Shown piece by piece: positions 1 through 37,718 of a stretch of 37,718 bases of DNA. The DNA lies in the NCBI GenBank assembly GCA_018065105.1, contig JAGHTX010000056.1:1-37718 (forward strand). Reading direction: 5' to 3'. How positions within the stretch are numbered: the stretch's first letter is position 1; each line of letters opens with the position of its first letter. The position numbers and the translations under genes were made by a program. The notes beneath the pieces are model-generated. The model did not search any database and was not told the origin of the DNA. It saw only the letters and a program-made list of their open reading frames with translations. The DNA comes from Bacillota bacterium. GTDB taxonomy: Bacteria; Bacillota_I; Bacilli_A; Erysipelotrichales; Erysipelotrichaceae.

Positions 1-10
1 TTAGTGATAT

Positions 11-16
11 TATAAT
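11..16 (+). promoter_or_regulatory. -10 box of the tRNA-Asn promoter
   Basis: A perfect TATAAT lies 9 nt before the first base of the tRNA, the right distance for a start at about 22-24. The matching -35 box would lie left of the window edge, so only half of this promoter can be seen. Confidence 0.5.
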
Positions 17-25
17 TAGGCAATT

Positions 26-101
26 GCCTGAATAGCTCAGTAGGTAGAGCATCCGGCTGTTAACCGGCAGGTCACAGGTTCGAGTCCTGTTTCAGGCGCC
101 A
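26..101 (+). tRNA. tRNA-Asn (anticodon GTT)
   Basis: The 76-nt sequence folds as a full cloverleaf. The seven-base acceptor stem GCCTGAA (26-32) pairs with TTCAGGC (91-97). The anticodon stem CCGGC/GCCGG encloses the loop TGTTAAC-type sequence with anticodon GTT, and the T-arm has the standard GTTCGAGTC loop. Discriminator G98 is followed by an encoded CCA (99-101). The gene delivers asparagine to AAC/AAU codons. It stands alone here between a -10 box and its own terminator. Confidence 0.97.
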
Positions 102-111
102 CTTGTAAACG

Positions 112-138
112 AAGAGATGAGAAATCATCTCTTTTTTT
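112..138 (+). terminator. Rho-independent terminator of tRNA-Asn
   Basis: A perfect 9-bp stem, AAGAGATGA (112-120) with TCATCTCTT (125-133), encloses a GAAA tetraloop and runs into a seven-T tract. It sits 10 nt after the tRNA CCA end. Confidence 0.9.
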
Positions 139-143
139 AGTTT

Positions 144-174
144 AAAAAAAAAGAATAAGCAGTATTGCTTATTC
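144..174 (-). terminator. Terminator of the S24 repressor gene
   Basis: A perfect 9-bp inverted repeat, GAATAAGCA (153-161) and TGCTTATTC (166-174), includes the stop codon of the minus-strand repressor gene. In minus orientation it is followed by a run of nine T (plus-strand A at 144-152). It converges with the tRNA terminator. Confidence 0.88.
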
Positions 175-765
175 AAAATCCGAACGAGAATATAAAACCT
201 TTCCAATAACCCGAACCGGTAGGTTCTCTACTTCTTTAGCACTAAAATATCGATTTCCTACTTCTGGATTGGCAGCTTCTAAAATCCACAAATCTTCTTT
301 TTTTATCAAGCGCTTAATTGTAACTTCTTCATTACCAATTAAAATAACCGCAATCGTACCACTTGGAACAATATTAGTCTGTTTTACATAAATCAAATCC
401 TGATCGTGTATATGAGCACCTGTCATAGAATCTCCACTAACACGCAAAAAATAGTCTCCTCGATAGAAATCCTGTTTCGATACATCTTCATACCCTTCTA
501 GATTCTCTTGGGCAAACAGCCCATATCCTGCTTTGGCAACCCCTAATATTGGCTTTCTATATAAATCGGTATCTTTTAATAAAGCTTCAACGTCCATTCC
601 CAATAAAAACGATAAGCGTTCAATAACCTCTGGCTTCATAACTTTCATATCTTCTTTTAGCCATCGGGAAACGGTTGATTTATTTACACCTACTTGAGCT
701 GCAATATAATCGTTTGTGACTTGTGTTTTTTCCTTATACTGCTTCAATATTTCTCTTAATGTCAT
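169..765 (-). CDS. LexA/HdiR-like self-cleaving repressor (XRE HTH + S24 peptidase)
   Basis: This 198-residue transcription repressor has an N-terminal helix-turn-helix (about residues 5-58, recognition helix near KSTVSRWL) and a C-terminal S24 peptidase domain. The autoproteolysis parts are all visible: Ala79-Gly80 in the AKAGYG cleavage site, the nucleophile Ser113 in SGDSM and the general base Lys151 in TIKRL. In this family RecA filaments trigger cleavage and derepression. Start chosen at 765 because AGGTGG lies 5 nt upstream; a longer frame to 792 has no ribosome site and runs into the promoter. It is divergent from a Y-family polymerase gene and both promoters carry GTTGC/GCAAC half-sites, so it most likely represses itself and the polymerase, as HdiR does for umuC in Lactococcus. 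It is not clearly the global LexA of the cell. Confidence 0.9.
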   Translation of the reverse strand: MTLREILKQYKEKTQVTNDYIAAQVGVNKSTVSRWLKEDMKVMKPEVIERLSFLLGMDVEALLKDTDLYRKPILGVAKAGYGLFAQENLEGYEDVSKQDFYRGDYFLRVSGDSMTGAHIHDQDLIYVKQTNIVPSGTIAVILIGNEEVTIKRLIKKEDLWILEAANPEVGNRYFSAKEVENLPVRVIGKVLYSRSDFE

Positions 766-783
766 ACTCCACCTACTATACAT

Positions 784-815
784 AGTATACAAAATGTTGC
801 ATATATAAGCAACAT
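784..815 (-). promoter_or_regulatory. Repressor-gene promoter with overlapping operator
   Basis: In minus orientation TTGCTT (807-812) and TATACT (784-789) are separated by 17 bp, giving a start about 15 nt before the repressor ATG. A perfect inverted repeat, ATGTTGC (794-800) and GCAACAT (809-815), covers the -35 box and spacer. The position fits an autorepression operator; the bound protein is inferred to be the neighbouring S24 repressor. Confidence 0.7.
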
Positions 816-836
816 AATTGTCATATATCTTATATT

Positions 837-879
837 AGTTGCATTTGTGGTTGTTATATGCAACTTATTTCGATATAAT
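837..879 (+). promoter_or_regulatory. Y-polymerase promoter with overlapping operator
   Basis: TTGTTA (851-856) and a perfect TATAAT (874-879) are spaced by 17 bp, with the gene start 21 nt further on. The inverted repeat AGTTGCAT (837-844) and ATGCAACT (858-865) spans the -35 box. The half-site GTTGCATATA occurs here on the minus strand (864 back to 855) and again on the plus strand at 796-805 over the repressor promoter, arguing for one shared regulator. Confidence 0.72.
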
Positions 880-900
880 GGGGCTATAAGGAGGTGGAAT

Positions 901-2160
901 ATGGATAATCAAATATATATGTGTATAGATTTAAAGACGTTTTTTGCCTCTTGTGAGTGCGTGCATCGGGGATTGGATCCATTTGAAACGAATCTAGTCG
1001 TAGCCGACCCAAGCCGCGGTAATGGGGCTATTTGTTTAGCTATTTCACCCAAACTAAAATCACAAGGGATTCGTAATCGCTGTCGTATTTATGAAATCCC
1101 TAAAAATATCGATTATATCACTGCCGTTCCCAAAATGCGTATGTATATGGAATACGCAGCCAGAATCTATGAGATTTATTTAAAGTATGTATCTAAGGAA
1201 GATATTCATGTTTACTCCATTGATGAATCCTTTTTAAATCTAACGCCCTATCTAAAGCTTTATAATAAGACATCTTACGAAATTGCCAATCACATTAAAG
1301 ACGATGTTCTAAAAACGACCGGTATTACCGCTACCATAGGGTTAGGAACCAATATGTATCTGGCAAAAATTGCGATGGATATTATAGCCAAACACGTAGA
1401 CACGCACATTGCCTATTTGGACCAAAAGAAGTATCGACAAGAACTTTGGCACCATAAACCTTTAACGGATTTTTGGCAAATTGGAAGAGGGACTGAAAAA
1501 AGACTGGCCAAGCACGGCATTGAAGATATGTATGGGATTGCCCATTTTCCCGAAGAAGTACTCTATAAAGAGTTTGGGATCAACGCCAAATATTTAATTG
1601 ACCATGCCTGGGGAAAAGAGCCTACCACTATGGAAGAAATACATGGATATGAACCCGTATCCAAATCCGTTTCGAATTCTCAGGTCTTATTTGAAGACTA
1701 CAATTATAAAGATGCCTATCTAGTACTAAAAGAAATGGTAGAAATCAATGTACTTACCCTTTCTTCCCGACATCTTGTTACCAATCTTATTTCTCTTCGC
1801 ATCGGCTACTCTAAAGACATCCAGCCACCAACAGGAGGTGCACGTAAGATTAATCAAACAACCAATGTATATTCTATTCTTCTCAAAGAATTTTGTGCAC
1901 TCTATAAGGATACAACAAGAAGAGATACCCCTATTCGTACCTTGGCAATCAGCTTTGGAAACATCAAAGAAGAAAAATTTGAACAGTACGATCTCTTTAC
2001 TGACTTTGATGAAATTGAAGGCGAAAAAAATGTGCAGCTGGCCCTTTTGGATATTAAATCAAAATATGGAAAAAACGCGGTACTTCGAGGAATGAATCTT
2101 TGTGAAAAAGCGACCACACGCAAACGTAATACCCTAATTGGAGGACACAATGCCTACTAA
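901..2160 (+). CDS. Y-family DNA polymerase (UmuC/UvrX-like)
   Basis: The 420-residue translesion polymerase copies past damaged bases. It has the Y-family catalytic core: Asp10 in CIDLKTFF (metal ligand, with the aromatic steric-gate region at Phe14-Phe15) and the second acidic pair Asp108-Glu109 in YSIDESF. A helix-hairpin-helix thumb region follows near FWQIGRGTEKRL, then a little-finger domain. The start at 901 is set by AGGAGGTGG just upstream; in-frame codons before it lie inside the promoter. The C-terminus resembles the plasmid/prophage-type UvrX/YqjW group more than DinB. The next gene overlaps it by 11 nt, so the two are translationally coupled. Control by the divergent S24 repressor is inferred from the operators. 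Confidence 0.93.
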   Translation: MDNQIYMCIDLKTFFASCECVHRGLDPFETNLVVADPSRGNGAICLAISPKLKSQGIRNRCRIYEIPKNIDYITAVPKMRMYMEYAARIYEIYLKYVSKEDIHVYSIDESFLNLTPYLKLYNKTSYEIANHIKDDVLKTTGITATIGLGTNMYLAKIAMDIIAKHVDTHIAYLDQKKYRQELWHHKPLTDFWQIGRGTEKRLAKHGIEDMYGIAHFPEEVLYKEFGINAKYLIDHAWGKEPTTMEEIHGYEPVSKSVSNSQVLFEDYNYKDAYLVLKEMVEINVLTLSSRHLVTNLISLRIGYSKDIQPPTGGARKINQTTNVYSILLKEFCALYKDTTRRDTPIRTLAISFGNIKEEKFEQYDLFTDFDEIEGEKNVQLALLDIKSKYGKNAVLRGMNLCEKATTRKRNTLIGGHNAY

Positions 2161-2476
2161 TCACACATCCCGCGCCAAACTCTTTATTCCTTTCGACGCC
2201 CTAAAAGGCTTTCGTGAACTACTAGAAGAGAAAGAAAAAATTGTCGTAGAAAAGAGAATCTTAGGAGAAGACGATCTAGAAGAACTCAACCGTACCATTC
2301 ATAAAGTAAAACCAGGTATGATTGTACAAGTTGTTTATTATAATGAAGAAGAATATATATTTTTAGAAGGCGTTGTAAGTAAGATTGATCTAGAGTATTC
2401 CAAATATATACAGATTGTAAAGAAAAGACTTTTATTAAACCAAATTGTAGATATAAAAATAATGGAACAGCTCTAA
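2150..2476 (+). CDS. YolD-like protein
   Basis: This 108-residue soluble protein resembles the YolD-like family, which is commonly encoded next to UvrX/YqjW-type Y polymerases in Bacillota. The first half is charged and helical, and the second half (about residues 50-105) is beta-rich with a VVYYNEEEYIFLEG-type segment followed by a lysine-rich strand. The start is the ATG at 2150, 5 nt after GGAGG and inside the last codons of the polymerase gene. The biochemical role is not established; co-expression suggests an accessory role in translesion synthesis. Confidence 0.75.
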   Translation: MPTNHTSRAKLFIPFDALKGFRELLEEKEKIVVEKRILGEDDLEELNRTIHKVKPGMIVQVVYYNEEEYIFLEGVVSKIDLEYSKYIQIVKKRLLLNQIVDIKIMEQL

Positions 2477-2496
2477 GCTGTTCCATCTATCTTTTT
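2462..2496. terminator. Bidirectional terminator between yolD-like and SPFH genes
   Basis: An 11-bp perfect stem, ATGGAACAGCT (2462-2472) with AGCTGTTCCAT (2476-2486), has the stop codon of the YolD-like gene in its 3-nt loop. T-rich sequence follows on both strands (CTTTTTC on plus, TTATTTTTA on minus), so it can end both convergent genes. Confidence 0.85.
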
Positions 2497-2497
2497 C

Positions 2498-3793
2498 TTA
2501 TTTAACGATGTCTTCGTCTCCAAATGGATCTCCACATTCTGGACAGAATTTAGGAGGATTTGTTGGGTCTTCTGGAACCCATCCACATTTGTCACATTTG
2601 TATTGAGGAACTCCTACTGGTTTTTTAGCTCCACATTCGCTGCAGAATTTACCTTGGTTTACTGCACCACAGCTACATACCCATCCTTTTACAGGAACTG
2701 GTTTTGGTGAACCGCATTCTGGGCAGAATTTACCTTTCGCTACAGTACCGCAAGTTGGGCATGTCCAAGCGTTTGGATTCGCTGCAGGTGCTGCAGGCGC
2801 TTGTTGTTGCGCATTCATTTGGAATAAAGCTTGTGCATTCATTCCACCAGCTTGTTGTGCTGCATTCAATCCCATGAATCCCATCATAGCTCCACCTTCG
2901 TTTTTAGAAGCATTGATCATAGCTTCGCTTTGTGCTTCTACTAATTGAGCAGCCGCAAGACCAGGATTTTGTAATCCAGCACTCATTTGACGACGTTTAA
3001 GCATTGCTTCGTCTTCTTCACTAGCTTTTACACTGTTTACACCAACGTTAACGATTTCAATACCACGTTGATCTCTCCATTTTGCGGATAATACTTCGTT
3101 TAACGCATCTGCAATTTCCATAGTGTGTCCAGGTAATGCAGAGTAACGAATACCTTTATCGCTAATACGAGCGAAAGCTGGTTGTAAAGCAGTTAATAAT
3201 TCAGATTTTAATTGAGAATCAATTTCTCCTCTTGTGTAATATTTTTTAACGTTTCCACATACGTTAGTATAGAAAAGAATTGGGTTTGTTACACGGTATG
3301 AATATTCACCGAAGCAACGAATTGCGATATCTACATCGATACCTGCTTTTTCATCCACTACACGGAATGGAACTGGTGAAGGTGTTCCGTATTTGTTTCC
3401 AATTAATTCTTTTGTGTTGAAATAATAGATTCTTTGATCTTTAGGTGCAACACCACCGAAAGTAAAACGTTTACCGATATTTTTAAATACTGCTGGAATA
3501 GTTTGGCTTAATTTTCCCGCAAATACTGATGGTTCAGTACTTTGGTCATATGTATATTCTCCAGGTTCAGCACAGATATCAACAACTTTACCTTGTTCAA
3601 CGATGATCATACATTGTCCGTCTGCAACAGAAATGATAGATCCGTTAGTAATGATATTGTCGTCTTTTGCGTTTTTCTTTTGCCCTTTAGCACAAATTAC
3701 ATCCGCTGGTAATGCTTCACAATAGAAGTACTCTTTCCATTGATCCCCTAGTACACTACTAGTTGCCCCAGCAATTGCCTTAATTAATCCCAT
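2498..3793 (-). CDS. SPFH-domain protein with C-terminal zinc ribbons (YdjI-like)
   Basis: The protein has 431 residues. The N-terminal two thirds are an SPFH/Band-7-like domain of the group often annotated 'virion core protein-like' (Bacillus YdjI type), without an obvious membrane anchor. A Met/Ala/Gln-rich linker (about 295-335) follows, then three cysteine-pair zinc ribbons: CPTCG...CPECG, CSCG...CSECG and CDKCG...CPECG. The start is backed by AAAGGAG before the ATG at 3793. SPFH proteins form oligomeric rings on membranes; in Bacillus the YdjI relative recruits to membranes through PspA-type partners (family knowledge, not visible here). The gene has its own promoter and terminator. Confidence 0.83.
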   Translation of the reverse strand: MGLIKAIAGATSSVLGDQWKEYFYCEALPADVICAKGQKKNAKDDNIITNGSIISVADGQCMIIVEQGKVVDICAEPGEYTYDQSTEPSVFAGKLSQTIPAVFKNIGKRFTFGGVAPKDQRIYYFNTKELIGNKYGTPSPVPFRVVDEKAGIDVDIAIRCFGEYSYRVTNPILFYTNVCGNVKKYYTRGEIDSQLKSELLTALQPAFARISDKGIRYSALPGHTMEIADALNEVLSAKWRDQRGIEIVNVGVNSVKASEEDEAMLKRRQMSAGLQNPGLAAAQLVEAQSEAMINASKNEGGAMMGFMGLNAAQQAGGMNAQALFQMNAQQQAPAAPAANPNAWTCPTCGTVAKGKFCPECGSPKPVPVKGWVCSCGAVNQGKFCSECGAKKPVGVPQYKCDKCGWVPEDPTNPPKFCPECGDPFGDEDIVK

Positions 3794-3826
3794 AATATAT
3801 CTCCTTTATGATTTTCTGTTGTCTAT

Positions 3827-3855
3827 ATAATACAAAAAATACTTTGAATTTTCCA
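3827..3855 (-). promoter_or_regulatory. Probable promoter of the SPFH gene
   Basis: In minus orientation TGGAAA (3850-3855) and TATTAT (3827-3832) are 17 bp apart, about 33 nt before the start codon. The -35 box matches the consensus in four of six positions, so this is moderate support. Confidence 0.45.
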
Positions 3856-3874
3856 TGAAATTTCGTAAATTACG

Positions 3875-3883
3875 TGCTATTAT
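3875..3883 (+). promoter_or_regulatory. Extended -10 promoter of the patatin operon
   Basis: TGCTATTAT (3875-3883) is an extended -10 element with no good -35 box, 39 nt before the patatin start codon. A short perfect inverted repeat CGTAA-A-TTACG lies just upstream at 3864-3874. Confidence 0.45.
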
Positions 3884-3922
3884 AAATAACCAAATAAGAT
3901 GGAAAGGATTTAGGTGGATTTT

Positions 3923-4843
3923 ATGAATAAAGAATTTTCAAGATTTGATCAAATCCCTTTTGGAAGAGCAAGCGATACAATCACAAAAGGTTGTCTAGTG
4001 TTAGAAGGAGGCGCATTTAGAGCCGTTTATGGAGAAGGTGTATTGGATGCCTTTATGTTAGAAGACATCAATATGGAATGTACTATTGGCGTTAGTGCAG
4101 GTGCCATGAATGGACTAAACTACGTAGCCGGACACATTGGTCGTGCCATCCGTTTTAATTTGGAACACCGTTACGACAGCAGTTATGTTGGAATTAAAGC
4201 CGTTCAACAAAATAAAGGGGTTATTGGATTTAAAACCGCTTTTGATGACGATAAAGCCGAAGAACCTCTAGACATCTATCACTTCTACAATACGCCAAGA
4301 AAATTTTATGCGGTATGCACCAATGTTTTAACCGGAAAACCTGAATATTTTGAAAAAAACAGCTGCAGCGACATTTTTCAAGCCATTCGTGCCAGTGCTT
4401 CTATGCCTGCTCTATCTGCCCCTGTTCCACTCGATGCAAGCTATTTTCTAGATGGAGGTTGCTCAAACAAGGTTCCTATTGAATGGGCTCTTGAACAAGG
4501 CTATGAGAAGATCGTAGTCGTAAGAACCCAGCACAAAGGATATCGTAAAAAAGAATTAAACAATTTAGAAATTGATGCGATCAACCGTTTCTATAAAGAA
4601 TACCCTCTTTTAGCCGATGCATTAAGTCGCAGTGCCGAAATATACAATGCCCAATGTGATCTAATCGAGAAATTAGAAGAAGAAGGAAGAATTTTCGTAA
4701 TCTATCCTAGCGAACCATTAGATGTTGGAAGACTTGAACCCGATTTAGAAAAACTAGGCGATGTGTATTTTTTAGGATATGCCAATGCCAAAGAACATAT
4801 GGCAAAGCTAAAAGAATATCTAGACCTTGCACCTTCTATTTAA
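3923..4843 (+). CDS. Patatin-like phospholipase (RssA/YjjU type)
   Basis: This 306-residue lipid acyl hydrolase has the full patatin catalytic dyad. The oxyanion loop is GGAFR (29-33), the nucleophile elbow is IGVSAG with Ser58, and the partner Asp177 is in LDGGCS. There is no signal peptide, so it should act on the cytoplasmic side of the membrane. I chose ATG 3923 because AGGTGG lies 5 nt upstream; a GTG at 3914 in the same frame is also possible (309 residues). It heads a run of four plus-strand genes with gaps of 2-18 nt. The true substrate is not known for most bacterial relatives. Confidence 0.88.
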   Translation: MNKEFSRFDQIPFGRASDTITKGCLVLEGGAFRAVYGEGVLDAFMLEDINMECTIGVSAGAMNGLNYVAGHIGRAIRFNLEHRYDSSYVGIKAVQQNKGVIGFKTAFDDDKAEEPLDIYHFYNTPRKFYAVCTNVLTGKPEYFEKNSCSDIFQAIRASASMPALSAPVPLDASYFLDGGCSNKVPIEWALEQGYEKIVVVRTQHKGYRKKELNNLEIDAINRFYKEYPLLADALSRSAEIYNAQCDLIEKLEEEGRIFVIYPSEPLDVGRLEPDLEKLGDVYFLGYANAKEHMAKLKEYLDLAPSI

Positions 4844-4861
4844 ATTCGATAAAATTTTTAT

Positions 4862-5461
4862 ATGCCAAGAATAAAAGAAGATTGTGTTAACACAATAGAA
4901 ATTAAAAAAAGTAAATTTATCACGTATTTACACCGAACAGATAACGAAGAAGACGCCAAAGAATTCTTAAAACGCATAAAAAAGGAACACCCTAGTGCAA
5001 CCCATCACTGTACCGCTATGATTATTGGTGACATGATGCGTTCTAACGACGATGGAGAACCTTCACAGACCGCAGGACATCCCATGCTGGATGTTTTGAT
5101 GCATCATCAAATGAACGATGTATTAGCCGTTGTAGTTCGTTACTTTGGTGGAATTAAATTAGGAACTGGCGGTCTTGTTCGTGCGTATGCTGGAAGTGTA
5201 CAAGAAGCTTTAAAAAGTGCTACCCTTACGGAAAGTACCATCTTCCACGAATACGAAATCCGTTTTTCTTACGACCTGATTGGTAAAATCGATGCCTACT
5301 TTAGAAAAAATGGAATCGAGATTACCGAACAAGACTATCAGGAAAAAGTCGTATACCGTTATCTATGCCTAGAAGACATTTCTAGCGATATTCAGGAAAT
5401 ATCCGGTGGAACTATTGTACCTACCTTTATTCGCGATAAAATTAGCGAAAAAACGCTTTAA
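4862..5461 (+). CDS. YigZ/YvyE (IMPACT, UPF0029) family protein
   Basis: The 199-residue protein has the IMPACT-family N-terminal domain with the conserved stretches ATHHCTA, DDGEPSQTAG and VVVRYFGGIKLGTGGL, followed by a small C-terminal ferredoxin-like domain (about 135-199). Length and order match YigZ of E. coli and YvyE of Bacillus. Eukaryotic IMPACT acts in translation control, but the bacterial role is not settled. No clear ribosome site precedes the ATG, which lies 18 nt after the patatin stop, so translation probably depends on coupling. Confidence 0.9.
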   Translation: MPRIKEDCVNTIEIKKSKFITYLHRTDNEEDAKEFLKRIKKEHPSATHHCTAMIIGDMMRSNDDGEPSQTAGHPMLDVLMHHQMNDVLAVVVRYFGGIKLGTGGLVRAYAGSVQEALKSATLTESTIFHEYEIRFSYDLIGKIDAYFRKNGIEITEQDYQEKVVYRYLCLEDISSDIQEISGGTIVPTFIRDKISEKTL

Positions 5462-5479
5462 ACGAGGAGGAATAAATAT

Positions 5480-5752
5480 ATGGAAACTCTATATGGTATT
5501 TTAATTTTAATTCTAGTTTTTACAGCCATTGGATTTATTCTATTTGGATTGTTTAAACTGTTACCCATTATCGTCATTATTGGATTTGTGATCTATCTAT
5601 ACAATCGTTTCATTGCCAAGCCAAAAAAATATACATATGAAGAAACAATCGAAGAAACATACTACAATCCTTTCCAAGACTACACTTCTTCAACACCTTC
5701 GAATCCAGATGTGATCGATGTAGAATACACAGAACGAGAAGACGAGGAATAG
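5480..5752 (+). CDS. Small membrane protein, function unknown
   Basis: The 90-residue protein has two closely packed hydrophobic segments (about residues 4-24 and 26-43), a basic patch (RFIAKPKK), and an acidic Tyr/Thr-rich cytoplasmic tail to the end. A strong GAGGAGGA site precedes the ATG. It ends with TAG, which shows that TAG is a normal stop codon in this genome. I do not recognise a family. Tight spacing to its neighbours (18 nt before, 2 nt after) makes it part of the patatin operon. Confidence 0.8.
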   Translation: METLYGILILILVFTAIGFILFGLFKLLPIIVIIGFVIYLYNRFIAKPKKYTYEETIEETYYNPFQDYTSSTPSNPDVIDVEYTEREDEE

Positions 5753-5754
5753 TC

Positions 5755-6666
5755 ATGATTGTTCAAAACGCATTTGGACAAAAGGAAAAAGTGGAAGAAC
5801 TGTTGAATAAATCTATGATTCAAAAGAATGCCAGAGAAATTCACAATTGGATGCAGTATTCTTTTGATCCTGCTAACATGTTCTGTTTCTATGAAGAAGA
5901 TATCCTGGTTTCTGTTCTACAAACTCGTAATACCCAAATGAACTTTAATGGACAAAAACTAAAGGTATCCGCTATCGAACTAGCTGCCACACTTCCCGAT
6001 TATCAGAAGCGTGGCTATTTTAAAGCGTTGTTAGATGCCTATATTGAGAAATCCAGCCACAACACACTTATTTCCTATGTATATACCCAAGCTCCTAAAT
6101 TGTTTGAATCTCGTAGTTTTACCAGCATTTCAAGCAGCAAAGAGTATTGGATTCTGGCCAATAAATGTCCAAGTGGTAAGCCAAAACTGGTATCTAACTA
6201 TAAAAACGAAGTGTACCTATTCCCTCTATATCAGGAATTTCTAAGCCACTTTGATGGAAGTGTCTGTTGCGACTCCAATCGTTTTCAACAGCTTCTTCGC
6301 ATTTGGCAATCGTCAAACAAGCACATTGTCACAGCTAGAGATGAACAAGGAAACGTGAATGGGTTTGCGTTTGTCGAAAATCTTCAAAATTACTTCCGCA
6401 TTCATACTATTGTCTATTTAAATGGCTCCACTATTGTCAACATATTAAACTATCTGCTTCTTCAAAAAGAAGGTGTTCAGCTCATTACTTCTCAATATGA
6501 GCGTATAGACAAACTTATGAAACTAGATAAACCGAAAGACCATGCCAAGTGTATGTTCCGACTAAATAACCACAAGCTGTTTTCTGAATTGCAAGGTGAA
6601 AATGTTCGAAATATAAAACAGGTCTTTGAATTTATTGAACTGCCAAATTGGAACTTGCTTATTTAA
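5755..6666 (+). CDS. Eis-like GNAT acetyltransferase
   Basis: The 303-residue protein starts with a GNAT fold. The acetyl-CoA-binding region is visible as ATLPDYQKRGYFKALL (about residues 82-97), with a Q/RxxG-type pyrophosphate loop followed by a helix. A second domain (about 135-300) fits the second GNAT-like half seen in Eis-type proteins; it is shorter than Mycobacterium Eis (about 400 residues) and has no obvious SCP2-like third domain. GAGGAA upstream and a 2-nt gap to the previous gene show co-translation. Substrate unknown; amine or peptide N-acetylation is the family expectation. Confidence 0.78.
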   Translation: MIVQNAFGQKEKVEELLNKSMIQKNAREIHNWMQYSFDPANMFCFYEEDILVSVLQTRNTQMNFNGQKLKVSAIELAATLPDYQKRGYFKALLDAYIEKSSHNTLISYVYTQAPKLFESRSFTSISSSKEYWILANKCPSGKPKLVSNYKNEVYLFPLYQEFLSHFDGSVCCDSNRFQQLLRIWQSSNKHIVTARDEQGNVNGFAFVENLQNYFRIHTIVYLNGSTIVNILNYLLLQKEGVQLITSQYERIDKLMKLDKPKDHAKCMFRLNNHKLFSELQGENVRNIKQVFEFIELPNWNLLI

Positions 6667-6747
6667 GAAACTCTTGTTCACAAAAATAGTCATTTAGAAG
6701 AAAATATCTTAAAATGTTAAAAATTTGTATGATTTTATTTATACAGA

Positions 6748-6756
6748 TGCTATACT
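6748..6756 (+). promoter_or_regulatory. Extended -10 promoter of the tetR-type gene
   Basis: TGCTATACT (6748-6756) is an extended -10 element, with a weak TTGTAT at 6725-6730 (spacing 20). The start codon lies 41 nt downstream, after AAGGAGAG. Confidence 0.45.
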
Positions 6757-6797
6757 AAAGTAGTAATAGGGCAAATAATAGACAAGGAGAGACCTCT

Positions 6798-7391
6798 ATG
6801 GAAGATTTAAGAATTCAAAAAACTCGAAAGTCATTGAAACAGGCACTTATTCGTTTATTGGATAAGAAACCTTTCGAAAAGATTTCTGTCACTGACATTT
6901 GTAAAGAATCAAACATCAGTCGAATTACCTTTTATACACACTATGATCACAAGTATGGACTTGTTCAAGAAATCTTTAACGATTATGCAGATATGGGACG
7001 CACTATGTATCGCACTAAACAAGCGATGAGCATGAATTTAATCCCATCAAAAAGCACAGATATTCAAAATTTTGTTGCGTTCATCGAAGTCGTATTTGAA
7101 ATCATTATCTCAAACTATCATTTCTTTAAACATGTTTCGCAAGAAGAGAATCCATATTTATTGAGCATTCAAAATACAATTTTATTAGATACTGTAGAGG
7201 CACTTGCGAAAAAACAAGAAAAATCATCTCGTTTAAAATACTCAGCACGTCAAATTACTGGATTCCTTATTTATGGTCTAGTCGGATTTATTTCTGAATC
7301 CAAAAAGGAAGAATTATCTTACCAACAATATAAAGATGATATTGAACGTTTGGTAATTGATCTATTAGAAAAATCTATCTTCTACGAATAA
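6798..7391 (+). CDS. TetR/AcrR-family transcription regulator
   Basis: The 197-residue regulator has the standard TetR N-terminal DNA-binding domain: helix 1 with QKTRKSLKQALIRLL, then the helix-turn-helix around VTDICKESNISRITFYTHY (about residues 27-47). The remaining all-helical part (60-197) would bind an unknown ligand and form the dimer. The start follows AAGGAGAG. It is transcribed towards the minus-strand HAD and MATE genes; control of the MATE exporter is plausible but inferred only from proximity. A 9-mer, GTTCACAAA, occurs upstream of it (6676-6684) and inside the palindrome upstream of the MATE gene. Confidence 0.9.
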   Translation: MEDLRIQKTRKSLKQALIRLLDKKPFEKISVTDICKESNISRITFYTHYDHKYGLVQEIFNDYADMGRTMYRTKQAMSMNLIPSKSTDIQNFVAFIEVVFEIIISNYHFFKHVSQEENPYLLSIQNTILLDTVEALAKKQEKSSRLKYSARQITGFLIYGLVGFISESKKEELSYQQYKDDIERLVIDLLEKSIFYE

Positions 7392-7423
7392 GAAGCCCGA
7401 TTTTACTCGAGCTTCCTTTTTTT
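7392..7423 (+). terminator. Terminator of the tetR-type gene
   Basis: GAAGCCCGA (7392-7400) pairs with TCGAGCTTC (7407-7415), with one C/A mismatch, and is followed by CTTTTTTTTT. It overlaps the last bases of the regulator and stops transcription before the convergent HAD gene. Confidence 0.75.
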
Positions 7424-8073
7424 TATTTATTTTGTTCTAGATAATCAATGACGTCGTGTAATGATTTTACAATAACCGTAGCCTTAGAAGCGACATCGTC
7501 TTCTGGATATTTTAAATCTGGTACACAGATAACCGGAATGTTTCCGTTATAGGCTGCCATAACACCCGATTCACTATCTTCTAATACGATACCTTCTTCT
7601 TCCTTGATTCCTAATTTTTCACAAGCTTTTAAGAATGTTTCTGGGTGAGGTTTACCATTCACTACTTCGTCTCCACAAACAGAATCATCAAAGTAATCTA
7701 ATACCCCAATAGGTCCTAAAATTGCTTCCACACGATCACGAACACTACTTGTCGCAATGATCATTTTGTATCCATTTTCCTTTAAATACTTTAACAATTC
7801 CATCAATCCTGGTTTTAGTGGAGGATTGGCACGCAAACGTGCATCCAATCTTTCGTGACAAAGATCCCATAATAAATCTAAATCCAATTGGTTATTGTAT
7901 TGTTCTTTAAATACATTAAGGATGTTTGGTTTTCTTTTTCCCAATAAGTGTTTATACATTTCAACGTTGTACTCATATCCCCAGTCGTTTAAGATCTTAA
8001 GATATTCTTCATAAGTGGCGAATTCACTATCAATCATCAATCCGTCCATATCAAATATTACTGCTTTAATCAT
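7423..8073 (-). CDS. HAD-family phosphatase, beta-phosphoglucomutase-like subfamily
   Basis: The 216-residue enzyme has the haloacid dehalogenase motifs in order: motif I DMDGLMIDSE with nucleophile Asp8 and acid Asp10, motif II TSS near residue 108, the motif III lysine in GKPHPE, and motif IV LEDSESG. A helical cap (about 17-85) is typical of the subfamily that includes beta-phosphoglucomutase and small sugar or nucleotide phosphatases. The Glu of DSE fits this group. A ribosome site AGAGGAG precedes the ATG. The exact phosphate ester cannot be told from sequence. It follows the MATE gene but is separated from it by a terminator. Confidence 0.9.
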   Translation of the reverse strand: MIKAVIFDMDGLMIDSEFATYEEYLKILNDWGYEYNVEMYKHLLGKRKPNILNVFKEQYNNQLDLDLLWDLCHERLDARLRANPPLKPGLMELLKYLKENGYKMIIATSSVRDRVEAILGPIGVLDYFDDSVCGDEVVNGKPHPETFLKACEKLGIKEEEGIVLEDSESGVMAAYNGNIPVICVPDLKYPEDDVASKATVIVKSLHDVIDYLEQNK

Positions 8074-8121
8074 GATAAATCTCCTCTTGTATGCCTCATT
8101 TATGCCTATATTTTATCATAG

Positions 8122-8144
8122 AAAAAGGGAATGTACATTCCCTT
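8122..8144 (-). terminator. Terminator of the MATE gene
   Basis: The 20-bp perfect palindrome AAGGGAATGT|ACATTCCCTT (8125-8144) contains part of the MATE stop codon and is followed on the minus strand by five T. It separates the MATE gene from the HAD gene. Confidence 0.85.
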
Positions 8145-9510
8145 AGACTAAACTATTTTTCGCTTCTTTGATATATGGATTCGTATATAACGAATACAAC
8201 AATTGGGCAGTCATGACACACCAGATCACAGGTTCACAGAAGATAACGGCCATATATTGGAAACGAGGAATCAAGGCAATTACGAAGATAATCTTTCCTA
8301 CGCATTCGATAACGCTCGAAATTAATGGAACGATCTTCTTTCCGATTCCTTGTAAAGCGTTTCTCGATTGAATCAAAACACCCAATACAGCATAGAATGG
8401 TCCAACAACACGAAGATACATAGCTCCATTTTCCAGAACGACTGCACTATCGGATCCACTGACCAATTTTACTAAGAATGGTGCCACAAAATAGATAATG
8501 ACCGTAATGATTCCTGCCATCACAAAATCATAAATGTAACAAATTCTTAAACATTCACGAATACGCTTTGGTTGGTTTGCCCCTTTATTTTGTCCAACAA
8601 AAGTAGAAGCAGCCACGGCCACGGCGATAAATGGCATATTGAAGAACATATAGATTTTTCTTGCGGTCGTGTGTCCAGCAATCACAAGTTTTCCTAAACC
8701 GTTGATTCCGTATTGTAAAGTAACCGAACCAACCGATACGATACTACTCATAAATCCCATAGACATTCCTTGCCCTAACAATTCCATGTATAGTTCTTTA
8801 CCGACATTAAAGTGTCTTCTTTCCGGTACCAACATTGGTGTTTTCTTTAAAACATACACAACACATAAGATTACAGAACATCCTTGTGCAATTACGGTTG
8901 CCCAGGCAGCCCCTGCAATTCCCATATTGAATTGGGTAATAAATAAAATATCTAAGCCAATATTGAAAACAGAAGATACCACTAAGAATACAAGAGGCAT
9001 AACACTATTCCCGATAGCTCTCATCATCGATGCACATAGATTATACGCAAACATAACCGCAATAAATAAAGAGATAATAATGATATAGCTATAAGCCTCA
9101 TCAATGATATCTATTGGTGTATTTAACAACTGTAACAATGGATAAATACCTAATACTGCAATAATCGTGATAACCGCACTCGATACCAACCAGATTACCA
9201 AACTTCCCGCTACTGATTTTTTTAATAACTCTTCATCTCCAGAACCGTAACATCTAGAAGTAACAATGGACATCCCGTTTCCAATTCCCATCGCAAATCC
9301 AATCAATAAATCAAAGATTGCGGTACAAGAGCCAATCGCTGCCAATGAGTTATCTCCTAAAAAGTTTCCAACAATCATGGTATCGGCGGTGTTGTATAAC
9401 TGTTGGAAAATATTAGATACCAATACGGGTATCGCAAAGATAATTAACGCTTTTAAAATGGACCCATGTAAGAAATCCACTTCTCCAAATGATTTTTTCG
9501 TTGCTTCCAT
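8143..9510 (-). CDS. MATE-family multidrug/toxin efflux transporter
   Basis: The 455-residue inner-membrane antiporter has about twelve hydrophobic segments in two repeated halves, as expected for MATE proteins. The N-terminus has the typical LIIFAIPVLVSNIFQQLYNTAD region and a MIVGNFLG loop, and the second half repeats the pattern after the loop near ELLGQGMSMGF. Such proteins exchange Na+ or H+ for cationic drugs or metabolites. AAAGGAG precedes the ATG. A large palindrome lies 36 nt upstream in a position suited to an operator. The nearby TetR-type protein is a candidate regulator (inference). Confidence 0.93.
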   Translation of the reverse strand: MEATKKSFGEVDFLHGSILKALIIFAIPVLVSNIFQQLYNTADTMIVGNFLGDNSLAAIGSCTAIFDLLIGFAMGIGNGMSIVTSRCYGSGDEELLKKSVAGSLVIWLVSSAVITIIAVLGIYPLLQLLNTPIDIIDEAYSYIIIISLFIAVMFAYNLCASMMRAIGNSVMPLVFLVVSSVFNIGLDILFITQFNMGIAGAAWATVIAQGCSVILCVVYVLKKTPMLVPERRHFNVGKELYMELLGQGMSMGFMSSIVSVGSVTLQYGINGLGKLVIAGHTTARKIYMFFNMPFIAVAVAASTFVGQNKGANQPKRIRECLRICYIYDFVMAGIITVIIYFVAPFLVKLVSGSDSAVVLENGAMYLRVVGPFYAVLGVLIQSRNALQGIGKKIVPLISSVIECVGKIIFVIALIPRFQYMAVIFCEPVIWCVMTAQLLYSLYTNPYIKEAKNSLV

Positions 9511-9534
9511 AATAAAACTCCTTTTCCCAAATAC

Positions 9535-9574
9535 ATTATAATCAATTCATTTGTAAACGGCGTTCACAAATGAA
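9535..9574 (-). promoter_or_regulatory. MATE promoter -10 box and 29-bp palindromic operator
   Basis: A TATAAT in minus orientation (9535-9540) lies 25 nt before the MATE start. Directly upstream, 9546-9574 is a 29-bp palindrome centred on G9560 with 13 of 14 base pairs matching; its left arm is TTCATTTGT and its centre is AACGGCGTT. No -35 box can be seen at the right distance, so the promoter may need an activator or be poorly active. The CG-centred symmetry looks like a LacI/CcpA- or TetR-type operator, but it matches none exactly. Confidence 0.6.
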
Positions 9575-9595
9575 AAGACGACAGTCCGCCGTCTT
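9573..9595 (-). terminator. Terminator of the PfkB-type kinase gene
   Basis: On the minus strand AAGACG (9590-9595) pairs with CGTCTT (9575-9580) and ends in a short T run. It starts at the stop codon of the kinase gene. Confidence 0.65.
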
Positions 9596-10502
9596 AATCA
9601 TCAAATCTTTCAATGTATGAACAAACACTTTCAGTCGATTGAATTACATTACAAGCTAGTTTTGTTCCCAGTTTACAAGCTTCTTCAAAAGACTTATTGT
9701 AGGTAAGTCCTACCGTTACCCCGGCAAAGAAAGCATCTCCAGCTCCGGTTGTATCCACAACACTTACCTTTTGACTTGGAACAAATCCAGTTTCACCTGT
9801 TTGTGAAGCGTATAAGCATCCTTTCGATCCTAACGTAACAACAATAGCTTTATATCCCCATTTGTTGATTTTCTTACAAATGTTCGCTTGAATTTCTTCA
9901 ATGGATTTATCCTTATAATCCGCATAGAACAATTGTTCGGCTTCCTGTTCATTACATACGAAGCAATCCAATTCCTTCAACAATTCTTTTCGTTCACGAG
10001 CAATTCCCATATTGGCAACTACACCAAAGATTTTCTTGTGATGTCTTTTAGAAAGAGAAATCATTCTTTCTACAATTTCAATATCCACATCGGTTTCAAC
10101 CACAACCGAGTCGGCTTGGGAAATGATCTCGTCCCCTTTTTCCTTTAACATCGTTAATAATGGAGTTAAATCGGGTCTTGCGGAAATAGAACCGGCTACA
10201 TCGTTATTTTCATTAAACACAGCTAACCAAGTTCCCATACCGTTTTCACAAACTTGCATGTATTCGGTATTTACTTTTCTTTCTTTTAATGCGTTTAAAA
10301 TATCTTGTCCAATGGCACTGTCATCCACCATGGACACAAAAGTTGGTTTTAAATTTAAGCTCGTAATATCACGAATGACATTATGACTGACACCACCATA
10401 AACATATTGAATAAATCCTGCATTTCTTCCTGTTGGAATGTATCCATCCAACGGAAATCCTTTGATATCTACATAAATAGGACCTACTGCTACAATTGAC
10501 AT
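9594..10502 (-). CDS. PfkB-family carbohydrate/nucleoside kinase
   Basis: The 302-residue kinase has the ribokinase-fold signatures: a glycine pair near the N-terminus (YGGVSHNV, 35-42) for substrate binding and the anion-hole motif DTTGAGDAFFAG (250-261) with catalytic base Asp256. The overall pattern fits ribokinase or pseudouridine-kinase relatives rather than 1-phosphofructokinase, but the substrate cannot be assigned. It lies 32 nt after feoB on the same strand with no terminator between, so it may be read with feoB. GAGGGTGA precedes the ATG. Confidence 0.88.
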   Translation of the reverse strand: MSIVAVGPIYVDIKGFPLDGYIPTGRNAGFIQYVYGGVSHNVIRDITSLNLKPTFVSMVDDSAIGQDILNALKERKVNTEYMQVCENGMGTWLAVFNENNDVAGSISARPDLTPLLTMLKEKGDEIISQADSVVVETDVDIEIVERMISLSKRHHKKIFGVVANMGIARERKELLKELDCFVCNEQEAEQLFYADYKDKSIEEIQANICKKINKWGYKAIVVTLGSKGCLYASQTGETGFVPSQKVSVVDTTGAGDAFFAGVTVGLTYNKSFEEACKLGTKLACNVIQSTESVCSYIERFDD

Positions 10503-10534
10503 ATCTTCACCCTCTAGTTTTTCCTATAAATATA

Positions 10535-12871
10535 TTACAACATTATTGCGATAGTATAAACTACAAAACAAACGATCCAGGCAATCGCAATTTGCCAAAA
10601 GGCCATACCAACGGCCCACTTTGTTCCTAATTCACGTTTTACCGAAGATACAGCGGCTACACAAGGTGTATATAATAAGCTAAATACCAGTAAAGAAGCA
10701 GCTGTGGCTTTCGATAGAGCAGTTGTTACACTATTTCCAAAAAGAATTCCCAAGGTAGAAACAACACTTTCTTTGGCCATAAATCCACTAATAAGCGATG
10801 TACAAATACGCCAATCTCCTAGTCCAATTGGTTTAAAGAATGGAACTAGATAACTCGCAATAGCTGCCAATATACTCTTTGAAGAATCCAATACATAATT
10901 AAAATGGAAATCAAAGCTTTGTAGAAACCAGATACAAATGGTCGCAATCAAAATAACACTAAAGGCTTTTTGTAGGAAATCTTTCGCCTTTTCCCATAAT
11001 AATTGCGCAACGTTTTTAGCCGCTGGCAATCGATAGTTTGGAAGCTCCATCACAAATGGAACCGCATCCCCTTTAAATAAGGTTGCTCTAAACACAAATG
11101 CCATAATAATACCGACCACAATTCCTAACAAGTATAGCCCTGACATGACCAAAGCTCCCTGCTTCGGAAAGAAGGAACTTACAAAGAAGGCATAAATCGG
11201 AAGTTTAGCCGTACAACTCATAAAAGGCGTTAATAAAATTGTCATTCTTCGATCTCGCTCACTTGGTAATGTACGAGTGGACATGACCGCAGGTACCGTA
11301 CAACCAAAGCCGATTAATAAAGGAACAATGCTTCGTCCAGACAATCCGATCTTTCGTAACAGCTTGTCCATAAAGAAAGCAACACGAGCGATATATCCAC
11401 TATCTTCCATCAACGATAGGAAGAAGAATAAGGTTACGATAATCGGTAAGAAACTTAACACACTTCCTACCCCGGCAAAGATACCATCAATGATTAGCGT
11501 ATGAATCACTTCGTTTACTCCAGCTGCACTAAGAGCACTGTCGCAGGCAATGGTTAAAGCTTCTACACTTATTTCCAATAAGCCTTGTAGCCAGGCCCCA
11601 ATCACATTAAAAGTTAAATAGAATACCGAAATCATGATTAGAACAAAACAAGGAATTGCACTATATTTTCCGGTTAAGATTCGATCAATCTTTTGGCTTC
11701 TTGCGTGTTCTTTTGTTTCATGTGGTTTTACTACCGTTTGTTCACAAACTTTTTCGATAAAAGAGAATCGCATCGCCGCAATAGAAGCGCCTGCATCCAG
11801 TCCACCTTCTTTTTCCATTTGAATGATCATAGAATGTAGAATATCCAATTCTCTTTCTTCAAAGTTTAATTTTTTAAGAATTAAAGAATCCCCTTCAATC
11901 AGTTTTGTTGCCGCAAAGCGAATAGGTAAATCGGCTCTTCTGGCATGGTCTTCAATAAAGTGGCAGATGGCGTGAATACAACGATGCACAGCTCCACCAA
12001 ATTCATTTTCATCACAGAAGTCATGTCTACCAGGACTCTCCTGATATTTAGCAATGTGGATGGCATGGCGAATCAGTTCATCGACCCCTTCGTTTTTGGC
12101 TGCCGAAATGGGAACCACGGGAACTCCTAACATAGCTTCCATTTTATTGACATCAATATATCCACCATTTCCAGTGACTTCATCCATCATATTTAGAGCA
12201 ATAACCATAGGAATATTCATTTCTATTAACTGCATCGATAAATATAGGTTTCTTTCGATATTTGTGGCATCCACAATATTAATAATGGCTTTAGGCTTGT
12301 CTTCTAACACAAAGTTTCTAGAAACAATTTCTTCAGCACTATAAGGAGACATCGAATAGATTCCTGGTAAATCCGTAATTTCTGTATTCGAATACCCTTT
12401 GATCACCCCTGTTTTACGATCCACAGTAACCCCTGGAAAGTTTCCTACGTGCTGATTGGCTCCGGTTAATTGATTGAATAATGTGGTTTTTCCACAGTTT
12501 TGGTTTCCAACTAACGCAAAGGTTAATTTTTCGTTTTCTGGAAGAGGATTTCCATCTCCTTTTGTATGGAATTTTCCTTCTTCCCCTAATCCTGGGTGGG
12601 CCGAATGCGTTAAATGCATAGCGGTATTGTGCACACGTGAACGTGTAGAGATTTTTTCTACTTGAATCCGGGCCGCATCCGCTAATCGCAAGGTTAACTC
12701 ATATCCATGAATTTCCAATTCCATTGGATCTCCCATTGGTGCAAAACGGATGACCGTTGTTTCTGCTCCGGGAATCATTCCCATATCTAAAAAATGTTGG
12801 CGTAGTACTCCCTCTCCTCCTACGGATAAGATCTTCGCACTTTCCCCTATTTTTAATTCATTTAGATTCAT
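10535..12871 (-). CDS. feoB: FeoA-FeoB fusion, ferrous iron transporter
   Basis: The 778-residue protein joins a FeoA SH3-like domain (1-73) to FeoB. The GTPase part has G1 GNQNCGKT (122-129), G3 DLPG (167-170) and G4 NMMD (227-230). A helical GDI region follows, then two membrane gate domains with the conserved GFGCTVPAVM and TPCVAAVSS stretches and about ten transmembrane segments. It imports Fe(II) across the cytoplasmic membrane, as expected for an anaerobe. FeoA-FeoB fusions are known in Bacillota. The start at 12871 follows AAAGGA at an unusually long distance (about 11 nt). The upstream DNA holds four GTTAG/CTAAC half-sites, pointing to metal-dependent control (inference). Confidence 0.96.
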   Translation of the reverse strand: MNLNELKIGESAKILSVGGEGVLRQHFLDMGMIPGAETTVIRFAPMGDPMELEIHGYELTLRLADAARIQVEKISTRSRVHNTAMHLTHSAHPGLGEEGKFHTKGDGNPLPENEKLTFALVGNQNCGKTTLFNQLTGANQHVGNFPGVTVDRKTGVIKGYSNTEITDLPGIYSMSPYSAEEIVSRNFVLEDKPKAIINIVDATNIERNLYLSMQLIEMNIPMVIALNMMDEVTGNGGYIDVNKMEAMLGVPVVPISAAKNEGVDELIRHAIHIAKYQESPGRHDFCDENEFGGAVHRCIHAICHFIEDHARRADLPIRFAATKLIEGDSLILKKLNFEERELDILHSMIIQMEKEGGLDAGASIAAMRFSFIEKVCEQTVVKPHETKEHARSQKIDRILTGKYSAIPCFVLIMISVFYLTFNVIGAWLQGLLEISVEALTIACDSALSAAGVNEVIHTLIIDGIFAGVGSVLSFLPIIVTLFFFLSLMEDSGYIARVAFFMDKLLRKIGLSGRSIVPLLIGFGCTVPAVMSTRTLPSERDRRMTILLTPFMSCTAKLPIYAFFVSSFFPKQGALVMSGLYLLGIVVGIIMAFVFRATLFKGDAVPFVMELPNYRLPAAKNVAQLLWEKAKDFLQKAFSVILIATICIWFLQSFDFHFNYVLDSSKSILAAIASYLVPFFKPIGLGDWRICTSLISGFMAKESVVSTLGILFGNSVTTALSKATAASLLVFSLLYTPCVAAVSSVKRELGTKWAVGMAFWQIAIAWIVCFVVYTIAIML

Positions 12872-12873
12872 TA

Positions 12874-12925
12874 GTTAGTCTATCCTTTCTAAGTTAGAAT
12901 AATCTAACAACGAGTCTATTCTAAC
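12874..12925 (-). promoter_or_regulatory. Cluster of GTTAG/CTAAC half-sites upstream of feoB
   Basis: GTTAG occurs at 12874-12878 and 12893-12897, and CTAAC at 12904-12908 and 12921-12925. The central pair forms the perfect inverted repeat GTTAGA-ATAA-TCTAAC (12893-12908). The half-site resembles those of DtxR-type metal regulators, but the spacing differs from the classical DtxR box, so the regulator is uncertain. Confidence 0.45.
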
Positions 12926-12967
12926 AAAATTCCTTCTTTTTGCATAGCTTTTTGAATCTTCTAAAAT

Positions 12968-12973
12968 TATAAT
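12968..12973 (+). promoter_or_regulatory. -10 box of the small DnaB/DnaD-like gene
   Basis: A perfect TATAAT lies 24 nt before the ATG at 12998. No convincing -35 box is visible. Confidence 0.4.
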
Positions 12974-12997
12974 AGGAATAAGAAATGAGGCCTTATT

Positions 12998-13285
12998 ATG
13001 TTTAATAGATATAAAGATCAGACGAGTAATTTTTTAGCGTTAAAGTTCTATCGAGAAAGAAAACCAAGATACAAAGAAACCATCAGCGATGAAGGAGCGA
13101 AGGTGTTAGAAGTGTTACGAAGTACGTATCATTTTCACTTTTCTGCCATCAATGTATTTTGCGAATACATTTTAGAAGATACCAAAATTCCTTTCACGCT
13201 TGAAGGCATTGCCCCTGTAGCACAAGAATGGATGGAAGCAGGAATCGTGAATAGCGATGATGCACTAAAATATCTAGGTAAGTAA
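12998..13285 (+). CDS. Small protein resembling the DnaB/DnaD replication-initiation C-terminal domain
   Basis: The 95-residue protein starts after TGAGG with a 7-nt spacer. Residues 48-93 (from HFSAINVFCEYIL to AQEWMEAGIVNSDDALKYL) follow the pattern of the DnaB_2/DnaD-type domain of Gram-positive replication-initiation proteins: a helix, an INV..YIL element, then an IA..W...gI.....A helix. Those parents are 200-470 residues long, so this is a single-domain version without an N-terminal winged helix. The N-terminal 35 residues are rich in Lys and Arg (KFYRERKPRYKE). Function is inferred only from pattern; a partner in DNA binding or helicase loading is possible. It is divergent from feoB with its own -10 box. 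Confidence 0.6.
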   Translation: MFNRYKDQTSNFLALKFYRERKPRYKETISDEGAKVLEVLRSTYHFHFSAINVFCEYILEDTKIPFTLEGIAPVAQEWMEAGIVNSDDALKYLGK

Positions 13286-13287
13286 AG

Positions 13288-13310
13288 CAGCAGAATTCTT
13301 GCTGTTTTCT
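13288..13310 (+). terminator. Weak terminator-like hairpin after the small gene
   Basis: CAGCAG (13288-13293) pairs with TTGCTG-type sequence (13299-13304), with one wobble, before TTTTCTTT. The stem is short, so partial read-through into the alpha/beta hydrolase gene is likely. Confidence 0.45.
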
Positions 13311-13347
13311 TTAGCCTGTAGACTAAAAAAGTTTTAGGAGAATAATT

Positions 13348-14157
13348 ATGGAACGAAAAGAATATAAGACTCGATGTGGAAATATTGTATATTGGACCAA
13401 TACAGTACTTCTTTCTAGAAGAACACTCGTTTTTCTTCCTGGATTAAGTGCCAATCATACTTTATTTGAAAAACAAATCGAGTACTTTTCAAATACGTAT
13501 AATGTACTGGTTTGGGATGCACCAGCGCATGCGGCATCAAGACCTTTCTCACTTAATTTTACTTTAAAAGATAAGGCTATCTGGTTACACGAAATTCTAG
13601 AAAAGGAAGGAATGGTTTCCCCTATTCTTATTGGACAGTCGATGGGAGGCTATGTTTCCCAAATGTATCTTGAATTATTTAAAGATGCCTCTGGATTTGT
13701 GTCTATTGATTCTGCTCCCCTACAAAAACAATATTTGAAAAAGTGGGAGCTCCTATTTTTAAAACATACCGAAATCATGTATCGTGCTTTTCCTTGGAAG
13801 CTATTATTATATTATGGTTCTGTAGGTGTATCGGTCACAAAATTTGGACAGAAACAAATGCGAAAAATGATGGAAGAATATTCAAATGATCCACGGTATT
13901 ACTGTTCTTTGGTTGGTCATGGCTATCGTATTCTTGCACAGGCAATTGAATTAAATTTATCTTATAACATTTATTGTCCTTGTATTTTAATTTGTGGAAA
14001 AAAAGACCAAGCTGGGTTTGTGAAAAAATATAATAAAGAATGGTTAAAAAGAACAGGACTTACAATGTATTGGATCGATGGCGCTGGTCATAATTCAAAT
14101 TCGGATCAGCCAGAAATAGTCAATTCCATCATTCAGACCTTTGTGGAAAACACATAA
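13348..14157 (+). CDS. Alpha/beta-hydrolase-fold protein
   Basis: The 269-residue soluble hydrolase has an oxyanion-hole strand FLPGLSANH (29-37), the nucleophile elbow GQSMGG with Ser98, an Asp in CGKKDQAG (about 218) and a His in DGAGHNS (about 246), so the triad is complete. A helical lid lies between strands 6 and 7. The family covers esterases, lipases and peptidases; no substrate can be assigned. TAGGAGAA precedes the ATG. The weak hairpin before it leaves open co-transcription with the small DnaB/DnaD-like gene. Confidence 0.88.
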   Translation: MERKEYKTRCGNIVYWTNTVLLSRRTLVFLPGLSANHTLFEKQIEYFSNTYNVLVWDAPAHAASRPFSLNFTLKDKAIWLHEILEKEGMVSPILIGQSMGGYVSQMYLELFKDASGFVSIDSAPLQKQYLKKWELLFLKHTEIMYRAFPWKLLLYYGSVGVSVTKFGQKQMRKMMEEYSNDPRYYCSLVGHGYRILAQAIELNLSYNIYCPCILICGKKDQAGFVKKYNKEWLKRTGLTMYWIDGAGHNSNSDQPEIVNSIIQTFVENT

Positions 14158-14201
14158 AAATGGTTCCAATATATCTTACTTACTTTAATATATTGGAACC
14201 A
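14156..14201 (-). terminator. Strong minus-strand terminator
   Basis: A perfect 14-bp inverted repeat, TGGTTCCAATATAT (14161-14174) and ATATATTGGAACCA (14188-14201), has a 13-nt loop. In minus orientation it is followed by five T (plus A at 14156-14160). It lies directly after the stop of the plus-strand hydrolase gene, but no T run follows on the plus strand. Confidence 0.8.
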
Positions 14202-14336
14202 CTATAGAATGAATCTATTCATGATTGCTCCTTTCTAGTTATTTTTATAGGGGGATATTTTTATGTAGTTGCTGATTTATTTATGTGTACATTGGTTTAT
14301 ACTCTTATTTCCTTTCTATTTTGTAAGTTATTTTGT
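14156..14336 (-). ncRNA. Possible small transcript with a six-codon reading frame
   Basis: Between a plausible minus-strand promoter (14343-14370) and the strong terminator (14156-14201) lies about 180 nt with no other gene. Within it the frame 14222-14202 (MNRFIL then TAG) has a good ribosome site, AAAGGAG with a 5-nt spacer. No longer frame with a start and ribosome site exists on this strand. It could be a small RNA, a leader-peptide RNA or a decayed gene. Transcription is not proven. Confidence 0.35.
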
Positions 14337-14342
14337 ACTTTC

Positions 14343-14370
14343 ATTATAAACCGTATTTTCTTCGAGTAAA
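14343..14370 (-). promoter_or_regulatory. Promoter-like element in the 14.2-14.5 kb gap
   Basis: In minus orientation TTTACT (14365-14370) and a perfect TATAAT (14343-14348) are 16 bp apart. It points to the possible small transcript and lies after the mtlA terminator, so it would start a new unit. Confidence 0.4.
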
Positions 14371-14400
14371 TAGATGTGGCCTGTTTGGTATGTCTAGTGG

Positions 14401-14442
14401 AAAAGATGAACAAAGACCAATGCTTAGCACTGGTCTTCGTTC
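14401..14442 (-). terminator. mtlA: Terminator of the mtlA operon
   Basis: Arms 14408-14423 and 14427-14442 form a 16-bp stem with a 3-nt loop. Read as minus-strand RNA, both imperfect positions become G-U pairs; read as plus-strand RNA they are A-C mismatches, so the element works in the direction of the mtlA operon. A T-rich ATCTTTTCC follows. The stem is 70 nt past the mtlA stop. Confidence 0.72.
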
Positions 14443-14511
14443 GATTATAAGTTGTTATTTATGATTAAGAGATTTATTATGAGTTATTATTTGGAGATTT
14501 TTTTATATTTA

Positions 14512-16374
14512 TTATGATAATTGATCTAAGATCCATTGTTTATCTGAAGTAGTCTTCATCTTATTCAAGATTCTTGGATCATCTAAGGCAGTGGCAACTT
14601 TCGCAAGAACTTCCATGTGTTCTCCACCTTTACCAGCAATACCGATAACTAATTCAGCTTTTTCATCACCGAATGGAACACCTTCTGGGAATTGTAATAC
14701 TACGATACCAGTTTTCTTGATGATTCCTTCTTCGTGTGTTGTTCCGTGAGGGATAGCTAATCCCATACCCATGTATGTAGATACTAAACGTTCACGTTCG
14801 ATCATTAATTTAATGTATTCTTCTTCAACATATCCTAAATCGAATAATGCCTTACCAGCTAAGAAGATAGCGTCTTCTTTTGTAGCTGCTTTTTGGTTAG
14901 TGTAAATACCATCGATAGTTAAGATACCTTCGTATTTTGGAGATTCAATTGCTTCTTCTTCTACAGTTCCAGAAACTACCATTTCATCACCAGTTGATAA
15001 TTGGAAGAATAAGTTGTCTAATGCAGCATCGGCTAAGAAGTTTCCGATTTCTACGATGTGACAAGTTGGGCAGCATTTTTTAGCACGATCTACTAAGATT
15101 GTTTGTACTACAGCGATATCACAATCTGCAGGAATGTTGTCAACTGAAGTGTTGATAACTTTGATGTCAGGTCTAGCAACTTTTAAACGGTTTCTAAATT
15201 TAGTAGCTCCCATTGCAGAAGATCCCATACCAGCGTCGCAAGCGAATACGATTAAACGTGCATCGGCTAAAGTTGAGATTCCGGAAGTTGTAGTAGTAAC
15301 AAGACCTTTAGATTCAGCTTTCATTGCATCTTTTTGAGCTAATGCATCTTCTAAGCTCTTTTCTCCAGACATCTTAACGATTGGAGAAGCAACTAAGAAG
15401 GATACTCCAGCAGCGATAGCTACACCGATAAATGTCATGATCATTCCAGATCCCTTAGTAGCCATTGACATGAAGGCGATGATTGAACCAGGAGATGCAG
15501 GACCAACCAATCCAGTTCCAGTGATTGAATAGAATAAGATTGCACAAATGTTACCAACGATTGGTGCGATGATAATTACTGGATTCATCAATACATATGG
15601 GAAGTAAATTTCGTGAATACCACCTAAGAAGTGAATGATGATAGCTCCAGGAGCAGAGTCTTTTGTGACTTTTGATTTACTAAACATCCAGTACGCTACT
15701 AATACCCCTAAACCAGGTCCTGGGTTTGCTTCTAACATGTACATGATAGATTTTCCGGCTGTTTCTGCTTGCATTGTAGCGATTGGAGTAAAGATACCGT
15801 GGTTGATTGCGTTGTTTAAGAATAATACTTTTGCAGGTTCGATGAAGATTGCTGCAAGAGGTAATAATCCGTGTTTAACTAATACATCAACACCAGCTGT
15901 TAATACAACTAAGATTGTAGCCATGAATGGACCAATTAAGTAGTTACCGATGATAGCTAAGATCATACCTAAGATACCGATTGAGAAGTTATTGATTAAC
16001 ATTTCGAATCCGGCAGGCATACGAGTTTCCATGAATTGGTCGAATTTTTTAATTACAACACCAGCTAATGGACCCATAACCATAGCACCCATTAACATTG
16101 GATAGTCAGGAGCTCCTACGATAACTCCGACAACAGCGATGGCACCCATGACACCTCCACGGTCACCACCAAAGATTTTACCACCTTGGTAAGCTACTAA
16201 GATTGGTAATAAGTTATTTAACATTGGTCCTACCATTTGAGATAATTTGTCATTTGGTAACCAACCAGTTGCGATAAATAAAGCTGTAATGAAACCCCAT
16301 GCAATAAATGCACCGATATTAGGCATTACCATTGCGGATAAGGTTTTTCCAAATTTTTGAACTGCGTTTTTCAT
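14512..16374 (-). CDS. mtlA: Mannitol-type PTS transporter, EIICBA
   Basis: The 620-residue transporter has all three domains of E. coli-type MtlA. The membrane domain IIC (about 1-340) contains the GGIHEIYFPYV signature (251-261). IIB has phosphocysteine Cys379 in CDAGMGSSAMGA. IIA (about 465-620) has phosphohistidine His543 in GLAIPHGT. It imports a hexitol, most likely D-mannitol, while phosphorylating it with phosphate from HPr. Start 16374 was chosen because AAGGGAA lies just upstream; a TTG at 16392 is less likely. It follows the DeoR-type gene by 26 nt. There is no MtlD (long-chain mannitol-1-P 5-dehydrogenase) or PRD-type MtlR in the window, which is unusual for a mannitol locus. Confidence 0.95.
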   Translation of the reverse strand: MKNAVQKFGKTLSAMVMPNIGAFIAWGFITALFIATGWLPNDKLSQMVGPMLNNLLPILVAYQGGKIFGGDRGGVMGAIAVVGVIVGAPDYPMLMGAMVMGPLAGVVIKKFDQFMETRMPAGFEMLINNFSIGILGMILAIIGNYLIGPFMATILVVLTAGVDVLVKHGLLPLAAIFIEPAKVLFLNNAINHGIFTPIATMQAETAGKSIMYMLEANPGPGLGVLVAYWMFSKSKVTKDSAPGAIIIHFLGGIHEIYFPYVLMNPVIIIAPIVGNICAILFYSITGTGLVGPASPGSIIAFMSMATKGSGMIMTFIGVAIAAGVSFLVASPIVKMSGEKSLEDALAQKDAMKAESKGLVTTTTSGISTLADARLIVFACDAGMGSSAMGATKFRNRLKVARPDIKVINTSVDNIPADCDIAVVQTILVDRAKKCCPTCHIVEIGNFLADAALDNLFFQLSTGDEMVVSGTVEEEAIESPKYEGILTIDGIYTNQKAATKEDAIFLAGKALFDLGYVEEEYIKLMIERERLVSTYMGMGLAIPHGTTHEEGIIKKTGIVVLQFPEGVPFGDEKAELVIGIAGKGGEHMEVLAKVATALDDPRILNKMKTTSDKQWILDQLS

Positions 16375-16400
16375 TGTACTTTCCCTTCGCAAGAGGGCAA

Positions 16401-17162
16401 CTAGATTACTTCTACTCCCTCTAATTTACATTTTTCTATAAATTCGATTGGAAGTTTTGAATCAGACACAACAGTATCAACTTCTTTTAAATCACAGATT
16501 GTATACGTTCCATTAATATTGACTTTTGACGAATCCATCAATACGATCACAGTATCCGCTTTAGAAATAACAGCTCTTTTCAATTCTGCATCTTCAGCTG
16601 ATTCACAAGTAAATCCAGTCTTGTGAGAATAGCGAGTAACACCTATGAACGCAATGTCAAAATTAATATTTTTTAAATAATCAATTCCTTGGAATCCATT
16701 TACACTCAAACTATTATGATTGATGACTCCCCCTGTAATGCATACTTTAGGAGCCGTTAATTTTGCCAATTCTGTGGCGCAAGTTAAGCCAGATGTATAT
16801 ATGATATTCTTTTGGTTAGGAAACAATCTTGATAAATATGTTGTTGTTGAACCAGAATCGATAAAGATAGTTTTATTTTCTTGTAATAGGGCGATTGATT
16901 TTTGAGCGATAATCTTTTTCTCTTCTGTATTCTTCAAAAAACGTCGACTTAGGTAATCATCGTTTCCTGAAATGGCTTCTAATGATTTAGCACCACCATG
17001 AACGCGTATCAACAATCTTTCTTGATCCAAACATTTAAGATCGGTTCTCAATGTCATATCGGATACATTTGGGAAATGATCTTTTAACTCTTGAAAAGAT
17101 ACCTTCCCTTTTTGATTTACTAAAGTGACAATTTCATTTCGTCTAATATTCATAACATCCAT
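16401..17162 (-). CDS. DeoR/GlpR-family sugar-phosphate-responsive regulator
   Basis: The 253-residue regulator has an N-terminal winged helix (about 5-58, core VSFQELKDHFPNVSDMTLRTDL) ending in the family hallmark VHGGA. A ribose-isomerase-like effector domain follows with FIDSGSTTTYL (near 100-110), which normally binds a sugar phosphate. GGAGGG precedes the ATG at 17162. Position between the dehydrogenase and mtlA genes makes it the likely regulator of this operon and of the divergent fruK. The effector could be the pathway's phosphorylated sugar. Palindromes built of TTTCG and CGAAA in the shared control region are candidate binding sites. Confidence 0.92.
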   Translation of the reverse strand: MDVMNIRRNEIVTLVNQKGKVSFQELKDHFPNVSDMTLRTDLKCLDQERLLIRVHGGAKSLEAISGNDDYLSRRFLKNTEEKKIIAQKSIALLQENKTIFIDSGSTTTYLSRLFPNQKNIIYTSGLTCATELAKLTAPKVCITGGVINHNSLSVNGFQGIDYLKNINFDIAFIGVTRYSHKTGFTCESAEDAELKRAVISKADTVIVLMDSSKVNINGTYTICDLKEVDTVVSDSKLPIEFIEKCKLEGVEVI

Positions 17163-17221
17163 ACTTTCCCTCCATAACTATTCATATCTATTTTATTATG
17201 GAGATACAAATAGTCTTATTA

Positions 17222-18481
17222 TTAATCAATAAAGTTAGCTAATAGATATTCTTCCGCTTCAGGGCACCATAATCCTTTGTGAGCGTCTACAATATCTGCT
17301 AATGCGATAAATCTTTCATCTTCTGCACCTTTAGCACGTAAGTCTGTTAATGCAGTTAATGGCATACTTAAGTGTGTGTAAATTAATTTCTTTCCACCTG
17401 GGATTTTTGGTAAGTTTAACGTAGTTTCTCCTGCAGCATCTAATCCACCAATGTGAGTAACCATTACAGCTGGGTTAATGCGTTTTGCCGCTGTTAATTC
17501 TAGTGACTCGATCATATCTGCAGTGTTTCCACCAGTTGTTCCCATTACGTGAGTTGAGTTATAGTGAACATCATAGAAGTTCATTTTTGCACTAAATTGG
17601 TTGTCAGTAGGTCCTGCGAAGAAGTTTAAACATCCATCGCGTCCTAATACCGCGCTACTTTGTTCAACAACTGCAGCAACTGGAGCGTAACATAATACAT
17701 CATCAAATCCAGTTCCACCAGTTAAGTCTCTTAAGTAAGCTACTGGGTCTTCCATTTTTCCAGTATTCACAAAGTGTAGATCAATTCCATCGGCTTTTGC
17801 CTCTTCAACCGGGAATAGTAATTCTGCACGATCCAATCTGTCTTGGTTAACGTCTGTTACCACAACCATGCTTGGACGTACATCGCGGTGTAATGCATAA
17901 GTTAAGGCACCTAATCCCATTGGACCAGCTCCTGCCATAATTGCTAACTTACCATCTTTTTTAATACCCATTTCGTGAGTATATACACCCATTTGTGTGT
18001 GGTAAGCTGCATTGAATGCGCCAATCGAACATGACATTGGTTCTGCTAACGAAGCTTCGTAATAAGCACGTCCCTTATATTCTAAGAAACATCCCAATTC
18101 CATTACTTCTGCAGGAATAATGCAGTATGTAGTATCCCCACCAAAGAATTCGTAAGAGTATCCTGGTGACCACATTGTTCCTTTGTAGTTCAATGCAGGT
18201 TGAAGAGTAAATTTCATACCTGGTTTGAATTTGTCTTGGTGATTTTTACCAACTTCAACGATATCTCCTGCCATTTCGTGTCCCATAATCGCTGGGTGAT
18301 CGGCAACATCTTCGTGAACTCGTTTGTGCTTCTCACCAAGAATAGCACACTTGTAAGTTGACATGCAAACGCTGTCAGATACGATTTTTACAAGGATTTC
18401 GTCATCGGTAATTTGAGGAAGTTCAAATTCGTCTAAACGAAGATCGCCTGCACCGTGTAAACGTAATGCTTTTGCTTTCAT
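17222..18481 (-). CDS. Zinc-dependent MDR dehydrogenase, L-sorbose-1-phosphate reductase (SorE)-like
   Basis: The 419-residue dehydrogenase has the medium-chain zinc alcohol dehydrogenase layout. Catalytic zinc ligands are Cys39, the His68-Glu69 pair in GHEMAGDIVEVG, and probably Glu147 in AEPMSCSIGA. The Rossmann loop is GAGPMG (184-189) with Asp210 pointing to NAD(H). The four-cysteine structural zinc lobe is missing and is replaced by an aromatic-rich insert (95-115). Length and insert fit the SorE group, which interconverts a ketose 1-phosphate and a hexitol phosphate. It heads the operon with the DeoR-type regulator and mtlA behind a consensus promoter. Oxidation of mannitol-1-P at C2 to fructose-1-P would explain the divergent fruK (inference). 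AAAGGAG precedes the ATG. Confidence 0.85.
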   Translation of the reverse strand: MKAKALRLHGAGDLRLDEFELPQITDDEILVKIVSDSVCMSTYKCAILGEKHKRVHEDVADHPAIMGHEMAGDIVEVGKNHQDKFKPGMKFTLQPALNYKGTMWSPGYSYEFFGGDTTYCIIPAEVMELGCFLEYKGRAYYEASLAEPMSCSIGAFNAAYHTQMGVYTHEMGIKKDGKLAIMAGAGPMGLGALTYALHRDVRPSMVVVTDVNQDRLDRAELLFPVEEAKADGIDLHFVNTGKMEDPVAYLRDLTGGTGFDDVLCYAPVAAVVEQSSAVLGRDGCLNFFAGPTDNQFSAKMNFYDVHYNSTHVMGTTGGNTADMIESLELTAAKRINPAVMVTHIGGLDAAGETTLNLPKIPGGKKLIYTHLSMPLTALTDLRAKGAEDERFIALADIVDAHKGLWCPEAEEYLLANFID

Positions 18482-18507
18482 TTTAAAAGTCTCCTTTCTG
18501 TCTTTCC

Positions 18508-18520
18508 TTTCGTTCCGAAA
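18508..18520. promoter_or_regulatory. TTTCG-TTC-CGAAA palindrome in the hexitol-operon leader
   Basis: This inverted repeat lies just past the start of transcription of the dehydrogenase operon. A related TTTCGAAA occurs at 18586-18593 inside the fruK promoter. The two may be operators of the DeoR-type regulator encoded in the operon. Confidence 0.35.
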
Positions 18521-18531
18521 CTTACGCTTTC

Positions 18532-18563
18532 ATTATAACAGTTGTAAGCGCTTTGTCAACTGT
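18532..18563 (-). promoter_or_regulatory. Consensus promoter of the hexitol operon with cre-like box
   Basis: In minus orientation a perfect TTGACA (18554-18559) and perfect TATAAT (18532-18537) are 16 bp apart. The spacer and -35 box lie inside an inverted repeat ACAGTTG (18538-18544)/CAACTGT (18557-18563). Its core TGTAAGCGCTTTGT (18543-18556) differs from the CcpA cre consensus only in the last two bases. Such a position would give carbon catabolite repression. Confidence 0.75.
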
Positions 18564-18582
18564 CATTTCAAAAATTATGTTG

Positions 18583-18611
18583 TTGTTTCGAAAGTTATTT
18601 TGTGCTATTCT
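18583..18611 (+). promoter_or_regulatory. fruK: fruK promoter
   Basis: TTGTTT (18583-18588) and TATTCT (18606-18611) are 17 bp apart, and TGC directly before the latter makes it an extended -10 box. The palindrome TTTCGAAA overlaps the -35 end. The fruK ATG lies 28 nt further on. Confidence 0.55.
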
Positions 18612-18639
18612 ATTATCAGAAGAAAAAAAGGAGAAAAAT

Positions 18640-19539
18640 ATGATTTACACAGTTACATTAAACCCAGCTCTTGACTACGTTATCCAAGTAGATCACTTCA
18701 AACCCGGACAAATCAACCGTAATAAAAAAGAAGACATCTTCTACGGCGGAAAAGGAATTAACGTATCTTGCATTCTGAATGAATTAGATTTTAAAAGTAC
18801 CGCTTTTGGATTCATTGCCGGATTCACTGGAAAAGCATTAAGCGATGGATTGGAAAAAATGGGAATTACTTCAGATTTCATCCCTGTCGAAAAAGGTATG
18901 ACAAGAATTAATGTAAAAATGAAATCAGATGAAGAAACAGAAATCAATGGTATGGGACCTATCATTGAAGATGCAGATTTTAAAGCTTTATTAGCACAAA
19001 CTTCTAAATTAGGAAAAGGAGATATGATCATTATTTCCGGAAACATTCCAAAGTGCATGGCCCACGATACTTATGAAACAATTATCGTAAACTTGAATCC
19101 AGAAGTTGATTTAGTGGTAGATGCAGAAAAATACTTATTAATGAAAATCTTAAAATTCCACCCATTCCTAATCAAACCAAACAACATCGAATTAGCCGAA
19201 ATGTTTGATGCAGAAATCAAAAACGACGAAGACATTATCTTCTATGCACGTAAGCTTCAAGAATTAGGAGCAAGAAACGTTCTTGTTTCTATGGCAGGTG
19301 ATGGAGCCATCTTGGTTGACGAAAACAACGGTGTTCACAAATTAGGTGTCGCAAAAGGTACGGTAGTAAACTCTGTTGGTGCTGGAGATTCCATGGTAGC
19401 TGGATTCATTGCTGGATATCTAAAATCAAACGATTACGAATACGCCCTTAAATTAGGTACAGCTTGCGGTGGAGCTACAGCTTTCCATTCAGGACTTGCC
19501 ACTCGCGAACAAATCGAAGAAACATTAGCTACTCTATAA
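18640..19539 (+). CDS. fruK: 1-phosphofructokinase
   Basis: The 299-residue PfkB-family kinase has the hexose-phosphate kinase signatures: TLNPALDY at the N-terminus, GGKGINVS (36-43) and NSVGAGDSM (244-252) with catalytic Asp250. This pattern is typical of FruK, which converts fructose-1-phosphate to fructose-1,6-bisphosphate; a tagatose-6-phosphate kinase (LacC) is the main alternative. Start 18640 follows AAAGGAG; an upstream in-frame ATG at 18553 lies in the promoter region. No fructose PTS (FruA) or FruR accompanies it. It is divergent from the SorE-like/DeoR/mtlA operon across a shared control region, which suggests that its substrate is made by that operon. Confidence 0.9.
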   Translation: MIYTVTLNPALDYVIQVDHFKPGQINRNKKEDIFYGGKGINVSCILNELDFKSTAFGFIAGFTGKALSDGLEKMGITSDFIPVEKGMTRINVKMKSDEETEINGMGPIIEDADFKALLAQTSKLGKGDMIIISGNIPKCMAHDTYETIIVNLNPEVDLVVDAEKYLLMKILKFHPFLIKPNNIELAEMFDAEIKNDEDIIFYARKLQELGARNVLVSMAGDGAILVDENNGVHKLGVAKGTVVNSVGAGDSMVAGFIAGYLKSNDYEYALKLGTACGGATAFHSGLATREQIEETLATL

Positions 19540-19549
19540 TAACGAATAA

Positions 19550-19578
19550 GAGCTCCATTTCTGGAGCTCATTTTTTTT
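19550..19578 (+). terminator. fruK: fruK terminator
   Basis: GAGCTCC (19550-19556) pairs perfectly with GGAGCTC (19563-19569), followed by an eight-T run that reaches into the stop codon of the convergent dehydratase gene. Confidence 0.9.
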
Positions 19579-21139
19579 ACCATGAATTTTCGTCGTTTAA
19601 TACTTCAAGAGAAGGATCTAATGGTTCTTCTTTAAAGACAGTTCTCATATATAAGTTAACCTGATCACGAACACCTTGTCGGGAAATGACACGAGGATCA
19701 AATAAATCATGTGTTACCCAAATCAAGTGAATTCCTTTTTCTCTCGCTTTTTCTTCAAATTGACCATGCATACCTGTTAAAGCCTTACAACTCATATGTT
19801 CCCAAAGAATAACCGTATCGGCTCTAAATTGTTCACAGAATTCCCAAAGTTCATCCAATAAAACCTTATATCCTCCATGTGTACGATTACGCATAATCAT
19901 ATTTTCCGTTAACCAGGCTATATCATACATAGCTTGTTCACGATTTTCTGGTGTATCTTCTTCGGCAATAATCTTAGTAGAGACCATTGACAACATATCT
20001 GTTAATGGCAAGATCCCCCAGCAGTTTTGTAGCCAAATCAAAAAATCCATATAGAAGTGGGATTGTACACCCCAAACAATAGCGCGGTGACGATACTCTG
20101 GCACTACCATATTCTTCTTTTCATATCCTTTACGTGCCAGTTCCGTAATTCGACGATCGGCCGTAACGAAATCTTCTACTTTTCCACAAATAGCCATATA
20201 GTTTGTTTCTGTATATAAAGCTAAGTTAGAACCAAATACTTGCGGATAATCCGTTTTATTAATATCTAACCATTCCTGACGATGACGAGTGGATTCATTC
20301 ACACGTTTTGCACATTCAAAATAGTGTTTCCAATCCCACTTTTCTCCTGCGTGTTCTTCAATAAAAGAAATCGCATTACGAACTTCCTGGGCAGCGTATT
20401 CTTGCACATCGTCTTCTCTATGACGAAGAGGAGCTGCCAATTGGAAACAAGGAATACCATGTTCCCCTTCCAATTTATTCATTAATACTTCATTTCCCAT
20501 TAAGGAACCATCGCATGTTGTATTGCATTGAATCGCACAGGCACCTAATACGGGGAAATCGTCTTCAATGGAAATACCCACTTCCATTTCTGGCATCGGA
20601 CAAACATCCCCTGGTAATCCATACGATTGCGCAATGTCTAAATACTTTTCAGCAGCGTGTTGATTCAATAAAACCGATACATAAGCAGAAGGCGTTTCTC
20701 TGGATAATCCTTTAAGCGTTGGAAACCCCATCATGACCGCTGTCATTTCATTTTCATCCACAAGGACAACTTTATCGGAAAACTCTTTGTCATTTCCAAC
20801 ATTACGGTCCCCTCTAAATAAGTTTTCGAGTAATTTGGCAACATCTTCCACAACCAAATCAAACTCTTCGTGACAAATACGAAGCTGTTCCCCTCGTAAA
20901 CCTTGGGTATGGCGGTCTACCATCATTGGTACGGCCAAATAGTTTTTCATCCAGGAATAGCGAAAGAACCCTTTAATGTTGTTGGGTTTGGTCATGAATT
21001 TGGCAAGCACACTTACATTCTTTAGCCAGCGAGTGTAATCATAAAAAGTATCTTGTACCCCTCGCCATTCTCTTCGGTTTCTTACCTTACCATCGGTATA
21101 TAAATCGCCCAAAGGGACTTTTCCTAATTTTTTAAACAT
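19577..21139 (-). CDS. 2-hydroxyacyl-CoA dehydratase family subunit (large)
   Basis: The 520-residue protein belongs to the HgdA/HgdB/BcrB-C fold family, whose members hold a [4Fe-4S] or double-cubane cluster and catalyse radical dehydrations or reductions. Candidate cluster cysteines are Cys180, the group Cys201/205/209 (ACAIQCNTTCDG) and Cys451 in WEHMSCKAL. The C-terminal half has the family pattern of a strand-loop-Cys followed by a strand and an R-rich helix. It is longer than typical subunits (about 380-480). It starts 1 nt after the 394-residue partner, so both should form a heterodimer. No CoA transferase or BAI-type gene is near; the substrate is unknown. Confidence 0.82.
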   Translation of the reverse strand: MFKKLGKVPLGDLYTDGKVRNRREWRGVQDTFYDYTRWLKNVSVLAKFMTKPNNIKGFFRYSWMKNYLAVPMMVDRHTQGLRGEQLRICHEEFDLVVEDVAKLLENLFRGDRNVGNDKEFSDKVVLVDENEMTAVMMGFPTLKGLSRETPSAYVSVLLNQHAAEKYLDIAQSYGLPGDVCPMPEMEVGISIEDDFPVLGACAIQCNTTCDGSLMGNEVLMNKLEGEHGIPCFQLAAPLRHREDDVQEYAAQEVRNAISFIEEHAGEKWDWKHYFECAKRVNESTRHRQEWLDINKTDYPQVFGSNLALYTETNYMAICGKVEDFVTADRRITELARKGYEKKNMVVPEYRHRAIVWGVQSHFYMDFLIWLQNCWGILPLTDMLSMVSTKIIAEEDTPENREQAMYDIAWLTENMIMRNRTHGGYKVLLDELWEFCEQFRADTVILWEHMSCKALTGMHGQFEEKAREKGIHLIWVTHDLFDPRVISRQGVRDQVNLYMRTVFKEEPLDPSLEVLNDENSW

Positions 21140-21140
21140 A

Positions 21141-22325
21141 TTATAGGTCTCCTTGTAGCTTTTTCATTTCTACACTTTCGACAAAAGCCTGCACACGTGT
21201 ACGCATTTGTCCTGAATTTCCAATCGCATAAGGACGGTCTACAGATAATACTGGATAGTGATATGTATCTCTAAGTACTTGTGTTCCCATCATTCTTTCG
21301 TACGCCCATGGATCGCAGAACTTCATTTGTTCATAAATGATACCATCGGCTTTGTATTCTTTCGCAATTTTATCCACATATTCTTTACGACCATTGACTT
21401 TAATCGAATTCATATATCTTGGACATTGTCCTCGGCTCATATAGGCACGACACACTTGGGTCAGCGCATCTTCTTCATCGTTTAATTCAATCGGATTTCT
21501 TCCTGGTAAAGATCCATAACAGAAGCGGTCCGCACAAACATAGGCTCCACATTCTTCGATCAGCTTGATTACATCGATATCATCGACTTCCGATCCAACC
21601 AATGCCACACGAATTCTATAAGGCTTTTCATCTGGCTCACGTGTTTTTAATTCTTCTAATGTTTCTTCTAACATATCAATTAATAAATATTTTGGACAAA
21701 CATAGGAAGCAAGTACCATTAGAGAATATTCATATCCCGTGATTCTTGGATTTAATTCTTTTCTATAATCGCCAATTTCTCGTAATAAGTGACAAATTTT
21801 ATTATGTTCTTCTACCGATTTTCGAATGGCTGCATCGGATACATCAATGCCGAATTTTTCTTTTAATGGCATCAAGATATGATTCTTACATTGTAGAACA
21901 TATAGAGCTAGTCCATTATCATCGCATTTCATTGGAATTTCCATGTATTCATAGAAATAGTTTTCCTTGTCCATGGTCTTTAATAACTCCATATTTTCGA
22001 CACAGCGATTCATCATAGTGCATCCATCTGGAGTAATAATACAGTCGGTAAAATTATATCCACCTTCCATTGCTCTTTCCAATAAGGCTCTCGTATATTC
22101 ACAAAGGAAGTTTGTTAAATAATAGGTTGCCATATCAATTGAACCTGTTCTTGGAGCTCGTAAGCGTACCGAAAAAGTCCCCGCTAAATTAATCAAAGGT
22201 TCCGGTACGTTTTCACAAACCGTGGCTACACATTTGTTGCCATCTTCGATTCCTTTTTGAACAAGTTCATTATTGGCTTCCATGAGTAATCTTTCAAAAG
22301 TATATGTATATTTTAGGTCTTTCAT
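21141..22325 (-). CDS. 2-hydroxyacyl-CoA dehydratase family subunit (HgdB-like)
   Basis: The 394-residue protein has the typical family layout. The first half ends in a cysteine at PDGCTMMNRC (Cys102 or Cys108). A second candidate ligand lies in ADRFCYGSLPGR (Cys269), and the third in the hallmark YEQMKFCDPWAYE (Cys337). The canonical ending is present, PVLSVDRPY followed by a TRVQAFVE helix. It would share an iron-sulfur active site with the 520-residue subunit. GGTGAT precedes the ATG. An intrinsic terminator lies 25 nt upstream, so this pair is probably expressed at a lower level than the flavoprotein gene before it. Confidence 0.85.
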   Translation of the reverse strand: MKDLKYTYTFERLLMEANNELVQKGIEDGNKCVATVCENVPEPLINLAGTFSVRLRAPRTGSIDMATYYLTNFLCEYTRALLERAMEGGYNFTDCIITPDGCTMMNRCVENMELLKTMDKENYFYEYMEIPMKCDDNGLALYVLQCKNHILMPLKEKFGIDVSDAAIRKSVEEHNKICHLLREIGDYRKELNPRITGYEYSLMVLASYVCPKYLLIDMLEETLEELKTREPDEKPYRIRVALVGSEVDDIDVIKLIEECGAYVCADRFCYGSLPGRNPIELNDEEDALTQVCRAYMSRGQCPRYMNSIKVNGRKEYVDKIAKEYKADGIIYEQMKFCDPWAYERMMGTQVLRDTYHYPVLSVDRPYAIGNSGQMRTRVQAFVESVEMKKLQGDL

Positions 22326-22350
22326 TAAACATCACCATGATTTCTATTTA

Positions 22351-22387
22351 TAAAGAAAAGGCAGAGGAAATACCCTTACTGCCTTTT
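22351..22387 (-). terminator. Terminator between the flavoprotein and dehydratase genes
   Basis: The perfect 9-bp arms AAAAGGCAG (22356-22364) and CTGCCTTTT (22379-22387) form a hairpin whose minus-strand 3' side runs into TTTTCTTTA. Only 25 nt separate it from the next start codon, so it may act as a partial terminator or attenuator. Confidence 0.75.
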
Positions 22388-22404
22388 ATCGATTTCCTTA
22401 TAGA

Positions 22405-25227
22405 TTATTTTTTTCTTTTAATCGCAATTTTTGCCCCTTGTTTCGCTGCATAAGGAATAATTTCTTTAAATTTATCTTCTGCTTTTGACATTTTTGCACA
22501 ATCTGGATGGCTACGAATCAATTGAATCGCATCAAATTCACATTTTGTTGTACAGATACCACATCCGATACATTTATTTTCATCGACAATCGAAGCTCCA
22601 CATCCTAAACAGCGAGCCGTTTCAATCTTCACTTGTTCTTCTGTTAATGTCTTGTGAGCATCTCTAAAGCTCATAGGACTTGTAGCACTCATTCCGGCTT
22701 CTTGTCTAGGCGCTTTATCGTAAGAACCGATGAATAAGTTTGTCTTATCCAACTCGATGAATTGGCGTTTATTCTTACCAATTGTCATAGATGCACCTGG
22801 GCGAACGAAACGGTGAATTGAGTCGGCTACATAGTGACCTTGTGCAATCGCATCGATTACGAATTTAGGTCCCGTGAATACATCACCACCAACGAATACA
22901 CATGGATCGTCTGTTTGATATGTTAATTGGTCAGCAACTGGATAGTTTCCATGCCAAGTTTTTACGTCGGTACCATTCAACAATCCACCCCAGTTAATGC
23001 TTTGTCCAATCGCAAATACTACATGATCGGCTGCCACTTCCATTGTTTGTGATTCATCGTATACTGGAGAGAAACGTTTTGTTTCTGGATCAATTGTGCG
23101 TACACATTTCTTAAAGACGATAGATTTAACGTTTCCATTTTCATCTTTAATAATTTCTTTTGGTCCCCAACCATTGTTGATTGCGATATTTTCTTCTAGT
23201 GTTTCCGCAACTTCTTCATTAGAAGCTGGCATAGTTTCTCGTGATTCTAAAGCGAACATAGAAACCGAAGAAGCACTGAATCGCTTAGCGGTTCTTGCGC
23301 AGTCAATCGCAACATTTCCTCCACCGACTACGACAACATTACCATTCATAGTTTGGCTTTGATCTTCTGTGGCATCGTGTAAGAAATCTACGGCTAAAGA
23401 AATATTTTTCGCATCTTGACCAGGGATTCCAGGTAAACGTCCACCTTGACATCCGATGGCTACATAGAAGGCTTTATATCCTTCCTTCTTTAATTGTGGA
23501 ATGGATACATCTTTTCCAACTTCAACTCCACATCGGATTTCTACACCCATTTCTTTGATGACTTCGATTTCTGCATCAATGATATCCTTTTCTAATTTAT
23601 AAGATGGGATACCGTAACGCATCATACCACCTGGTTTTTTATTCTTTTCAAATACGGTTGGTTTATATCCTAAAATCGCAAGATAGAAAGCTGCACTCAA
23701 TCCTGCAGGTCCCGCACCAATAATCGCAATCTTATCTGGCCAGCGTTCTAACTTTTTAGTTCTTCCTGGAGAAGCTGGAATGTTGATTTCTGGAATATAT
23801 CGAGTGGCTGCATCTAAATCTTGCGCCGCAATAAACTTCTTAACCGCATCGATCGCAACCGCTTGGTCAATGGTTCCTCTTGTACAAGCTTCTTCACAAC
23901 GTTTGTTGCAGACACGTCCACAAATAGCTGGGAACGGATTATCTTTTTTGATTAAAGCTAAAGCTTCACGATAACGTCCTTGGCTGGCCATTTTTAGATA
24001 TCCTTGTACCGCAACATGCGCAGGACAAGCCGTTTTACAAGGGGCAGTTCCTGTATCGTAACAGTTGATTCGGTTGTTGTCGCGATAGTCTTCGTCCCAT
24101 TTTTCTGGACCCCAGCTTAACACATTTGGTAATTCGTGTTTAGGATATAGAATTGGCCCTTCTTTTGTACATAGTTTTTGTCCAAGTTTTACAGCTCCGG
24201 CCGGGCAATATTCAACACATTTACCACAGGCAACACAGTTCTTTGGATTTACACGAGCACGATACGCACTTGCGGAAAGGTTTGGTGTATTAAATAATTG
24301 TGAAGTACGTAGTGCGTTACAAATATTTACGTTACAGTTACAGATTCCAAAGATTTTATCTTCACCATCGATATTTGTGATTTGGTGAACGAAACCATTG
24401 TCTTCGGCTTTTTTCAAAATAGCCATGGCTTCTTCATAGGTAATATCGTGTCCTTTTCCTGTTTCTCTAGAATAGTCGGCAAAATCTCCAACCCCGATAC
24501 ACCAGGCTTGGCTATCATCCGCACATCCTTCTCCTAAAGCTCCACGAGATACACGACAAGAACATTGTCCAACTCCAATGTGTCCTTCGTATTTCTTTAA
24601 CCAGTAAGAAATGTGTTCGATATCCACGGATTTATTTTCCATAGAAATAGCTTTTTCAACTGGAATAACGTGCATTCCTATTCCGGCTCCTCCTGGAGGG
24701 ATTAAGTGGGTAAGTCCGGCTAATGGAATATATGTCATTCTTTCAAAGAAAGAAGCTAAAGCAGGGTGTTCTTTTAAACGATTGTTTTCTCCTGTTACTA
24801 GATCTTCTTCCATATTGAATAATTCGGCAGATCCTGGAACAAATAACGTTAATGTATAACGACGATCTGTTGGTCCTTCAATTGGTCCATTGTGATCATA
24901 GTTGTTTCCATAATCGTATTCCAACAATCCAATATAGCTCATTTCATCTAACAATTTTTGGAATTGTTCTTCTTCGCCTTCTTTTACTTTACAAAGCTTT
25001 AATAATTCTGGGAATGTATAGTGTTCACGAAGTTTCATTTTTAAGGCAATGTCTGCCATTTCATCGCTAACAATTTCACGTAATCCCCAATATTCTGGAT
25101 CATCGGATGTAATCTTTACTTTGTGTAAAGCTACATCGGTAATTTTTTGTGCTAATTTAAGAATTTTCTTACTCGGCTTTTTTTCACCCATATATTTAGG
25201 GGTTACTGCCTTACTCATCTCAGCCAT
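22405..25227 (-). CDS. Large FAD/NAD(P)/iron-sulfur oxidoreductase (GltD-like core, two ferredoxin domains)
   Basis: This 940-residue multidomain electron-transfer protein has, in order: a winged-helix-like region (about 45-107); a cysteine-rich segment with QCSC (221-224), C235, C243 and CNCNVNIC (296-303); a ferredoxin motif at Cys331/334/337/341; a GltD-type helical iron-sulfur domain with cysteines at 397, 401, 436, 440, 444 and 448; the FAD loop GAGPAG (504-509); the NAD(P) loop GGGNVA (635-640); a Cys873/Cys876 pair; and a second ferredoxin motif at Cys886/889/892/896. The last third matches glutamate-synthase-small-subunit-like dehydrogenases. It probably moves electrons from NAD(P)H to ferredoxin or to the two dehydratase-family subunits downstream. 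A promoter with an overlapping palindrome precedes it. Partner and reaction are inferred from context. Confidence 0.86.
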   Translation of the reverse strand: MAEMSKAVTPKYMGEKKPSKKILKLAQKITDVALHKVKITSDDPEYWGLREIVSDEMADIALKMKLREHYTFPELLKLCKVKEGEEEQFQKLLDEMSYIGLLEYDYGNNYDHNGPIEGPTDRRYTLTLFVPGSAELFNMEEDLVTGENNRLKEHPALASFFERMTYIPLAGLTHLIPPGGAGIGMHVIPVEKAISMENKSVDIEHISYWLKKYEGHIGVGQCSCRVSRGALGEGCADDSQAWCIGVGDFADYSRETGKGHDITYEEAMAILKKAEDNGFVHQITNIDGEDKIFGICNCNVNICNALRTSQLFNTPNLSASAYRARVNPKNCVACGKCVEYCPAGAVKLGQKLCTKEGPILYPKHELPNVLSWGPEKWDEDYRDNNRINCYDTGTAPCKTACPAHVAVQGYLKMASQGRYREALALIKKDNPFPAICGRVCNKRCEEACTRGTIDQAVAIDAVKKFIAAQDLDAATRYIPEINIPASPGRTKKLERWPDKIAIIGAGPAGLSAAFYLAILGYKPTVFEKNKKPGGMMRYGIPSYKLEKDIIDAEIEVIKEMGVEIRCGVEVGKDVSIPQLKKEGYKAFYVAIGCQGGRLPGIPGQDAKNISLAVDFLHDATEDQSQTMNGNVVVVGGGNVAIDCARTAKRFSASSVSMFALESRETMPASNEEVAETLEENIAINNGWGPKEIIKDENGNVKSIVFKKCVRTIDPETKRFSPVYDESQTMEVAADHVVFAIGQSINWGGLLNGTDVKTWHGNYPVADQLTYQTDDPCVFVGGDVFTGPKFVIDAIAQGHYVADSIHRFVRPGASMTIGKNKRQFIELDKTNLFIGSYDKAPRQEAGMSATSPMSFRDAHKTLTEEQVKIETARCLGCGASIVDENKCIGCGICTTKCEFDAIQLIRSHPDCAKMSKAEDKFKEIIPYAAKQGAKIAIKRKK

Positions 25228-25261
25228 ATTATTCTCCTTTAAATGCGCCTTTATTACATAA

Positions 25262-25305
25262 ATTTTACCATGTAGCCATATCTAACACAAATATGTATTT
25301 GTTAG
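25262..25305 (-). promoter_or_regulatory. Promoter and palindrome of the flavoprotein-dehydratase locus
   Basis: In minus orientation TTGTGT (25285-25290) and TAAAAT (25262-25267) are 17 bp apart, with TG giving an extended -10 box. A near-palindrome (CTAAC-AC-AAATA at 25282-25293 and TATTTGTTAG at 25296-25305) overlaps the -35 box, so a regulator probably binds here. Confidence 0.55.
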
Positions 25306-25312
25306 GTTTAAA

Positions 25313-25340
25313 AGAAAAAAGAGTTCGACTTTGAACTCTT
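25313..25340 (-). terminator. pepA: pepA terminator
   Basis: AAGAGTTC (25319-25326) pairs perfectly with GAACTCTT (25333-25340). In minus orientation TTTTTTCT follows. It begins right at the end of the aminopeptidase gene. Confidence 0.9.
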
Positions 25341-26738
25341 CTATACTATCTTAGCTAATTCAGCCATTGTACGAATCATCGCCCCTGTGCTCTTTCCTTT
25401 AATATCGCTAACCCCGGCAATATCTAAGTGAATCCATTTAGTTTCTTCGTCAACAAATTCCTGTAGGAAATTTGCGGCCACACTTGCGCCGGCAATTGGC
25501 TCACTTGCACAGTTTTTTAGATCAGCACTGGTAGACTCTAACATCTTTATATAATCTTCGTCTAATGGTAAGCGCCATCCTTTTTCATCGGCTAATTTTA
25601 AAGCCAGTTCACATTTTTGATAGAATGCATCATCGTTACTGAAGATTCCGCAATACGAATGTCCTAAAGCTCGTATACAGGCGCCTGTTAATGTCGCAAT
25701 ATCCACGACATATTTTGCGCCTTGAAGTTGGGCATAGGTAATTCCATCGCAAAGAGCCAGTCTTCCTTCAGCATCGGTATTGGTCACTTCTATTGTTTTT
25801 CCAGATAAAGAAGTGATCACATCGCCTGGTTTTATAGCTTGTTCATTGACCATGTTGTCGGTAACGCATAGGACACCGAGTACATTGGCTTGGGCTTTGG
25901 TACTGGCAAGAAGTTCAAGCGTTGCCAATACATCAGCAGCTCCACACATGTCGTATTTCATTCCCAAACTATTGGATTTAATATTATATCCTCCACTATC
26001 GAACATTAGTCCTTTTCCAACCAATGCGATTAATGGTCCATTCCCGTTTTTATAGTGCAGAGTAATGATATAGGCAGGATATCCACTTCCCTGGTTTACA
26101 CCTAAAATTGCTCCCGCACCCATTTCTTCCAGTTTATCATTATCCAATTTTTGAAATTCCATCTTATAGCGTTTGGCAACCATCTTCGCTTCTTCTAAAA
26201 AAGTAGTAGAAACCATTTTGTTGGCAGGCGCATCTTGCCAAACTCGAGCATGATTGATTGCCAAGGCAATAGATTCGGCTATTTCAATATCTTCTTGTAC
26301 ATCTTCCTTCGCAAAGATTTCCACAGGAATGTGTTTTTTTGTTTCATGTCCCGCTTTTCTTTCTTCATAACTGCTTGTTAGAAAGCTTTCGACAAACAAA
26401 CGTGTGGCTTGTTTCACATCGATAGTTTCACAACCCGCATGATGGGCTACAAAAATACTTTCTTCCTTAATAGCTGGGGTAATCGCTTTGAATACTTCAC
26501 GCATTCTTGCGCTTGTCATTTTCTTAGAATCTCCCATACCGATGAAAAGAATCTTATCAAAATTCATTTTGCCTAATGTGTATACTTCTTGTACTTCTTT
26601 AAACTTCACCTTAACGATTTTATTTAAGTCAAATTCCATATGTTTGACTAGACCTTGGCATACACCTACATCCGAATACACAGGAAATATAATATTTTTT
26701 GTTGCGTCTTTAATTTTTGTGATATTTGCTTGTCTCAT
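25341..26738 (-). CDS. pepA: Leucyl aminopeptidase, M17 family
   Basis: The 465-residue cytosolic peptidase removes N-terminal residues from peptides and uses two metal ions. All M17 signatures are visible: GKGLMFDSGG (Lys242, Asp247), MKYDMCGAA (with Asp263), NTDAEGRL (320-327; Asp322, Glu324, Arg326). An N-terminal macro-like domain occupies about 1-150. Start 26738 was chosen because AGGAGAA lies just before the ATG; the frame extends 31 codons further but into the previous gene and terminator. A terminator hairpin ends only 12 nt before the start codon, so the gene depends on read-through from the purine gene or on an unseen promoter. Confidence 0.94.
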   Translation of the reverse strand: MRQANITKIKDATKNIIFPVYSDVGVCQGLVKHMEFDLNKIVKVKFKEVQEVYTLGKMNFDKILFIGMGDSKKMTSARMREVFKAITPAIKEESIFVAHHAGCETIDVKQATRLFVESFLTSSYEERKAGHETKKHIPVEIFAKEDVQEDIEIAESIALAINHARVWQDAPANKMVSTTFLEEAKMVAKRYKMEFQKLDNDKLEEMGAGAILGVNQGSGYPAYIITLHYKNGNGPLIALVGKGLMFDSGGYNIKSNSLGMKYDMCGAADVLATLELLASTKAQANVLGVLCVTDNMVNEQAIKPGDVITSLSGKTIEVTNTDAEGRLALCDGITYAQLQGAKYVVDIATLTGACIRALGHSYCGIFSNDDAFYQKCELALKLADEKGWRLPLDEDYIKMLESTSADLKNCASEPIAGASVAANFLQEFVDEETKWIHLDIAGVSDIKGKSTGAMIRTMAELAKIV

Positions 26739-26750
26739 AAGTTCTCCTAT

Positions 26751-26774
26751 AAAAAAGGATGTAGTATACATCCT
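26751..26774 (-). terminator. Terminator between AICAR transformylase and pepA
   Basis: AGGATGTA (26756-26763) and TACATCCT (26767-26774) form a perfect 8-bp stem with a 3-nt loop, and six T follow in minus orientation. The pepA ribosome site starts almost at once, leaving no room for a promoter between. Confidence 0.82.
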
Positions 26775-26775
26775 C

Positions 26776-27954
26776 TTAGTGGTGGAATAAACGAATTCCA
26801 GTAAATGCCATGGCCATATCGTATTTGTCACATGTATCGATTACATGATCGTCACGAACGGAACCCCCTGGTTGGGCAATGTATTTAACCCCGCTCTTGT
26901 GCGCTCTTTCGATATTATCTCCAAATGGGAAGAATGCATCCGATCCAAGAGCGACATCTTTCATTTGCGATAACCAGGCTTTCTTTTCTTCCATTGTGAA
27001 TACTTCTGGTTTTGTCGTAAAGACTTTTTCCCATTCACCATCGGCTAATAAGTCCATGTATTCATCTCCGATGTAAAGGTCAATCGCATTGTCACGATCT
27101 TGGCGTTTGATGTTTTCTTTAAATGGTAATTCTAATACTTTTGGGCATTGTCTTAAGAACCAGTTATCTGCTTTTTGGCCAGCTAAACGAGTACAGTGGA
27201 TACGAGATTGTTGTCCAGCCCCGATTCCAATGGCTTGTCCATCTTTTACGTAACATACAGAGTTTGATTGTGTATATTTTAAGGTGATCATAGAAATTTT
27301 TAGATCATCTAAAGCTTCCTTAGGAATAACTTTATTTTTTGTAACGATGTTAGAGAATAATTCATCGTTCATTTCTAAGTTGTTTCTTCCTTGTTCAAAA
27401 GTAATACCGAATACTTGTTTGTGTTCGATTGGTGCTGGTACATAGTTTTCATCAATTTGAATTACGTTGTAGTTTCCACGTTTCTTTTGTTTCAAGATTT
27501 CTAAAGCTTCTTCTGTATATCCAGGAGCAATGACTCCATCGGATACTTCACGTTTGATTAATAAAGCTGTATCTTTGTCACATACATCTGATAAAGAGAT
27601 GAAATCTCCAAACGATGACATACGATCGGCTCCTCGAGCTCTAGCATATGCACAAGCTAATGGTGACAATTCTTCAAAATCATCTACCCAGTAGATTTTC
27701 TTTAATACATCGCTCATTGGTTTTCCAATAGCGGCTCCAGCAGGAGAAACGTGTTTAAAAGATGTAGCTGCTGGATATCCAGTTGCTTCTTTTAATTCTT
27801 TTACCAATTGCCATCCATTTAATGCATCTAATAAGTTAATGTATCCTGGTCTACCATTTAAAATGGTGATTGGTAATTCTTGTCCATCTTCCATATATAC
27901 ACGTGATGGTTTTTGGTTCGGGTTACATCCATATTTTAATTCTAATTCTTTCAT
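26776..27954 (-). CDS. Stand-alone AICAR transformylase (PurH-type formyltransferase without cyclohydrolase)
   Basis: The 392-residue enzyme transfers a formyl group from 10-formyl-tetrahydrofolate to AICAR, the ninth step of purine synthesis. It has the transformylase motif TSFKHVSPAG with the catalytic Lys67-His68 pair, QQSRIHCTRLA, and the C-terminal PGGSVRDDHVI stretch. The N-terminal IMP cyclohydrolase domain of normal PurH (about 515 residues) is absent, so a separate cyclohydrolase must exist elsewhere. Start 27954 is the first ATG after GAGGAG, 4 nt beyond the stop of the alpha-glucosidase gene; a TTG at 27969 is unlikely. Its place in a row with tdk suggests a nucleotide-metabolism operon into which the sugar gene is interposed. 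Confidence 0.9.
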   Translation of the reverse strand: MKELELKYGCNPNQKPSRVYMEDGQELPITILNGRPGYINLLDALNGWQLVKELKEATGYPAATSFKHVSPAGAAIGKPMSDVLKKIYWVDDFEELSPLACAYARARGADRMSSFGDFISLSDVCDKDTALLIKREVSDGVIAPGYTEEALEILKQKKRGNYNVIQIDENYVPAPIEHKQVFGITFEQGRNNLEMNDELFSNIVTKNKVIPKEALDDLKISMITLKYTQSNSVCYVKDGQAIGIGAGQQSRIHCTRLAGQKADNWFLRQCPKVLELPFKENIKRQDRDNAIDLYIGDEYMDLLADGEWEKVFTTKPEVFTMEEKKAWLSQMKDVALGSDAFFPFGDNIERAHKSGVKYIAQPGGSVRDDHVIDTCDKYDMAMAFTGIRLFHH

Positions 27955-27958
27955 TTTT

Positions 27959-30155
<2,197 letters not shown>

Positions 30156-30191
30156 GTAGTATCCTCTTTTCCTTAGAAATTTTTCACTCTT

Positions 30192-30220
30192 ATTATATAT
30201 GGTGTACTATGCGATTTCTA
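30192..30220 (-). promoter_or_regulatory. tdk: tdk promoter
   Basis: In minus orientation TAGAAA (30215-30220) and a perfect TATAAT (30192-30197) are 17 bp apart. The -35 box overlaps the stop codon of the nitroreductase gene, and the tdk start lies 36 nt downstream. Confidence 0.6.
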
Positions 30221-30811
30221 GGATACAAAGGTTACTTTATTTCCGGTTCTTGGTAGGGGTGTTCGATTCGGTTTTCCATCTTCGGTATCTGGATAGCCTA
30301 GAGCTAGAGCACCATATACCTTCTCTCCTTTTTCAACGCCAAATTGCGATAAATAGTCAACAATTACAGGATTCTCGTTTAACCATTTTAATTGATTGAT
30401 CCATACACTTCCCAAATCTTTTGCACTGGCCATGATCATCATATTTTCCAGGCAACAGCTGACATCGGCTATGTTGTTGGAATACGATTCTTGATTAAAC
30501 ATCACAATTAAACATGGGGCGTTGTAGTGGAATCTATAATTTCCGTTTTTTGACTGATAAATGGAACTTGCCATGGATTTATACATGCCTTCTACAATTT
30601 CCATTTTCGCAAATTCCTGGCATACCAATTGTGCCAGTTGATCTAATACTTCTTTGTTCTGAATGACTATAAAATGAGAGGTTTGGCTATTTCCTCCACT
30701 AGGTGCATATCTTCCTGCTTCAATGATTTGATTTAAATCTTCGGATTCTATCGCGTTTGGTTTAAATTTTCTTGTACTTCTTCTTGTCTTAATGATTTCC
30801 AATGTGTTCAT
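30218..30811 (-). CDS. Nitroreductase-family flavoprotein
   Basis: The 197-residue FMN-dependent oxidoreductase has the family N-terminus TRRSTRKF (9-16), which contacts the FMN phosphate, and the conserved AGRYAPSGGNSQ (32-43) helix-loop. The GALALGYPD strand lies near the C-terminus. Such dimers use NAD(P)H to reduce nitro compounds, quinones or flavin-linked substrates; the natural substrate here cannot be told. It lies 3 nt after the esterase gene and so is co-translated with it. Confidence 0.92.
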   Translation of the reverse strand: MNTLEIIKTRRSTRKFKPNAIESEDLNQIIEAGRYAPSGGNSQTSHFIVIQNKEVLDQLAQLVCQEFAKMEIVEGMYKSMASSIYQSKNGNYRFHYNAPCLIVMFNQESYSNNIADVSCCLENMMIMASAKDLGSVWINQLKWLNENPVIVDYLSQFGVEKGEKVYGALALGYPDTEDGKPNRTPLPRTGNKVTFVS

Positions 30812-30814
30812 AAA

Positions 30815-31552
30815 TTACCCTGCTAAATATTCTACGGCAATATCAATGGCCTTTTGTTGGTCATTTGAAAATCCGTGGTCCGCACCTTCTAATAAGTATA
30901 GTTGACTGTTTTTGTAATGTTGGTGATATCGTTGGGAAGCTACTTTGTCCACAATGGTATCGGCCAAACCATGAATTAAGCATACTTCTTTTTCATATTG
31001 CGCTGCGATCTCATAAATAGGAAGGCTTTGGGCAATTCGAAAATAGAATCCTCCTAACTTGTGTTCTCCTCCCATTAAGGCTAACGTATCAGGAGCGCAT
31101 TTTGGATCGTAAACCGTTCCCATACATTCTCCTTTTTGGGCATCGTCTTTTAGCGTAGCTGCAGGAGCTAGTAGAGCTACTTTTTTAAAGACTTCTGGAT
31201 AATATCCAGCAATCATACTGGCTACAACACCGCCTTGAGAATGTCCGGCAATGGAAATGTTTTGTACTTGTGGAAGCGATTGTACATACTCTAAAACTTT
31301 TTGTACATCACAGATTTCATTGAATAGGTTCATATCATGGAAGTCTCCTTCACTTTCTCCGTGTCCATTGAAATCGAAGCGTAAGCTAGCAATTCCTTTT
31401 TCCAATAGGCATTTGGTTAATAAGCTTATGTGATCTTCATTTCTATGTCCGGTAAATCCGTGGCAAATAATAACTAGATCATACGTTTCCTTGTCTGGCG
31501 CGAATAATTCGCCTACTAGATTTAATCCATCTCTTTTTATGTTTACTTTCAT
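30815..31552 (-). CDS. Alpha/beta-hydrolase, feruloyl/cinnamoyl esterase-like
   Basis: The 245-residue serine hydrolase has HGFTG (31-35) for the oxyanion hole, the elbow GHSQGG with Ser105, Asp in HGLADTIVD (about 192) and His in GADHGFS (about 222). The insert between residues 115 and 165 (a small alpha/beta lid) resembles that of gut cinnamoyl esterases such as Est1E and LJ0536, which release ferulate from plant cell walls. Whether it takes feruloyl esters is inferred. Start 31552 follows AGGAGAAGAG; the frame is open 11 codons further but without a ribosome site. A terminator lies 21 nt upstream. Confidence 0.86.
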   Translation of the reverse strand: MKVNIKRDGLNLVGELFAPDKETYDLVIICHGFTGHRNEDHISLLTKCLLEKGIASLRFDFNGHGESEGDFHDMNLFNEICDVQKVLEYVQSLPQVQNISIAGHSQGGVVASMIAGYYPEVFKKVALLAPAATLKDDAQKGECMGTVYDPKCAPDTLALMGGEHKLGGFYFRIAQSLPIYEIAAQYEKEVCLIHGLADTIVDKVASQRYHQHYKNSQLYLLEGADHGFSNDQQKAIDIAVEYLAG

Positions 31553-31573
31553 ACTCTTCTCCTTTTTAGACAG

Positions 31574-31595
31574 AAAAAAGCCCAATAAGGGCTTT
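31574..31595 (-). terminator. Terminator of the ABC transporter operon
   Basis: AAAGCCC (31577-31583) pairs with GGGCTTT (31589-31595), with a 5-nt loop; T-rich sequence follows in minus orientation (plus A at 31574-31579). The esterase ribosome site begins shortly after. Confidence 0.85.
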
Positions 31596-31597
31596 GA

Positions 31598-32362
31598 TTA
31601 ACTAATAAAGCTTTGGCTTTCTTCGTTGTTGATTTCTACGATTTTATAATAGAATTCTTTTTGTGACATATCCCCACGTTCAAGCGTATGAGAAATCTTT
31701 CCGTCTTTGATAAAGATAAATTTCTTTGCGTAGGAAGCAATTTTAGCATTGTGGGTAACCATTAAAATAGTGATGTTGTCTTCTTTATTGATTTTGTGGA
31801 AATAGCTTAAGATTTCAAAACTGTTTTTGGAATCTAGGTTTCCAGTTGGTTCATCGGCAACGATCATTTCTGGTTTTGTTACGATGGCACGGGCAATCGC
31901 AATACGTTGTTTTTGTCCTAATGAAATTTCATTTGGATATTTTTTACGGATATCATCGATGTGAATTCGGTGAATCTGTTCCATTGCCAAGTCTTGTACT
32001 TCTTTTTCTGGTCTTCCAGCTAATACTAATGGAAGAGCAATGTTTTCAAATACGTTTAATGAGTCAATTAGGTTGAATTCTTGGAAAATGAATCCAATGT
32101 TTTCATAACGGAATTCTCCGATTTGTTTTTCTGACATTTGACGAACATCGTTTCCTAAGGCAATTACTTTTCCTTTGGTAGGCATGTCAATAGTACTAAG
32201 GGTATTGACGAAAGTACTTTTTCCAGCTCCGGATGGTCCCATAACGCAGATGAAATCACCTTGTTCCATTTCAAAGTTAATATCGGTTAAAGCTTCAAAT
32301 GGATTCTTTCCGTGAGCACCATAGATTTTATATACGTTTTGTGCAGTTAATACTTTTTTCAT
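31598..32362 (-). CDS. ABC transporter ATPase with degenerate signature motif (second ATPase)
   Basis: The 254-residue MacB/BceA-type ATPase has Walker [10 protein letters not shown] (42-50), a Q-loop glutamine (IFQEF), Walker B MIVADEP with catalytic Glu171, and the switch His204 in MVTHN. The signature is ISLGQ (146-150) instead of LSGGQ, so one of the two ATP sites in a heterodimer would be weakened. The C-terminal tail [15 protein letters not shown] mirrors that of the preceding ATPase, pointing to duplication. It starts 12 nt after that gene, after GGGGGAAG. It probably pairs with it under the single permease. Confidence 0.92.
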
Positions 32363-32374
32363 TTGTACTTCCCC

Positions 32375-33148
32375 CTATTCTTCATTGAAGATTTCATCAA
32401 TATCTTCTGAAGTTAATTCAACCAATTTTTGATAGTATTCTTCTTGACTCATATCGCCTTTTTCTACGATTTCCTTAATGTTTCCATCCAGTACATACAA
32501 TGTCTTATTTGAATAAGAAGCAATTTGACAGTCGTGTGTTACCACAACTACTCCTGTTCCTTTTTTGTTTAATTCTTTAAAGATCATCAATACTTCGTGT
32601 GCGTTTTTACTATCTAGGTTTCCTGTTGGTTCATCGGCAATGATTAGCTTTGGATCGTTCACAAGTCCACGGCATACTGTCGCTCTTTGTACTTGTCCTC
32701 CACTGCATTCTCCTGGCAGTTTCTTTAATAGTTTTTCAATGTGGCAAAGTTTGGCAACTTCTTCGACTTTTTGTTTAATATAAGATTGGCTTTTTCCAGA
32801 TACGTATAGTGGAATACCAATGTTTTCTTCCATGGTTAGGGTATCAATTAATGTTAGGTCTTGGGAAATATATCCTAAGTTTTCATTACGGAATTTTGAT
32901 AAATATTTATCTTCCATTCCAGCAGCATTTTCTCCATCTAGATACATACCACCTTTTGTCGCAAAGTCTAATGTGGATAAAATTGTTAGTAGGGTACTTT
33001 TTCCGGCTCCAGATGGTCCCATGATAGCTACGAATTCTCCTTCGTAGATGGTTACATTTGTTGGATGTAGAGCTTCCATTTCATTCGGTGTCCCTTTTCC
33101 ATATACACGAGTAATGTTTTGTGCTCTTAATAATTCTTTCTTTTCCAT
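32375..33148 (-). CDS. ABC transporter ATPase (first ATPase)
   Basis: The 257-residue MacB/BceA-type ATPase has Walker [10 protein letters not shown] (44-52), Q96, signature CSGGQ (148-152), Walker B LIIADEP with Glu173, D-loop SGNLDS-type TGNLDS and switch His205 in VVTHD. It is a paralogue of the next gene, with an equivalent tail (GDMSQEEYYQKLVEL). It starts 1 nt after the permease stop. Both should be cytoplasmic partners of the permease. Confidence 0.93.
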   Translation of the reverse strand: MEKKELLRAQNITRVYGKGTPNEMEALHPTNVTIYEGEFVAIMGPSGAGKSTLLTILSTLDFATKGGMYLDGENAAGMEDKYLSKFRNENLGYISQDLTLIDTLTMEENIGIPLYVSGKSQSYIKQKVEEVAKLCHIEKLLKKLPGECSGGQVQRATVCRGLVNDPKLIIADEPTGNLDSKNAHEVLMIFKELNKKGTGVVVVTHDCQIASYSNKTLYVLDGNIKEIVEKGDMSQEEYYQKLVELTSEDIDEIFNEE

Positions 33149-33149
33149 A

Positions 33150-34445
33150 CTATTTTTCTCCTACAATTGATTTCTTAATGGTATGTCCGTAAGTAAATGC
33201 GGTCACGATTCCAGTAAATACGACAACGAATACGAATAAGCCTAGCATGAATGCACACATATTGAAGTCAAATGCGCCTGCTTGTACATATCGATATCCG
33301 ATTGGTGCCATAATCAACAATGGTAATACCAATAGAGTTGTATATACCAGGAAGATTTCATAACGCATGATTTTCATTAATTCTTTTCTTGTGTATCCAA
33401 TTTTCCATAAGTTTAAATAATAAACAGCTCTTTGTTTCGCTTGTACGCTTAAATCAAAAGTTACAGTCATAGATAATAATACAACCGCGATGATATATCC
33501 GGCAAAAGAAAGAATCATTTCATTGATTTTGTCCGAATAAACCATAGTTACGAAGAACATCATGATGATAGAGAACATCATAATTAAGATAGTCATCTTA
33601 CTTGTTAGGATTGTACTACTGAAATTGGACATTGATACGGTCTTATACTTTTGCGTAAAGGAATTTTTGAATTTCCATTTGAATACCAATTTTGAAATAA
33701 CTCCATTCACAATTCCGTATAATCCAACAAAGGCAAAGAACAATTGTGTACTTAGGTTTTGATAATCCATATTTGGAAGAATGATCAATACAATACTTCC
33801 AACGTATAATAAGACAAATACGATATCTGGAATTTTAGAAACAGGTGCTCTGTTAATGATTTTTGCGGTATTTCTTGATGCCAACAATTCTTTTACATCA
33901 ATTCGGAATACATAAGCACAGATATAGAAAACTAAATATACTAAGATAACCCCGATAATGATAAACGATTGAATTAGCGTTGTTCCTTCCACCGACTGAA
34001 TGGTTGTATGCATAATTGAAGATACAAATTGGAAGAATACTTGTACACCAAACCAACCTACGATCAATCCTGGGATACATGCCAATAAGAATAAGAATGC
34101 AGTTTGCATTAAGAAATAGATAATAATTTGGAATGTACTTGCTCCAGATACACTTAAAATCGCAATCTCATTTTTCTTATTATAAATATAGTTGTTGTTG
34201 ACGTAGAACATCAAGAAACAACAGAAAACGATGATTACCATATTTAAGTAGTCACTTGCTGGAACGGCCGCAAACATATTTGGAAGACTTTTTAAATCTG
34301 TATTAACTTGGTCTACAGTTAATGCCTTTCCATTGGATGTTGCCGTAAAGATAAAGCTAATTGCGATTGTTGTAGTCATTACGATCATATAGAACGCAGA
34401 TGACTTTAAATCCTTTCTTATCATTTTTAAAGCCAATCGAAACAT
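33150..34445 (-). CDS. FtsX/BceB-like ABC permease lacking the large external domain
   Basis: The 431-residue membrane protein has about ten hydrophobic segments arranged as in BceB: one N-terminal helix, three helices around 70-140, two pairs in the middle, then the last four helices. It has the family's cytoplasmic contact region (KKNEIAILSVSGAS) after helix 2. BceB proteins are about 640 residues because of a 200-residue external domain between helices 7 and 8; here that domain is missing. Substrate and role (peptide antibiotic sensing, lipid or protein release) are unknown, and no two-component system is near. It is the first gene of the operon, starting after AGAGGTGAT, with a cre box in the leader. 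Confidence 0.87.
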   Translation of the reverse strand: MFRLALKMIRKDLKSSAFYMIVMTTTIAISFIFTATSNGKALTVDQVNTDLKSLPNMFAAVPASDYLNMVIIVFCCFLMFYVNNNYIYNKKNEIAILSVSGASTFQIIIYFLMQTAFLFLLACIPGLIVGWFGVQVFFQFVSSIMHTTIQSVEGTTLIQSFIIIGVILVYLVFYICAYVFRIDVKELLASRNTAKIINRAPVSKIPDIVFVLLYVGSIVLIILPNMDYQNLSTQLFFAFVGLYGIVNGVISKLVFKWKFKNSFTQKYKTVSMSNFSSTILTSKMTILIMMFSIIMMFFVTMVYSDKINEMILSFAGYIIAVVLLSMTVTFDLSVQAKQRAVYYLNLWKIGYTRKELMKIMRYEIFLVYTTLLVLPLLIMAPIGYRYVQAGAFDFNMCAFMLGLFVFVVVFTGIVTAFTYGHTIKKSIVGEK

Positions 34446-34473
34446 AAAATATCACCTCTGAAATATTGTATCA

Positions 34474-34505
34474 CGAAAACGCTTTCATAGCGTTTATAAA
34501 TTATA
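34474..34505 (-). promoter_or_regulatory. ABC operon promoter -10 box and cre box
   Basis: CGAAAACGCTTTCA (34474-34487) differs from the optimal CcpA cre only in its first base. It lies inside the inverted repeat AAACGCT (34477-34483)/AGCGTTT (34489-34495). A minus-strand TATAAT at 34500-34505 would start transcription at about 34493, so CcpA bound here would block elongation. No clear -35 box is seen. Confidence 0.65.
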
Positions 34506-34554
34506 AACACTATTCACAGTTTCTAGACGAAATTTGTGTTTATCTTTTAAATTT

Positions 34555-34583
34555 TTGAAAAAGCTTCATTTATCTTATATAAT
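34555..34583 (+). promoter_or_regulatory. Promoter of the rRNA methyltransferase gene
   Basis: TTGAAA (34555-34560) and a perfect TATAAT (34578-34583) are exactly 17 bp apart. The expected start of transcription (about 34589-34591) coincides with the ATG at 34590, and no ribosome site exists, so the mRNA should be leaderless. Confidence 0.8.
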
Positions 34584-34589
34584 TTCTTC

Positions 34590-35900
34590 ATGATTGAATT
34601 ATTAGAAAACTACAAACAAGATATGAAAGAATATCTTAAAGATGAATATGAAGCCTATATTGAATCTTTCGAACACGATTCTTATGCCGGTTTGCGTGTA
34701 AACACAAATAAAATCAGTGTCGAAGAATTCCTTGAGATTTTCCCTTTTGATTTAGAACCAATTCCTTGGACAAGCGATGGTTTCTATTATAATAGTGAAG
34801 ATCCCGTAACGAAACACCCTTACTATTATGCCGGACTTTATTATATCCAGGAACCTTCGGCTATGTTACCAGCTCAAGTATTGCCGGTTGAAGAAGGAGA
34901 ATGGGTATTGGATACCTGTGCTGCCCCGGGAGGGAAATCAACAAAACTGGCGACAAAGTTAAAAAATACAGGGGTTCTAGTTTCCAATGATATTTCAGCC
35001 TCTCGATGCCAGGCGCTGATCAAAAATCTTGAACGTTTTGGAACGAAGAATATGATTGTCACAAGCTGTGATATTGATAAATTGGTCGAATACTTCCCAA
35101 ATACTTTCGATAAGATTTTAATCGATGCCCCTTGTAGTGGGCAGGGAATGTTTCGTAAAGAAAAACATTTAATCAAGGCCTATGCAGAACACGATGATTC
35201 CTATTATGCACCGATCCAAAAAGGAATTATTGAAAACGCCCTAAAATTATTAAAGAATGGGGGAAAACTTGTTTATTCTACTTGTACCTTCTCGGTAAAA
35301 GAAGATGAAGAAGTCATTCAATATGCCTTGTCTCTTTGTCCAGAATTAAGAGTACTACCAATTGAGCAATGTACCGGTTTTGTTTCCAATGAATATGGAA
35401 CTAAATTATTTCCTCACCGTATAAAAGGAGAAGGTCATTTTGTTTCCTTGCTTCAAAAAGGGGACGCAGAAGAAAGTTCTTATAAAAAGTCGAAAGAAGA
35501 AAAATTTGATTATGAAGCGATTCATCTAAAAATGAAGGATGCCCACCAAGAATCAATCAAAGATAACTTATATCTCGTACCAAATTTAAATATCGATACA
35601 AAAGGTCTTCGAATTCTTCGTTCTGGTCTTTTGCTGGGAGAACAGAAAAAGAATCGTTTCGAACCAAGTGGTGCCTTAGGATTGGCTTTAACCATGAAGG
35701 AATGTAATAACTGTATCAATCTAAAGGCAGAAGATACTCGAGTCATCAAATATTTAAAAGGAGAGACAATTGATACAAAAGATCTAAAGCCAAAAGATGG
35801 TTTAGCTCTAATTTGTGTAGATGGATTTCCTCTTGGTTTTGCGAAAGTGTCAAAAGGTGTTTGTAAGAATAAATACCCGAAAGGATGGATTTACCGATGA
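34590..35900 (+). CDS. 16S/23S rRNA m5C methyltransferase, RsmF/NOL1-NOP2-Sun family
   Basis: The 436-residue SAM-dependent enzyme methylates cytosine C5 in rRNA. The SAM-binding loop is APGGKS (112-117), the assisting cysteine is Cys182 in DAPCSG, and the nucleophile is Cys232 in STCTF. A C-terminal extension (about 290-436) with FPLGFAKVSKG resembles the RNA-binding (PUA-like) part of RsmF-type proteins of Gram-positive bacteria. The ATG has no upstream ribosome site and lies 6 nt after the -10 box. The next gene, an rRNA pseudouridine synthase, overlaps it by ATGA, giving an rRNA-modification operon. Confidence 0.93.
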   Translation: MIELLENYKQDMKEYLKDEYEAYIESFEHDSYAGLRVNTNKISVEEFLEIFPFDLEPIPWTSDGFYYNSEDPVTKHPYYYAGLYYIQEPSAMLPAQVLPVEEGEWVLDTCAAPGGKSTKLATKLKNTGVLVSNDISASRCQALIKNLERFGTKNMIVTSCDIDKLVEYFPNTFDKILIDAPCSGQGMFRKEKHLIKAYAEHDDSYYAPIQKGIIENALKLLKNGGKLVYSTCTFSVKEDEEVIQYALSLCPELRVLPIEQCTGFVSNEYGTKLFPHRIKGEGHFVSLLQKGDAEESSYKKSKEEKFDYEAIHLKMKDAHQESIKDNLYLVPNLNIDTKGLRILRSGLLLGEQKKNRFEPSGALGLALTMKECNNCINLKAEDTRVIKYLKGETIDTKDLKPKDGLALICVDGFPLGFAKVSKGVCKNKYPKGWIYR

Positions 35901-36583
35901 GATTAGATAAGTTTTTAGCCGATATGTCGTTTGGAACTCGTAAAGAAGTAAAACAGCTTATTAAAGAAAAACGAGTTCAAATTAATGGAAAAATAGTCAC
36001 CAAAGCAGATTTTAAAGTAGACTTCGAAGATGAAGTTTATGTAGATGATGAACGAATCGAATATGTAGAATATGAATACCTAATTTTAAATAAACCTCAA
36101 GATTATGTATGTGCATTGGAAGATCGTAGATATCCAGTCATTATGGAATTGATTGAAAGTATTCGAAAAGACTTAGTTCCAGTTGGAAGATTGGATGTCG
36201 ATACCGAAGGATTGATTTTAATCACCAATGATGGGCAACTGAATCACAAATTATTAGCCCCAAAAAGCCATGTAGATAAAACATATTATGTAGAAGTGGA
36301 TAATCCAATTCCAGAGAATGCAGTAGAAATTTTTTCAAAGCCAATGGATCTGGATGATTTTATCACTCAGCCAGCAAAATTAGAGATTCTTGATGAGACC
36401 AGCGCAAATTTAACAATTAGTGAAGGAAAATTCCACCAAGTAAAACGTATGTTTGAGAAAGTAGGTTGTACAGTTACATATCTTAGAAGAGATCAATTTG
36501 GTCCATTAGAATTAGGTGACTTAGATATTGGTGAATATAGAGAATTATCACCAGAAGAAGTCGAAGCATTAAAAAATTGTTAA
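35897..36583 (+). CDS. 16S rRNA pseudouridine synthase, RsuA family
   Basis: The 228-residue enzyme converts a uridine in rRNA to pseudouridine. An S4 RNA-binding domain (about 1-55, MRLDKFLADM and KRVQINGK) comes first, then the catalytic domain with Asp100 in GRLDVDTEGL and the C-terminal KFHQVKRMF motif typical of RsuA/RluB/E/F. I place the start at 35897, where the S4 domain begins and ATGA overlaps the previous stop; AAAGGATGG lies upstream. An in-frame ATG at 35885 would add four residues. Confidence 0.93.
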   Translation: MRLDKFLADMSFGTRKEVKQLIKEKRVQINGKIVTKADFKVDFEDEVYVDDERIEYVEYEYLILNKPQDYVCALEDRRYPVIMELIESIRKDLVPVGRLDVDTEGLILITNDGQLNHKLLAPKSHVDKTYYVEVDNPIPENAVEIFSKPMDLDDFITQPAKLEILDETSANLTISEGKFHQVKRMFEKVGCTVTYLRRDQFGPLELGDLDIGEYRELSPEEVEALKNC

Positions 36584-36584
36584 T

Positions 36585-36612
36585 AACTCAGTTTTTAAGA
36601 GCTGAGTTTTTT
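36585..36612 (+). terminator. Terminator of the rRNA-modification operon
   Basis: AACTCAG (36585-36591) pairs perfectly with CTGAGTT (36602-36608) and is followed by TTTT. Confidence 0.85.
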
Positions 36613-36626
36613 ATTGTCAATTTTGG

Positions 36627-36653
36627 GATAAAAGATATTTTATCATGTATAAT
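36627..36653 (+). promoter_or_regulatory. -10 box and palindrome upstream of the Cof-type gene
   Basis: A perfect TATAAT (36648-36653) lies 22 nt before the ATG; the best -35 candidate TTGGGA (36623-36628) is spaced by 19. Between them the perfect inverted repeat GATAAAA-GATA-TTTTATC (36627-36644) may be an operator. Confidence 0.45.
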
Positions 36654-36675
36654 ATAAACATGATGGAGGATAATT

Positions 36676-37515
36676 ATGAGTAAAATTGTATTTTTAGATG
36701 TTGATGGAACTTTAATCGACTATGAGGCAAAAATGCCTGCATCTGCAGGAAAAGCGGTTGATTTAGCTCGTGCAAATGGACACAAAGTATATATTTGTAC
36801 TGGATGTTCAAAAGCTGAAATCGAACAACGCGACTTATGTGACCTTGATGGTATGATTGGTGGAAATGGAGCTTATGTTGAAGACAATGGCGAAGTGGTA
36901 ATGCACCAAGGATTATCTAAAGAAGATGTAAAACACATTGTAGACTGGTGTAATGAAAGACACTTAGGATTCTATTTGGAAGCAAACTCTGGTATGTATT
37001 GTAACGACTGGATGTTAGAACAAGGACCAGCAACTATGGTGAAATATGCACAAGGTAAAGGGGCAGACCTTTCTAAAGCTCAAGAAGCTGCTAGTTCATT
37101 CGTAAATGGATTCATTCACCTACAAGGGGAAGATTTATATCGTGACGATGTAAACAAAATCAGCTTTATTTTAAGCACATATCAAGACCACTTAGATTCT
37201 AAAGTTGAATTCCCACACTTAATCGCAAATACATGGGGTGGAAAAGGTGAAGTAGCTTTATTTGGTGATTTAGGACCTACAGGAATCACTAAAAAACACG
37301 CAATCGAAGTCTTATTAAAACACTTAGGTGCAGATCAAAAAGACACTATTTCATTCGGTGACGCAAAAATCGATTTATCAATGTTCGAATTATGCGCATA
37401 CAATGTTGCGATGGGAAATGGTGGACCAGAAATCAAAGAAGCAGCAGACTACATTACTACAGATGTTAATGACGATGGATTGTGGAATGCCTTTAAATAC
37501 TTAGAACTAATCTAA
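36676..37515 (+). CDS. HAD-family phosphatase, Cof type (IIB)
   Basis: The 279-residue hydrolase has motif I FLDVDGTLID with Asp8 and Asp10, a threonine motif II (CTGCS), a large alpha/beta cap (about 80-190) and motif IV FGDAKIDLSMF. These features place it in the Cof/YidA group that dephosphorylates sugar phosphates or flavin precursors. GGAGGA precedes the ATG. The typical GD..ND of motif IV reads GDAKID here, a small departure. It is a single-gene unit with its own -10 box and terminator. Confidence 0.9.
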   Translation: MSKIVFLDVDGTLIDYEAKMPASAGKAVDLARANGHKVYICTGCSKAEIEQRDLCDLDGMIGGNGAYVEDNGEVVMHQGLSKEDVKHIVDWCNERHLGFYLEANSGMYCNDWMLEQGPATMVKYAQGKGADLSKAQEAASSFVNGFIHLQGEDLYRDDVNKISFILSTYQDHLDSKVEFPHLIANTWGGKGEVALFGDLGPTGITKKHAIEVLLKHLGADQKDTISFGDAKIDLSMFELCAYNVAMGNGGPEIKEAADYITTDVNDDGLWNAFKYLELI

Positions 37516-37528
37516 TAATAAGAATAGC

Positions 37529-37555
37529 GAGGAACTTCAGGTTCCTCTTTTTTTT
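37529..37555 (+). terminator. Terminator of the Cof-type gene
   Basis: GAGGAAC (37529-37535) pairs perfectly with GTTCCTC (37541-37547), followed by eight T. Confidence 0.92.
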
Positions 37556-37567
37556 ATCAGAAGAACG

Positions 37568-37594
37568 AAAAATATACCTTCCTAAGAAGGTATA
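37568..37594 (-). terminator. Distal terminator of the rRNA operon
   Basis: TATACCTTC (37573-37581) pairs with GAAGGTATA (37586-37594). In minus orientation TTTTTCG follows. It is the last of the termination signals after the 5S rRNA. Confidence 0.8.
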
Positions 37595-37613
37595 AAAAAG
37601 ACCCGGCAGCTTG
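37594..37613 (-). repeat. Second copy of the 5S rRNA tail plus T run
   Basis: This 20-bp stretch is identical to 37661-37680, which is the last part of the 5S rRNA and its T run. Between the copies are hairpins TGGACC/GGTCCA (37612-37617, 37629-37634) and GGCAT/ATGCC (37641-37645, 37648-37652). It works at least as a second terminator; it may be the scar of a partial 5S duplication. Confidence 0.6.
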
Positions 37614-37666
37614 GACCTGCGATTACTTGGTCCAGCCTTCGGCATGTATGCCAGAGCATAAAAAAA

Positions 37667-37718
37667 GACCCGGCAGCTTGCTATCTTGGCAGGGGTAAAC
37701 CCAACTATTGTCGCCGTT
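37667..37718 (-). rRNA. rrf: 5S rRNA, 3' end (partial)
   Basis: In minus orientation the sequence runs GGCGACAATAGTTGGG, TTTACCCCTGCCAAGATAG and then GCTGCCGGGTC. This is the typical 3' half of Bacillota 5S rRNA, with the GTTGGG...CCCCTG hairpin of arm IV and the closing CCGGG of helix I. The gene is cut by the window edge. The 3' end at 37667 is approximate and is followed by seven T. An rRNA operon therefore enters from the right and converges on the Cof-type gene. Confidence 0.9.

Follow-up and report, generated by a model that had tools for sequence, protein, structure and literature searches.

Does transcription of the rsmF gene in this Erysipelotrichaceae bacterium begin directly at the start codon and, if so, does the absence of a leader serve a purpose for an enzyme that modifies rRNA? 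The question was raised by a sequence-only reading of the window, i.e. the whole stretch of 37,718 nucleotides that was analysed, which predicted a leaderless mRNA for this gene. The features on which the prediction is based, together with the gene on the far side of the intergenic region, are the following.

34555–34560, forward strand: −35-like hexamer TTGAAA, matching the consensus at 5 of 6 positions
34578–34583, forward strand: −10 hexamer TATAAT, 6 of 6 matches, position relative to the start codon kept in orthologues
34584–34589, forward strand: discriminator TTCTTC, 6 nt between the −10 box and the ATG, with a pyrimidine at −1
34590–34592, forward strand: start codon ATG, coinciding with the transcription start (+1) predicted from the promoter geometry
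34590–35900, forward strand: gene for a putative RsmF-family (NOL1/NOP2/sun) rRNA m5C methyltransferase of 436 amino acids (PF17125, PF01189, PF17126, PF13636, TIGR00446)
33150–34445, reverse strand: divergent gene for an FtsX-like ABC permease with a Shine-Dalgarno (SD) leader

Promoter and start codon of rsmF

The sequence TTGAAA, 17-nt spacer, TATAAT, TTCTTC and ATG had been given exactly in the sequence-only reading, including its coordinates. Between positions 33000 and 37000, TTGAAA-17-TATAAT is the top promoter match (11 of 12 positions). Promoter-like sites generally occur at chance density in this interval (15 found versus 19.0 ± 3.6 in shuffled sequences), and taken by itself the site is weak evidence for a leaderless start. 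Because a single site proves little, relatives were compared. The lack of a ribosome-binding site that had been noted at rsmF was likewise borne out: no match of at least 4 nt to AAGGAGGTGATC precedes ATG 34590, versus an SD of at least 4 nt in 29 of the 34 ORFs called in the window. Upstream of this ATG the frame stays open over no more than 39 nt (IFEKASFILYNFF), within which neither ATG, GTG nor TTG occurs.

Translation could alternatively begin inside the gene, as the sequence-only reading had itself considered, and an ATG is present at Met12 (34623). However, an alignment of ten orthologues shows almost no variation at residues L4, Y8 and M12, which identifies ATG 34590 as the start and assigns residues 1–11 to the protein, and the match to PF17125 already starts at residue 6. 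The internal start was excluded on these grounds and is extremely improbable.

Conservation of the promoter spacing in relatives

Comparison of the promoter–ATG distance among relatives, which had been proposed along with the prediction, revealed the 6-nt spacing in dozens of them. The comparison set comprised 93 rsmF orthologues from Erysipelotrichaceae; relatives named in an independent collection belong to the same family, for example Faecalicoccus pleomorphus. We assigned 69 orthologues to a leaderless class, 20 to an SD-led or operonic class and 4 to neither, in a classification that consults the upstream sequence in choosing the starts. Within the leaderless class the spacing is 6 nt in 60 orthologues, 7 nt in 3 and 8 nt in 6. 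Since the choice of starts had made use of the upstream sequence, the count was redone with starts set by homology only, on 69 non-redundant upstream regions (less than 70% alike) and with a TANNNT box of at least 4/6 matches. The box lies at exactly 6 nt in 43 of these 69 regions, while every other spacing from 0 to 35 nt is represented 0–7 times (mean 2.1). The spacing is conserved where the other upstream sequence is not; the nearest species (L002, 84% protein identity) keeps TATAAT-6-ATG and differs in the remaining upstream region. An extended −10 element (TGn) is found in 34 of the 69 leaderless-class orthologues, and matches to the −35 element are poor in most rsmF orthologues. We dropped the pyrimidine at −1 as evidence for a leaderless start, as T or C occupies this position in 66/69 leaderless-class and 17/20 SD-class orthologues and does not separate the classes.

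A promoter further upstream might be used in vivo, with the TATAAT beside the ATG being incidental; the AT-rich intergenic region and the chance density of promoter-like sites over these 4 kb speak for such a leadered message. It would, however, carry no SD before the ATG, and the 6-nt spacing is conserved amid upstream sequence that is not. Moreover, in seven orthologues (L005, L006, L045–L047, L241 and L259) the rsmF ATG follows the end of a terminator stem at a distance of 18–28 nt, which is too short to accommodate a leader and an upstream promoter. We consider the leadered message very unlikely as the explanation, although an extra upstream promoter might give such a message besides a leaderless one. 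The conserved spacing strongly supports the leaderless message originally predicted: with high probability, a sigma-A-type promoter is fused to the rsmF coding sequence and gives rise to a leaderless mRNA, one of a minor leaderless class in this lineage. At L005, L006 and L045–L047, as well as upstream of a LysR gene (L115) and a nuclease-like gene (L117), the terminator hairpin lies immediately next to a −10 box and its start codon, and the whole arrangement from terminator to gene start, promoter included, occupies ~45 nt.

The 24 of 93 orthologues outside the leaderless class count against the leaderless reading. In a tree of 157 proteins, the Erysipelotrichaceae rsmF orthologues form one clade (support 98), and the leaderless label requires at least 14 changes, so that the leaderless state appears to have been gained and lost and not to be essential. 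Elsewhere in the class the arrangement varies between families. In one family with small genomes (f8), the distance between box and start codon is precisely 6 nt for 14 of 18 rsmF orthologues, as judged by eye. Three further families (f9, f13 and f14) have rsmF orthologues with leaders, mostly containing an SD, and SD leaders also predominate in Lachnospiraceae (L136 onward), where the orthologues were surveyed by eye and not formally counted. In the sister family f2, the rsmF upstream region often reads TATAAT-N7-8-GTG with GGTGA (L011–L018, L020, L023, L024 and L030), and an ATG follows ~9–12 nt further on, mostly in frame with the GTG. This geometry would correspond either to a very short SD leader that starts at the SD itself or to a leaderless GTG start.

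Predicted leaderless genes elsewhere in the genome

The genome-wide counts were obtained from pattern searches and from a 450-kb genome sample. Promoter-to-ATG spacings in the sample (408 ORFs) cluster distinctly at 6 and 7 nt. TATAAT-N0-25-ATG as the only pattern gave too many matches to be useful. The stricter pattern TTGA-N18-20-TATAAT-N3-12-ATG occurs 20 times versus 2 for the reversed pattern; most of these matches open only short frames and were therefore filtered on ORFs. TATAAT-N6-ATG was found 65 times versus 26 for the reversed pattern, and the N10 control gave 51 versus 43. The corresponding numbers in a relative (G021) are 65 versus 2 and, for the N10 control, 14 versus 3. When sites inside longer reading frames had been discarded by judgement, about 29 plausible gene starts remained from the 65 in the genome under study, among them those of genes for LysR, IspH, DnaE, MATE, PolY and TetR proteins.

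The idea that rsmF is uniquely leaderless was therefore rejected, as a spoU homologue, ispH and ~26 others have the same geometry. The spoU homologue, encoding a SpoU/RlmB-type RNA methyltransferase (L130:9204-9920; L268–L286), has a leaderless spacing of 6–7 nt here and in the 18 genomes most closely related to this one; in more distant relatives it is SD-led. For ispH, the closest relatives likewise show a leaderless geometry, with a spacing of 6 nt or nearly so, whereas an SD precedes the gene in most of the others. Judged by sequence likeness, the leaderless genes of G021 (L443–L492) include uvrB, dnaE, ligA, rnc, miaA, tsaC, rsmG and priA. The window itself holds a second leaderless candidate at 4850–5461 on the forward strand, where TAAAAT (4850–4855) and TTTTAT precede ATG 4862 without an SD; its product is a UPF0029/IMPACT (YigZ-like) family protein.

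Comparison with known leaderless systems

Zheng et al. (2011) described a "TA-led" class of genes with TANNNT ~12 nt before the start codon, present in 56 of 209 Firmicutes genomes and concentrated in Lactobacillales and Mycoplasma (PMC3160421). Their survey also notes TGn before the −10 box for leaderless genes of low-GC genomes. The window rsmF resembles this class: the first base of its TATAAT lies 12 nt before the ATG, where ~10–13 nt are given for the first T of TANNNT, it has no SD, and TGn occurs among its orthologues. The promoter geometry is also unusually well conserved, and from its sequence rsmF is very likely leaderless. Erysipelotrichaceae are absent from the passages of the survey that were consulted; here, in addition, the orthologues of single named genes were followed. 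A literature search, with some sources available in part, yielded no report of leaderless genes in Erysipelotrichia, and for Clostridioides difficile only ~15 potentially leaderless genes are described (PMC7438776).

In Deinococcus, −10 motifs adjacent to ORFs were shown by experiment to drive leaderless genes (Zhong et al. 2025, PMC12340547). There, a −10 motif at a fixed distance of a few bp before the ORF acts as promoter of a leaderless mRNA, and the motif at rsmF would do the same. Differences exist in extent and in promoter structure: roughly one third of the genes follow this arrangement in Deinococcus-Thermus, whereas it marks a minor class in the SD-dominated genome studied here, and the window rsmF has a good −35 element, in contrast to the Deinococcus-Thermus arrangement.

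In this SD-dominated lineage of gut Firmicutes, leaderless transcription appears to be conserved gene by gene. Both leaderless and SD-led orthologues exist for rsmF, the spoU homologue and ispH, and their direct comparison makes it testable whether leaderless initiation serves ribosome-modification genes especially or reflects neutral promoter placement. For genome annotation, start callers that rely on the SD would misplace such starts.

RNA-modification enzymes among predicted leaderless genes

The sequence-only reading had further suggested that the message of an rRNA-modifying enzyme could be translated preferentially when ribosomes or initiation are disturbed. As a regulatory purpose, this would mean that disturbed or immature ribosomes or initiation factors favour leaderless mRNAs, so that rsmF and other RNA-modification genes are preferentially translated when modification is lacking, i.e. 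a feedback. RNA-modification enzymes account for 5 of the 29 strict leaderless genes in this genome (RsmF and RlmA-like, RlmB/SpoU-like, TtcA-like and TilS proteins) and for 4 of 46 in G021 (MiaA, TsaC, RsmG and an RlmI/RlmK-like methyltransferase), several of these assignments lying under equivalog cut-offs. Roughly 2% of genes encode RNA-modification enzymes, which was assumed as the background rate. Against this assumed rate, the binomial probability is p = 0.0003 for 5/29; for G021 it is 0.06, calculated with 3/46 before the fourth enzyme was recognised. The category was picked post hoc, after seeing the data. The excess is a lead only, compatible with the functional idea.

Besides these numbers, a feedback is favoured by the leaderless spacing of the SpoU enzyme's own gene, found here and in the 18 genomes closest to this one, and by the relaxed initiator-tRNA selection that a review describes for E. 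coli without RsmF (PMC7949028). The post hoc category and the assumed background weigh against it, as do the unrelated functions of most leaderless genes here (LysR, IspH, MATE, DnaE, PolY, TetR) and the SD leaders of rsmF in many relatives. Preferential translation as a purpose is not specific to rsmF, since most of the ~29 leaderless genes are unrelated to ribosomes. We regard the feedback as unlikely. Speculatively, and in our view improbably, RNA-modification enzymes could be preferentially leaderless throughout Erysipelotrichaceae and a related family of the class, with under-modified or stressed ribosomes, more tolerant of leaderless initiation, raising their own maturation enzymes. If true, this would be a translation-level feedback made from promoter placement alone. 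The leaderless arrangement of rsmF can be explained without invoking special regulation.

Encoded proteins and the probable two-gene message

The window protein belongs to the RsmF family, as judged from its domains, and is a putative rRNA m5C methyltransferase. Like RsmF (YebU) and other NOL1/NOP2/sun enzymes, it has the complete RsmF-type architecture, with N-terminal (PF17125, 106 bits), RsmB/F catalytic (PF01189, 165.5 bits), first C-terminal (PF17126, 60.3 bits) and PUA-like (PF13636, 66.2 bits) domains, all scoring over their cut-offs; the cut-off of TIGR00446 is passed as well. The PCSG and TCTF cysteines are invariant in the orthologue alignment. Unlike the E. coli and Thermus types of RsmF, however, it stays under the cut-offs of the two NCBIfam equivalog models for m5C1407 RsmF of these types (NF008898, 246.8 versus 588 bits; NF041567, 328.3 versus 690 bits). 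Downstream of rsmF, two further features were found.

35897–36583, forward strand: gene for an RsuA-family rRNA pseudouridine synthase (S4 and PseudoU_synth_2 domains, TIGR00093)
36585–36608, forward strand: terminator-like hairpin and subsequent T run, at the end of the predicted two-gene unit

The rsuA start overlaps the rsmF stop codon by ATGA (35897). Because of this overlap and the hairpin downstream of rsuA, the leaderless message probably carries two rRNA-modification genes, with rsuA as the second. Of the 67 loci scanned (orthologues and paralogues, some truncated at contig ends), 26 have the two genes side by side.

In the proposed mechanism, RNA polymerase would use TTGAAA-17-TATAAT and start at the A of ATG 34590 or no more than ~1–2 nt away from it. 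The resulting leaderless mRNA would encode the RsmF-family rRNA cytosine-5 methyltransferase and then the overlapping RsuA-family pseudouridine synthase. Recognition of a 5′-terminal AUG with initiator tRNA is a route of leaderless translation known from other bacteria; here it would probably proceed by 70S ribosomes, and rsuA would be translated by coupling via the ATGA overlap.

A second RsmF-like paralogue in the genome (G000:C134:14716-15984; L057) shares 40% identity with the window copy and has a different upstream sequence. The window RsmF is ~50% identical to Lachnospiraceae enzymes versus 31–42% to the family's other RsmF, a closer likeness that may point to horizontal transfer.
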